The position numbers and the translations under genes were made by a program. The notes below the pieces were generated by a model. It saw only the letters and a program-made list of their open reading frames with translations, was not told the DNA's origin and made no database searches. Of a stretch of 49,034 bases of DNA, positions 1-49,034 are shown piece by piece; the first letter of the stretch is position 1; every line of letters begins with the position of its first letter. Source of the stretch: Candidatus Zymogenus saltonus (lineage in GTDB: Bacteria; Desulfobacterota; Zymogenia; Zymogenales; Zymogenaceae); contig JAFGIX010000014.1 of assembly GCA_016929395.1 (NCBI GenBank), forward strand, positions 1 to 49,034, given 5' to 3'.

Positions 1-154
1 AAAGAAACGAGATACCAAAGGAAGCCGCCTAAATCGGCGGCCCCGAGAGGACATACTGTACGGAAGGTGCTTGACTTTTACAATTAAAGGATATAGATGA
101 ACTTGAGAAGAGAGAAAAAAAGCCAAAGAGTGGAAATATTAAAGGAAAAACAAA

Positions 155-556
155 ATGAAAAGGGACAAAAACTCCAATGTCACCCCGATCCTCGAAATAT
201 TAACCGGGGCCGGCATCATCCTCTTCTGGGTCGGCTTTTTCACCGTGGGCCTGGCGCCTGAACCTGCGCCCGACTGCTACTTCGCCTTTGAGCACTCCTT
301 CCCGCCGCCCGACATCATCCTGTCGCTCGCCCTCATCGCATCGGGAATGCTCCTCATCAAAAAGAGGCCGGCGGGGGTAACCCTCTCCCTCGTGTCAGCC
401 GGGGCGCTCGTCTTCCTTGGGACGCTGGATATGAGCTTCAATCTTCAGAACGGCTTCTATTTCGTCTCCCCGGCGGAGCTTATTACCAACGGCTTCATCA
501 ACCTCTTGTGCATCGGCTTCGGCCTCGCGATAATCTTTCGCTTCTGGAAAAAATGA
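155..556 (+). CDS. Small four-helix membrane protein, function unknown
   Basis: A 133-residue protein with four predicted hydrophobic helices (about residues 13-31, 52-67, 75-93 and 110-130) and little else, so it is an integral membrane protein. The start is supported by an AAAGGAA Shine-Dalgarno-like stretch about 10 bases before the ATG. An acidic, proline-rich loop with two cysteines lies between helices 1 and 2 (roughly residues 32-50). I do not recognise a family. It stands alone, and the next gene on the same strand starts about 115 bases later with its own ribosome binding site. No function is proposed. Confidence 0.7.
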   Translation: MKRDKNSNVTPILEILTGAGIILFWVGFFTVGLAPEPAPDCYFAFEHSFPPPDIILSLALIASGMLLIKKRPAGVTLSLVSAGALVFLGTLDMSFNLQNGFYFVSPAELITNGFINLLCIGFGLAIIFRFWKK

Positions 557-672
557 GAATGGATGTATCCTTAACTAATCCCATAAAATCATCTTTTGCC
601 TTCGTCTTTTACGTTTGTGTTTATATAACAACATAATTATTGAAATAGATTTCCTATCAAAGGAGAAAAAAA

Positions 673-870
673 ATGAAGCAGAGGTACGAATACAAGTTCA
701 TTAGTCTGGGCGAGGGGGTTTTTAGTTTAAAGAGAGAAGCATATTCCTATGAAGAAGTAATATATAAACATGCCGAGGAAGGATGAAGACTTGTACAAAT
801 CTTTGTACCACTTTACGGTACAACAAAACATTACTTAGAAGTGATCCTTGAGCGGGAGCTTAACGCCTAA
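673..870 (+). pseudogene. DUF4177-like small protein interrupted by in-frame TGA
   Basis: Reading from the ATG at 673 gives 37 codons, then TGA at 784-786, then 28 more sense codons in the same frame to TAA at 868-870. Joined, the 65-residue product begins MKQRYEYKFISLG, has a helix ending in KHAEEG just before the TGA, and continues RLVQIFVPL, closing with YLEVILERE. This is the layout of DUF4177 proteins, in which the residue after the conserved Gly is Trp. TGG to TGA is a one-base change, so a nonsense mutation or sequencing error is the simplest reading. A good ribosome binding site (AGGAG, 7 bases upstream) remains. The 3' end overlaps the end of the convergent transporter gene by 4 bases. 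TGA ends other genes here (for example at 554-556), so genome-wide recoding is unlikely. Confidence 0.7.
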
Positions 871-1775
871 TCCTCCCCGCCCTCCCCATTGATGACCGGC
901 ATCTCCGGCGGCGGGCGGTGGACAGTGGGGCGTCTCCTCGCAACCATAAGCCCCCTTGCCGTAATCGAGACGAGGATCACAGCCCCGCCGACAAGGGCCC
1001 AGGGGCCTGGCCTCTCCTTAAGCATTAAAAAAACCCATAGGGGATTCAGAAGCGGCTCGATGGTCGGGATCAGAATCGAGTCTATCGCCGTCATGTGCTT
1101 AATCGCCGCTGCGTAGAGGATGTACGAAAGCCCCAGCTGAAATACCCCCAAGAGGATAAGGCCAACCCAGCTCTTTGAATCGGGCATTGACTTGAACATG
1201 AAGGGGAGGCAGATGAGAAGCGTCAGGCCGTTTCCGAGGATGATCGACTCGAAGGTCGACTCCTTTTTCTGCTTTCTCATAAACAGCACGAACCAGCCGA
1301 AGGCGACCCCGCTTATTATCGCCAGGACGTTTCCCCAAAAGCTCCCCGGCGTCAGCGAATCTAAGAAGAAGAGTGCCATCCCGCCCAAGACCACGGCGAT
1401 GATAAGCCAGTCGAAGCGGGTCGTCCTTTCCCCCAAAAACCACCTCCCGAACATTGCGACGTAGATGGGCGCCGTATATTGTAACAGGATGGCGTTTGCG
1501 GCGGTGGTCAGCTTGTTTGACGTGACGAAGAGGATCACGGTCGCACAATAGACCAGCGCCCCGCCTACCTGGGAAAATGACAGGGTAAAGCTGGGTCGTC
1601 TCCCGAGGACAAACAGCGCGCCCAACGCCATCAGACCCGCTATTCCACTTCTCATCCCGGCGATCGCCATCGGGTTCCAATCGATGATCTTGATCAAAAG
1701 CCCCCCGAGGCTCCAGAGAACCGCCGCGATCAGGATAAAGACTATCGCCCTTTTTCGCTTTTTATCTTGTTCCAT
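867..1775 (-). CDS. DMT-superfamily (EamA) transporter
   Basis: A 302-residue, very hydrophobic protein with about ten predicted membrane helices arranged as two similar halves, as in the EamA/RhaT drug/metabolite transporter family. Family traits visible include the N-terminal helix with an LWSLGGLLIK segment, a mid-protein NAILLQYTAPIYV segment matching the usual helix-3/4 signature, and the second-half counterpart IPTIEPLLNPLWVFL. The C-terminal tail is basic and proline-rich (RRRPTVHRPPPEMP), presumably cytoplasmic. It lies 26 bases after the stop of the FadH-type reductase on the same strand and is probably co-transcribed. The substrate cannot be read from sequence; members export amino acids, metabolites or drugs. 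Confidence 0.9.
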   Translation of the reverse strand: MEQDKKRKRAIVFILIAAVLWSLGGLLIKIIDWNPMAIAGMRSGIAGLMALGALFVLGRRPSFTLSFSQVGGALVYCATVILFVTSNKLTTAANAILLQYTAPIYVAMFGRWFLGERTTRFDWLIIAVVLGGMALFFLDSLTPGSFWGNVLAIISGVAFGWFVLFMRKQKKESTFESIILGNGLTLLICLPFMFKSMPDSKSWVGLILLGVFQLGLSYILYAAAIKHMTAIDSILIPTIEPLLNPLWVFLMLKERPGPWALVGGAVILVSITARGLMVARRRPTVHRPPPEMPVINGEGGED

Positions 1776-1801
1776 AGTCGGAAGCCACCGTTAAATATAT
1801 A

Positions 1802-3808
1802 TTATATCTTCCGCCCCAGCTCGAAGCCGTTGTGGACGGCCTCGAACGCCTTGGCGACTCCCCCTGCGTCCCCGATAACCTTGACCGGAATCCCCATTTT
1901 TTTGATCTTCTCCTCGAGGGGGTTATGGGAGACCGACCCCGCGGCGATCACCACCGTGTCGGCGGGGATCTCCTTAAGCTCACCGGAAACGTTCACGTTG
2001 ACGGAAGTCTCGGTAATCTCGACGGCCTTCGTCCCCGTCATCACGTTCACGCCCGCCCTCTCCAGCTCCTGGAGGATCCCCCACCGGGTCGACTTTCCGA
2101 TATCGCTCCCTACCCTGTCCAACATCTCTATCAGCATGACCTCCTTTATCCCCTTAACAGCGATCTTTCTCAAGTCCTCCGGCGGCTCAGCACCTTTTAT
2201 AAGGAGAAACCTCAGCGCCTCGGGCGACGGCGTCCCCTTCCCCGCGAGGAATAGGGCCGTCTCCGTGCCGACGGCGCCCCCGCCGATGACAAGGACCCTC
2301 CTTCCCGTCCTTGCCCGATCTTCAAGGACGTCCCACGCCTGTGCGACATTGGGAAGGTCGGCACCCGGAATATTAAGCATCATCGGCCTCGCCCCCGTGG
2401 CAAGGATGACGAGGTCGGGCTTTTCCCTTTTGACTATTTCTTCGTCCACATCAACGTTGAGACTTACCGAGACACCGCTCCTCTTTACCTCCCCCGCGAG
2501 GTCATGGGACAGGGCGAGAAATTCCCCCCTCCCCGGCGGTATCCCGGCGATGTTCAGCTGCCCGCCGAGCCTTTCCCCCTTCTCGAATAGGGAGATGCCG
2601 TGGCCGCGCATCGAGGCAACCGCTGCCGCCGCCATCCCCGCCGCCCCTCCACCGACGACCATGATCCTCTTCGGCTCCTTAGTCTCCTCGATCGCCCTCT
2701 CTTTTTCGTGCCCAGCGAGCGGATTTACGAGGCACTCCACCGCCCTCATCTCGAAGAGGTGGTCAAAACATCCCTGGGCGCAACCGATGCAGTGGACGAT
2801 GCTCTCCTCTTTTCCGCCCTTGACCTTCCGGGGAAGATACGGATCCGAGATCAGTGCCCTTCCCATCGCCACCATGTCGCAAATCCCATCAAGCAGCATC
2901 TCCCTGGCGAGTCCCGGGTCGTTTATCCTGTGGCTAGCTACCACCGGGACGTCGACCTCCCTCTTTATCCCCGCGGTCAGGTAGTTGAATGCCCCCCTGG
3001 GCACCTCGGTCACTATCGTAGGCACCCTCGTCTCGTGCCAGCCCATGTTTATACAGAGGGCGTCGACGCCGTTTTCGACAAGCCTCTTCGCGTATATCTT
3101 TGTCCTCTCCCTTCCTATCCCACCTTCCATGAAGTCGTTTCCGTTTATCCTGAACAGCACCGGGTAGTCGTCCCCGACGGCGGCGCGTACCGCCCTCGCT
3201 ATCTCGATGCCGAAGCGCATCCTGTTCTCGAAGTCGCCTCCCCACTCGTCCTCCCTCTTGTTGGTTATCTCGGAGAGGAACTCGCTTATCAGGTAGCCTG
3301 CACCGCTCAAGACCTCGACGAAGTCGAATCCCGCCTCTTTTGTCCTCGCCGCCGCCCTTGCGAAGTCGGCGATCGTCTCTTTAACCTCCTCAGGCTCCAA
3401 CGCCCTCGGCATCTCCCTCGTGAACCTCGACCTCACCGCGGACGGCGCCACGGCCGGCCTGTTCCCTTCGATCAAAAACGATATATTGTATCTGCCGGAG
3501 TGGTTGATCTGAAGCCCCGCCACTGCCCCGTTTCCCTTGATTGCATCGGCAAGCTTTGTTAGCCCCGGGATGAACTCGTCCCTGTGGGCGCCGATGATCA
3601 TCCGGTTTCCCGCAGTAATGTTCACCGTGGCGTACCCGGTCACGATCGCCCCCGCTCCCCCCTTTGCCCGCTCGGCGTAGAAATCGATTATCCTGTCTGT
3701 GATCTTGTAGTCCTCGACCATGTTGAGGTGCATGGCCGGCATATATATCCTGTTTTTTATCTCGACGCCCTTTATCTCTATCGGCATAAACAGTGGATCG
3801 GTTTCCAT
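1802..3808 (-). CDS. FadH-type 2,4-dienoyl-CoA reductase / NADH:flavin oxidoreductase
   Basis: Multidomain iron-sulfur flavoprotein of 668 residues, close to E. coli FadH (672). Residues 1-330 form the Old Yellow Enzyme FMN barrel. Tyr at about 172 (GAGYLISEFLS) and His at about 258 (GWHETRVPTI) match the FadH active-site pair. Cysteines near 340, 343, 347 and 359 (C-x2-C-x3-C-x11-C) bind a [4Fe-4S] cluster. An FAD-binding motif (VVGGGAAGMAAAA) starts near residue 383, and a second Rossmann motif (VLVIGGGAVGTETA) follows for NAD(P)H. The family passes hydride from NAD(P)H through FAD, Fe-S and FMN to the double bonds of 2,4-dienoyl-CoAs or related enones. An upstream TTG would add nine residues, but the ATG at 3808 follows GGAGGAG at correct spacing and is preferred. 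The physiological substrate may differ from dienoyl-CoA. Confidence 0.92.
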   Translation of the reverse strand: METDPLFMPIEIKGVEIKNRIYMPAMHLNMVEDYKITDRIIDFYAERAKGGAGAIVTGYATVNITAGNRMIIGAHRDEFIPGLTKLADAIKGNGAVAGLQINHSGRYNISFLIEGNRPAVAPSAVRSRFTREMPRALEPEEVKETIADFARAAARTKEAGFDFVEVLSGAGYLISEFLSEITNKREDEWGGDFENRMRFGIEIARAVRAAVGDDYPVLFRINGNDFMEGGIGRERTKIYAKRLVENGVDALCINMGWHETRVPTIVTEVPRGAFNYLTAGIKREVDVPVVASHRINDPGLAREMLLDGICDMVAMGRALISDPYLPRKVKGGKEESIVHCIGCAQGCFDHLFEMRAVECLVNPLAGHEKERAIEETKEPKRIMVVGGGAAGMAAAAVASMRGHGISLFEKGERLGGQLNIAGIPPGRGEFLALSHDLAGEVKRSGVSVSLNVDVDEEIVKREKPDLVILATGARPMMLNIPGADLPNVAQAWDVLEDRARTGRRVLVIGGGAVGTETALFLAGKGTPSPEALRFLLIKGAEPPEDLRKIAVKGIKEVMLIEMLDRVGSDIGKSTRWGILQELERAGVNVMTGTKAVEITETSVNVNVSGELKEIPADTVVIAAGSVSHNPLEEKIKKMGIPVKVIGDAGGVAKAFEAVHNGFELGRKI

Positions 3809-3846
3809 AGCTCCTCCATGGCAAATGAGAATCAAGGAGACTATTT

Positions 3847-3935
3847 GTCATTCCCGCGAAAGCGGGAATCCAGCCTGTCCCCACGTATGTAGTGGTAAAA
3901 TATCTTTCTGGATTCCCAATCAAGTTGGGAATGAC
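3847..3935. repeat. Composite inverted repeat of ATTCCC-N8/9-GGGAAT palindromes
   Basis: Two short palindromes face each other. Positions 3847-3873 read GTCATTCCC-N8-GGGAATCCAG, and 3908-3935 read CTGGATTCCC-N9-GGGAATGAC, its inverse. Each arm can form its own hairpin, and the pair can form a larger one around a 34-base spacer. Sequence after the second arm (3958-3994, including GCCGCGCCGTT and CCATGAAGATTA) recurs after the cluster at 8.35 kb (8394-8430), so the mobile or duplicated unit is larger than the palindromes. The core resembles the dRS3-type 20-base palindromes of Neisseria (ATTCCC-N8-GGGAAT). It sits between divergent genes. Confidence 0.85.
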
Positions 3936-4091
3936 AACATAAAGAGAGGTGGACTTTGCGCCGTGCCGCGCCGTTGAAAAAACCATGAAGATTAATTCAG
4001 CTTCCTAAACTATCTTACGCCCGACAAAAAATCAAGGATATTCTATTAAACATCCCACTTGGAAAAACTCGATACAACTATAACATCTCCA

Positions 4092-4120
4092 TTGACATTA
4101 CGGTCTCAGTTATGTACTAT
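4092..4120 (+). promoter_or_regulatory. Predicted sigma-70 promoter for the NMO-like gene
   Basis: TTGACA at 4092-4097, a 17-base spacer, then TACTAT at 4115-4120. The gene start is at 4230, leaving a leader of about 100 bases. Motif match only. Confidence 0.55.
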
Positions 4121-4229
4121 TTACCCTGTTTTTAGAAAGAGATTCTCTCGTGAAACCCGTAGGCAGAGATTGTCCCGCTCAAAGAAAAACACTGAAGCTG
4201 AAATAATCATATAGAAAAGGAGGCAGTTC

Positions 4230-5270
4230 GTGAAGACACGCATGACAGAGATTTTGGGGATCAAGCATCCCATCATGTTATCCGGCATGAGCTGGGTAAG
4301 CGTACCCGAGATGGTGGCCGCGGTTTCAAACGCCGGGGGCCTGGGCGTACTTGCAACCGGCCCCCTCGACGGCGAGCAGACGAGGGCCGCCGTCAAGAGG
4401 ATAAGAGAGCTAACCGACAAGCCGTTCGGCGCAAACGCCACTCTCCTCTTCCCGGGGGCGGCCCAGAACGCCGCCATCCTCCTGGAGGAGAAGGTGCCCG
4501 TAATCAACTTCGCCCTCGGCAAGGGGGACTGGATAGTAAAGGCCGCCCACGAATACGGCGGCAAGGTAATCGCCACCGTGGTAAACCAGCGCCACGCAAA
4601 GCGGGCGCAGGATTACGGCACGGACGCCGTAGTGGTCACGGGCCACGAGGCGGCCGCCCACGGCGGTGACGTTACGAGCCTCGTCCTCGTCCCCAGCATC
4701 GCAGACGTGGTGGATATCCCCATCATCGCGGCGGGAGGCTTTGCGGACGGCAGGGGACTTGCCGCCGCACTGGCCCTCGGGGCCGACGGCATCGCCATGG
4801 GGACGCGATTTATGACCACAGAGGAGAGCGGACTCCACGACTTCTTCAAGGAGCTCTCCCTGGAGAAGGGCGTTGAAGATACCATCTATTCCGACAAGTT
4901 CGACGGGATGGGCTGCCGGGTGCTTGATACCGAGGCCGCAAGAAAGACGATAAAGAGGGGATTCAGACCATTCGGGGCGCTTGTCAACTCAAAGATCATT
5001 GCAAAGCAGCTCCACCTTCCATACATGAAGCTTTTACTGGGCGTTCTGGCCTCCGGCTACAAGACGGCGATACAGCTGGGCTACATGGCAAACGGCTTCG
5101 ACGCCATAAGGAGGGCCACCGAGGACGGCGACAACAAGAAGGGAGTCCTCACCGTCGGGCAGACCACGGGCCTCGTGAGAGACATCCCCACCGTTGCCGA
5201 GCTTATTAACAGGATGGTCAAGGAGGCGGAGGAGCAGCAGAAGAGGCTCTCCAAGATGTTCGCCTTATAG
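4230..5270 (+). CDS. Nitronate monooxygenase / FabK-like flavin-dependent enzyme
   Basis: A 346-residue TIM-barrel FMN enzyme of the 2-nitropropane dioxygenase family, which includes nitronate monooxygenase and the FabK enoyl-ACP reductase. The N-terminal segment HPIMLSGMSWVSVPEMVAAV and the following SNAGGLGVLA are family hallmarks. VVTGHEAAAHGG carries the conserved histidine of the nitronate oxidase active site, and the phosphate-binding strand IIAAGGFADGRG followed by LGADGIAMGTRF holds FMN. The start is GTG at 4230, supported by AAGGAGG six bases upstream. In anaerobes these proteins often reduce enones or unsaturated acyl chains rather than oxidise nitronates. The neighbouring FadH-type reductase and enoyl-CoA isomerase fit that, but the substrate is not determined. 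Confidence 0.88.
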   Translation: MKTRMTEILGIKHPIMLSGMSWVSVPEMVAAVSNAGGLGVLATGPLDGEQTRAAVKRIRELTDKPFGANATLLFPGAAQNAAILLEEKVPVINFALGKGDWIVKAAHEYGGKVIATVVNQRHAKRAQDYGTDAVVVTGHEAAAHGGDVTSLVLVPSIADVVDIPIIAAGGFADGRGLAAALALGADGIAMGTRFMTTEESGLHDFFKELSLEKGVEDTIYSDKFDGMGCRVLDTEAARKTIKRGFRPFGALVNSKIIAKQLHLPYMKLLLGVLASGYKTAIQLGYMANGFDAIRRATEDGDNKKGVLTVGQTTGLVRDIPTVAELINRMVKEAEEQQKRLSKMFAL

Positions 5271-5458
5271 ATACACCGTCGTCTCGGCTTTCTTGGATTG
5301 GTTGTCAATTTAATCAAGGCACTGGGGATTGAGTAAACGGATGTCCGGGACGAGGGAGAGATGGAGATATTGAGATATCGGATACTGATATGTGGGAATA
5401 AACGGGGAGGAGAGAGGAAAGCGAAAGTTTAAAATCTAAAGCGACAGAAATAAAACGA

Positions 5459-5495
5459 AAAAGGGGTGGCAGGGGCGGCCTTGTCCACCCCTTTT
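5459..5495. terminator. Bidirectional intrinsic terminator
   Basis: AAAAGGGGTGG at 5459-5469 pairs perfectly with CCACCCCTTTT at 5485-5495 (11 bp, 15-base loop). It is followed by a T-rich run on both strands. It separates the convergent NMO-like and enoyl-CoA isomerase genes. Confidence 0.8.
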
Positions 5496-5553
5496 CATTT
5501 GTATATTTAGGTTCAGGTTTTATGGGAGTCTCGGGCGTCAATCAAATTCTGAC

Positions 5554-6276
5554 CTACCCCTCAACCATTAGCTTGCCCGACTCGATATACTCCGGGTCCT
5601 CGTTGTCTATTACCGCGGCCATCGCCGCGTTCATCCTCTCCTTCATTACGCCGAAGATGCCCCTCCCCTTGTTGAACGTCTTGGCATAGGCAATCGCCTC
5701 AACTAAAACCGAGTCCCTGTCCGGGCACGCCTTCATTATCACGTTGTACCTTTCAAGCTCTTCGGCCGTAAAGCGCCTTCCGGTCAGCATCGCCTCTTCG
5801 AACTTGTGATACGGAAAGGCCTTCTTGCTGAATGCGATCATCCCCGGCAGAAAGGGGATCCCTATATCTATCTCAGGGAAGAAAAAGTACCCCCTGTCCC
5901 CCCTCATGAACCTGAAGTCGCAGGCGCAGGAGAGAATCGCCCCCCCGGCGGCGGCGTGCCCGTTTATCGCGGCGATGACAGGCGCCGGAAAGAGGAGCAC
6001 CCTCTTGAAGAGGGCGTTAAGGCCGTACAGAAAATCCTTTATGCCCTGCATATCGTTCTCCGCGAGCCTGCCCATCATCCACTCGAGGTCTATGCCCTGG
6101 GACCAGCTCTTCTGGTCGGACGATGTGATGACCACCCCCTTTATCTCGGGGTCCGCCTCTATCTCGTCAAACGCCTTGAGCATCCCGTCAACGTATTTCC
6201 GGTTCATCCTGTTCTCGCCGTTGTCCATAACTATGACTCCTACGGTTCCGTCTACCTCCCACTTCACTACAGACAT
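5554..6276 (-). CDS. Crotonase-family enoyl-CoA isomerase (ECI-like)
   Basis: A 240-residue crotonase-fold protein. Segment INGHAAAGGAILSCACDFRF supplies the oxyanion-hole backbone but lacks the glutamate found at the corresponding place in true enoyl-CoA hydratases. DRGYFFFPEIDIGIPF matches the Delta3,Delta2-enoyl-CoA isomerase branch, with its conserved Glu in PEIDIG. The likely reaction is moving a 3-enoyl-CoA double bond to the 2-position so beta-oxidation can proceed. The open frame extends 45 codons upstream, but the ATG at 6276 is preceded by GGAGG at a 7-base spacing and the extension shows no crotonase similarity, so the short start is chosen. It is transcribed away from the flavoprotein gene at 6.5 kb. 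A hydratase with unusual residues remains possible. Confidence 0.83.
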   Translation of the reverse strand: MSVVKWEVDGTVGVIVMDNGENRMNRKYVDGMLKAFDEIEADPEIKGVVITSSDQKSWSQGIDLEWMMGRLAENDMQGIKDFLYGLNALFKRVLLFPAPVIAAINGHAAAGGAILSCACDFRFMRGDRGYFFFPEIDIGIPFLPGMIAFSKKAFPYHKFEEAMLTGRRFTAEELERYNVIMKACPDRDSVLVEAIAYAKTFNKGRGIFGVMKERMNAAMAAVIDNEDPEYIESGKLMVEG

Positions 6277-6435
6277 CTCACAACCTCCGATATTGAATCC
6301 AAGACCTGCTATACCTATATCTTTGCTTGATGTATCGACTAAGGTAAATAAATATCGCAGAGCATGGGCAAAATCAAGACAATAATGTCGCCGTAACCGA
6401 TATGAGAACAAAACTTCAATAATTCAAAAAAAGCC

Positions 6436-6465
6436 TTGACACCTAAATCAATTTCCACATACAAT
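6436..6465 (+). promoter_or_regulatory. Predicted sigma-70 promoter of the 6.5-17.6 kb cluster
   Basis: TTGACA at 6436-6441, an 18-base spacer, then TACAAT at 6460-6465. It stands immediately before the first gene of the + strand cluster. Motif match only. Confidence 0.6.
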
Positions 6466-6533
6466 CCCCTTTAGCCCTGAAAACACTTTTCAAAGTGGTG
6501 AAATGCGCCTACCTAAAGGACAAAGCAGAAAAA

Positions 6534-7967
6534 ATGAGAGATTACTCTTTTCAAGAAGCGGTTGTCGAGAATGAACTGATCGAAGCCCTGGGGCCGGAAA
6601 AGGTCTCTACGTCCCTGATAGATCGAGAGTCCTACTCCAGGGACCTCATCGTCCCCTACAACTGTCCCCTTCAAGACGAAGACTGTCCCCCTCCCCTCGC
6701 CGATTTCGTTGTCCATCCAGAGACGACCTCCGAGGTGTCGGAGGTAATCAGGATCGCCAACGTCCACCGTGTGCCGGTAACGCCCCAGTGCGGGGGCGCC
6801 CAGGGGAGCGGAAGCACGCTTCCGATCTTCGGCGGCATCGTCATGGACGTCAAGAGCCTCAAAAAGGTCATAGATATAGATACCGGAAACCACACCGTCA
6901 CGACCCAGACCGGCCTGATCGGCGCGGAGCTTGAGGCCGTCCTGAACAACGAGGGATACACGCTCAATCACTACCCCCAGTCCTTCCACGTCAGCGGCAT
7001 CGGGGGATTCCTGTCGGCCAGGAGCGCCGGCGTCCTCTCCACCAAGTACGGCAAGATCACCGAGATGGTGCTGGGGATGGAGGTGGTGCTCCCCACGGGA
7101 GACGTGATGCGCACAAAGGCGGTTCCGAACTCGGCTGCCGGGCCGAACTTCAACTACCTGTTTATGGGGGCCGAGGGGACCCTGGGCGTCATAACCGAGG
7201 CGACCTTTAAGATCAGGCCCTTGCCCGAGGCGAGAAAGTTTCAGGCCCTCCTATTCGCCGACCTGGAGGCGGCCCTCAACGCCTCGAGGCTCATAATGAG
7301 GCGGGGCCTCTGGCCCGCCGCGATGCGAATCTCCGACGAGCTCGAGACCGTCTACTTCCACCACCGCGAGAGCGGAAGCCAAATGACGCTCATGTTCGAC
7401 GGCTTTGAGGAGCTGTGCGACCTGGAGCGGAAGGAGGCGATGAAAATAGCGATGGAGCTGAACGCCGAAGATCTGGGCGAGGGGCCGGCAAGGGAGTGGT
7501 GGGAGGAGAAGCGCTTCTCCATCGCCTTTCCGTCGAGCACCCACCCCCTCTTCGCAAAGCCGACTCCGGGACACATAAGGATCTCCGGCTGCATAGACTC
7601 CGCCGGCACCTTCGACTACCTCTTCAAGGTCCAGAGGGGACTCAAAAAGATAGTGGAGGGAATGAACATGTTCCTGGCCGCCCACTTCTCCCACTTCTAC
7701 CCGACAGGGGGGATGATCTACCCCACGTTTGTATCGGAGATAAAAAAGGGGCCGGGGGCGGTAAAGGCTTACAACGAGGTATGGCGAAGGGGGATCGAGC
7801 TTACCCACTCGCTGGGGGGGACGATCAACCACCACCACGGAATCGGCCTCAATCTGGGGAGGTTTATGAAGCTGGAGCTGGGCAAACACGGCATGGAGAC
7901 CTTCAAAAGTATAAAGCGGGCGCTCGACCCGAATGATATTATGAATCCGGGCAAGCTGGGACTGTGA
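6534..7967 (+). CDS. FAD-linked oxidase, alkyl-DHAP synthase / GlcD-like
   Basis: A flavoprotein of the FAD_binding_4 (VAO/PCMH) family, 477 residues from this start. The N-terminal half has the FAD fold (FVVHPETTSEVSEVIRIA; TPQCGGAQGSGS) and the segment SFHVSGIGGFLSARSAG. FMGAEGTLGVITEATFKIRP is the conserved FAD-domain close. The C-terminal cap domain carries a His-rich NHHHGIG motif and ends DPNDIMNPGKLGL. These features fit both alkyl-dihydroxyacetone-phosphate synthase (plasmalogen/ether-lipid synthesis) and the GlcD/D-lactate dehydrogenase branch; the HHH motif and overall length favour the former relationship. The longest frame begins with GTG at 6495, but residue 14 (ATG 6534) is the more normal start; neither has a strong ribosome binding site. 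Followed by GlpC- and GlpD-like genes, it may act on a glycerol-derived or 2-hydroxyacid substrate. Confidence 0.85.
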   Translation: MRDYSFQEAVVENELIEALGPEKVSTSLIDRESYSRDLIVPYNCPLQDEDCPPPLADFVVHPETTSEVSEVIRIANVHRVPVTPQCGGAQGSGSTLPIFGGIVMDVKSLKKVIDIDTGNHTVTTQTGLIGAELEAVLNNEGYTLNHYPQSFHVSGIGGFLSARSAGVLSTKYGKITEMVLGMEVVLPTGDVMRTKAVPNSAAGPNFNYLFMGAEGTLGVITEATFKIRPLPEARKFQALLFADLEAALNASRLIMRRGLWPAAMRISDELETVYFHHRESGSQMTLMFDGFEELCDLERKEAMKIAMELNAEDLGEGPAREWWEEKRFSIAFPSSTHPLFAKPTPGHIRISGCIDSAGTFDYLFKVQRGLKKIVEGMNMFLAAHFSHFYPTGGMIYPTFVSEIKKGPGAVKAYNEVWRRGIELTHSLGGTINHHHGIGLNLGRFMKLELGKHGMETFKSIKRALDPNDIMNPGKLGL

Positions 7968-7969
7968 TA

Positions 7970-8430
7970 ATATTGTCATTGCGAGGAGTGATGGACAAAG
8001 GCCTATTCCGAGACAAGGGGCTCTTCAGGCAAGGGGCTTAAGCCCCTTGTCCGCAATAAATGGAAGAAGCAATCGGGTCAATACAGGAAACACGCGATTA
8101 CTTGGCCCTCTAATATCAGTCCGGATTCCCGATCAAGTTGGGAATGACAGCATAGGGAGTATTCCTTTAGGAAGCGGGAATCCAGAGGGGAGGTCAGCGC
8201 GTTGGGTGGCACTGACAAGCGACAGCTTGTCAGTGGGGTATCGAGCGATAACAAGGTTCGACAACAATATCAATCTGGATTCCCAATCAAGTTGGGAATG
8301 ACAGCATAGGGAGAATCGCCTTGGGAGGCTGGAATCCAGAAGCGCCTGTCATTCCCGCGTAAGCGGGAATCCAGAATGGGAACAGTGCGTTGGGCGCTGG
8401 GCCGCGCCGTTAAAAAAGCCATGACGATTA
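7970..8430. repeat. Nest of palindromic repeats in a 520-base gene-free gap
   Basis: The gap between the flavoprotein and GlpC-like genes is filled by at least three repeat types. (1) ATTCCC palindromes at 8121-8148, a decayed copy at 8161-8185, a copy at 8275-8302 and an inverse copy at 8348-8374, followed at 8394-8430 by the same tail seen near 3.96 kb. (2) A perfect 20-base palindrome CAAGGGGCTTAAGCCCCTTG at 8030-8049, whose right arm can also pair with GACAAGGGGCT at 8012-8022. (3) A perfect 11-bp hairpin at 8210-8235. A GCGAGGAGTGATGGAC...GAAGCAATC frame at 7981-8074 looks like a further dispersed element interrupted by type 2. No credible gene is present. Confidence 0.85.
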
Positions 8431-8490
8431 CATTTACACATTTAACCTTTTACCATTTAACCATTACCGTCTAACATCAAGAGATAAAAT

Positions 8491-9615
8491 ATGACAGAAG
8501 ACATGATAGAGATGACGAGGCTCTGCTCCGTATGCTTCAGGATGTGTAGGGACTACTGCTCCGTGGCGGCGGCCACCAGAAAGGAATCCGACTCACCCAG
8601 CAACCGCGCCTTCTTCGCCGAGGGGATCATAAACGAGAAGAGGGAGCTTACGCCGGAGGTCGTCGACTACTTCTTCCGCTGCGCCATCTGCAGGGCGTGC
8701 CGGGAGGCGTGCGAGACCGGCCAGGACACCGGGGAGGTGATGCTGAACGCGAGGAGGGAGCTCGACGAGGGCCTCCTCCCGCAGAGGGTAAAAGAGATCA
8801 GGGAAAAGCTCATCAACGGGAAGCTCTACGGCAAGACGCCCAAACAGACCAAGGACCTCCTCGCATCAAAAAAGGCGGAGAGGTCGGCAAAGACGGTCAT
8901 TTACCTTGGAGACATGGTCAGGGCCGAGGGGGGCGAGACGATAAAGGCCCTGTTCTCCCTCCTCGAAAAGCTGGGGGTTGACTTCTCGGTGATGGACGAA
9001 GACCCGGACACAGGGGGCATCCTCTACTACCTCGGGTTTACAAAAGACGCCGTTTCCCGGGCCGAGAAGCTGTCTAAAAAAGTGGGCGATCTCTCCCCCG
9101 AGACGCTTGTTATCCTTACCGCCGACGACCTGAGGATGACAAACCTCGTCTATTCATCCATAGGCGTCGAGCTTAAGGGGACGAATATCATAAGCCTCCC
9201 CGAGTATCTCCTTAAGGTCTTAAGGGAGAGCGGCCCGAAGCTCTCCTCCGAAAAAGGGTTGAGGGTCACCTACCACGACCCCTGCGGCCTCGGCAGGGAG
9301 CTGAGGATATTCGAGGCGCCGAGACAGATCATCAATATGGTCGAAAACCTCGAATTCGTGGAACTCCCCTTCTCAAGGGACAGGGCGCCCTGCTGCGGAT
9401 ACGGCATGGGGCTTTCGTACACTCATCCCGACGTTGCGGCCAAGATGGCCGAGAGGATCGTGTCGATAGGCTCAATGAGCAGGGCGGACCTGTTGATCAC
9501 CGGCTGCCCCACGTGCAGGGACGTGATCCTTGAGAATTTTTCAAAAAAGGTATCGGAAAAGCCGAAGATTGAGATAGTTGACCTACCAATATTTCTTGAC
9601 AGGATTTTAAAATGA
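8491..9615 (+). CDS. GlpC/HdrD-like (Fe-S)-binding protein with CCG domain
   Basis: A 374-residue soluble iron-sulfur protein. Two N-terminal cysteine sets are visible: Cys12, 15, 19, 23 and Cys64, 67, 70, 74, the ferredoxin-like pair of the GlpC/LutA/HdrD family. The C-terminal half has one complete CCG (cysteine-rich) domain: HDPCGLGRE, then APCCGYG, then TGCPTCRD. The first CCG repeat expected at about residues 135-190 is present in length but has lost its cysteines (YLGD and DTGGILYYLG stand where Cys-containing motifs would be). In the family these proteins carry electrons from an FAD dehydrogenase to quinone or another carrier. The gene overlaps the next (GlpD-like) gene by 4 bases (ATGA), so translational coupling and a physical complex are likely. 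Confidence 0.87.
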   Translation: MTEDMIEMTRLCSVCFRMCRDYCSVAAATRKESDSPSNRAFFAEGIINEKRELTPEVVDYFFRCAICRACREACETGQDTGEVMLNARRELDEGLLPQRVKEIREKLINGKLYGKTPKQTKDLLASKKAERSAKTVIYLGDMVRAEGGETIKALFSLLEKLGVDFSVMDEDPDTGGILYYLGFTKDAVSRAEKLSKKVGDLSPETLVILTADDLRMTNLVYSSIGVELKGTNIISLPEYLLKVLRESGPKLSSEKGLRVTYHDPCGLGRELRIFEAPRQIINMVENLEFVELPFSRDRAPCCGYGMGLSYTHPDVAAKMAERIVSIGSMSRADLLITGCPTCRDVILENFSKKVSEKPKIEIVDLPIFLDRILK

Positions 9616-11261
9616 AAACAGAAACAGAATTTCCCGAAAAAATCTGGACTGCAAGGGAGAGGGACTCCTATATCAAGGAGCTTTCCGAAACCGAATACGA
9701 CGTTTTGATCGTCGGCGGCGGGATTACCGGCGGTGGAATATTGAGGGCGCTGGGACTGAGGGGAATCAGGGCGGCGCTGATAGAAAAGGAGGACTTCGCC
9801 TTCGGCACATCCTCGAAGAGCACCCGCCTCGCCCATGGCGGCGTCCGCTACATCCTTCATGGGGCCTTCGGCCTCGTAAGCGAGGAGGCGCGCGAGAGGG
9901 ACTGGATGAGGGGGGCCTTCCCGAACATGGTGAGGCCGATTCCTATCGTCATGGCTAACTACAGCACAGCCGAGTCGATCTTCATGGGGGGATTCTTAAG
10001 GCTGTACGACCTCCTGTCCGGCTGGGGAAACTACAGGAGCTACCGCCATCTTTCTATCGAGGACATCAATAAGCTCCAGCCGAACATCAAGATCCCGGGA
10101 GTCCATTCCGCCTCCCTGCTCTACGAGTGCATCATAAATGACGCCAGGCTCACCTGCGAGATATTAAAGGAGGGCGTCCTTCTGGGGGGCACCGCCGTAA
10201 ACTACGTCAAGGCGACAAAGCTGGTCAAAAAAGACGGGAGGTGTGTAGGCGTCGAGGCCGAAGACGCCCTTAACCGTAATTCCCTCGTTATCAGGGCCAA
10301 GAGCGTCGTCAGCGCCACCGGCTCATGGACCGACGAGCTTATGCCCAAGGATCGAAGCCCCATAATAAGGCCCGCCAAGGGGGTACACATAGTCGTCAAG
10401 AGGGAGTCGATCGGCAACATGGGCGGCCTCTACACAAAAAGCCCCGAGGACGGGAGGAGCTGCTTCGTCCTGGCCCACGGCGACTATACCTTCATCGGCA
10501 CAACGGATACCGACTACAAGGGCAACCTCGACGAGTGTTACACCGAGAGGGAGGAGTTCGAGTATTTCAAGGGTATTGTAAACCACAGCTTTCCCGAGGC
10601 AAGCTTCGAGGAGGAAGACATCATCGGGACATACGCGGGGACGAGGCCCCTGGTTCGCGAGGAGGGAGTCGACGAGGACAAGACCTCCAGGGAAGAGCAC
10701 TTCGAGGAGGTAAGCCCCGGCTTCTTTATGATCGCCGGCGGAAAGCTCACCATATTCAGGACGATGGCCGAAAAGCTCCTCGTATACATGGCGGAAAGGG
10801 GCGGGATCCAGTTAAAAAGCTATAACAAAAATAGATCGAAGTCCCGCTTCATGATGTCCATGACGAAAGACGAGTGGGATAACGCCGTAAAGAATATCGG
10901 CGTCGGCCTTGACGAGAAGACGATGACCCACCTCTTCGATAACTACGGAAAGGGAGGCCTTGAGATCATCGACTCCGTAAAGAGGGAGCCATCCCTGGGA
11001 GACGCCATAATTGCGAGCCAGCCTAACATCAGGGCGGAGCTCCAATACTGTCTGAAGTACGAGATGATAACGAGGCTGAAGGACTTTTTATTGAGGAGGT
11101 CGAACCTCTCCCTGTACGAGAGGGACAAGCACGAATCTATGGGGAAAGGCGTGGCGGCCGAGATGGCGAGCTTCCTGGGCTGGGACGAAAAGCGGACCGA
11201 CAGCGAAGTCAAAGAATACGTGCGGATAGCCGAGAAGAACCGCTTCTTCCTCAAAAAGTAG
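9612..11261 (+). CDS. Glycerol-3-phosphate dehydrogenase-like FAD protein (GlpA/GlpD family)
   Basis: A 549-residue FAD-dependent oxidoreductase of the DAO family. The dinucleotide-binding motif VLIVGGGITGGG begins near residue 30, followed by SSKSTRLAHGGVRYI, the GlpD/GlpA signature around the flavin. The central domain ends with GTYAGTRPLV and FFMIAGGKLTIFRTMAEK, and a C-terminal DAO_C helical domain follows (about 410-549). Known members oxidise sn-glycerol 3-phosphate to dihydroxyacetone phosphate. The ATGA overlap with a GlpC-like Fe-S protein reproduces the electron-transfer pairing of anaerobic GlpABC. No GlpB homologue is seen, and the GlcD/AGPS-like flavoprotein upstream may be an additional partner. 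The exact substrate is not proven. Confidence 0.88.
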   Translation: MKTETEFPEKIWTARERDSYIKELSETEYDVLIVGGGITGGGILRALGLRGIRAALIEKEDFAFGTSSKSTRLAHGGVRYILHGAFGLVSEEARERDWMRGAFPNMVRPIPIVMANYSTAESIFMGGFLRLYDLLSGWGNYRSYRHLSIEDINKLQPNIKIPGVHSASLLYECIINDARLTCEILKEGVLLGGTAVNYVKATKLVKKDGRCVGVEAEDALNRNSLVIRAKSVVSATGSWTDELMPKDRSPIIRPAKGVHIVVKRESIGNMGGLYTKSPEDGRSCFVLAHGDYTFIGTTDTDYKGNLDECYTEREEFEYFKGIVNHSFPEASFEEEDIIGTYAGTRPLVREEGVDEDKTSREEHFEEVSPGFFMIAGGKLTIFRTMAEKLLVYMAERGGIQLKSYNKNRSKSRFMMSMTKDEWDNAVKNIGVGLDEKTMTHLFDNYGKGGLEIIDSVKREPSLGDAIIASQPNIRAELQYCLKYEMITRLKDFLLRRSNLSLYERDKHESMGKGVAAEMASFLGWDEKRTDSEVKEYVRIAEKNRFFLKK

Positions 11262-11445
11262 TGAGGATTTGAAGGGATGGTCGGTCGTTCTTTTTCGGTC
11301 TGCAATACTTGGTGATTGTGGGTTTTTTTGTATTGTTCACCAGAGTTCCCATATTGGACTGGGCCGTCTTTTTGAGGCCCACTCTTCATAGAACACTTCA
11401 CATTTAATATGACAGTTTTAACGATTTTTTAAGGAATTATCCAAG

Positions 11446-13017
11446 ATGAAAGGAAGCGATGAAAGGGGCGACCTTATCCTCGCCATAGACAGCGGGACGC
11501 AGAACGTCAAGGCCGCAATCTTCGACCTCGACGGGAACGAGCTCGCCCTGTCGAGGCTCTCCCACACCCCCAACGAATCCCCCCAGCCCCAGTGGATCGA
11601 GCACGACCCCGAGGACTACTGGGAGAAGATGTGCAAGGCCGTCAAGGAAGCGATCTCCGCCGTCGGCAAAGACAACGCAAAGCGGATCAAGGCCGTGGGG
11701 GTCACCTCCCAGAGAGGAACCGAGATAGCGACGGACAGAGACGGAAATCCGATCCGTCCCGCCATCGTCTACAACGACAACCGCACAACCGAAGGCCTTA
11801 AAAAGCTGGGAGGTTTCTGGGGGCTCTTCTTCAAGGCGATTAGGATGTACAGCGCCATCGAATACGTGAGGGAGCACTCGAAGTTCGTCTGGATAAAGAA
11901 TTACGAGCCGGAGATCTACGAGAAGACCCACATATTCATGCAGGTGGCGAGCTTTCTGACCTTCAGGCTGACGGGCGAGGTCAAGGAGTCGGTTGGGACG
12001 ATGGTGGGGATGTTCCCCTTCGACTACAACAAGCTCAAGTTCTATCCCCAAAAGGGAATTCACGACATCTTCGGGATTACCCCGAAGCAGCTCCCGGAGG
12101 TGGTGCCGGCGGGAAGTGTTATCGGGCATATAACCAAATCCGCATCCGCGGCCACAACCATCCCAGAGGGGATTCCGGTGGTGGTGGGCGGGGGCGACGT
12201 CCAGTCCGCTCTCGTCGGCATGGGGGTGGTCAACGAGAGGAGCGCCGCGCTCGTCCTCGGCTCTACAGTAGACTTCGACATCCCCTCGAAAAAATACGTC
12301 AAGGATAAAGAGATCAGGTTCATCTCCTGGCCTGCGGCTGTCCCGAACTACTACATAATGGAGGCGGGCGTTGGGGCTGGATTCGTCACCGTGACGTGGT
12401 TCAAGAACGAGCTCGCCCACCTCGAATCCGAGATGTCGAAGAAGAGCGGAAGGTCCCCCGAGGAGATCCTGGACGAAGCGATAAAGGACATCCCGCCAGG
12501 GTCGCTGGGGCTTATCGTCCAGCCCTACTGGTCGCCGCCGTTTCACAGGGACAGGGCGAGGGGCGCCATAATAGGCTTTACGATCTCCCACGGCAGGGCG
12601 CACATCTACAGGGCGATCCTCGAGGGACTCGCCCTGGAGACGAGGGCCGGATATGACGCGATCAACGAGGTGTCAGGGGTCAAGATCGACGAGATCAGGG
12701 TCTCCGGCGGCGGCTCCAACAGCAACATGGTCCTTACCATCACGGCCAACGTCCTCGGAATCCCCACGGTAAGAATGAAGGTCTCGGAGGCGGCGGCCCT
12801 GGGAGCGGCGATATGCGCCGCCCACGGCGCCGGCCTCGTCTCTTCGGTCGAAGAGGCGATCGAGAGGATGGTCCACACAACCGACCGCTTCGAGCCGAAT
12901 CCGGAGACAATGGCCACATACAATAAAATATACAAGGTCTATAAGGAAATATATCCGAGGATGGAAGAGCTGTATCACGAGACAACCGATATGGCGACAT
13001 CCGCAGATTTAACCTAA
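11446..13017 (+). CDS. FGGY-family carbohydrate/polyol kinase
   Basis: A 523-residue kinase with the two actin-like domains of the FGGY family. N-terminal LILAIDSGTQNVKAAIFD is the phosphate-binding motif; GVTSQRGTEIATDRDGNPI is the substrate-domain element; VVVGGGDVQSALVGMG contains the conserved catalytic aspartate; RVSGGGSNSNMVLTITANV is the C-terminal ATP-binding signature. Family substrates include glycerol, xylulose, gluconate, ribulose, erythritol and autoinducer-2, and I cannot separate these by eye. An AAGGA element lies about 10 bases before the ATG. It follows the GlpD-like gene by 184 bases and precedes a GPH transporter by 11, so it probably phosphorylates the sugar or polyol that transporter brings in, feeding the upstream dehydrogenases. 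Confidence 0.87.
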   Translation: MKGSDERGDLILAIDSGTQNVKAAIFDLDGNELALSRLSHTPNESPQPQWIEHDPEDYWEKMCKAVKEAISAVGKDNAKRIKAVGVTSQRGTEIATDRDGNPIRPAIVYNDNRTTEGLKKLGGFWGLFFKAIRMYSAIEYVREHSKFVWIKNYEPEIYEKTHIFMQVASFLTFRLTGEVKESVGTMVGMFPFDYNKLKFYPQKGIHDIFGITPKQLPEVVPAGSVIGHITKSASAATTIPEGIPVVVGGGDVQSALVGMGVVNERSAALVLGSTVDFDIPSKKYVKDKEIRFISWPAAVPNYYIMEAGVGAGFVTVTWFKNELAHLESEMSKKSGRSPEEILDEAIKDIPPGSLGLIVQPYWSPPFHRDRARGAIIGFTISHGRAHIYRAILEGLALETRAGYDAINEVSGVKIDEIRVSGGGSNSNMVLTITANVLGIPTVRMKVSEAAALGAAICAAHGAGLVSSVEEAIERMVHTTDRFEPNPETMATYNKIYKVYKEIYPRMEELYHETTDMATSADLT

Positions 13018-13028
13018 AGGAGGTCAAT

Positions 13029-14414
13029 GTGAACGAAACCTACGAGAGAGACAGGTTGAACATTGGGACTAAGGTCTTTTATCTTTTCGGCGATGTGGGA
13101 ATTTCTATCTGCGTCGCCGCTGTTGGATTTTTTCTACTGTTTTACTTCACGGAGATACCAAAGGTCAACGCTGGCGTCGTGGGAACCGCCCTCCTTCTGG
13201 GTAAGCTCTGGGACGCCGTGAGCGATCCCCTTTTCGGCTGGATATCGGACAGGACAAAGTCGAGGTTCGGCAGGAGGAAGGTCTATCTATACTACGGTTC
13301 CATACCCCTGGGCATCGCGTTTGCCTTCCTCTGGATTATGCCCGAATCGCTGACCCCGGGCGACATCACGCTGCCCGTAAGCGTCCCGACCATAGCCTGG
13401 ATCATGGCTGTCTGCTTTTTCTACTTCACGATGATAACAGTAGTGGGAGTCTCCTACTACGCCATGACTCCGGAGCTGACCCGGGACTACGACGAACGTA
13501 CCAGCCTTACCACCTTCAGGATGATCGGGGGAACGGTAGGCTACATGACGGGAGCCGGCTTTCCTCCCTTTGTCGCCTCCCTCTTTATGACCGAGAAAAT
13601 CGGCTGGGGAATGATGGGCCTCATGTTCGGAGGATTTTCGGTCCTTATGCTCTTTGTCACCGCCCTGGGCGTAAAGCAGCGTTCCGAGCTGGAGGGACCC
13701 CCTTCCGAGCTTCCCGTCATAAAGTCTATCTTTGTAACTTTTAAGAACAAGCCCTACCTCCTCCTTATGATCCAGGGTCTGTTCACCTCCGTGGCCTTCG
13801 GCCTTGTCATGAGCTACATGGCCTACTATCTCACCTACCAGATGAATATAGAAAAACAGATTCCATTGGTAGTAGTCGGCCTTCTGGTAACTATAGGCGT
13901 CTTCCTCTTCTTCTGGAAGTGGCTCTCCGACAGGTGGGGGAAGAAGGGCCCGACCTACGCCCTTGGATTGTTTATCGCCTTTTCAGCCATGTCGATGACC
14001 TACTTCCTCAAGCCGGGGGATTATATCGCCCTCTACGCCATTATCTTTGTCGCCGGATTCGGATTTTCCGCCCAGTGGGTAATGCCCTGGTCGATCATCC
14101 CTGACGTGGTGGAGTATGACGAGCTGATTACGGGAGAACGCAGGGAGGGTATCTTCTACGGCGTCAAGGGATTGACCGATAAGGTAGCCACGGCGATCTC
14201 CCTTTTTGTAGGCGGGTGGGTCCTCGATATCATCAAGTACGTCCCGGACCAGGTACAGACGCCTAAGGCGCTTCTCGGAATAAAGCTCTTTTTCGGGCCG
14301 ATCCCCGCCCTGATAACGTTTATAAGCCTTCCCATCCTGATCTGGTTTCCGATAACAAGGGCTTCCCATATCAAGACGCTGGAGCTTTTGAAGGAGAAAA
14401 AGGGGGGAAAATAG
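13029..14414 (+). CDS. GPH-type (MelB-like) cation symporter of the MFS
   Basis: A 461-residue, 12-helix transporter. The loop sequence DPLFGWISDRTKSRFGRRK after helix 2 is the diagnostic glycoside-pentoside-hexuronide (GPH) motif, and the N-terminal LNIGTKVFYLFGDVG fits MelB-type proteins. Members import sugars, glycosides or sulfonated sugars with Na+ or H+. The start is GTG at 13029 with a near-perfect AAAGGAGG five bases upstream, 11 bases after the kinase stop, so the two are co-translated from one message. The pairing supports an uptake-and-phosphorylation step at the head of the pathway. The substrate is unknown. Confidence 0.88.
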   Translation: MNETYERDRLNIGTKVFYLFGDVGISICVAAVGFFLLFYFTEIPKVNAGVVGTALLLGKLWDAVSDPLFGWISDRTKSRFGRRKVYLYYGSIPLGIAFAFLWIMPESLTPGDITLPVSVPTIAWIMAVCFFYFTMITVVGVSYYAMTPELTRDYDERTSLTTFRMIGGTVGYMTGAGFPPFVASLFMTEKIGWGMMGLMFGGFSVLMLFVTALGVKQRSELEGPPSELPVIKSIFVTFKNKPYLLLMIQGLFTSVAFGLVMSYMAYYLTYQMNIEKQIPLVVVGLLVTIGVFLFFWKWLSDRWGKKGPTYALGLFIAFSAMSMTYFLKPGDYIALYAIIFVAGFGFSAQWVMPWSIIPDVVEYDELITGERREGIFYGVKGLTDKVATAISLFVGGWVLDIIKYVPDQVQTPKALLGIKLFFGPIPALITFISLPILIWFPITRASHIKTLELLKEKKGGK

Positions 14415-14529
14415 AAGGCGCTGTTTTTAGGGAGCTTTTCCCTTAATCCGACGGTCGATATCTGATATACCGTCTTTCAATTATCAAACGAGATATTAAA
14501 CGAGAGAGGGACTGGAGGAAAGAGACAAA

Positions 14530-16362
14530 ATGGCAATCACCGAAAACATGGAGGCCGTGGAGAGGCTGAAAGCGGCGGTGGCCCTCGAACCGGTCGACAG
14601 ACACCCCGTATTTCCTATAATCGTCACCGCGGCGGCGAGGCTCTACGGGATAACCCAGGGGGAGGCGTGGCGCAACCACGACGCCGCAAGAGAGGCCATG
14701 ATCTGGTGCTTCAGGGAGTTCGGGTACGACATCGCCTCGAAGCCGAACTACTACTACCCAATGCTCCCCGGCAGAAATCTCTCGGCCCCCGTGAGAAACC
14801 TGATCCCCGGAAGACAGCTTGGGGAGGACGACCTCTACCAGATAGACGAGAGGGAGCTTTTTTCAAGAGACGACTACGACAAGCTGGCCGCGCTGGGGTG
14901 GAACGCCTTCTGGGACGAGCATTACGAGAAGATGAGCGGGAAATCCCTCGAAAAATTCACCAACATGCAGATGTTCTCAAACCAGCTATACGTGGAAGAC
15001 ATGAAGATCTGTGAGGAAAACGGCGTCCCGATCGCCCTGGGGGTCGCCGTGGACTCGGTCGTCATGGCCTTTTCCCTCTCACGGACATTGACCGAGTTCA
15101 CCAAGGACCTCCATGACGTTCCGGACAAGGTCGAGGCGGCGATGAAAGCCACCGCGGACGACCTCATCGCAAACGCCATACAGGTCTGCAGGAACAACAA
15201 CCAGAATACCGCTTTTATAGTCCTCGAGAGGGGCTCCGGCTTCTATTACCGCACGGAGGTCTTCGAACGCTTCGAGCTCCCCTTTCTGATGAAATACATC
15301 GACTCCTTCATCGCAGAGGATATACTCCCCTGGCTCCACCTCGACACTGACTGGAGCCTTAACATCCCGTATTTCAAGAAGTTCCCCAAGGGCAAGTGCG
15401 TCTGCGACCTCGACGGCACCACCGACATCTTCCGCGCAAAGGAGATTTTGGGAGGCCGTGTCTGCATCAGCGGCGACGTGCCGGCGGCGCTCCTTTCGAT
15501 CGGCTCTCCCGAGGAGGTCGAGGCGTACTGCAAGAGGCTAATCGATGAGGTTGGAAGGGGCGGCGGCTTCATGCTGACAACGGGATGCGAGTGCCCCGTT
15601 GACGTAAAGCCGGAGAACCTGAGGGCCATGGTCGAGACCGGGAAGAGTTACAAGGGGAAGGACACCAAGGCCGCCGGTAAGGCCAAGACTGTCGAGGCGA
15701 AAAGGTCAGTCAAGGTCAAGGCGATGCCTGAGGGGGCCATCTCCAGGGCGCTGGGAGAGCTCGATTTCGACGAGGTGGGAGATCTTGTCAAAAAGGCGGT
15801 CGCCGGCGGCGAGGATCCCTTCTCGGTACTAAACGAGCTTAGGCTCGGCATGAACGCCGTGGGGGAGCGCTACAGCTCAGGGGAATACTTCCTTGGCGAG
15901 CTGATCCTCTCCGCCGAGATATTCAAGGAGGCGATGGACCTCATCGAGCCGCAGTTGCCAGCAAGAGACGAGTCCGACTCCCTGGGAAGCGTGGTCATCG
16001 GAACCACCAAGGGGGACATCCACGACATCGGAAAGAACATCGTAGCGACGCTCTTCAAGGTGGCCGGCTTTACCGTTCACGACGTGGGCGTCGACGTCGA
16101 ACCGAAGGCCTTTGCCGACAAGGTGGTGGAGGTGGACGCCAAGATAGTCGCCATGTCGGCCCTCATCACTCCGACCTTCGCCTCGATGAAGGAGGTCGTC
16201 GAGATATTGGAGGAAAAAAACATGAGAGAGGGGAGATACGTCATCATAGGAGGCGGCCCGACGACGGACGACGTCAGGAAATACGTCGGCGCCGACGGCT
16301 GGTCCCTTGACCCCAGGGTCGGCGTGGATATGTGCATAGATTTCTTGAAGGGAAGCGGTTAA
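14530..16362 (+). CDS. Methyltransferase (URO-D fold) fused to corrinoid-binding protein
   Basis: A 610-residue two-part protein. Residues 1-370 are a uroporphyrinogen-decarboxylase-fold methyltransferase of the MtaA/MtbA/CmuA superfamily. Residues 371-398 are a Lys/Ala linker. About 400-475 is a helical B12-binding cap, and 485-610 is the cobalamin Rossmann domain with GDIHDIGKN; His498 should be the lower cobalt ligand. In MtaA-type enzymes zinc is held by a His-x-Cys pair plus a distal Cys. Here the pair is His270-x-Asp272 (WLHLDTDW) while Cys353 (TTGCECP) is kept. The usual arrangement is two separate proteins, so the fusion would move a methyl group between substrate and cobalamin in one chain. 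A GGAGGAAAGA ribosome site precedes the ATG. It sits 18 bases before the Old Yellow Enzyme gene. Confidence 0.88.
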   Translation: MAITENMEAVERLKAAVALEPVDRHPVFPIIVTAAARLYGITQGEAWRNHDAAREAMIWCFREFGYDIASKPNYYYPMLPGRNLSAPVRNLIPGRQLGEDDLYQIDERELFSRDDYDKLAALGWNAFWDEHYEKMSGKSLEKFTNMQMFSNQLYVEDMKICEENGVPIALGVAVDSVVMAFSLSRTLTEFTKDLHDVPDKVEAAMKATADDLIANAIQVCRNNNQNTAFIVLERGSGFYYRTEVFERFELPFLMKYIDSFIAEDILPWLHLDTDWSLNIPYFKKFPKGKCVCDLDGTTDIFRAKEILGGRVCISGDVPAALLSIGSPEEVEAYCKRLIDEVGRGGGFMLTTGCECPVDVKPENLRAMVETGKSYKGKDTKAAGKAKTVEAKRSVKVKAMPEGAISRALGELDFDEVGDLVKKAVAGGEDPFSVLNELRLGMNAVGERYSSGEYFLGELILSAEIFKEAMDLIEPQLPARDESDSLGSVVIGTTKGDIHDIGKNIVATLFKVAGFTVHDVGVDVEPKAFADKVVEVDAKIVAMSALITPTFASMKEVVEILEEKNMREGRYVIIGGGPTTDDVRKYVGADGWSLDPRVGVDMCIDFLKGSG

Positions 16363-16379
16363 TAACCGAAGAGTGATTT

Positions 16380-17576
16380 ATGGCGAAACTATTCGACAAG
16401 ACGAAGATAAAGGGGCTCGAGCTCAAAAACAGGTTTGTGCGCTCCGCAACTAACGAGGAGATGGCAGACAGAGACGGATTTCCTACCGAGAACCTCTTCA
16501 AGCTCTACGGGCGGCTCGCCAAGGGGGGAGTCGGCCTTATCATTACCGGGCTTTCCGCTGTCTCGGCAGACGGGCGAACCACCCCCAGGATGAACTGCAT
16601 CTATTCTGACGACCACATCGAAAAATTCCGTGAGCTTGCAGATCACGTCCACGAAAACGGCTCGAAGATAGCGATGCAGATCGCCCACGCGGGAAGGCAG
16701 ACCACGAAAAAGCTCATCGGGACCCAGCCGATCGCCCCCTCCCCGGTAAGGGACATGACAAGCTTTACCACCCCGAGGGAGATGACGGAAGAGGATATCG
16801 AGAGGGTCATCGAGGACTTTGCAAAAGCCGCGAGACGCGCCAAGGAGGGGGGATTCGACGCGGTACAGCTCCACTGCGCCCACGGCTACCTGATAAGCCA
16901 GTTCCTCTGTCCTTACACAAACAGGAGGAGGGACAGGTGGGGCGGATCGGTTGAGAACCGGATGCGCTTCCTTACCAAGATATACGGACGAGTGAGGGAG
17001 CTCGTGGGAGACGGCTACCCGATCCTCGTAAAGATGAACGGCTACGACATGATGAAGGGGGGCCTTGACATAGATGAGGCCGCAGTCCAGGCCCGCATGA
17101 TGAAGGATATGGGAATTGACGGGATCGAGGTGAGCTGCGGCATAGGTGAGGACGGCCTCTCGTCATTGAGGGGGGATATCCCGATAGAGGCGATTATCGA
17201 CGACCTGGGTAGCTTTAAAAAGCAGCCGGTGATGCGCTTTATAATGAGGCACTTTGGGAAGAAGATCATTAAGACCCACCCCTTCAGCGAGGAGTACAAT
17301 TTAGATGCGGCCCGCGCGATAAAAAGCAGCGTAAAAATACCCGTGTTCGCCGTGGGTGGAAACGTCGATCCCGCAAAAATTAGGGGAATCGTCGAGAGGG
17401 GCGACTCCGACTACGTATCCCTCTGCAGGTCGCTTATTATCGAGCCGGGCTTCCCGAAACAGATTGAGGAGGGAAGGACAGAGCCCTCCCGATGCATCCA
17501 CTGCAACCTCTGCCTATTCTATCTGGAGCTTGGGCCCCTGCGATGCTACAGGGGAAAGAGGGTGAAGAAAGGCTGA
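16380..17576 (+). CDS. Old Yellow Enzyme-type flavin oxidoreductase with C-terminal Fe-S motif
   Basis: A 398-residue protein made of the FMN-binding OYE barrel alone. QIAHAGRQT, the active-site Tyr in HCAHGYLISQFL, and NRRRDRWGGSVENRMRF are conserved. The C-terminus carries CIHCNLC and then LGPLRC, the remains of the [4Fe-4S] site of FadH-type enzymes. The FAD and NAD(P)H domains that follow this site in the 668-residue paralogue at 1.8-3.8 kb are absent, so electrons must come from a separate protein. It probably reduces an activated C=C bond or acts on an enone/enoyl intermediate. Downstream of the methyltransferase-corrinoid fusion by 18 bases, it likely shares its transcript. No terminator is obvious after it. 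Confidence 0.88.
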   Translation: MAKLFDKTKIKGLELKNRFVRSATNEEMADRDGFPTENLFKLYGRLAKGGVGLIITGLSAVSADGRTTPRMNCIYSDDHIEKFRELADHVHENGSKIAMQIAHAGRQTTKKLIGTQPIAPSPVRDMTSFTTPREMTEEDIERVIEDFAKAARRAKEGGFDAVQLHCAHGYLISQFLCPYTNRRRDRWGGSVENRMRFLTKIYGRVRELVGDGYPILVKMNGYDMMKGGLDIDEAAVQARMMKDMGIDGIEVSCGIGEDGLSSLRGDIPIEAIIDDLGSFKKQPVMRFIMRHFGKKIIKTHPFSEEYNLDAARAIKSSVKIPVFAVGGNVDPAKIRGIVERGDSDYVSLCRSLIIEPGFPKQIEEGRTEPSRCIHCNLCLFYLELGPLRCYRGKRVKKG

Positions 17577-17928
17577 TTTTCTCCTATCGATTCAATCGGC
17601 CACTAAGTATACATCAGATTGAGGAGAAATATTTTAGTCTGTGGCTCATCATTTCCTGACCTCTTACCCCGTGGAGTTTAATATTTCTCTTTAGAATGAT
17701 CCCGTGAAATTTATAAAAAAGCCCTCAAGAGACATCTTGACAAAATCTCGCAATAGACTAAAATTGAGTCTGCGGCGTTCGGGCAAAGGCGCCCCTGAAT
17801 AGAATAGTATTGCTGATCGGTTTTCCCCGCACAATCTGAAGATAGGTCTCAACATCTATCGACCGACTGAATTTCGCAATCTCCACTGCCGATTTTATAT
17901 TACCTGCCAACAGACGGCGGAGAAGAAT
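17577..17928 (+). other. Gene-free gap with one promoter candidate
   Basis: 352 bases without a credible gene. The only clear element is a promoter-like pair: TTGACA at 17737-17742, a 16-base spacer, and TAAAAT at 17759-17764. This would give the acetyltransferase gene a leader of about 160 bases. I see no convincing riboswitch or attenuator in that leader. Confidence 0.5.
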
Positions 17929-18420
17929 ATGTCCGTTGATAAAAGAGAAATAAAGGAGTGGGGAGTCCCCAGTATCATCACCGGTTCTGTCATGAGGTCC
18001 ATGGACGTGAGTGACCTCGACCAGGTAATGGAGATCGAGGAGAACTCGTTTCCGACCCCTTGGAGCATCGCCCTGTTCAAGAGGGAGATGGAGCTCGATT
18101 TCTCTCATATTCTCGTCCTCGAATTCAACCGGGAAATCATAGGGTATATCAACTTCTGGATAAGTGCGGGCGAAGCACACATAATGAGCATCGCCGTTAA
18201 GGAGAAATACAGAAAGAGCGGGATCGGAAGCTACATCCTGCAGTATTCCCTCAATATAGCAAGGCGGCTGAGTGGAGAGTACGTATACCTGGAGGCCAGA
18301 ATAAGCAACTCCGCCGCTCACGCCCTTTACAGGAAGAACGGCTTTGAATTGATCGGCATAAGGCGGGGATACTACACCGATACCAAGGAGGACGCCCTTA
18401 TCATGGCGAGGGAGCTTTAG
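17929..18420 (+). CDS. rimI: GNAT acetyltransferase, RimI-like (ribosomal protein S18 alanine N-acetyltransferase)
   Basis: A 163-residue GNAT-fold protein. Residues 21-50 (MRSMDVSDLDQVMEIEENSF) form the RimI-type N-terminus with the typical E-x-x-x-F-x-x-P-W (ENSFPTPW). IMSIAVKEKYRKSGIGSYIL is the acetyl-CoA-binding motif A (R-x-x-G-x-G, here RKSGIG). YLEARISNSAAHALYRKNGF, with the conserved N-x-x-A-x-x-L-Y, and IGIRRGYYTDTKEDALIM complete the RimI pattern. The family acetylates the N-terminal alanine of ribosomal protein S18. About 20 extra residues precede the usual start; a GGAG six bases upstream supports the ATG used. It is transcribed alone, without the tsaB/tsaD neighbours often seen. 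Confidence 0.85.
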   Translation: MSVDKREIKEWGVPSIITGSVMRSMDVSDLDQVMEIEENSFPTPWSIALFKREMELDFSHILVLEFNREIIGYINFWISAGEAHIMSIAVKEKYRKSGIGSYILQYSLNIARRLSGEYVYLEARISNSAAHALYRKNGFELIGIRRGYYTDTKEDALIMAREL

Positions 18421-18479
18421 GGCCGGCATTGGCATTGATTTTTATTGAGGGATGGGGGGCAGACAGAAATAGTTTTTTT

Positions 18480-18509
18480 AACGGCGGTTATCCATGATGC
18501 CGCCGTTTT
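18480..18509 (+). terminator. Probable intrinsic terminator after rimI
   Basis: AACGGCGG (18480-18487) pairs with CCGCCGTT (18500-18507) across a 12-base loop, ending in four Ts. It lies 60 bases after the acetyltransferase stop. The T-run is short, so termination may be partial. Confidence 0.55.
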
Positions 18510-18657
18510 GATAAGAACGACAGGGGATCGATTACAACTTCAATTACCTTTATTACGAGACGGAAATATCTGATTTTTAAACAGCATTTTTATAAAGGGG
18601 GCTTGATATTCATTCCGACCGGAGTTGAAAAGGGTTGAAAAGAAAACCGTCGATCCC

Positions 18658-19797
18658 CTATTCCTTATCCTCCGGTATCGAGAACTCGATGTTAAGGAGG
18701 GATTTCCTCTCGTCGATGTCCAGCTCCTTAATCTGGGATTTAGTGGGGGGGTAGTTTAATTCTATATAGGTAAGGAACTCCCTTACCCTCTCCTGGGGAA
18801 TATAAATATTGTTCCGGCCCCTTCTCAAGACGTAGACTTTTGTATCCTTTTCCGTTCTTTCCCTGGGGAGATAACTCTCCCCGAATCTGCTTTCATCCTT
18901 ATCCTCCATTCCCAGCTCCATCGCCTTGTTCTCTATATCGTATCTCACCTTATCGGGATTATCTGTATATATTATCAAGTTTATTGGGTGTCCGCCCTCA
19001 TCGGTCGCCCTAAAGATAAGGGTTTTCATACCCTTCTCTTCATCACTCAGGTAATCACTCTTCTTAAAACCACCCGCCAAGCCCTTTGGTTTAGACCCCG
19101 CTTCGTGCGATTTTACAGCCACCTTGTCACTGTAGGTAGGCGCTTTCTCCAGATCGGGCGTGGCCGCCGTGCCGGTCGCCTTGTCCGTGTGTTTTTCCTT
19201 CGCAATCGTGATCGTTACGTCCTCCGGCTCCTCGTGAACGGGAAGAGGTTCGACAGCCATATCCTCTTCAAACGCCTTTTCGGACGCCTCGTCGGCGGCC
19301 TCCTCGGTTTTGGCCGGCTCCGGGGAGGACGCGAGACCCTCGATGCCCGATTCGGCCGGCTTTTCGGAAACAAAAGGAGCGGCCTTACCCACCTCCAGCG
19401 TTTCCCTGACCGCGATATTTTTTGTGGCCGTGGACCCGGGCAGAAAGCGAAAGACGGCGAAGATGACCAGGACGGCCACGGCCGTCGCCCCGACGATCTC
19501 GAAGGAGTACTTCCTTGGGGCCGAGAGGATTCCTTCAAAAAACCTGCGCCATCCCCCCTTCCCTTCCCCTGACCTAATTCTCTTAAATACCGCATCTTCG
19601 AGGTGAGGGGAGGCGGGGATCTCGACCTTCCTCGCCTTATCCAGCATATCGCCTAAAAGCTCGTATTTTCTCGACTCGTCCTTCAAGTCGGGATAAAGCT
19701 CGATCTGCTCCCCTGCGAACGATCTCTCCTTTTCGGTGAGCTCGCCGTCCTTTAATAGGCCGATCAGCCTTTGAGCTTTCTTCTTTTCGCCAGTCAT
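18658..19797 (-). CDS. Membrane anti-sigma-factor-like protein lacking a zinc motif
   Basis: A 379-residue single-pass membrane protein encoded downstream of an ECF sigma factor. Residues 1-60 are helical and have the family-like pattern KDGELTEKERSFAGEQIE, equivalent to the DGEL-x4-E region of anti-sigma N-terminal domains, but contain no cysteine and no H-x3-C-x2-C zinc motif. One membrane helix lies at about 100-119. The rest, presumably periplasmic, has an acidic/proline-rich stretch (130-245) and then a folded domain of about 125 residues beginning near KTLIFRATDEGGHPINLIIY. Its likely job is to hold the sigma factor at the membrane until an envelope signal arrives. That role is inferred from position and layout, not from a full domain match. 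Confidence 0.7.
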   Translation of the reverse strand: MTGEKKKAQRLIGLLKDGELTEKERSFAGEQIELYPDLKDESRKYELLGDMLDKARKVEIPASPHLEDAVFKRIRSGEGKGGWRRFFEGILSAPRKYSFEIVGATAVAVLVIFAVFRFLPGSTATKNIAVRETLEVGKAAPFVSEKPAESGIEGLASSPEPAKTEEAADEASEKAFEEDMAVEPLPVHEEPEDVTITIAKEKHTDKATGTAATPDLEKAPTYSDKVAVKSHEAGSKPKGLAGGFKKSDYLSDEEKGMKTLIFRATDEGGHPINLIIYTDNPDKVRYDIENKAMELGMEDKDESRFGESYLPRERTEKDTKVYVLRRGRNNIYIPQERVREFLTYIELNYPPTKSQIKELDIDERKSLLNIEFSIPEDKE

Positions 19798-19889
19798 CTT
19801 GAATTTGACCCGTTATTGGACTGCCTTTAAACAGACTTCAAAAAAGTATCGGGTTTTTTAGAACTCCAACCCATTGATATTACTTTGAT

Positions 19890-20127
19890 ACCCCACCCAA
19901 ATCAAACCGACCCCCCCCCAAATTTAATCCGCCAATTTATCATACTTCCAGCAATCAAATATCGTTGCCACCCCACCCTACCCACCACATAATCAACCAG
20001 CCACCCCCCACAAACAATTGACCGACCCCTTTCCCACCACACAATCAACCACCCCCCCCTACAATCGACCGGCACCCTCCCCACACACATAATTGACCGA
20101 CCCCCCCACCGCACAATCGACCGGCAA
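19890..20127. repeat. C-rich (minus-strand G-rich) degenerate tandem repeat between sigma and anti-sigma genes
   Basis: The 332-base gap between the two genes is mostly a C-rich array. A core of the form AAT(C/T)(A/G)ACC recurs at 19991, 20016, 20043, 20063, 20091 and 20115, spaced 20-28 bases apart, each followed by C-runs; ACCGACC variants start near 19906. Read on the minus (coding) strand these are G-runs such as GGTGGGTAGGGTGGGG, which could form G-quadruplexes in the mRNA between the two cistrons. A 70-codon open frame crosses the array but its product is just translated repeat. Confidence 0.75.
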
Positions 20128-20129
20128 CC

Positions 20130-20717
20130 TTACAGGTACTCGATCAGCTCTTCCTTGAGGCGCTCCCTCGCCCGAGAGAGTCTCGACTTTACGGTGCCTA
20201 TATTGATGTTCAGAACCTCCCCTATCTCCTCGTAGTTCAGCCCCTCTAAATCCTTCAGGATGATGATCTCCCTGTCCTTTATCTTGAGCTTTGCGAGCTT
20301 CTCAAAGAGTATCCCTATAAGCTCTCTGTCCTCGGTGTAGTCCCCCGGGTTTTGTGTCCTGGGGATGATGTCCACCGTCTCGTCGCCCGTTATGTAGTCA
20401 TGGAGCTCGTCGTTTCTGTAGTAGCCCCTCCTCGACAGATAGCCAATGCGGTTTTTTGCGTGGTTCACGGTAATACGGTAGAGCCACGTCGAGAACTTCG
20501 ATTTGCCCTGAAAGGTCCCAATCTTCCTGAACACGGTGACGAAGACGTCCTGGGTCAGTTCCTCGGCGATGGCGAAGTTCCCGATAAAGCGTATCGCCGT
20601 GTTGAAAACCCGGTCCTTGTATTTTTTGACGATGATATTAAACGCCTCGTGATCCCCCCCCTGCGCCAGAGCTATCAGAGACTTTTCATCGAATGTATCC
20701 TCCCCGTTTTTTATCAC
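20130..20717 (-). CDS. ECF-type RNA polymerase sigma factor (RpoE-like)
   Basis: A 195-residue group 4 sigma factor. Region sigma-2 (about residues 24-92) includes YKDRVFNTAIRFIGNFAIAEELTQDVF and the -10 recognition helix FQGKSKFSTWLYRITVNHAKNR. Region sigma-4 (about 135-190) ends with the helix-turn-helix LNYEEIGEVLNINIGTVKSRL and the family-typical SRARERLKEEL. The start is GTG at 20717 with GAGGG about seven bases upstream. A GGAACC-N16-GTCATA element directly upstream suggests it transcribes its own gene. The next gene downstream is a membrane anti-sigma-like protein, the standard pairing for envelope-stress or surface-signalling ECF systems. Confidence 0.92.
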   Translation of the reverse strand: MIKNGEDTFDEKSLIALAQGGDHEAFNIIVKKYKDRVFNTAIRFIGNFAIAEELTQDVFVTVFRKIGTFQGKSKFSTWLYRITVNHAKNRIGYLSRRGYYRNDELHDYITGDETVDIIPRTQNPGDYTEDRELIGILFEKLAKLKIKDREIIILKDLEGLNYEEIGEVLNINIGTVKSRLSRARERLKEELIEYL

Positions 20718-20734
20718 TCACATCCCTCAGAAAA

Positions 20735-20762
20735 TATGACTTTGGAAATATGGAATGGTTCC
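20735..20762 (-). promoter_or_regulatory. Predicted ECF-sigma-dependent promoter of the sigma gene
   Basis: On the minus strand, GGAACC (20762-20757) is followed after 16 bases by GTCATA (20740-20735). This is the -35/-10 form used by many ECF sigma factors (GGAAC and GTC cores). Initiation about seven bases on would give a short leader that still contains the GAGGG ribosome site before the GTG at 20717. It suggests positive autoregulation. Confidence 0.6.
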
Positions 20763-20785
20763 ACAAAAATGAGAATTATAATATT

Positions 20786-20827
20786 AAAATTCAGGCAAAA
20801 TTCATGTAAAATTCGGGCCTAAAATTC
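20786..20827. repeat. Four AAAATTC repeats with helical (11-bp) phasing
   Basis: AAAATTC occurs at 20786, 20797, 20808 and 20821, the first three exactly 11 bases apart. The block covers the last codons of the Nudix gene and lies 20-65 bases upstream of the predicted ECF promoter. A TATAAT (minus strand) at 20780-20775 borders it. It may be a phased A-tract (bend/UP element) or an activator site. Confidence 0.6.
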
Positions 20828-21262
20828 AGTCCTCTCATTGACCATGTTCATTGTTTTGAGGATTAACTTTTTCGTTTTTTCGACAAGGTTCAGGGATCCA
20901 AGCTCCTCAACGGAAAAGAAACGGGCGTCCAACGCGTCGCTCTGGGCCTTCAGCTCTCCACCGGTCGGCCTCACCAGGTAGCCGAGCAAAAAATAGTGAT
21001 ATTTTATACTGCCCCCCTCCTCCCTCAATATGACATCTATCACATCGACGAGGGCATCTATCTTAACATCGAGGCCGGTCTCCTCCCTGGTCTCCCTGAT
21101 CGCGGCGTCCTCGGCGCCCTCCCCGATCTTTACCTTCCCCCCTGGGAACGTCCAGATCCCGAACCCCGGCTGTTTTCCCCTCTTTATCAGGAGAACCTTC
21201 TTCCCGTAGATGACTATCGTGCCGACACCCAATACGGGCCGGGGCGGATATTGCCTTTTCAT
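20819..21262 (-). CDS. Nudix hydrolase (MutT / ADP-ribose pyrophosphatase-like)
   Basis: A 147-residue Nudix domain protein. The complete Nudix box spans residues 41-63: GGKVKIGEGAEDAAIRETRE followed by ETG, matching G-x5-E-x7-R-E-U-x-E-E-x-G-U with all catalytic glutamates. The strand before it (VLLIKRGKQPGFGIWTFPGG) fits the MutT/ADP-ribose pyrophosphatase subgroup that sanitises nucleotides or hydrolyses nucleotide sugars; the exact substrate is open. It lies upstream of the ECF sigma gene on the same strand with about 100 bases between, where the ECF promoter is predicted, so the sigma gene can be read from its own start. Its 3' end coincides with the phased AAAATTC repeats. Confidence 0.88.
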   Translation of the reverse strand: MKRQYPPRPVLGVGTIVIYGKKVLLIKRGKQPGFGIWTFPGGKVKIGEGAEDAAIRETREETGLDVKIDALVDVIDVILREEGGSIKYHYFLLGYLVRPTGGELKAQSDALDARFFSVEELGSLNLVEKTKKLILKTMNMVNERTEF

Positions 21263-21313
21263 GTAAGAAAATTAGCATATTTCCGTAAAAAAGTCAAAAT
21301 TAAGAAAAAAAAC

Positions 21314-21342
21314 TTGATTATTTCTTTTAAATGTCGTATAAT
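21314..21342 (+). promoter_or_regulatory. Sigma-70 promoter of the amidase gene
   Basis: TTGATT at 21314-21319, a 17-base spacer and TATAAT at 21337-21342, preceded by an A-run. The same arrangement (A-run, CTTGA, TCG before TATAATTAT) precedes the second AMIN gene at 31.5 kb. A leader of about 110 AT-rich bases follows. Confidence 0.7.
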
Positions 21343-21457
21343 TATTCCCTCAAAGAGCTATAATTAAGGTATATTTAGGTGTAATTATAAATAATTAAAT
21401 TCAATTAGACATAAATACTGCAAAATAGTTCTATATAAAATATTATATTTTGTAATC

Positions 21458-23170
21458 ATGTTACGGGAAAATTTTAGAAAGATCGGCGCTTTTATCCTCG
21501 CCTTCGCCCTCCTCTCATCACCAAACATCTATGCGGCTGGGACCGGCTCCTCCAAGGCGGAGACGGTATACAAGGCCGCAAAGAAGAAATACGTCTTGAT
21601 GAGGGTCTCGGAATCGAAGGTGAAGCTCAGGGACAGCTGGATAGACGTCATTGACACGTTCCTTTCGGTGTATCTCGAATATCCCGAGTCGGAGAGGGGA
21701 GACGATTCCCTATATATGGTGGGGAGGCTTTACGAGGAGCTTTACGGTCAATCGAAAAATTCTATGGATCTCTACCGGGCGATAGAGATATATGACAAGC
21801 TTACACAGGAATATCCTGACAGCAGGCTCGCCGACGACGCCCGCTTCAAGATCGCCGAGATATATCATTTTGGGCTCAAGTCTCCGGATTACGCCTTTAA
21901 AAACTACCAGAGGGTCGTAGACGAGTATCCGAAAGGGGACATGATGCTTACAGCCGCGGAGCGCCTTAAATCCCTCGCGAAATACGCCGGGGAGAAAGCG
22001 ATCGACGAAGGGGCCCCCAGGGACGTGAAAAAGGAGGAGGTTAAACCGGATATAAAAACCCACAACGGCACGACCGTAACCGACATCCGCACCTCGTTCG
22101 ACGGGGAGAAGACGAGGGTCGTGTTTGACCTCTCAGAGAACGCCGAGTACACCTACGGCCATCTGAAGGACGACCCCCAGAATAACCTCCCGAACCGCAT
22201 CTACGTCGACATAAAGAAGGGGGCGAGGGGAAAAAACCTCAAGGAGAAGATCGTCTTGAAGGACGGCCTTGTGACGGAAATCAGGACGGGGGGCACGGAC
22301 CCGGGGTTACTGCGCATCGTCATGGATATAAAAGGTCCTTCCGATTACAAGATCTTCCCCCTGAAATCCCCTGACAGGATCGTAGTGGATATATTGTCGA
22401 AGGAGGATGACAAAGGGGAGGACGTTACTAATACAAAAGAAGAGATAGATGTAACTCCTCCGAAAAAGACCCCCAAGACCGATATAAAGGTAGTCGTTAT
22501 TGACGCCGGGCACGGCGGCAGGGACCCGGGCGCGGTAGGGCCGACCCGATACTACGAGAAGACGGCCAACTACAAGATAGCCAATTACCTGAGGGAATAC
22601 CTGAAGAGCAGGCTGGGGCTTAAGGTGATAATGACAAGGGAGACGGACAAGTACCTGACGCTGAAGGACAGGACCGCCCTGGCAAACAAGTCGAACGCCG
22701 ACCTGTTCATCTCCATCCACAACAACGCAAGCAGGGACAGGAGTGTCTTCGGCGTCTCCACCTACTACCTCGCCGTTACGTCGGACAGAAAGGCCCTTGC
22801 GGTCGCCGCAAGGGAGAACGACACGACGATCGAGAGGCTGACTGAGCTTGACTATATCCTCACAGACCTGATGGTCAGCGCCAAGAGGAACGAGTCGAGC
22901 CTACTAGCGAAGTTCGTTCAGGACGGGATGGTTTTATCTCTTAAGGACGGTTACACCGACATAAAGGATGACGGTATCATGCAAGGGCCGTTCTGGGTCC
23001 TGGTGGGGGCGCAGATGCCCTCGATATTAGTGGAGTGCTCCTACATCTCCAACGTCAGGGAGGAGAAGCGCCTCAAGAGCGAGAGTTACCTCAAGAAGAT
23101 CGCATACGGAATATACAAGGGATTTGAGAAATACATCAACGAGATAGACAAGGCGAAGGAGAACTGGTAA
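21458..23170 (+). CDS. AMIN / Amidase_3 N-acetylmuramoyl-L-alanine amidase with TPR N-terminus
   Basis: A 570-residue exported cell-wall hydrolase. Residues 1-27 are a signal peptide (cleavage near NIYAAG). Residues 35-180 are helical TPR/YbgF-like repeats (YRAIEIYDKLTQEYPDSR, YQRVVDEYPKGD). An AMIN domain (about 205-315) should target septal peptidoglycan. The Amidase_3 domain (343-562) has all four expected zinc/catalytic residues: His352 (DAGHGG), Glu367, His421 (SIHNN) and Glu526 (VECSY). The enzyme cleaves the amide between MurNAc and the L-alanine stem peptide, as AmiC does in daughter-cell separation. The ribosome site is weak. Its stop overlaps the xerC/D-like start (TAATG), so the two are co-translated. 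Confidence 0.93.
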   Translation: MLRENFRKIGAFILAFALLSSPNIYAAGTGSSKAETVYKAAKKKYVLMRVSESKVKLRDSWIDVIDTFLSVYLEYPESERGDDSLYMVGRLYEELYGQSKNSMDLYRAIEIYDKLTQEYPDSRLADDARFKIAEIYHFGLKSPDYAFKNYQRVVDEYPKGDMMLTAAERLKSLAKYAGEKAIDEGAPRDVKKEEVKPDIKTHNGTTVTDIRTSFDGEKTRVVFDLSENAEYTYGHLKDDPQNNLPNRIYVDIKKGARGKNLKEKIVLKDGLVTEIRTGGTDPGLLRIVMDIKGPSDYKIFPLKSPDRIVVDILSKEDDKGEDVTNTKEEIDVTPPKKTPKTDIKVVVIDAGHGGRDPGAVGPTRYYEKTANYKIANYLREYLKSRLGLKVIMTRETDKYLTLKDRTALANKSNADLFISIHNNASRDRSVFGVSTYYLAVTSDRKALAVAARENDTTIERLTELDYILTDLMVSAKRNESSLLAKFVQDGMVLSLKDGYTDIKDDGIMQGPFWVLVGAQMPSILVECSYISNVREEKRLKSESYLKKIAYGIYKGFEKYINEIDKAKENW

Positions 23171-24066
23171 TGACCGCCGATACAGACGGCCTGATCGACA
23201 GGTTCATGAACAATATCAGGGTAGAGCGGGGCCTCTCCGTAAACACCGTCTCCGCCTACGGCACCGATCTCGCCAAGTTCGCCGAGCACCTTTCACGGGT
23301 ACAAATCGACAATATCGAAGAGGTAGGCGAAGACACCGTCATCTCGTTTCTCAAGACTCTCGACGACGAGGGTATATCGACGAGGAGCAGGGCTCGCACT
23401 TTAAGCACCCTGAGGACATTTTTCAGGTTTCTCCTTGTCGAGGGGATAATGGACTCCCACCCCCTGGAGCTTATGGAGTCCCCCGGATTTACGAAGAAGC
23501 TCCCCGAATATCTGACGCAGACCGAGGTGGAGAGGCTCCTCTCGGCCCCCAATATCGACATCCCCTCCGGGATCAGGGACAAGGCTATGCTGGAGATATT
23601 ATACGCCTCGGGACTCAGGGTCTCGGAGCTTCTGGGCCTGAAGTTAAACGATGTCAACCTCGAATACGGCTATCTCGTGGCAAAGGGTAAGGGTAAAAAG
23701 GAGCGTCTCGTTCCCATAGGGGGAGAAGCTCTCTTCTGGCTCGAGCGCTACGTAAGCGAGGTGAGGCCGAGCTTGGGGAGGAGGCGGGAGGACTACATCT
23801 TCCTGAACAGGAGGGGGGGGAGCCTATCCCGGCAGTACTTCTGGAGGCTGATAAAAAAGTACGCAGATTTCGCCGCGATCAAAAAAGAGATAAGCCCCCA
23901 CACGATTCGTCACTCCTTTGCGACGCATCTCCTCGCCGGGGGCGCGGACCTCAGGTCTGTTCAGGCGATGCTCGGCCACGCCGACATCTCCACCACCGAG
24001 ATATACACTCACGTCGACAGGAGCAGGCTGAAGACCGTCCACAAGAAATACCATCCACGCTCATAA
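23170..24066 (+). CDS. Tyrosine recombinase XerC/XerD-like
   Basis: A 298-residue tyrosine recombinase of the length and layout of XerC/XerD. The N-terminal SAM-like domain (about 5-95) is followed by the catalytic domain. Catalytic residues are all visible: Arg150 (ASGLRVSELL), a lysine in the AKGKGKKERLVPI beta-hairpin, His244 and Arg247 (PHTIRHSF), His270 (LGHADISTT) and the nucleophile Tyr279 (EIYTHV). Such proteins resolve chromosome dimers at dif sites. No phage, integron or transposon genes adjoin it, so a housekeeping role fits better than a mobile integrase. Coupling by TAATG overlap to a septal amidase links two late cell-division activities. No dif-like site was identified here. 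Confidence 0.92.
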   Translation: MTADTDGLIDRFMNNIRVERGLSVNTVSAYGTDLAKFAEHLSRVQIDNIEEVGEDTVISFLKTLDDEGISTRSRARTLSTLRTFFRFLLVEGIMDSHPLELMESPGFTKKLPEYLTQTEVERLLSAPNIDIPSGIRDKAMLEILYASGLRVSELLGLKLNDVNLEYGYLVAKGKGKKERLVPIGGEALFWLERYVSEVRPSLGRRREDYIFLNRRGGSLSRQYFWRLIKKYADFAAIKKEISPHTIRHSFATHLLAGGADLRSVQAMLGHADISTTEIYTHVDRSRLKTVHKKYHPRS

Positions 24067-24155
24067 AACCTCATTATTTTTTTACATTGCATCCCCTTGA
24101 CTAATCACAGTAAAATCTGTTACTATTTCCAACAAATTTAAATCCGGAGCGATCA

Positions 24156-25121
24156 ATGAAAATAAAAACTGGAGCGTTGATCCTGTTTTTCCTCCCCCTA
24201 TTTACGCTGTTACTCCTGCCCGGCGGCGATTTGGGCGGTGCCGGCGCGCAGCAATACTACAACATAGTAAACACTGTAAGCAGAAACAAAGACCAGAACG
24301 CCGTCACCAACATTTACTCTTTTGATGGATGCGTCTGGGTCTGCACGGAGGGGGGAGCTCTCAGCTACAAGGACGGCTGGAAGAAATACACAACGGCAGA
24401 CGGGCTTGCCCACAACCTCGTAACCTCGATGACGGTGGACAGCAAGGGGAGGCTCTGGTTCGGCACGAAAGAGGGCCTTACGATGTACGACGGCAAGTGG
24501 AAGACCTACAGGGATAAGGACGGCCTGCCGAGCAACACGGTCTTTGACGTAATCGAGGCCGACGACGGCACAATCTGGATTGGCACAAAAAACGGCATCG
24601 GAAAATTCGACGGCAATAAGTGGGTAAAGATAGGGATCGGGGACGACATAGCATCCCCCATCATAAACAGGATAGTCAAAGACCCAGCGGGACTGTTATG
24701 GTTCGGAACCTACAGCATGGGAGTGGGCATCATCGACTCGGGGAGGTGGGTGGTGATAGATGAAAAGGACGGGCTTTTGAGCAACCTCATATCTTCGATC
24801 GCCTTCGGCAAAGACGGGGAGGTCTGGATCGGGACATCTATGGGAATCGTCATGCTCAAGGAAGGGAAGGTAAAGGAGAGGTTTACGGTAAAAAACGGCC
24901 TTTTATCCAACACTATAACGTCTTTGATGATCGACTGGGAGGGGAGGCTCTGGTTCGGCTCATGGGGCGGCGGCGTGGGCATATACGACGGTAAGAGCTT
25001 TAGGTTCATCGGCACCGACGAAGGAATAGTTGACGACCGGGTGACCTCCCTGGCGATCGACGGTAACGGCGATATATGGATAGGCTGCTGGGGTGGGATA
25101 AGCAGGATCGTGCGGGAGTGA
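24156..25121 (+). CDS. Secreted seven-bladed beta-propeller (two-component regulator propeller repeats)
   Basis: A 321-residue protein with an N-terminal signal sequence (hydrophobic residues 5-24, cleavage probably near AGAQQ). It is followed by seven Reg_prop-type repeats, each with a W-(I/F)-G-T/S core (LWFGTKEGLTMYDG, TIWIGTKNGIGKFDG, EVWIGTSMGIVMLKEG, RLWFGSWGGGVGIYDG, DIWIGCWGGISRI). The usual partner modules of this repeat class, a YYY domain, transmembrane helix and histidine kinase, are absent. The protein is therefore a free-standing propeller, perhaps a ligand-binding or scaffold protein in the envelope. CGGAG six bases upstream supports the start. Partners are not evident from neighbours. 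Confidence 0.85.
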   Translation: MKIKTGALILFFLPLFTLLLLPGGDLGGAGAQQYYNIVNTVSRNKDQNAVTNIYSFDGCVWVCTEGGALSYKDGWKKYTTADGLAHNLVTSMTVDSKGRLWFGTKEGLTMYDGKWKTYRDKDGLPSNTVFDVIEADDGTIWIGTKNGIGKFDGNKWVKIGIGDDIASPIINRIVKDPAGLLWFGTYSMGVGIIDSGRWVVIDEKDGLLSNLISSIAFGKDGEVWIGTSMGIVMLKEGKVKERFTVKNGLLSNTITSLMIDWEGRLWFGSWGGGVGIYDGKSFRFIGTDEGIVDDRVTSLAIDGNGDIWIGCWGGISRIVRE

Positions 25122-25329
25122 CACTGGCTGCGGGCTGTTTTGATCGGGGGTAAGGGTACAGATAGATGGGTGAACATAGTGATTTGTGTAGTCGGTCTTC
25201 GGACTTTGTTCGTCGTCCTGCCAATAATTAACATATGTACTTTATATGCATTATTTATAACAATATAGTCATTATATATAATGGATGATTTCTTATTATA
25301 TAATTTATTAGCCATTCGTTATATAATAC

Positions 25330-25358
25330 TTGACATATACACTGCAACATGCTATATT
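25330..25358 (+). promoter_or_regulatory. Strong sigma-70 promoter in a gene-free region
   Basis: TTGACA at 25330-25335, exactly 17 bases, then TATATT at 25353-25358. The predicted start near 25365 opens a transcript with no reading frame of note that ends at an intrinsic terminator 150 bases later. Confidence 0.65.
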
Positions 25359-25364
25359 TCCCCA

Positions 25365-25520
25365 CATATAGTTGATTTTTTAAAAAACAGAGAGGCAGGA
25401 ATTCCAGGATTTCATCTTTTATGATGTAATTTGGAACTTCATCACTTTGCAATTATCCTTAGTGCATCATAAAACAAGGGCGCCGGTGGGATCTACCTTC
25501 TCCACGTTGGTGCTTTTTTT
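25365..25520 (+). ncRNA. Candidate non-coding RNA or attenuated leader
   Basis: About 155 bases bounded by a consensus-like promoter and a terminator, inside a 489-base gap. A long imperfect hairpin is visible: TTCCA, ATT and CATC on the left (25402-25416) pair with GATG, AAT and TGGAA on the right (25423-25436) around a six-base loop. The only start codon inside opens a two-codon frame (ATG ATG TAA at 25421). I do not recognise 6S, SRP, tmRNA or a known riboswitch. It may be an independent small RNA, or the leader of the two-TM protein gene at 25611, which has its own strong ribosome site 90 bases after the terminator. Confidence 0.5.
25480..25520 (+). terminator. Intrinsic terminator of the candidate ncRNA
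   Basis: GCGCC (25480-25484) pairs with GGTGC (25509-25513, one G-U), and GTGG (25486-25489) with CCAC (25502-25505), followed by seven Ts at 25514-25520. It lies about 390 bases after the propeller stop, further than expected for that gene. Confidence 0.65.
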
Positions 25521-25610
25521 AATTTGAATGAAGATACAGTTATGTTTAGGCAACTAATACAAGAAGATAATACTTGCATACTAAAAGGACTATAAAAGGA
25601 GGTATTAGAA

Positions 25611-26630
25611 ATGGAGCCAATGTGGGAAAAAATAATAGTCGGAGCCGTCTTTTCGTTTATGAGCATACTCTTGCCAATTGTCCCTGCGTATATACTTTAT
25701 AAATTTCTTCCTTCAAAGGCATCCGCAAAGGGGCCTTTTAAGGGTCTATCGCTCCAATTAAAGGGAGCATTTGCAGCATACTTTTTACTATTCATTTCTC
25801 TAAGCGGTATGTTGGTCGCCTACTTGTTAAATACAAAATCTGAATCCGAGATATATGATTTATGGAAAATTAGAGGTTGGGTCAAGCTTGAGGAAGATGG
25901 CGATGAATCAATGGTTAATTATACCATTAGTCCAGAAATTTTAAAAGTTGATCCGGGCAAAGTTGGTAACTTCATTATTACAGGTGTGCCATTACCGGCA
26001 AAAACAAGTGGAGTTATATCGCCAACAAAATTGACTATAGAGATGGAAGGTTATGAAACCATAGAAATATGTCTTGACAAAAGGAAGCCTGGTGTAAGTA
26101 CAGATTATGAACACGAAACCGTAGAAGAAGTAAAATTTGATGAAATAAGTAAAACTATCACGATTAATAGTAGTAGTAGTCCAATTATCCAAAGAAAACT
26201 AAAAGAAAAATACAATCCAAATCCACCCCCAACATCGATTGAGAAAACTCCAAAAACAACTTATAGCAATAACGATATAGTTCGTGGATCGATTATTGAT
26301 GTAACTACTGAAGGAAATACAAAACCCATCGAGAATATACCTGTAACACTATGTAATAGTAAAGGTGAGGATTGTTCTTCTCCTGTGTATACAGACTCAA
26401 AAGGGATGTATTACTTTTACGAAGTCCCACCCGGAGACTATATTTTAAAAATATGGATAAACGGATATGAAATGGGAAAACCACATATTCACAAAGTTGA
26501 AGTTTCGGACTATCGAAAATTAAATATTGTAAAAACTCCACATACCGATCCAAAGACATTTGAGTTTCTTAATCCTTCATATACTAACGTAAAGAGTTTA
26601 TCTATTGTACCAAATGACTTTAAAAAATAG
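25611..26630 (+). CDS. Two-TM protein with C-terminal carboxypeptidase-regulatory-like domain, unknown function
   Basis: A 339-residue protein, clearly AT-richer in codon use than its neighbours. Helices at about 8-32 and 50-72 anchor it, with a conserved-looking loop LPSKASAKGPFKGLSLQLKG between them. Residues 83-205 look like a beta-rich domain starting LWKIRGWVKLEEDG. A Pro/Thr linker (205-225) follows. About 228-310 resembles a carboxypeptidase D regulatory-like (prealbumin-type) fold: VRGSIIDV, PIENIPVTLCNS, TDSKGMYYFYEVPPGDYILK. AAAGGAGG before the ATG is a strong ribosome site. No family name is certain. The composition and isolation suggest acquisition by transfer. It may display beta-domains at the cell envelope. 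Confidence 0.7.
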   Translation: MEPMWEKIIVGAVFSFMSILLPIVPAYILYKFLPSKASAKGPFKGLSLQLKGAFAAYFLLFISLSGMLVAYLLNTKSESEIYDLWKIRGWVKLEEDGDESMVNYTISPEILKVDPGKVGNFIITGVPLPAKTSGVISPTKLTIEMEGYETIEICLDKRKPGVSTDYEHETVEEVKFDEISKTITINSSSSPIIQRKLKEKYNPNPPPTSIEKTPKTTYSNNDIVRGSIIDVTTEGNTKPIENIPVTLCNSKGEDCSSPVYTDSKGMYYFYEVPPGDYILKIWINGYEMGKPHIHKVEVSDYRKLNIVKTPHTDPKTFEFLNPSYTNVKSLSIVPNDFKK

Positions 26631-26998
26631 ATTTCTATCAAAATTTTTGTAAAGGCTAACTTGTCTTGAACTCTGGGGTAAGTGCAGAAGATCATTATTA
26701 CAACTTAAGAAAAGCAACTATAACTCTATTTTCCATGAAAGTGATCCTCTAAATCTAATCTAATCTAATCTAATCTAATACGAACCTCTATCAGTTACTA
26801 TCATTAATAACCGACTTCTCTAACTTATCTCCTGAAATCTACATTCAGATCGCTGTTGAAAATCGATGCGGCCTTAATTCGTTTTGAGAAACACCTGTCT
26901 CTATAATATCGGAATATCGGCCAAAAAATATCGTCACTATAATAAACGCTAAATACAAAATGATTCGACTTAAGGTATCATTGGAGTTTAAAATTGCA
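26631..26998. other. AT-rich gene-free gap with AATCT microsatellite
   Basis: 368 bases with no credible gene between the two-TM protein and the MBL hydrolase. The only structured element is a pentanucleotide repeat, five full AATCT copies from 26752 to 26776 plus a partial copy. No terminator is evident for either flanking gene. Confidence 0.7.
26752..26779. repeat. Pentanucleotide microsatellite (AATCT)5
   Basis: Five uninterrupted AATCT units followed by AAT. Short tandem repeats of this length can change copy number by slippage. It is about 120 bases past the stop of the two-TM protein gene, so phase variation of a coding frame is not implied. Confidence 0.85.
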
Positions 26999-27667
26999 TC
27001 ACAGATAGGGGAAGACCGACTTTTTTACCATCTCGAAGTTCCGCTCAATCTCTCCTTTCCCCGCAACCACCTGCATATGCCCGGGAAGGAGATACTCGAC
27101 GTCGAGCTTCGAGACCCGCTCGATGCTCTCCTTCAAGAGAGCGCTGTTTCCCCCGGGGAAATCCGTCCTGCCGACGTTCATGTAGAAAATCAGGTCGCCG
27201 GAGACAAGGACCTTCTTCTCCGGCCAGTATAGGCAGACCGAGCCAGGGGAGTGCCCCGGGGTTATGTAAGCCTCGAATTGGACCCCACCTATTTTGACAG
27301 TCCCGTCTTCAATAAACCGGTCTATCCTGTATTGGGGGATATCAAGCCCGAAGGCGGGGTAGAACTTCAAGCCCACATTCTCCAAAAAATCCGCCTCCGC
27401 CCGGCTCATCACGATGTTTACCCCGTCCACCTCCAAAAAGGCCTCGACCGCCTCGAAGTGATCCGGGTGGGAATGGGTCAGAAATACATTCTCAATATCC
27501 GCCGACTCAATTCCATCCTTGGAAAGCCTCTTTAACAGCTCCGGGAAAAACCGAGTCAGCCCGGGGTCGATCAACATCTTGGCGTCGCCGCCGATGTAAT
27601 AGCTGTTGCAGTTGTTCTCGAACATATCAGTCCAGGGATAGGCGAAAAGATCGTCCATAATTTTCAT
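26999..27667 (-). CDS. MBL-fold metallo-hydrolase (glyoxalase II-like)
   Basis: A 222-residue metallo-beta-lactamase fold protein. The metal-binding set is complete: HSHPDH (His65, His67, Asp69, His70), His139 (TPGHSPGS), Asp158 (SGDLIF) and His197 (LPGHMQ). The PGHSPGS motif and small size place it near the glyoxalase II / thioesterase-like group, which hydrolyses thioesters or lactones; the substrate cannot be assigned. AGGAG six bases upstream supports the ATG at 27667. It appears to be a single-gene unit; the Fe-S nitroreductase upstream on the same strand is 286 bases away. Confidence 0.88.
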   Translation of the reverse strand: MKIMDDLFAYPWTDMFENNCNSYYIGGDAKMLIDPGLTRFFPELLKRLSKDGIESADIENVFLTHSHPDHFEAVEAFLEVDGVNIVMSRAEADFLENVGLKFYPAFGLDIPQYRIDRFIEDGTVKIGGVQFEAYITPGHSPGSVCLYWPEKKVLVSGDLIFYMNVGRTDFPGGNSALLKESIERVSKLDVEYLLPGHMQVVAGKGEIERNFEMVKKSVFPYL

Positions 27668-27935
27668 TTTTGGCTCCTGAGTTCCGTTCTAACTTCGGCC
27701 ACAAAAGGTTTACTATATTACCAAAAGAGCCGCTTAAAAGACAAGCGTTTTTGGGATATTGTTGAGATTGTTTGAAAGTAAAATAAGGGATTACACCAAT
27801 TGACACATTTATGAAAGCCGATGATATCCCCCCATCTACAGATTCATAGGCCTTCTTCCTCGGAAAACATTCGGCACAATATCTAATAGTTTCGTCAAAT
27901 ACAAAAAGGATTAAAGTCAAGAAGCAATTTCACAC

Positions 27936-27950
27936 CCCGATTTCATCGGG
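27936..27950 (-). terminator. Weak hairpin after the nitroreductase gene
   Basis: CCCGAT (27936-27941) pairs with ATCGGG (27945-27950) across a three-base loop, starting 4 bases after the nitroreductase stop. There is no proper T-run downstream on the minus strand, so terminator function is uncertain. Confidence 0.35.
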
Positions 27951-27953
27951 ACT

Positions 27954-28808
27954 TCAGAGCCACTCCACCTTAGCCCGATTTCTAGCCGGCATTTTAAGAT
28001 ATTTACTCTTCTGGTATCCTACCGCCACGCACCCGAAGACCTGGTTTCCCTCCGGGACTCCTATCTCCTTCACTATTTCTGGGGAGTGTGGAGCCGCCCC
28101 CACGAAATATCCGATGATCGTGGCGCCAAGGCCCATGCCCTTGGCCATCATAACGATGTATGACACGGCGTAGTGGCAGTTTTCCGCGGCCGAGGGATTT
28201 GTCGGATCGGCGTGGACGACGATGACGGCCGGCGCCCCGCGGAAAATGCGGTCTTTGCCCGCCCGGGAGAACTCATAGTTGAGCCTCGCCCCATGCAGAA
28301 GCCCCTTGAGATATTCGGGAAGGCTTTCCCGATTACCCTCGAGGGCATCGGCCATTTTACCGTAGAACTCAGAGGTGATCTTAGACAGCCTCATTACCCT
28401 TTCTTTATCGCTGACCACGATGAACTCGAAATTTTGCCAGTTGTGGGCGGTTGGGGCAAACCTCGCCGTATCGATAAGAGTCTCCAGCTCCTCCTTTGGA
28501 ACCGCCTTGTCCCTAAAGGAGCGGCAGCTCCTCCGTGAGCGCAAGAACTGATACAGAGTGTCCCTGTCGATCTCCATCCCCTTTTTGATCTCGACGAACT
28601 CCGATGTCTCAAGGCCGGAATGGATAACCGCATCCACGGGACATACGCAGATACAGTGCCCGCACAGGATACAGTGGTCACGGTAACGGGTTAAAATCTC
28701 CTCCGACTCCATATAGAAGATATGGGCCGGGCACGTCTCCACGCAGGCGCCGCACCTGGTGCACTTGTCAACATCCACGCCGATATAGAAAGATTCGCTT
28801 CCTCCCAT
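27954..28808 (-). CDS. Nitroreductase-family protein with two N-terminal [4Fe-4S] clusters
   Basis: A 284-residue fusion. Residues 10-60 are a ferredoxin with two complete cysteine sets (16, 19, 22, 26 and 46, 49, 52, 56). From about residue 85 comes a nitroreductase FMN domain: FLRSRRSCRSFRDKAVPKEE is the usual FMN-binding start (R-R-S-x-R-x-F), FAPTAHNWQNFEFIVV the second, and GLGATIIGYF the late glycine-rich segment. Such ferredoxin-nitroreductase fusions are typical of anaerobes and probably draw electrons from reduced ferredoxin to an unknown acceptor. The ATG has only AAGG directly in front of it, so the exact start is uncertain by a few codons. Confidence 0.9.
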   Translation of the reverse strand: MGGSESFYIGVDVDKCTRCGACVETCPAHIFYMESEEILTRYRDHCILCGHCICVCPVDAVIHSGLETSEFVEIKKGMEIDRDTLYQFLRSRRSCRSFRDKAVPKEELETLIDTARFAPTAHNWQNFEFIVVSDKERVMRLSKITSEFYGKMADALEGNRESLPEYLKGLLHGARLNYEFSRAGKDRIFRGAPAVIVVHADPTNPSAAENCHYAVSYIVMMAKGMGLGATIIGYFVGAAPHSPEIVKEIGVPEGNQVFGCVAVGYQKSKYLKMPARNRAKVEWL

Positions 28809-28898
28809 CCTTTTAAGTCCTCGATATAGATTAACGTTTCAACGCCCTTTAAAAAGCCCCGCAAGGGAATTTGATTCCACTCAGTTCTTAATTAAAAA

Positions 28899-29501
28899 TC
28901 AAGTGGACTTCATCACGATGCCTAGGACTATATTGGCCGCCTCGTCCGCCCTGTCTGCACAGTTCGAGAGGTGTCTGTAAATCTCCCTCATCTTCAACAT
29001 AAATATTGGGTCCGTTCCACTGAAAAGATCGGAAAGCGCCTGACGATACGCCGCCTCCATCTTGTTTTCGTACTTCTTTGCCTTAACCGCGTGATCGTTG
29101 GCGATCTTCGGGTACTCCTCGAGATACTTCATCGATTTCTTCAGTTCCTCTCCTGCCCCTATCAAGATGTTTACCATTTTTTTGACGTCATCGTTGGCCT
29201 TGAGATCATATATCTCCAGCTCCACGACCGTAGAATTGGCATAGTCCATCACGTCATCGAGGGCCCGGGAGAGCTGGAAAATGTCCTCGCGGTCGAAAGG
29301 CGTCACAAAGGTGTTGTTAAGCTCCTCTATCAAGACCCTCCTCTCCTCGTCCCCCTTCTTCTCGAGGCCCTTGACCCTGTTGACACATTTTTCGCATTGA
29401 TCTTCCGCATAGTGTTTCAGGGCATTTAGCCCCTCAAGGGAGTTCTCCGCCTGTCTCAACAGATGTCCGTAAAAATCCGGTTTGCTTTTAAACAGTTTCA
29501 T
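28899..29501 (-). CDS. DUF47 / PhoU-like phosphate transport accessory protein
   Basis: A 200-residue all-helical protein of the DUF47 (Pit accessory, PhoU-related) family. Family landmarks include FVTPFDREDIFQLSRALDDV, with the acidic metal-binding pattern D-R-E-D and D-D-V-x-D (DDVMDYAN), and the C-terminal RADEAANIVLGIVMK. It overlaps the PiT permease gene by four bases (ATGA), the usual arrangement in which the accessory protein controls or stabilises the low-affinity phosphate transporter. Order on the minus strand is UspA, PiT, DUF47. Length is typical of the family. Confidence 0.92.
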   Translation of the reverse strand: MKLFKSKPDFYGHLLRQAENSLEGLNALKHYAEDQCEKCVNRVKGLEKKGDEERRVLIEELNNTFVTPFDREDIFQLSRALDDVMDYANSTVVELEIYDLKANDDVKKMVNILIGAGEELKKSMKYLEEYPKIANDHAVKAKKYENKMEAAYRQALSDLFSGTDPIFMLKMREIYRHLSNCADRADEAANIVLGIVMKST

Positions 29502-30541
29502 AAGTGCTCACATATGGTATCTATTAATAAATATATTCCGGCGCCGATTACCACGGTCGACGGCACCGTAATGAGCCACGTTGCGAGGATGTTTCCTACC
29601 ACCTCCCACCTGACGGCGTTGGCCCTCTCCGCCGTCCCCGCCCCCACGATCGATGACGACACCACCTGGGTCGTGCTGACGGGGAATCCCAGAAGGGCGG
29701 AAAGATATATAATGACGGCCGACGACGTCTGGGCCGAAAATCCGTGAACGGAGCGAATCTTATATATTCCGCCCCCCAGTGTCTTCATTATCCGAAAACC
29801 CCCGGTGAGCACTCCCAGGGAGATCGCCGAGGCACAGCTTATCTTTACCCATATGGGAATATAGGAACCGCTCCCCCCGTCGTAGAAAAATCTCATCGCT
29901 TCGGGGTTTTGATGATAGAGAATTATAAGGGCCAGCGTGATAACTCCCATGGTCTTCTGGGCGTCGTTTGTGCCGTGACTCAAAGAGAGCGCCGCGGAGC
30001 TCGCAATCTGATACCTGAGAAAGTTCCTCCTCACCGTTTTGGGAGAAAACGAGCCGAACAGCTTGTGCGTCATCTTTGTCAAAAGAAAACCGAAGACTAT
30101 TCCGAGGATGGGAGAAAATATCAGAACCAGAAGCACCTCGATTATCTTCCACCAAATCACCGCCTCGTAACCTATGGAAATCAATACCGCGCCCATTAAT
30201 CCGCCGATAATTGCGTGGGTGGAACTTGACGGCACCCCGCGGTAACCGGCAAGGACGTTCCAGCCTAAGGCGCTCAAAAGCGCCGCCCATACCACGTTTA
30301 TATCAAGCTCCACCGCCTTGATTATCCCCTGGGTGAAGGTCTCTGCAACCGCAGTGCCCAAAAAAATGGCCCCCGTGAACTCGAAAAAAGCGGCCAAGAT
30401 AAGGGCCCACCTCGGCTCGAGGGCCCCGGTAAAGACCATCGTGGCGACGATCCCCCCGGAATCGTTGAATCCACAGGTGAACTCAAAGGCGAGGGCTAAT
30501 ATTATCAAAGAAAAGAATAATATAAGAAATGTCGTTCCTAT
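29498..30541 (-). CDS. PiT-family inorganic phosphate transporter
   Basis: A permease with about ten helices and the two inverted PiT signatures: FTCGFNDSGGIVATMVF near the N-terminus and LSHGTNDAQKTMGVI in the second half, each with the conserved Asn-Asp. It imports phosphate as a metal-phosphate complex with H+ or Na+. The first conventional start codon is TTG at 30508, but it has no ribosome site and would remove the hydrophobic beginning of helix 1. The open frame continues upstream through TTFLILFFSLIILALAFEF to an ATA codon at 30541, placed 5 bases after GGAGG (GGAGGAG at 30551-30545) and preceded by an in-frame TAG. I therefore propose ATA initiation, which needs proof. ATGA overlap with the DUF47 gene. 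Confidence 0.87.
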   Translation of the reverse strand: MGTTFLILFFSLIILALAFEFTCGFNDSGGIVATMVFTGALEPRWALILAAFFEFTGAIFLGTAVAETFTQGIIKAVELDINVVWAALLSALGWNVLAGYRGVPSSSTHAIIGGLMGAVLISIGYEAVIWWKIIEVLLVLIFSPILGIVFGFLLTKMTHKLFGSFSPKTVRRNFLRYQIASSAALSLSHGTNDAQKTMGVITLALIILYHQNPEAMRFFYDGGSGSYIPIWVKISCASAISLGVLTGGFRIMKTLGGGIYKIRSVHGFSAQTSSAVIIYLSALLGFPVSTTQVVSSSIVGAGTAERANAVRWEVVGNILATWLITVPSTVVIGAGIYLLIDTICEHL

Positions 30542-30600
30542 CTACTCCTCCAATACTTACAATTTTTTACCCTGTTTCATTATCCACTTGTAATTCAATA

Positions 30601-31062
30601 TCACCCAACATCACTCATGTGATAAATATTGATCATCATAATTGGGCACTTGGCGTTTCGGATTACCCTCTCGGCGGTGCTCCCGAATAATACCCTCTCG
30701 AGCCCGGACTGCCCGTGGGACCCAATCAGTATCAGGTCCGCGTCCTTCTCCTCCGAAAACCTCAAGATCTCCTTATATGCATCCCCCCTTGAGAGGATTA
30801 ATTCATAATCGGTCTTCCCCTCTAATTTTTTACTGCAATAGTCCTTCAGCTCCATTTCGGCGACCTTAAGGATCTCCTCCATCACCCTGTCCAAGGAGAC
30901 ATGGGGGACCGCGATGTATGAGTACCTGCTGAAATCCTCGACTATATGTATGATATACAGCTTTGCTCCGAATTTCTCCACAAAGGTTACCGCATACTCC
31001 ATTAGCAGATCCGAGGTCTCCGAAAAATCAATCGGCACAATTATTTTGTCAATCTTCTTCAT
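30601..31062 (-). CDS. Universal stress protein (UspA family)
   Basis: A 153-residue single UspA domain. KIIVPIDFSETSDLLMEYAV is the N-terminal strand-helix, and LILIGSHGQSG followed by LFGSTAERVIRNAKCPIMMI gives the ATP-binding G-x2-G-x9-G-S pattern, so this is the nucleotide-binding type. An upstream TTG would add five residues, but the ATG at 31062 has GGAGG eight bases upstream and is preferred. It is the first gene of a minus-strand run leading to the phosphate permease (59 bases) and DUF47, suggesting shared expression under phosphate or energy stress; that link is inference. Confidence 0.9.
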   Translation of the reverse strand: MKKIDKIIVPIDFSETSDLLMEYAVTFVEKFGAKLYIIHIVEDFSRYSYIAVPHVSLDRVMEEILKVAEMELKDYCSKKLEGKTDYELILSRGDAYKEILRFSEEKDADLILIGSHGQSGLERVLFGSTAERVIRNAKCPIMMINIYHMSDVG

Positions 31063-31104
31063 AAAACGCACCTCCAAAAATTCGCGTATCTTACATCAAC
31101 ATCA

Positions 31105-31482
31105 TTAAGGACAAATCGCCACATTGGTTATTACCAGGTCCATTCGGTCCGCCCCGCATCCATGCCCCTCTTTACACCCCAGGTAATCGACCTCAAAGAC
31201 CTTCTCTACCTTAACAATCCCGTAGGGCGGCGCCTTTTCGCTGAATTTTACGCTTGCAAAGGGGACGGCCCCCTTTTTAAAAGTCACCTCAAAATCGAAA
31301 CACCTTGTCTTTCCGGTTGTATTATAGAAGACCCCTTTCAAAACCATCGTACAATCGGTACAGCTTTGACCGTAGGCGACGAACTCCTTGGAAACCATTA
31401 TGATATCACGATTTTCGTCATACGGCCGCGCCTCCGGCACAAGCAAAATGGAGAATATCAACAGGACTATAAGTCGCTTCAT
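31105..31482 (-). CDS. Small exported cysteine-rich protein, unknown
   Basis: From the ATG at 31482 this is a 125-residue protein with a signal peptide (KRLIVLLIFSILLVPEARP). The mature part is beta-rich with six cysteines: SCTDC, TRC, GCKEGHGC and a near-terminal IC. The LKGVFYNTTGKTRCFDFEV segment resembles small immunoglobulin-like (FxLYD-type) envelope domains, but no family match is certain. Disulfides are likely if it is periplasmic. The longer frame to 31527 adds a second hydrophobic stretch and is less likely. It is transcribed toward the uspA-like gene, 42 bases away, and divergently from the AMIN gene. Confidence 0.6.
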   Translation of the reverse strand: MKRLIVLLIFSILLVPEARPYDENRDIIMVSKEFVAYGQSCTDCTMVLKGVFYNTTGKTRCFDFEVTFKKGAVPFASVKFSEKAPPYGIVKVEKVFEVDYLGCKEGHGCGADRMDLVITNVAICP

Positions 31483-31534
31483 GATCAAATAATACCATAA
31501 TATCCATAATAAAAGCAAGTGCCGCAAAAAAAAC

Positions 31535-31563
31535 TTGACAGATTTACAACAATATCGTATAAT
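31535..31563 (+). promoter_or_regulatory. Consensus sigma-70 promoter of the second AMIN gene
   Basis: TTGACA at 31535-31540, a 17-base spacer and TATAAT at 31558-31563: a perfect consensus with perfect spacing. Like the amidase promoter at 21.3 kb, it has an A-run just upstream and TCG before TATAATTAT. A 160-base AT-rich leader follows. Confidence 0.8.
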
Positions 31564-31608
31564 TATGGCTAAATTATCTATAATTATATCAAAATATCAG
31601 TAAAAGTA

Positions 31609-31665
31609 GTAATATTATAGCATTGTAGATATTGTGGCACTTTAGATATTATAGCACTATAGATG
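31609..31665 (+). repeat. 17-base tandem repeat in the AMIN gene leader
   Basis: TAGATATT(G/A)T(G/A)GCACT(T/A) is repeated at 31626 and 31643 with exact 17-base period; a third TAGAT starts at 31660 and a decayed unit precedes at 31609. It lies in the predicted untranslated leader. Confidence 0.7.
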
Positions 31666-31723
31666 TTTTAAATTATAGATACTTCGATTGTCTTCCAAAT
31701 TTACCATCCCGGACAGAAAAATT

Positions 31724-33091
31724 ATGGGTGTCGGGAATAAAAATAGAAATAGCGAATTGAAATCCTCCCTGAAGCGATTCTTCGTATTCTGTTCCTTTTT
31801 CTCCCTCCTTTTTGTATTTGTCTCAGGGGCCGGGGCCGACGCCGCAAAGGATAAGCTGGCCTACGCCCAAAAGAGTTACGAGGACCTTCAGAAATCGGAA
31901 AAGAGGAAATCCTACAAATCGCTCTGGCTTGACGTTATTAAGCAATTTGAATCCGTTGTCCGGAATTATCCCGACACCGAGGAAGGGGCCAAGGCCCTCT
32001 TCACCGAGGGGGTTATATACAGGGAGATGTTCAACTACTCGATAACCCTGGGAGAGCTCTACAAATCGGAAAAGACCTTCAAGCGGTTTTTGAGGGAGTA
32101 CCCAAAACACCCCCTCTGTGCGGACGCCCAAAAGAATATCAACGAGATAAAAGAGCAGAAGGAGAAAAACAACCTCATCAGGGTCAGCACCGTAAAGCCA
32201 GATCCGAATGGTTTTCCCGGGCGGGACAAGGCCCTGGCAAAGGACGATAAAGAGGAGAAGCCGAAAAAGAGAGTCAATAAATACCTTGCCAAGAAGGAGG
32301 ATTCTACGCCTCCCCAAAAACCGGACAAGACGGAGGTAGCCAAGGTGGAGACACCCCCTCCGAAGATCGAGGAGCCTGTAAAGACAAAGACGGTAAAGCA
32401 CCAAGCGCCTCCCGATAAAGAGGAGCCTCCCAAGATGGATGTGGCAAAGGTCGAGTTGCCTGAAACCTCAGGGGACGAGGATTCAGCTATAGAGGAGAGT
32501 TCCGTAATAGACAGCGGCACCGGCGGTGATTTCGTCGCCGAAAACGACCCCTCGCTCCCCACCGGGTGGGAATCCAATGAAAATGTAAAGCTGGCGTCGG
32601 CCGAGCCCCCGAATGAGAGAAAGGAGGTCGTAGTCGACGAAAATCCACCAGTCAAAACCGAGACGGCAAGCGGGGCGCCGCACGAAAGCCGGCCGAACAG
32701 ATCCACGGCGGACCTCCCGCCTCCCCCCCAGGCGCTGCCCCAGCCCCAACCCATCGCTGAGGTCATGACGATCCGCTTCTTCTCCGACACCGATCACACA
32801 AGGATCGTTGTGGACACCGATTCGGGCATTACATACAAGGGGGCCTCCCTACCAGAGGATAACGATGTGGGGGTCGGACCGCGGATATATATCGACCTTT
32901 TCGACACGAGGCTATCGCCCGGGCTCGATTCCCCGATCACCATCGGCGACGGCCTCGTGGAAAGGATTCGCTGGTCGCAAAACAGGGAGAAGATCGTCCG
33001 CGTGGTTCTCGATCTGGACATTGCTGCCGAGTACAACGTCTTCAGCCTCAAAAATCCTGATCGGGTCGTAATCGACGTCTTAAGGAACTGA
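31724..33091 (+). CDS. Exported AMIN-domain protein without amidase domain
   Basis: From the ATG at 31724 this is a 455-residue exported protein (a TTG at 31688 would add 12 residues; neither start has a strong ribosome site). After a hydrophobic signal segment (RFFVFCSFFSLLFVFVSG), residues about 40-150 are helical and parallel the N-terminus of the amidase at 21.5 kb (YEDLQKSEKRKSYKSLWLDV compared with its KLRDSWIDVIDTFLSVYLEY). A long Lys/Pro/Glu-rich, probably disordered region (150-345) follows. The protein ends in an AMIN domain (VMTIRFFSDTDHTRIVVDTD through NPDRVVIDVLRN). It has no catalytic domain and may act as a septal peptidoglycan-binding or regulatory partner of the amidase. Confidence 0.8.
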   Translation: MGVGNKNRNSELKSSLKRFFVFCSFFSLLFVFVSGAGADAAKDKLAYAQKSYEDLQKSEKRKSYKSLWLDVIKQFESVVRNYPDTEEGAKALFTEGVIYREMFNYSITLGELYKSEKTFKRFLREYPKHPLCADAQKNINEIKEQKEKNNLIRVSTVKPDPNGFPGRDKALAKDDKEEKPKKRVNKYLAKKEDSTPPQKPDKTEVAKVETPPPKIEEPVKTKTVKHQAPPDKEEPPKMDVAKVELPETSGDEDSAIEESSVIDSGTGGDFVAENDPSLPTGWESNENVKLASAEPPNERKEVVVDENPPVKTETASGAPHESRPNRSTADLPPPPQALPQPQPIAEVMTIRFFSDTDHTRIVVDTDSGITYKGASLPEDNDVGVGPRIYIDLFDTRLSPGLDSPITIGDGLVERIRWSQNREKIVRVVLDLDIAAEYNVFSLKNPDRVVIDVLRN

Positions 33092-33183
33092 CGCCCCGCC
33101 CCCCTCCGACCCCCCCCTCAACTTTTACCCAAGCTTTTTTTACGTGGCCCTTCCGGCAAAAGATTTAAAAAAGGGAAACCGCC

Positions 33184-33204
33184 CTTATATCCAAAAGATA
33201 TAAG
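33184..33204. repeat. Perfect AT-rich hairpin/palindrome
   Basis: CTTATATC (33184-33191) and GATATAAG (33197-33204) are perfect inverse copies around CAAAA. It lies 93 bases after the AMIN stop and has no T-run, so it may be a regulatory site or weak 3' structure rather than a terminator. Confidence 0.5.
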
Positions 33205-33267
33205 TGACAATTTCCCCCAACTTTAAAAGTATCGTCCCCGAAGGCGGTCAGCCTATTTTTTATACAG

Positions 33268-33293
33268 AAAAAACCGGGCCGTCTGAGACGGCC
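33268..33293 (-). terminator. Minus-strand intrinsic terminator
   Basis: Read on the minus strand, GGCCGTC (33293-33287) and GACGGCC (33283-33277) form a perfect 7-bp hairpin with loop TCA, followed after CGG by six Ts. It would end transcripts coming from the corrinoid gene, 440 bases upstream. Confidence 0.75.
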
Positions 33294-33735
33294 TCAACGC
33301 CGTTCCGCCCTTTCACCTGTCCAATATAATTACCGCCGACACCTTATCCCATCCACCCCGATTTTTAATATGCAGTCCCGGAAAACCTTCGACCTGCTTG
33401 AGACCCAAAGGCCCGGCCCCGCCGATCTCCCACTCCTCACAAAAAGGCCGCCGTCCCACCAAAAATATCCCTACCTCACCCCTTCTCTCCTCATACGTTC
33501 AACACCCCAACCTTCCCCACCGAGCCTCCACCTCCTGATCCCACTTCCCGATCCCCCCCGATCCCCCCTCCCGATCCTCCTTCCCCCAGCGGGATCGAAG
33601 CACCCGGCCACACTAAGTAATATCCTATCACACTTTCCACCCACTTATTCCTCGTCCGCTCCTCCTCCCAATCATACAGTCATCCATTCACCCTTTCCCT
33701 AATAAAACCTTACAAACCCCCACCACTCCAACCCC

Positions 33736-34374
33736 TTATGAGGCTATCAACTGCTCGAATATCTTGACGGACTTGACAGCGTCCTCTCCGTAGGCGTCGA
33801 CCTCCATCTCCTTTGCGAGCTTGTCGGAGGTACACGCACCCCCGATGGCTATCTTCACCTTGTCCCTCAATCCCGCCTCCTTCAGTGCGTCCACGGTGTC
33901 TCTTATTCCTCCTATCATGGTCGTGAGGAGGACCGAGAGGCCCAGGGCGTCCGCGTTGTTCTCCTTGACGGCCTTTACGATATCGGCCTCGTTGACATCC
34001 ACGCCTATATCTATTACCTTGAAATCGGCGGCGGACAGCAGCATCGCCACGATGTTCTTTCCTATATCGTGAATGTCTCCTTTTACGGTGGCGATCACGA
34101 CCGTTCCCTTTTGTCCCATCGCCCCGGAATCTACCTTGTCCTCCAAAACCGTCATCCCCTCCTTCATCACCTCCCCCGACAGGATTAGGTCGGCCAGGTA
34201 ATATTCCCCCTCGTCGAACCTCTTGCCGACCTCCTCCATCCCTTCGCCCATCCCGTTCTTTATGATCTCCCATGGTTCGAGGCCGTCTTCAAGGCCAGCC
34301 TTTACCAGATCCTTTATCGAATCCAAATCCAGCTCCACAATGGCCTCTTTTATCTTCCGTAAGGATTCTGACAT
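33736..34374 (-). CDS. Corrinoid-binding methyl carrier protein (MtgC/MtbC-like)
   Basis: A 212-residue methyl carrier. Residues 1-85 are the four-helix B12-binding cap (GMEEVGKRFDEGEYYLADLI). Residues 90-212 are the cobalamin-binding Rossmann domain with VKGDIHDIGKN; His102 should coordinate cobalt in the base-off state. GLSVLLTTMI is the usual second cobalamin contact. It carries a methyl group on Co(I)/Co(III) between a substrate-specific methyltransferase and an acceptor. It lies 124 bases downstream of a pterin-dependent methyltransferase on the same strand, so the pair can pass methyl groups to or from tetrahydrofolate. No substrate methyltransferase adjoins. AAAGGAG lies about 10 bases upstream of the ATG. 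Confidence 0.92.
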   Translation of the reverse strand: MSESLRKIKEAIVELDLDSIKDLVKAGLEDGLEPWEIIKNGMGEGMEEVGKRFDEGEYYLADLILSGEVMKEGMTVLEDKVDSGAMGQKGTVVIATVKGDIHDIGKNIVAMLLSAADFKVIDIGVDVNEADIVKAVKENNADALGLSVLLTTMIGGIRDTVDALKEAGLRDKVKIAIGGACTSDKLAKEMEVDAYGEDAVKSVKIFEQLIAS

Positions 34375-34498
34375 AATTTATTTACTCCTTTAAACTTAAT
34401 CCACTATTTCTAAATAATCCATACTTTACGGTCAGGCGATTTTACCACATGACGGATTTTGTTGTGTAAAAAAAACGACTTCCGATCTTTTTATCTGT

Positions 34499-35299
34499 CT
34501 AAACAAAAATCTCCTTATTGCGGAACTTTGTCAGGTATTTTCTCGAGTGTCTGTCCTTGCCGACGAGCATCTCCGCAACGACGGCCGTGGTCATCAGCCT
34601 TTGGTCGAGGGGGTCTGCTATGGCGGCGTTGAGGCCGTGACTTATGGCGACGGCGAGGAAGGTCCTGTTAACGAGATACCTCTCCGGCAGACCGTAGGAG
34701 ATGTTGGACAGCCCGCAGATGATGTTGACACCCTCGATATTCTCATGGATCTTTCTTATGGTGTCCAGGGCCTTGAGGCCGTTGTTGTTGTCGACGCTTA
34801 TCGCCTCGAGCAGCGGATCGACGAATATCCTCTCCCTCTTGACGCCGAGCTTCTCCAGCGCCTCGACGATTCGCTCGGCGTTGTCAAAGGCCTGAGCGGA
34901 GTTTTTCGGAAGGCCCCTGTCGTCGAGGCTCAACGCGATTATATCGGACTCCCTGGCTTCTATGGCCGGCCTCATCTCCTCGAACTTCTTCGACTCCAGG
35001 GATACGGAGTTGATCATAGGAGTGTTTTTAACCTTGTTTACACTCTTCAGGATCACCTCGCTGCTGGAGCTGTCAAGGGATATCCTTGCGTCCTCCACGA
35101 CGCTCTCCACAATATCCACCATCCAATGGAGGTCCTGAACTTCCGTCTCCAGGTTCGCTCCGGCGTTCAAATCGATGAAGTCGGCGCCCGCCTCGAACTG
35201 GTCCTTTGCTTCCTTCGCGATCAGTGCCTCGTCCTTGTTCTCGAGGGCTTGGCGGATACTCTTTCTTGTCGCGTTAATCCTCTCTGCTACTATAATCAT
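34499..35299 (-). CDS. Methyltetrahydrofolate:corrinoid methyltransferase (AcsE/MtgA-like)
   Basis: A 266-residue pterin-binding TIM barrel. VAERINATRKSIRQAL at the N-terminus, DFIDLNAGANLE, and CGLSNISYGLPERYLVNRTFL are the recognised signature segments of MetH/AcsE-type methyltransferases and bind the folate. It exchanges methyl groups between methyl-tetrahydrofolate and the cobalt of a corrinoid protein, here most likely the product of the next gene. It may serve the Wood-Ljungdahl methyl branch or demethylation of methylated substrates. GAGG nine bases upstream supports the ATG. The leader is G-rich and contains a strong quadruplex motif. Confidence 0.92.
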   Translation of the reverse strand: MIIVAERINATRKSIRQALENKDEALIAKEAKDQFEAGADFIDLNAGANLETEVQDLHWMVDIVESVVEDARISLDSSSSEVILKSVNKVKNTPMINSVSLESKKFEEMRPAIEARESDIIALSLDDRGLPKNSAQAFDNAERIVEALEKLGVKRERIFVDPLLEAISVDNNNGLKALDTIRKIHENIEGVNIICGLSNISYGLPERYLVNRTFLAVAISHGLNAAIADPLDQRLMTTAVVAEMLVGKDRHSRKYLTKFRNKEIFV

Positions 35300-35389
35300 C
35301 TACAACTACCTCGCTTCTCCTTAAAGCTTAATCATCCCAATATCTTTCGCTCAATTTCTTGTCGATTATCCAAAACAGTCAAAAACCGA

Positions 35390-35411
35390 CCCCCACCCAT
35401 CCCTCCCCCCC
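35390..35411 (-). promoter_or_regulatory. Predicted G-quadruplex motif upstream of the pterin methyltransferase
   Basis: On the minus strand this reads G7-A-G3-AT-G3-T-G5: four G-runs with loops of 1, 2 and 1 base, a form expected to make a stable parallel quadruplex. It lies about 90 bases before the methyltransferase start and could act in DNA or in the mRNA leader. Function is inferred only from the motif. Confidence 0.55.
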
Positions 35412-35543
35412 TTTGGCCACCCAACCTTCTTGTCAATTTATTAGGGCGACCCCGCCCGACCGATTTTTAAATAGCATGGAAGGTTTTTTTTGTCAAGATG
35501 AATTGTCCGCTATCCAATAATCAATAAAGAAAAAACTCTCGAA

Positions 35544-36236
35544 CTAAACATCCAAGACGGATATCAACGCCAGCATCGTGGGGTATATCATCGGGAACTC
35601 CCCCGACTCTCCCCTTTCGAGGGCCTTCTTGGGCGATATCCAGAAAGACTCCGAAACCTCTCCCGTCTCTATCCCCGCCCTCTGCCCCTCGGGCAGGATT
35701 GCCGTAAAAAAGATCGTGTAGAAGCGCTGATGTGCGAGGGGTGGCGTAATGAAGAGCTGGAGAAAGCTCAGGCTGAAGGCGGCGTAATAGAAGCCCCTAT
35801 CGACTACCTGCTCCAAAAAGTGCTCCGAGCTTAAGTCGATAGACGATTTTCTCATCTCCTCGTATACGTCGCCCGAGACGATCTCCCCCTTGCCGTCACA
35901 TAAGAGGAGCACCCCGGACTCCTCGAAGAGCTCCCTTATCCCGGCGGTGTAAAAGTCGACCGGGCTTACCGAATCCCCGGCATCTAAAATCTCCCCCACC
36001 TCCTCGTATTTGACCTGCGGGGTGAAGTCTCTCTCTTCAAACCCGATAACCCTCTCCCGCGCCTCACGGCTTCTGTCCACCCCGTCCACCCTTCCCCCTG
36101 GGAAGACGTAAAAACCCCCGAGGAAATCCATTGTGTCGGGCCTTTTTGTCAGGAAGACCTCCCTCTCCCCGTTAAGGCTGCGAACCAGCACCACCGTCGC
36201 CGCCGGCCTCGGGATCACCTCTTTACCAGTAGCCAT
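35544..36236 (-). CDS. Nudix hydrolase of NUDT19-like (CoA diphosphatase) type
   Basis: A 230-residue protein whose Nudix box is split. FYVFPGGRVDGVDRSREARE is followed by an insertion of about 40 residues before the catalytic helix AGIRELFEESGVLLL. A large insert inside the Nudix box is a recognised trait of the NUDT19/RP2 group, which cleaves CoA and acyl-CoA. All E-E residues of the helix (RELFEESG) are present. The likely substrate is therefore a CoA ester rather than a dNTP. It overlaps the end of the upstream methyltransferase gene by 22 bases, so the two are translated from one message along with the threonine aldolase gene. Confidence 0.85.
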   Translation of the reverse strand: MATGKEVIPRPAATVVLVRSLNGEREVFLTKRPDTMDFLGGFYVFPGGRVDGVDRSREARERVIGFEERDFTPQVKYEEVGEILDAGDSVSPVDFYTAGIRELFEESGVLLLCDGKGEIVSGDVYEEMRKSSIDLSSEHFLEQVVDRGFYYAAFSLSFLQLFITPPLAHQRFYTIFFTAILPEGQRAGIETGEVSESFWISPKKALERGESGEFPMIYPTMLALISVLDV

Positions 36237-37189
36237 TGGTACTCCTTTACATGGTTTAAGAACTCCCCGATTATCTCGTGGGTCTCGCTCACGATCGATC
36301 CGGAGAGGAGGATGTAGCGGATCTCATTATCGTCGCGAACGCCCAGAAGCTCCATCAGGCTCCCCCCGTCGTGCTTGTATCCCAGCCCGTCGACGCCCCT
36401 TTTCATATGGTCGAAAGATACCGACACCTCGTTGTGATTGAATAGGATTATCTTCTTGGGCCACCTGTCGGCGCGGTCATCCCGAAACATCTCCGACATG
36501 GACTTAGGTATCTCGAAGTCGGAGGAGTGCTCGGAGACCCAGAGGGCCGGCGCCCTCTCCATCGCCGCAGAGATGAACCTCAACGCCCCTGTGTTAAGGT
36601 TGATGGTGTCCGGGGCTGAGTCGATGTCGATCCCGAGGTCGTTGATATAGTCAAGCGCCCTGGAGAGACATTCCGCACCGCTCTCATCGACCCCGTCTGG
36701 CGCTCTCCCCGGCTTGGCTAACTCAATAAGATCGGACTTCCTAATATCGACGACGGCCGGTAGGTCGCCCAGGATTTCGTTTGCGATAATCAGGTCGAAA
36801 TCCCCGGCACTTCCAAGAAACTCGAATGCGTCTGAGTTAACGAAATCTACCCTCCCCCCGAACCTTTGCAGAAGCTCCCTCTGCCTGTTCAGAAAGACGG
36901 GGCTTACGTCGGCCATTGTGATGGAGATATCTGGGAAGTTCGTTAGCAACCTCTCGGCGAGCCTGCCGTAGCCGCCCCCCACCTCCAGGATGCGGTCTCC
37001 GGACCTTATGAGATTGTTTGCCTTGAAAAGATCGGAGATCGTATCGCCGTACATCCGCTTTGTTTTAAGCGCCAGCATATAGGGCGAATCTGTATCCTTG
37101 AGGCACTCGCTTATTGTCTGCTCCCAGCCGAGGCTCGCGGCGTCGCTAAGGTGGTATTCGGTGGTGTCGTTGATGGAGATCATGGCCAC
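36215..37189 (-). CDS. Class I SAM-dependent methyltransferase, unknown substrate
   Basis: A 324-residue protein with a Rossmann methyltransferase core. Motif I is RILEVGGGYGRLAERL at about residues 67-82; the acidic strand-2 end is ITMADVSPVFLNRQREL; motif II/post-II is FDLIIANEILGDLPAVVDI. That last segment recalls the NE-x-L-x-x-LP of MidA-type arginine methyltransferases, but the rest does not match clearly, so no target is assigned. The C-terminal 150 residues are family-specific. The start is GTG at 37189, overlapping the threonine aldolase stop (TAGTG), or ATG two codons later. The gene is the middle member of a tightly overlapping three-gene run. Confidence 0.8.
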   Translation of the reverse strand: MAMISINDTTEYHLSDAASLGWEQTISECLKDTDSPYMLALKTKRMYGDTISDLFKANNLIRSGDRILEVGGGYGRLAERLLTNFPDISITMADVSPVFLNRQRELLQRFGGRVDFVNSDAFEFLGSAGDFDLIIANEILGDLPAVVDIRKSDLIELAKPGRAPDGVDESGAECLSRALDYINDLGIDIDSAPDTINLNTGALRFISAAMERAPALWVSEHSSDFEIPKSMSEMFRDDRADRWPKKIILFNHNEVSVSFDHMKRGVDGLGYKHDGGSLMELLGVRDDNEIRYILLSGSIVSETHEIIGEFLNHVKEYQWLLVKR

Positions 37190-38223
37190 TACTTGAAGAC
37201 CTCGGAGAAGGCCTCTATCGCCATATCGATATCCCCGTTGTCTATTCCGAGGTGGGTGACCGCCCTGACCCTGTTTTCGTCCAGGGGGAGCATCAGGACG
37301 CCCAGCTTTGACATCTCGATGACCACTTCGATCGCTTTCATGGGGGATTGAGTCACGTCGAAGTAGACGATGTTCGTCTCGACCTCGTCCGGATCGATAT
37401 TCACCCCCGGCATATCGGAGAGGGCTACGGCCATCCGCTTGGCGTTGTCGTGGTCGTCCTTCAGGCGATCCACGTTGTTTTCGAGGGCATAGAGGGCAGC
37501 CGCCGCGGCGATCCCCACCTGCCTCTGCCCTCCCCCGACCATCTTCCTCGCCCTGTGGACCCGATCCATCGTCTCTGTGTCCCCCGCTATAATCGAGCCC
37601 ATCGGCGCCCCCAGCCCCTTGGAAAAACAGACAGTCACGGTGTCGAAGTATTTTGAATACTCCTTTGCAGGGATCCCGGAGGCCACCTGGGCGTTCAGGA
37701 GCCTCGCGCCGTCCATGTGCATCCTAATGCCCTTCTCGTCGGCGAGCTCCCTTATCCTCCTTATCTCGTCGATGGGGATTACAGCGCCGCTCCACCTGTT
37801 GTGGGTGTTCTCGATACAGACGAGGGAGGTTATCGGGAAGTGTGGATTTCCCCTCTGCCTGATCTTCGCCTCGACCTGCTCCCTCGTTATGGCGCCCCTA
37901 TTCCCGTCCACGAGGTTCAGCTGCACCCCGCATATGGCTGCGGCCCCGGCCGCCTCGTAGTAGAAGATGTGGCTCTGGGAGTCGAGGATGACCTCGTCTC
38001 CGGGATTGGTGTTCGCTTTAACGGAGAGGAGGTTTCCCATGGTGCCCGAGCAGACGTAGAGCGCCCTCTCCTTTCCGAGCATCTCGGCGACCACCTCCTG
38101 AAGCCTGTTTACCGTGGGGTCCTCTCCGAATACGTCGTCTCCCACCTCCGCCTCGTAGATGGCCTTTCTCATCCCCTCGGTCGGCTTAGTTATCGTATCG
38201 CTTCTCATATCGATCGTCTTCAT
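37189..38223 (-). CDS. ltaE: Low-specificity L-threonine aldolase
   Basis: A 344-residue fold-type I PLP enzyme. It starts MKTIDMRSDTITKPTEGMRK, the canonical opening of threonine aldolases. GDDVFGEDPTVNRL, SHIFYYEAAGAA (stacking His85), HMDGARLLNA (Asp171) and VCFSKGLGAPMGS with the PLP lysine Lys202 are all present. It splits L-threonine or L-allo-threonine to glycine and acetaldehyde, a glycine source for serine and one-carbon metabolism. Divergent from purM, whose pathway consumes glycine and formyl groups, and first in an operon with a SAM methyltransferase and a Nudix hydrolase. Confidence 0.93.
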   Translation of the reverse strand: MKTIDMRSDTITKPTEGMRKAIYEAEVGDDVFGEDPTVNRLQEVVAEMLGKERALYVCSGTMGNLLSVKANTNPGDEVILDSQSHIFYYEAAGAAAICGVQLNLVDGNRGAITREQVEAKIRQRGNPHFPITSLVCIENTHNRWSGAVIPIDEIRRIRELADEKGIRMHMDGARLLNAQVASGIPAKEYSKYFDTVTVCFSKGLGAPMGSIIAGDTETMDRVHRARKMVGGGQRQVGIAAAAALYALENNVDRLKDDHDNAKRMAVALSDMPGVNIDPDEVETNIVYFDVTQSPMKAIEVVIEMSKLGVLMLPLDENRVRAVTHLGIDNGDIDMAIEAFSEVFK

Positions 38224-38343
38224 ATACCAGCCCTATTCCAATATTGACAATTCGTAAAAGTGAAAATCCGTAACAGGTTTAAGATTTTATCAGAAAGAGG
38301 CTCACGAGGCAACCATATATTGAATTATATATTGAGAACGATA

Positions 38344-38372
38344 TTGACATGAGCGCGAACTTCTGGTAATTT
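38344..38372 (+). promoter_or_regulatory. Predicted promoter of purM
   Basis: TTGACA at 38344-38349, a 17-base spacer and TAATTT at 38367-38372; purM begins at 38403. The -10 match is moderate. Confidence 0.5.
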
Positions 38373-38402
38373 TCAACTATCCATTAGAAACGGGGATGAG
38401 AG

Positions 38403-39452
38403 ATGGGAATCACTTACAAAGACTCGGGCGTTGACATAAACAAGGCGAACCTCTTCGTCAAGAAGATCAAGGAAGACATCGATTCGACAAGGACGGAGGG
38501 GGTTATGGGGGAGATAGGTGGGTTCGGGGGATTCTTTCGCCCCGACATCGCCGGCATGAAAGACCCGGTCCTCGTCTCTTCCACCGACGGCGTGGGGACG
38601 AAGCTTATTATCGCCCAGATGATGGGGATACACAGAACAGTGGGGATAGACCTCGTCGCGATGGTGGCAAACGACATCATTGTCACCGGCGCCCTCCCAA
38701 TCTTCTTCCTCGACTACATAGCCACCGGCTCCATCGACGATGGAGTGCTTGCGGATGTCATCTCCGGAATCGCCAAGGGGTGCATAGACGCCGAGTGCGC
38801 CCTGATAGGCGGGGAGACGGCCGAGATGCCCGGGTTCTACCCGGAGGGGAAATACGACCTGTGCGGATTCTCGGTGGGTCTGGCGGAGAGGGATTCGGTC
38901 ATAGACGGCTCCAAGATCGAGGCGGGTGATGCGATTGTCGGCGTTACCTCCTCAGGCCTCCACAGCAACGGGTTTTCCCTGGTGAGAAAGATCGTGTTCG
39001 ACACGCTGAAGATGAAGCTTGACAACCATGTGGAAGAACTGAAAAAGAGCATCGGGGAGGAGCTCCTGACCCCCACGCGAATCTACGTGAAGATGGCAAA
39101 GTCCCTTTTTTTGGGGGAGGTAAAAATCCACGCTATCTCCCACATCACCGGAGGCGGCCTCGTGGACAACATCGAGAGGCTCCTGCCGGAGGGACTATCC
39201 GCCGTTATCGACACGAAGAGCTGGGATGTCCCCCCGATATTCCGGTTTATCAAGGAGGCGGGGAAGATCGAAGAGCTGGAGATGATGAGAACCTTCAACA
39301 ACGGCATAGGGCTTGCCCTAATCGTTCCGTCCGATGAGGTGGATAAGGCGGTCTCCATCCTGAAAAAAAGTGGCGAGTCACCCTCTGTCATCGGCGGGAT
39401 AGAGAGGAAAAAGGGCGAAGCCAAGGAGGGCGGGAGGGTTCTCTTCAGATAG
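38403..39452 (+). CDS. purM: Phosphoribosylformylglycinamidine cyclo-ligase (AIR synthetase)
   Basis: A 349-residue ATP-dependent cyclo-ligase of purine synthesis, converting FGAM to AIR. The N-terminal segment YKDSGVDINKANLFVKKIK, the substrate loop VSSTDGVGTKLIIAQMM, GIDLVAMVANDIIVTGA, LIGGETAEMPGFY, and HITGGGLVDNIERLLPEG are all characteristic PurM blocks. Length is normal. It begins a + strand run that continues, after a membrane protein gene, with purN. No purine riboswitch is obvious in the 179 bases upstream. Confidence 0.96.
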   Translation: MGITYKDSGVDINKANLFVKKIKEDIDSTRTEGVMGEIGGFGGFFRPDIAGMKDPVLVSSTDGVGTKLIIAQMMGIHRTVGIDLVAMVANDIIVTGALPIFFLDYIATGSIDDGVLADVISGIAKGCIDAECALIGGETAEMPGFYPEGKYDLCGFSVGLAERDSVIDGSKIEAGDAIVGVTSSGLHSNGFSLVRKIVFDTLKMKLDNHVEELKKSIGEELLTPTRIYVKMAKSLFLGEVKIHAISHITGGGLVDNIERLLPEGLSAVIDTKSWDVPPIFRFIKEAGKIEELEMMRTFNNGIGLALIVPSDEVDKAVSILKKSGESPSVIGGIERKKGEAKEGGRVLFR

Positions 39453-39510
39453 CCGGGGTCGGCCTGCGGTTCCTTAAAAAGAGTTCACAAATGGTCTATA
39501 GAGATTTTCA

Positions 39511-39538
39511 TTGAAGGATTTTTATTGAAGGATTTATA
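39511..39538. repeat. 14-base tandem duplication
   Basis: TTGAAGGATTTTTA at 39511-39524 is followed directly by TTGAAGGATTTATA, a 13-of-14 match, in the gap between purM and the membrane protein gene. Confidence 0.7.
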
Positions 39539-39583
39539 TAACAGCTTGAAGGCGGTTTTGACGGAGATTCTAAAGGAAGCACG

Positions 39584-40330
39584 ATGAAAATAAAGAAGTA
39601 CAGGTTCGAGATTACGCTTGTCGTATCGCTGATTTTAAGCTCGGTCATCATGTACCTGATACACTATCTCATCTTTCACGATCTTCACCATATCGGCATC
39701 TACATGATAGGCGATATCGCCATTATGCCCATCGAGGTCCTAATCGTGACGCTCATAATTCACAGGCTCCTTCAGGTCAGGGAGAAGCGCAAGCTGATGA
39801 CGAAGCTGAACATTGTCATCGGGGCCTTTTTCAGCGAGATAGGGGAAGAGCTGGTAAAGGCCTTCTCGGATGCGGATAAAAATATCGGCGCCATAAGGGG
39901 CAAGATACTCGAGACCAACCATTGGTCTAACAGCGAGGTCTCCCTCTTAAGCAAGCTCGTGGACTCATACGAGCCCGAGATCGAGAGCAGGGACTACAAC
40001 CTTGAAAACCTCAGGTCGTTTCTCTTCGAGCGGAGGGTTTTTCTCCTGCGGCTCCTGGAAAACCCGAACCTCCTGGAGCACGACTCTTTCACCGATCTCC
40101 TCTGGGCAGTCACGCATCTCCAGGAGGAGCTATACTTCAGGGAGGATTTTGTAAGCCTCCCCGAGAGCGACTTTGCGCACCTCACCCTCGACATCAAGAG
40201 GGCTTACAGATCGGTCATCAAGGAATGGGTGCTCTATATGAAGCACCTTCATGACAATTACCCCTATTTATTCTCCCTGGCGAAAAGGATGAATCCCTTT
40301 GACGCCAACGCCTCTATAATCGTGAAATGA
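39584..40330 (+). CDS. Two-helix membrane protein with cytoplasmic helical domain, unknown
   Basis: A 248-residue protein. Two membrane helices lie at about 9-30 and 40-62 (ITLVVSLILSSVIMYLIHYL; DIAIMPIEVLIVTLIIHRLL). A charged, helix-forming domain of about 180 residues follows, with conserved-looking segments such as FFSEIGEELVKAFSDAD and LLWAVTHLQEELYFREDF. I recognise it only as a conserved hypothetical type seen in anaerobic bacteria; no catalytic motif is apparent. It sits between purM and purN on the same strand. A GGAAG lies six bases upstream of the ATG. Confidence 0.75.
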   Translation: MKIKKYRFEITLVVSLILSSVIMYLIHYLIFHDLHHIGIYMIGDIAIMPIEVLIVTLIIHRLLQVREKRKLMTKLNIVIGAFFSEIGEELVKAFSDADKNIGAIRGKILETNHWSNSEVSLLSKLVDSYEPEIESRDYNLENLRSFLFERRVFLLRLLENPNLLEHDSFTDLLWAVTHLQEELYFREDFVSLPESDFAHLTLDIKRAYRSVIKEWVLYMKHLHDNYPYLFSLAKRMNPFDANASIIVK

Positions 40331-40399
40331 TCGGCTAAGGGTGTTTTTTCAGACTGGCCTGTCAAGCGCCGAAACGGATGTGGGAACCAAGGAGGGTAT

Positions 40400-41059
40400 A
40401 TGTTGAAAATAGCCGTATTTATCTCCGGAAGCGGGACAAACCTCCAGTCGATCATCGACAACTGCGAGAGCGGGAGGGTGAACGCCGAGGTCGTGCTTGT
40501 CCTCTCCAACGAGCCGGACGCCTACGGGATCGAGCGGGCCAAAAAACACAACATCCCGGCGATCGTGGTAAATCACAGGGATTACGCCTCCCGAAAGGAA
40601 TTTGAGGATACGGTTTTAAAATCGATAAGCGACTACGAGATAGACCTGATCTGTCTCGCCGGCTTTATGCGCGTCCTCACCAACAACTTTCTCGCGAGAT
40701 TCCCGAACAGGATCATCAACATCCACCCCGCCCTCCTCCCATCGTTCGCCGGGACCCAGGGTCAGCAGGACGCCTTCGACTACGGTGTCAAGTTCACCGG
40801 CTGCACTGTCCACTTTGTGGACGCGGACGTGGACACCGGCCCCATTATAATTCAGGCGGTCGTGCCCCTGAAACAGGACGACACCGTGGAGACGCTGAAG
40901 AAAAGGATATTGGCCCAGGAGCACAAGATCTACCCCCAGGCGATTCAGTACATCGCTAAAGGGGCGGTTAAGATTGTCGGCAGGAAGGTGGTCATTAAGG
41001 ACCTCGGCGATATTAACGACTTCGCCGAGATAAATCCCCCGGCGTCGATCTTTGATTAA
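40400..41059 (+). CDS. purN: Phosphoribosylglycinamide formyltransferase
   Basis: A 219-residue GAR transformylase transferring formyl from 10-formyl-tetrahydrofolate to GAR in purine synthesis. FISGSGTNLQSIID binds the phosphoribosyl group. The catalytic set is complete: Asn107 and His109 (INIHPALLPSF) and Asp145 (DADVDTGPII). AGFMRVL is the folate-pocket motif. GGAGGG immediately upstream of the ATG is a good ribosome site. Grouping with purM is usual. The folate donor pool links it functionally to the pterin methyltransferase and threonine aldolase nearby. Confidence 0.96.
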   Translation: MLKIAVFISGSGTNLQSIIDNCESGRVNAEVVLVLSNEPDAYGIERAKKHNIPAIVVNHRDYASRKEFEDTVLKSISDYEIDLICLAGFMRVLTNNFLARFPNRIINIHPALLPSFAGTQGQQDAFDYGVKFTGCTVHFVDADVDTGPIIIQAVVPLKQDDTVETLKKRILAQEHKIYPQAIQYIAKGAVKIVGRKVVIKDLGDINDFAEINPPASIFD

Positions 41060-41107
41060 TAACGTGCCCCTGTGGGATTCGCCCGTACTGTTTTTGCAGC
41101 TTAAGGG

Positions 41108-41151
41108 GTGGCTTAGTGTTCCACTGACAAGTAGGAGCTTGTCGGTAACAC
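41108..41151. repeat. Dispersed hairpin element, second copy
   Basis: ACTGACAAG (41123-41131) pairs with CTTGTCGGT (41138-41146), extended outward by GTGTT and AACAC. It matches the perfect hairpin at 8210-8235 (CACTGACAAGC and GCTTGTCAGTG), 33 kb away. It lies between purN and the DUF523 gene. Confidence 0.65.
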
Positions 41152-41280
41152 CCGGCGCAAAGAGCAGACCATCGGTTTCCATTTCCCAAGGGAATGTCAG
41201 TATGTTTCCGGTTCCCCGCTTTCCGAGGGAGTTACATACATAATGATAGGATAAGGCACATTCCAAAAGCAGCAAACGAG

Positions 41281-41715
41281 ATGTATTTCGTAAGCGCCTG
41301 CCTCGTTGGAGAAAACTGCCGATACGACGGCAACAACTCCTACTCCAAAAGGGTTACCGAGTTTCTCTCCGACAAGGAGTACATCGCCATGTGCCCCGAG
41401 GAGCTGGGAGGGCTTACCACGCCGAGGGCGCCGTCCTCCTTCATCGGGGGGACGGGAGAGGACGTCCTCTTAGGCAGTGCGAAGATCATCGACGCCGACA
41501 AAAAGGAGAGGACAAGAGAGTTCATCAAGGGGGCGGAGAGATCGCTTAGCGCGATAAGGGAGAGGGGAATCACCCACGCAATACTCAAGGAGAGAAGCCC
41601 CTCCTGCGGCGTACGGGAGGTCTACCTCAAGGGGAAAAGGGTCGAGGGGATGGGTGTCACCGCGGCCCTTTTTACGAGGGAGTCGATTGTTATTCTCTCC
41701 GACGAGGAGATATGA
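41281..41715 (+). CDS. DUF523 family protein
   Basis: A 144-residue DUF523 protein. The N-terminal SACLVGENCRYDGNNSY is the family signature (S-x-C-L-x-G-x-x-C-R-Y-D-G), followed by MCPEELGGLTTPRAPSSF and ILKERSPSCGVREVY. Three conserved cysteine sites suggest metal or sulfur chemistry, but the molecular role of the family is not established to my knowledge. The frame is open for 29 codons upstream, yet that part lies next to the repeat hairpin and has no similarity, so the ATG at 41281 is used although its ribosome site is weak. A flavodoxin-fold oxidoreductase gene follows after 31 bases. Confidence 0.9.
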   Translation: MYFVSACLVGENCRYDGNNSYSKRVTEFLSDKEYIAMCPEELGGLTTPRAPSSFIGGTGEDVLLGSAKIIDADKKERTREFIKGAERSLSAIRERGITHAILKERSPSCGVREVYLKGKRVEGMGVTAALFTRESIVILSDEEI

Positions 41716-41746
41716 AATGAGAGAAGGAGATGAGAGAAGATATTAG

Positions 41747-42373
41747 ATGAAAGAAAAGAGCAGGATCGTGTCCCTGAACAGCAGCTACAGGAGAAAGGGA
41801 AACACCAACCGTATGGTCGAAGAGGTCCTGAAGGGGTGCAGGGAGGCGGGGACCAAAACGGATCACATCTTCTTGATGGAAAAGGATATCAAGGCGTGCC
41901 TCGGCTGCTTGAAGTTCTCGAAATACAACGAGGAGACGTTTGGAAGGTGCGTCCAGAAGGACGACATGAGGGGGCTCCTCAAAAAGGTCGTCTTCGCCGA
42001 CGGACTGATCGTAGCCTGCCTGGTCTACTGTGGGAACATGAACGCCCACATGGTGAAGTTCATGCACCGGATGTCGCCCCTCGCCTACGACAAGTCGCTT
42101 GACGGCGGCATGGTGGGAATCCCCGTCTACAAGCTCAAGCCGACAAAGCCGGGGATGTACATCACCAGCATGATCGCCCCCTTCCCTCTGAACCGGGTCA
42201 TGGGCGTCTACCGCAATTTCTACAAGATGCTGAGACTCGTCCTGAGGCTCGCCGGCTTCAAGGCCGACTACGTCCTCAACGTGGGCGGATCGGAGGAGAA
42301 GACATCCATTCCAAATAGGGAGGAGATGAAAAGTAAGGCCTTTAAGCTGTGCATGAAGCTCGCCGGGCATTAG
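41747..42373 (+). CDS. Flavodoxin-fold NAD(P)H-dependent oxidoreductase / iron-sulfur flavoprotein
   Basis: A 208-residue member of the FMN reductase/iron-sulfur flavoprotein family. IVSLNSSYRRKGNTNRMVEE is the FMN phosphate-binding loop (variant S-S-Y-R-R-x-G-N-T). CLGCLKFSKYNEETFGRC gives the compact cysteine motif of the Isf group, though only three cysteines are close together. It is therefore an electron-transfer flavoprotein or quinone/iron reductase of unknown partner. The C-terminal half (VMGVYRNFYKMLRLVLRLAG) is longer than in simple FMN reductases. A clear terminator follows, closing the purM-to-flavoprotein run. Confidence 0.85.
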   Translation: MKEKSRIVSLNSSYRRKGNTNRMVEEVLKGCREAGTKTDHIFLMEKDIKACLGCLKFSKYNEETFGRCVQKDDMRGLLKKVVFADGLIVACLVYCGNMNAHMVKFMHRMSPLAYDKSLDGGMVGIPVYKLKPTKPGMYITSMIAPFPLNRVMGVYRNFYKMLRLVLRLAGFKADYVLNVGGSEEKTSIPNREEMKSKAFKLCMKLAGH

Positions 42374-42402
42374 GCCGATATTCTCATTTTAGTAACGGTA
42401 AT

Positions 42403-42431
42403 CGCCCCGCAACCAAAACGGGGCGTTTTTT
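42403..42431 (+). terminator. Strong intrinsic terminator
   Basis: CGCCCCG (42403-42409) pairs with CGGGGCG (42419-42425) around a nine-base loop and is followed by six Ts. It stands 30 bases after the flavoprotein stop. Confidence 0.92.
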
Positions 42432-42474
42432 GCCGTAATCCAACTGTCTTTTAGGCGCGGCGGCGGGCCTCACA

Positions 42475-42498
42475 AATTTCCTTGCATTCAAGGAAATT
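42475..42498. promoter_or_regulatory. Perfect 10-bp inverted repeat, operator candidate
   Basis: AATTTCCTTG (42475-42484) and CAAGGAAATT (42489-42498) are perfect inverse copies around CATT, about 75 bases before the small membrane protein start and next to TTATACAATTATAG promoter-like sequence. It lacks a T-run, so a repressor site is more likely than a terminator. Confidence 0.5.
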
Positions 42499-42570
42499 CA
42501 TTATACAATTATAGATAGGTCGTTTGAATATCGATAAAGATGCTCAATGTTTTAATAAGGGAGTCAAATC

Positions 42571-42993
42571 ATGAACGGGGAGGGACAAAACGAGAACGGT
42601 GAAGTGAGGGGAAAGATGAGGAGTCAGTGGTGGGTAAAAGAAGACTGGGGGAAACGGTGGCGGCAAAGCGACAGGCTTCACGCGGTCGGCTGGGCGGCGA
42701 TCTTTATTTGGGCGGGTCTGGTTCTTCTGGCGGAGAGCACCGATTACGTCGCCAACTTTTACTGGTGGGACGGCTGGTTTGTCTTCTTTGCCGGGGCAGG
42801 TATAATCGTGCTCATTCAGGCGGTTGTTCGGGCGCTCGTTCCCGCCTTCCGCAGGCGGGTGATAACCACTTTTGTGATCGGATTCATCCTCCTCTCGATA
42901 GGGTTGGGAGAGCTTTTCGGCTTATTGTGGCCGTTTCTCTTGATTTCTATCGGGATAATCATTCTGGTGAGGAGTTTTGTGGGCCGGAGCTGA
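42571..42993 (+). CDS. Small membrane protein with LiaI/DUF5668-like helices
   Basis: A 140-residue protein with a polar N-terminus (1-36) and four hydrophobic helices: GWAAIFIWAGLVLLAE, FVFFAGAGIIVLIQAVV, VITTFVIGFILLSIGLGEL and WPFLLISIGIIILVRSFV. The WAAIFIWAGLVLL and FLLISIGIIIL helices resemble the LiaI/LiaF-type small transmembrane modules found in envelope stress proteins. No enzymatic residues are visible. It has its own upstream region with a palindrome and follows a terminator, so it is a separate unit. Confidence 0.75.
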   Translation: MNGEGQNENGEVRGKMRSQWWVKEDWGKRWRQSDRLHAVGWAAIFIWAGLVLLAESTDYVANFYWWDGWFVFFAGAGIIVLIQAVVRALVPAFRRRVITTFVIGFILLSIGLGELFGLLWPFLLISIGIIILVRSFVGRS

Positions 42994-43151
42994 CCGCCTT
43001 AGATTGTATCGGCTTTGCCGGCAGACTCAAACGTTGGTAATTAAGGATCGCCGGCCGATTCAATGCTTTTTTGAATTGATCAATTTCAATCCACCGCCGG
43101 GGATTTATTCCTGTTTCAGATAAATCCCATATCTTTTAAAGGGAGTCAATC

Positions 43152-44012
43152 GTGGAACATTATAAAGGCCTTTTTGAAAATAAGGTCGCCGTCGTCACCG
43201 GCGCCGCCTCCGGCATCGGAAAGGCGGTCTCCCTTGAGCTTGGGAGGTCGGGAGCAAACGTTGTCTGCGTAGACAAGGACGGCGAGGGCGCAAGGGATAC
43301 CGCCTCATCGATTAAAAAGGAAGGGGGAACGGCCGAAGCCGTAATCCTCGACGTTACCGACGGAAAGGCGGTCGAGGCCCTGATAAAAAAGACCGCAAGA
43401 GAACATGGAAGGATAGACTACATCTTCAACAACGCCGGAATCGGCGTCGGGGGGGAGGTGCGTGACCTCAAGCCCGACCACTGGAAGAAGATCATCGACG
43501 TCAACCTCTGGGGAGTCATACACGGCACGCTTGCCGCCTATCGGATAATGATCGATCAGGGTTTCGGTCACATCGTCAACACCGCATCCCTTGCGGGCCT
43601 CGCCCCGACCCCCATCAACACCCCTTATGCCGTCACGAAGCACGCTGTAGTTGGATTATCCACCTCTCTCAGGGCCGAGGCGCGCGACCTCGGCGTAAAG
43701 GTGAGCGCCGTCTGCCCCGGCGTAATCGAGACCAATATCCTCTACAAGAGCGAGATGCTGAAGGCGGACCGAAAGGAGGCGCTGGCCCAGGTCAGGATTA
43801 AAAGGATGAACGTCGACAAGGCCGCAAGGGACATATTGAAAGGGGTTAAAAAGAACAAGCCGATCATTGTGATCACGCCCCACGCCAAAGTCCTCTGGCG
43901 GATTCAGAGGTTCTTCCCATACGTTATAAATTTCATCTCCCTTCTGGCCGTCAGGGAGTTCAGGAAGATAAGGGTGGACGATGAAAAAACTGCTGTCAAG
44001 AGAAAGGATTAG
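43152..44012 (+). CDS. Short-chain dehydrogenase/reductase (classical SDR)
   Basis: A 286-residue classical SDR. VTGAASGIGKAV is the NAD(P)-binding TGxxxGxG. Asp41 after the second strand (VVCVDKDG) favours NAD(H) over NADP(H). NNAG (about 93-96), Asn118, Ser146, Tyr159 and Lys163 complete the catalytic tetrad. The C-terminal 90 residues include RIKRMNVDKAARDILKGV, as in SDRs acting on lipid or steroid-like substrates, but the substrate is unknown. The start is GTG at 43152 with GGGAG seven bases upstream. It is separated by only two bases from the next flavoprotein gene, so both are co-expressed. Confidence 0.92.
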   Translation: MEHYKGLFENKVAVVTGAASGIGKAVSLELGRSGANVVCVDKDGEGARDTASSIKKEGGTAEAVILDVTDGKAVEALIKKTAREHGRIDYIFNNAGIGVGGEVRDLKPDHWKKIIDVNLWGVIHGTLAAYRIMIDQGFGHIVNTASLAGLAPTPINTPYAVTKHAVVGLSTSLRAEARDLGVKVSAVCPGVIETNILYKSEMLKADRKEALAQVRIKRMNVDKAARDILKGVKKNKPIIVITPHAKVLWRIQRFFPYVINFISLLAVREFRKIRVDDEKTAVKRKD

Positions 44013-44014
44013 CG

Positions 44015-44590
44015 ATGAAAGTTGTGGCCGTAAACGGAAGCCCCAGAAAAGATGGAAACACCAATGCCCTTATCAAGCACGTCTTTAAAGTCCTCGAAGA
44101 CGAGGGGATAGAGACGGAGCTTATCGAGCTTCGGGGAAAAAAGATGGGGGGGTGCATGGCGTGTCTGAAGTGCTTTGCCAACAAAGACGGGAAGTGCGCC
44201 GTAAAAAACGATTTCCTGAACGAGTGCGTCGCCAAGATGGCCGAGGCCGATGGGATTATCCTCGGCTCCCCCACCTATTTTTCGGACGTTACCGCAGAGA
44301 TGAAGGCGTTGATAGACAGATCGGGAATGGTGGCGATGGCAAATGACGCCATGTTCAAGAGAAAGGTGGGAGCGGGAATCGTCGCCACGAGACGCACCGG
44401 CGCAATCCACGCTCTGGCAACGATAAACCTCTTTTTTCTGATAAGCAATATGATAGTCGTCGGATCGAGCGCCTGGAACGTCGGCTTCGGATTTACCGAG
44501 GGGGAGGTGGAAAACGACATCGACGGGATACAATACATGAAAGACCTTGGGGAAAATATGGCGTGGCTTTTAAAAAAAGTCAACGGCTGA
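44015..44590 (+). CDS. Flavodoxin-fold NADPH-dependent FMN reductase / iron-sulfur flavoprotein
   Basis: A 191-residue FMN reductase-like protein. VNGSPRKDGNTNALIKHV is the canonical FMN-binding loop. GCMACLKC followed by GKCAVKND gives the cysteine group of iron-sulfur flavoproteins. GSPTYFSDVTAEMKALIDRSG is the flavin-contacting segment typical of the family. It is a clearer family member than its paralogue at 41.7 kb. It begins two bases after the SDR stop, so it may recycle the SDR cofactor or act in the same redox step. No strong terminator is visible after it. Confidence 0.9.
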   Translation: MKVVAVNGSPRKDGNTNALIKHVFKVLEDEGIETELIELRGKKMGGCMACLKCFANKDGKCAVKNDFLNECVAKMAEADGIILGSPTYFSDVTAEMKALIDRSGMVAMANDAMFKRKVGAGIVATRRTGAIHALATINLFFLISNMIVVGSSAWNVGFGFTEGEVENDIDGIQYMKDLGENMAWLLKKVNG

Positions 44591-44768
44591 AATACGCCGC
44601 ACTTAATTGGCCGGATTCTGGAAGATCAAGGTCGACAACGTGACGATTCTGCCCCTTCACCTCCTCAATTCAAGCTTTCGTTGTTCCCGGTACGCGGGCT
44701 GTTTGACAAGGCAAGGGATTTTGCAAATCCACCTTTGGAAAAACGTGACGGCTAAAAGCAATTGGGCC

Positions 44769-45719
44769 TCAATCAAGACAGGCCTTAAACCGCCCGATTA
44801 TTTCATCCTTATCAACTCCCCAGCCCACAAATGCGAGCCGGGTGATCTTCTCGTCGCCGTGTGTCGAACTGGTTATATCTGTCAACTCTATCTCGGTCAG
44901 CTCCATCTTCCAGCCGACGTAACTTAAAAAGGCCGTCCTGTCGGAGAAGCTAACGGCCCCCTTTATCCGAAACATCCCGAATGGTAGGGAATTAAGGAGC
45001 TTCTCGAGGCGGGACTCGTTCAGCGGCCTTGACTCCACAAAGGAGAAGGAGATAAAGTCCTGGGCCTTCGTCCCTTCTTCATACCCCTTGTGCTGCGTTA
45101 AGCCCTTCCCCCCCTTTACCCCCTCCTTGATGACTTCAAGGTCGACCCTGGCCCGAACCGCCGGAACCACCGGCGAACCACCGGACGCCTCCCTTATCTC
45201 CTTCACCGCCTTTTCAAGCCGGTCCTCATCGATCAGGTCGACCTTGTTTAAGACCACGAGGTCGGCGCTCTTGAGCTGGTTGAAAAAGAGCGCCCCCAAA
45301 ATGTCCCTGGCACTCCAAAGGTCAGCCTCCACCACCGTGACAATCTTAAGGGAATCCACATCCCCACCGTCGATGAACTCCCCCACTATCGGGATAATGT
45401 TTTTCGGATCAGCGACGCCGGAGGCCTCGATGAATATCCACTTAGGAGAAAAATTGTCGATGACATCCCTCAAGGTTTTTCTTATCCCAAGGGCCAGAGT
45501 GCAGCAGATGCAACCGCTGGTAAGCTCCACGACCTCCCCCACTCCCTCGAGGAGGGAGCCGTCTATCCCCACTTCGCCGAACTCGTTGACGATGACGACC
45601 GTGTCGGACATATCCCTTTCGCATGACAGCAGATGTCTTAAGAGCGTGGTCTTCCCCGCCCCTAAAAATCCTACAATCAGGACGACGCCCGCCCTCTTTT
45701 TATCATCTCCTTTTACCAT
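44769..45719 (-). CDS. CobW/COG0523-family GTPase (metal chaperone)
   Basis: A 316-residue P-loop GTPase. VGFLGAGKTTLLRHLL is Walker A; the metal-binding C-x-C-C motif is present as GCICC (Cys70, 72, 73); VVLNKVDLI is the base-recognition NKxD; and the CobW C-terminal domain follows from about residue 235. Members deliver zinc, cobalt or other metals to client proteins or take part in cobalamin synthesis. In a window with two corrinoid proteins a cobalt role is tempting but unproven. GGGGAG four bases upstream supports the ATG. Divergent from the cysteine-rich protein gene at 45.9 kb. Confidence 0.92.
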   Translation of the reverse strand: MVKGDDKKRAGVVLIVGFLGAGKTTLLRHLLSCERDMSDTVVIVNEFGEVGIDGSLLEGVGEVVELTSGCICCTLALGIRKTLRDVIDNFSPKWIFIEASGVADPKNIIPIVGEFIDGGDVDSLKIVTVVEADLWSARDILGALFFNQLKSADLVVLNKVDLIDEDRLEKAVKEIREASGGSPVVPAVRARVDLEVIKEGVKGGKGLTQHKGYEEGTKAQDFISFSFVESRPLNESRLEKLLNSLPFGMFRIKGAVSFSDRTAFLSYVGWKMELTEIELTDITSSTHGDEKITRLAFVGWGVDKDEIIGRFKACLD

Positions 45720-45819
45720 ACCGCTCCCCGTTGATTTAAAGATAAAGTTTACAGCCCGTACTTTTATCAGAGATTTGGCCGAGGTTCAAGTATCTTTATC
45801 CCGAATGCGAGATAAATTG

Positions 45820-45845
45820 AAAAACGGATACGAAAATCCGTTTTT
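45820..45845. terminator. Symmetric hairpin with T-runs between divergent genes
   Basis: AAAAACGGAT (45820-45829) and ATCCGTTTTT (45836-45845) form a perfect 10-bp hairpin with T-tails on both strands. It looks like a bidirectional terminator, yet it lies upstream of both flanking genes. It could insulate the two units or act in the cobW-like leader. Confidence 0.6.
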
Positions 45846-45848
45846 GCC

Positions 45849-45877
45849 TTGACACGTCAACCGATATTGTGGATAAA
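45849..45877 (+). promoter_or_regulatory. Predicted promoter of the cysteine-rich protein gene
   Basis: TTGACA at 45849-45854, a 17-base spacer and GATAAA at 45872-45877. The -35 lies in a small palindrome, TTGAC-AC-GTCAA (45849-45860), which could be an operator. Confidence 0.55.
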
Positions 45878-45929
45878 TATTAGTGTTTTTCTATAAATAA
45901 GATTCAATCGATGAATAAAAAGGAGCAAG

Positions 45930-47033
45930 ATGGATAATATAAGCGTTTACGAGAAGCTGAGGGACAAGCTCTCGGTCACTCCGGTGGGTGCGCCGAAGGG
46001 CGAAGACTTTCTGGAGATACTTTCCATCATATTCACGCCGGATGAGGCCGATCTCGCCCTATCTATCCCATTCATGCCCGCCACGCTGGAGGATATAGCG
46101 AAGGGATCGTCAATGGACATCGAGCAGGCAAAAGAGCGCCTGAACGGGATGGCGGACAAGGGTATAGTCTACGCCTTCGAATACAAGGGGACGCCGATGT
46201 TCATGCTCTTCGGCGTGGTTCCGGGCATCTTCGAGTTCCCCATCATGAAGGGGAGCCTCGACATCGACTACCACAGGCTGAAATCCCTCTGGAAGAAGTA
46301 CCACGACGAGGGGTGGGACTACGAAGACGCCAAAACAACCTTCCCCATCCCGATGGGGAGGATACTCGCGGTAGAGGAGGAGATAACCTCGAAAAAGGAT
46401 GTCCTCCCCACTGAACTCGTCTACAAGTACATAGACGAGGCTAAATATATCTGCGTGGGGGAGTGCGCCTGCAGGACGGTCGTGAACAACTGCGACTCCC
46501 CGAAGGACGTCTGCATGGGACTCGGCTACGGGGCGAAGTTTCTTGCGGAGAGGGGGATGGCCCGGCTCATCGAAAAGGAGGAGGCAAAGGCGATCCTGAA
46601 AAGGGCCCATGAGGCCGGCCTCATCTCCTGCGTGGACAACAACAACGAGAACGTCTCGATGCTCTGCAACTGCTGCCCCTGCTGCTGCGGGCAGCTCACC
46701 GTGGCTACCAAGCACGGCCGCTACGACCTTCGCCCTGTGGGGGCCTTCGTCGCGAGCGTGGATTCGGACAAATGCACCGCCTGCGGCGCCTGCGAGGATA
46801 GATGCCCCATGAAGGCTATATCTATAAATGATTCTGCTGAAATAGACCCGGATAAATGCATCGGCTGCGGGCTCTGCGTCTCCGAATGCCCGGTGGAGGC
46901 CCTGGCGATGGTAAGGAGGGAGCCCTCCCCAACCGTCTACAACAACATCCAGGACTGGGCGATGGCGGCGGTGGAGACAAAGGGCACGGCAAAGGAGTTC
47001 ATGGAGGAGCTCGGCGTAAAGGAGAAGAACTAG
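45930..47033 (+). CDS. Multi-cluster [4Fe-4S] protein with winged-helix-like N-terminus
   Basis: A 367-residue protein with 20 cysteines, all after residue 170. Residues 30-110 look like a small helical/winged-helix domain (LEDIAKGSSMDIEQAKERL). Then come three cysteine zones: residues 175-195 (CVGECAC, then C188 and C195), residues 246-253 (CNCCPCCC), and a C-terminal ferredoxin with two full sets (282, 285, 288, 292 and 310, 313, 316, 320). The first two zones do not match a standard cluster motif that I know, and could hold extra or unusual centres. Similar proteins are annotated only as 4Fe-4S proteins in anaerobes. A GGAG seven bases before the ATG supports the start. The partner is not evident. 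Confidence 0.88.
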   Translation: MDNISVYEKLRDKLSVTPVGAPKGEDFLEILSIIFTPDEADLALSIPFMPATLEDIAKGSSMDIEQAKERLNGMADKGIVYAFEYKGTPMFMLFGVVPGIFEFPIMKGSLDIDYHRLKSLWKKYHDEGWDYEDAKTTFPIPMGRILAVEEEITSKKDVLPTELVYKYIDEAKYICVGECACRTVVNNCDSPKDVCMGLGYGAKFLAERGMARLIEKEEAKAILKRAHEAGLISCVDNNNENVSMLCNCCPCCCGQLTVATKHGRYDLRPVGAFVASVDSDKCTACGACEDRCPMKAISINDSAEIDPDKCIGCGLCVSECPVEALAMVRREPSPTVYNNIQDWAMAAVETKGTAKEFMEELGVKEKN

Positions 47034-47318
47034 GCCGAGCCGGGAACATCAACGTGAGCCTCCGTGACTTTTCGGGGCCTGATTAAGAACGGTACGTTGT
47101 CATCTCGTGGCGATTGGGGGGCCTCCGGTTCATCTAAGGGGCCGTTGATATTTACACCGCCCATCGGAGTTTCGGATAAAGACTTCCTAATGATCTCCCG
47201 CAGACGGACATTGAATTGACGTTTTAAAACGCCGTTAAGTTATTAGCGAGCCGTTAGGAAGCCATTGAACACTATGGCTGGGCGGGGCGGCAGCATGACC
47301 CCTTGTCGTAAATATCGT

Positions 47319-48497
47319 TTAAGACTCGGCCCCCTTTATCGGCCTCATCCCGAATAGGAAGCGGGTCATCCTTGTCCTCTTTACGCATATGTCGTAAAGG
47401 AGCGTCGTCAGAATTAGAGACACTCCTGTGATGATTAAATATTTTGTTGTCACACCCAAACCCGTCTTCACCACGAAGTAGCCGAAGGCGACGACCACCA
47501 GCATGTGGATGATATAGACCGGCAGCGCCGACTCGTTGAAATAACTCAAGTATTTATTTGTGAAGCTCAAGAACCTGTGCCCGAGACCAAGGATGGCCAT
47601 CAGCCAGAGCCAGCAGTTCAAACCCTTTACGGCCATGAAGAAAACCCACAGACCCGCGTCGTCCATAGTCCATGGGATATTCATGGAATAGATGGTCAAA
47701 ACTATTATCTGGGTCACTACTCCCATGAAGAGGGCTGCGACCTTATAACGGTCTATCGACTTGGCAAAGCGCTCGTCCGAGGCCAATATGTAGCCGTAGA
47801 TAAAGGCCGTTATGTATAACATGAAATTGGCCCAATCGTTTACGAGGTTCTGGAAGCCGGGCCACCAGGCGCGCAAAAATACCTCGACAAGAATAAAGGG
47901 AACCGCAAAGATGAATATCCCCCATCGCCTCTCGCAAAAACCGGCCACCCTGTCGAGGTAGTTTTTCCCCCGATCCCCCCTGAGATACAGAAAAAGGGAC
48001 AGGGCAATGAGGGAGAATGTGAAGAGATAGGCCAGAAACCAGAGGTGTCCCCAGCTGAAATTGCCCTCAGGGTAGACGCCGTTGAAGAAAGTCGGGTAGA
48101 ATCCGAGGAGCGACCCCGAAAACCTCCCCTCCTGAAGCCTCTGAAAGTAGATCATCGGCGGGACAATTACGAGGGTTCCGAAGACGAGGGGAACAAGGAG
48201 GCGTTTGACCCGGTCGACCAGGTACCGCCCCCCGCCCCTCGATTTCAGCGAATACCAGGAAGCCGCCCCCGACACAAGAAAGAGAAGCGGCATGTGCCAC
48301 TGGTGCACAAAACCGACGAAGGTACTTAAAAATAGGGCTGTTTGATCGTTTTTGATATACGATATCCCATGGTGAGAAAATGCAACGGCCGTGTGGAACG
48401 GTATGAGGAGGTAAACCGCGAGGACCCTTATCCAGTCGATATCGTAGCGTCTTTCGGGTATGCCCATACGATCGCCGCGACTATTTTCTTCTCCCAT
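47319..48497 (-). CDS. Acyltransferase-3 family membrane protein
   Basis: A 392-residue integral membrane protein with about ten helices. The N-terminal RRYDIDWIRVLAVYLLIPFH contains the Arg and His that define acyltransferase family 3 (OafA/MdoC/NolL-type), and HLWFLAYLFTF is the usual helix-4/5 block. The group transfers acetyl, succinyl or other acyl groups to surface polysaccharides, glucans or lipids across the membrane. The MdoC-like helix pattern suggests glycan modification, but the target is unknown. The start is uncertain: ATG at 48497 has no clear ribosome site, and a second ATG ten codons on is possible. Confidence 0.88.
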   Translation of the reverse strand: MGEENSRGDRMGIPERRYDIDWIRVLAVYLLIPFHTAVAFSHHGISYIKNDQTALFLSTFVGFVHQWHMPLLFLVSGAASWYSLKSRGGGRYLVDRVKRLLVPLVFGTLVIVPPMIYFQRLQEGRFSGSLLGFYPTFFNGVYPEGNFSWGHLWFLAYLFTFSLIALSLFLYLRGDRGKNYLDRVAGFCERRWGIFIFAVPFILVEVFLRAWWPGFQNLVNDWANFMLYITAFIYGYILASDERFAKSIDRYKVAALFMGVVTQIIVLTIYSMNIPWTMDDAGLWVFFMAVKGLNCWLWLMAILGLGHRFLSFTNKYLSYFNESALPVYIIHMLVVVAFGYFVVKTGLGVTTKYLIITGVSLILTTLLYDICVKRTRMTRFLFGMRPIKGAES

Positions 48498-48547
48498 CAG
48501 AATATCCGGTTACTAACGATTTTTCGGGGGACAGTCTTACAACCTTA

Positions 48548-48868
48548 CTATTTCAGCGCCCTCTTCAGAATCTGCTTCCTGATGATGTCCTTGAGGTCGT
48601 CCTTCTCCTCATCGGGGATATCTATCAGGTCACCGGCGACGCCCTTTACGAGGTCCGAAGACATGAGGGAGCCTAAAAACGACTTCTCATCGTCGTCGTC
48701 GCTCAATTTCGGGATATCGAATCCGAACCTCTTCTTCGCCTCGGTTCTCAGGAATTCCATAATGGCCTTTTTGTCCTCGGCCGATATGTTCCCGATTTCT
48801 TCCTTGAGCTCGTCTATGAGCTCCGCGGCTATTTTTTTAAATATTTCGGCGACTACTTCATTGCTCAT
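48548..48868 (-). CDS. Small acidic helical protein, unknown
   Basis: A 106-residue, highly charged protein predicted to be mostly helical (VVAEIFKKIAAELIDELKEE, then DKKAIMEFLRTEAKKRFGF) with an acidic loop (LSDDDDEK) and a basic C-terminus (RKQILKRALK). There is no membrane segment, cysteine or recognisable motif. AGGAG with a 7-base spacing makes the ATG at 48868 credible. It is upstream of the acyltransferase gene by about 50 bases on the same strand and probably co-transcribed. Function unknown. Confidence 0.7.
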   Translation of the reverse strand: MSNEVVAEIFKKIAAELIDELKEEIGNISAEDKKAIMEFLRTEAKKRFGFDIPKLSDDDDEKSFLGSLMSSDLVKGVAGDLIDIPDEEKDDLKDIIRKQILKRALK

Positions 48869-49034
48869 AACGCTTCTCCTATTTTAATATTGTTACGATT
48901 AAGACAAAAACCAAGGTGATATTTATCCAAAAACAAGATTATGGATGTGCGGGTTCAACTCTTTAGTGCAACAGGTTGATTAAAGAATACTTCTATAGGC
49001 GTCTTAAAATCAAGACACTTTCTTGGCCTGTTAT

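Follow-up and report, generated by a model that had tools for sequence, protein, structure and literature searches.

In the RCd22-abiF locus of the Clostridioides difficile phage phi027, a promoter, a 132-nt RNA and an intrinsic terminator are followed, with no second promoter in between, by a ribosome-binding site and the gene, and expression is lowered by premature termination (PMC12373285). Type III toxin-antitoxin operons show the same succession of promoter, RNA, terminator and gene (PMC5086642). The terminator likewise falls within the leader of a gene in attenuated 5' leaders and in riboswitches that end at an intrinsic terminator.

We analysed a stretch of 49,034 nucleotides of the genome of Candidatus Zymogenus saltonus (contig JAFGIX010000014.1, positions 1 to 49,034; hereafter "the window"), in which a promoter-terminator unit at 25330-25520 precedes a gene starting at 25611 (gene 25611; Table 1). 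The unit and this gene share the layout of RCd22-abiF, including the fact that the gene is horizontally carried, and that of the type III operons (ToxIN, AbiQ), a terminator being present here too between RNA and gene. The resemblance goes no further than order. The abiF motif (RF03085) was sought with Rfam at gathering and permissive thresholds and is absent from the unit. Nor does the unit hold any motif in two copies, and its protein and AbiF are not related. A search for tandem repeats in the RNA (25364-25475) gave none, and gene 25611 matches no toxin family, whether ToxN, CptN or TenpN-like. On these features (the missing repeats, the missing abiF motif and the absence of a toxin family) a type III or AbiF identity was rejected. 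That the short RNA is the antitoxin of a toxin or abortive-infection system, as the layout and the horizontal acquisition might suggest, is extremely improbable: the product of gene 25611 is a membrane/beta-domain protein, and it matches no toxin or defence family. Judged by these comparisons, the likeness to both systems is one of layout only. One can also imagine, by analogy with RCd22 acting on AbiF, a new RNA-controlled module in which a lineage-specific RNA, made in excess through the leader terminator, would restrain, in cis or in trans, the membrane-anchored protein that gene 25611 encodes on a mobile insert; RNA and protein are unrelated to that model, and we hold such a module to be very improbable. 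The unit looks like an ordinary terminated leader, and nothing so far points to a regulatory RNA.

Table 1. Features of the promoter-terminator unit, gene 25611 and the surrounding gap (window positions)
Feature	Position	Strand	Basis or remark
Sigma-70-type promoter TTGACA-N17-TATATT	25330..25358	+	11/12 consensus bases, TG extended -10
Body of inferred short RNA / 5' leader	25364..25475	+	Position relative to promoter; start inferred from the -10
Imperfect hairpin, ~13 pairs, six-base loop	25402..25436	+	Folding; unremarkable against shuffles
Alternative long-range stem TTTTATGATG/CATCATAAAA	25417..25474	+	Folding; mutually exclusive with the 25402-25436 hairpin; no overlap with terminator
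Intrinsic terminator with seven Ts	25476..25520	+	Folding and shuffle comparison
Spacer with Shine-Dalgarno AAGGAGG	25521..25610	+	Best sigma-70 promoter match only 8/12
Gene of 339 amino acids	25611..26630	+	Homology; sole insert gene so supported
Gap between convergent genes, ~1.88 kb (1877 bases)	25122..26998	.	Empty junction in two same-family genomes

An AT-rich insert between two convergent genes

The unit lies between a propeller gene (24156-25121) and a metallo-beta-lactamase-fold gene at 26999, which are convergent. The same two genes are convergent neighbours in G002 and G003, both of the same family, where only ~125 and ~63 bases separate them. Here the junction is filled by DNA with a GC content of 33% (25217-26930, the core of the insert) against 52.5% for the window, containing the promoter-terminator unit and gene 25611. 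The first-pass annotation had called this gene transferred-looking, which agrees with its lying in ~1.9 kb of AT-rich DNA that the two related genomes lack at this junction. Since the junction is empty in G002 and G003, the unit must have come with, or arisen in, acquired DNA. The one other genome from the genus, 88% complete, is uninformative on the junction: the propeller gene is without a match there, and for the lactamase-fold gene all matches are distant. The non-coding tail of the insert carries a pentamer repeat, AATCT, in 5.6 copies (26752-26779).

Promoter and terminator

The promoter TTGACA-N17-TATATT and the seven-T terminator that had been proposed at first reading are both found where they were placed, on the same strand and in that order, the promoter with a TG before its -10 element. 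The paired bases of the terminator span 25476-25517 and the run of seven Ts finishes at 25520; the segment 25474-25522 folds to -17.6 kcal/mol, a value equalled by 4 of 500 shuffles. A consensus terminator scanner overlooked it because of an internal loop in the stem. The open reading frames give no convincing gene within the interval, which had likewise been described as gene-free.

When the gap was shuffled 2000 times, 46 of the resulting sequences contained a promoter matching at least 11 of the 12 consensus bases. A joint test on dinucleotide shuffles required such a promoter and, 60-350 nt downstream on the same strand, a terminator of -15 kcal/mol or below: neither 2000 shuffles of the gap nor 500 of the whole insert produced the arrangement once, and at these strict thresholds the 25330 promoter with its terminator is the sole such arrangement within the window. 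When both strands of the window were scanned more loosely (promoter at least 10/12, terminator at -9 or below), only the 25476-25520 terminator was paired with a promoter, its partners being the promoter at 25330 and, in a second pairing, a weaker promoter at 25254. Because the joint arrangement is absent from shuffles and no other terminator was paired in the looser scan, both ends of the unit are in all likelihood genuine signals.

These figures bear on the idea that there is no functional unit here, the promoter being incidental to an AT-rich insert and the terminator serving as an insulator or as the 3' end of the propeller gene. AT-rich DNA does yield promoter-like sites (an expected 3.3 over the 1.2 kb scanned), no terminator is evident closer to the propeller gene, and conservation is absent. 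Nevertheless, an 11/12 extended -10 promoter followed by a strong co-directional terminator is not given by shuffles, and the terminator stands ~355 bases beyond the propeller stop codon, so that we consider this explanation unlikely.

Folding of the RNA interior

The long imperfect hairpin reported earlier at 25402-25436 is present; what does not stand is that it is remarkable. The region 25398-25440 folds to -10.8 kcal/mol, which 13 of 500 local shuffles match, and about 7% of shuffles of the interior hold an equally stable stretch somewhere when the interval is scanned. The entire interior (25366-25474) folds in an average way, 199 of 500 shuffles doing as well. The minimum-energy fold (-14.1) is in fact the alternative long-range pairing; as between the two folds, the pair probability of this alternative stem is ~0.29 against 0.71. 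No conserved motif was found in the leader.

Two mutually exclusive folds of similar stability ahead of a terminator could be taken to mean that the leader is a ligand- or protein-responsive attenuator, a new riboswitch-like element that switches between them. Neither fold touches the terminator, and switching alone would therefore leave termination unchanged. Nor was a convincing antiterminator found in the leader: no segment pairs strongly with the 5' arm of the terminator, and the best duplex between leader and terminator arm reaches -9.9 kcal/mol, as against -17.6 kcal/mol for the terminator. In addition, the leader matches no known riboswitch, and such an attenuator is highly unlikely. 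The element had earlier been described as a termination-controlled leader; the control was not borne out, since the antiterminator pairings available are poor rivals of the terminator. In this respect, and in having no matching Rfam family, the unit differs from described attenuated leaders and riboswitches.

Known RNA families and relatives of the unit

Comparison with the Rfam 15 families gave no match at the gathering score anywhere in the window and, at E<=10, only chance-level matches in the unit region, none of them credible; the earlier view that the RNA belongs to no known family thus holds. A match to 6S RNA or to a described riboswitch had been named as one outcome that would rename the candidate, and the window contains neither. 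6S RNA (RF00013) is of a length similar to that of the candidate RNA; no covariance-model match to it occurs in the window, and the 6S RNA of Candidatus Zymogenus saltonus lies elsewhere, on contig C3 (12640-12822, 109 bits). When the genome itself and 98 further genomes from the phylum were searched for copies of the unit, only short AT-rich chance matches came back, and the phage, plasmid and viral collections returned no convincing relative. The unit looks like something known from one genome.

The prediction of a promoter and a terminator by computer is a standard starting point for small RNA candidates, and both signals bound the unit. One rival reading is an independent, trans-acting small regulatory RNA of ~150 nt, with gene 25611 transcribed from a promoter of its own. 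Conditional terminators acting in cis are described as common in bacteria in the discussion of PMC6348098, so that a promoter and a terminator alone cannot separate a small RNA from a leader. A possible link to the gene is provided by the terminator loop TACCTTCT, which can pair with the Shine-Dalgarno sequence of gene 25611 over eight bases in a row, including one G-U pair. This pairing falls within chance: 444 of 1000 shuffled loops pair as well, and the longest helix between the RNA and the start of gene 25611 is matched by 48 of 300 shuffled RNAs. For the whole-RNA duplex, the score obtained with this start is reached by 32 of 1000 shuffles and ranks fourth among 42 gene starts, several gene starts of the window pairing better. 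Base-pairing between the gene's ribosome-binding site and either the loop or the full RNA was set aside as not convincingly above chance. With an interior that folds like shuffled sequence and no sequence relative in the genomes and collections searched, a trans-acting RNA is doubtful, although the missing conservation does not disprove it; the unit would gain importance as a novel small RNA only if a transcript and a target were shown.

A proposed terminated leader ahead of gene 25611

We give roughly even odds, or slightly better, to the reading that the acquired gene 25611 has its promoter and 5' leader in this unit and that the intrinsic terminator interrupts the leader. Transcription would start near 25364-25366 and most polymerases would halt at 25514-25520, releasing a short RNA of ~150 nt; polymerases that read through would make the mRNA of gene 25611, which carries a strong ribosome-binding site. 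The terminator would hold expression of a foreign, envelope-associated gene low. The cell thus probably makes the short RNA at the unit and full messages of gene 25611 only in part, and the short RNA itself is probably a by-product. Transcription of the unit, the feeding of gene 25611 by read-through and the direction of the effect are all proposed from sequence.

Several observations favour this terminated leader. The terminator lies between the promoter and a co-directional gene, the arrangement by which a termination-controlled leader is recognised, and that gene starts 91 bases beyond the terminator on the same strand. The joint promoter-terminator arrangement that shuffles fail to give, the empty junction in G002 and G003, an interior no more structured than chance, the weak antiterminator and the layout shared with RCd22-abiF count in the same direction. 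Because the spacer offers no sigma-70 match better than 8/12 while containing an AAGGAGG site, the simplest reading is that one promoter serves both the short RNA and the mRNA. Against it, a non-sigma-70 or weak AT-rich promoter may exist within 25521-25610, and the terminator may just as well act as an insulator or form the 3' end of the propeller gene. Between the two possibilities left side by side by the first-pass annotation, a leader of gene 25611 fits better, the independent trans-acting RNA finding no backing in conservation or structure. If a terminated leader is what the unit is, this would be one more acquired gene that arrived with a promoter and whose expression is held down by a terminator within the leader.

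Gene 25611 and its homologues

The product of gene 25611 has two predicted membrane helices at its N-terminus and a carboxypeptidase-regulatory-like domain at its C-terminus, the latter scoring below the cut-off of that Pfam family. Structure prediction from the single sequence gave a mean pLDDT of 43.8, a confidence too low for use. Homologues are rare: they were found in four other genomes among the 395 of the phylum sample, and in one of the four the match is confined to the common C-terminal domain. No relative was found in phage, plasmid or viral collections. The 500 bases upstream of three homologues (G198, G181 and G060) contain no comparable promoter-terminator leader; the gene has thus not kept this arrangement, a point against the leader reading.

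G181 and G060 carry the membrane part and the beta-domain part as separate genes side by side, one for a membrane protein with two helices, the other for a secreted carboxypeptidase-regulatory-like protein; gene 25611 resembles a fusion of these neighbours (L050:568-1472, + strand, in G181; L051:223-1253, - strand, in G060). That they are separate there and fusion-like here suggests that the two act together.

Upstream of the homologue in G181, the segment L050:404-560 has long complementary ends and resembles, by eye, an integron attC site. The homologue in G060 (L051, upstream of 1253, - strand) follows what appears by eye to be a DUF2235-type gene cut short after its start (MPKRIIICADGTWNTPDQ...), which suggests a disrupted locus. 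Upstream of the homologue in G198 are two hairpins (L049:3140-3176 and 3270-3330) with a nearly identical AGCCTCC arm, possibly tandem terminators or a small repeat.
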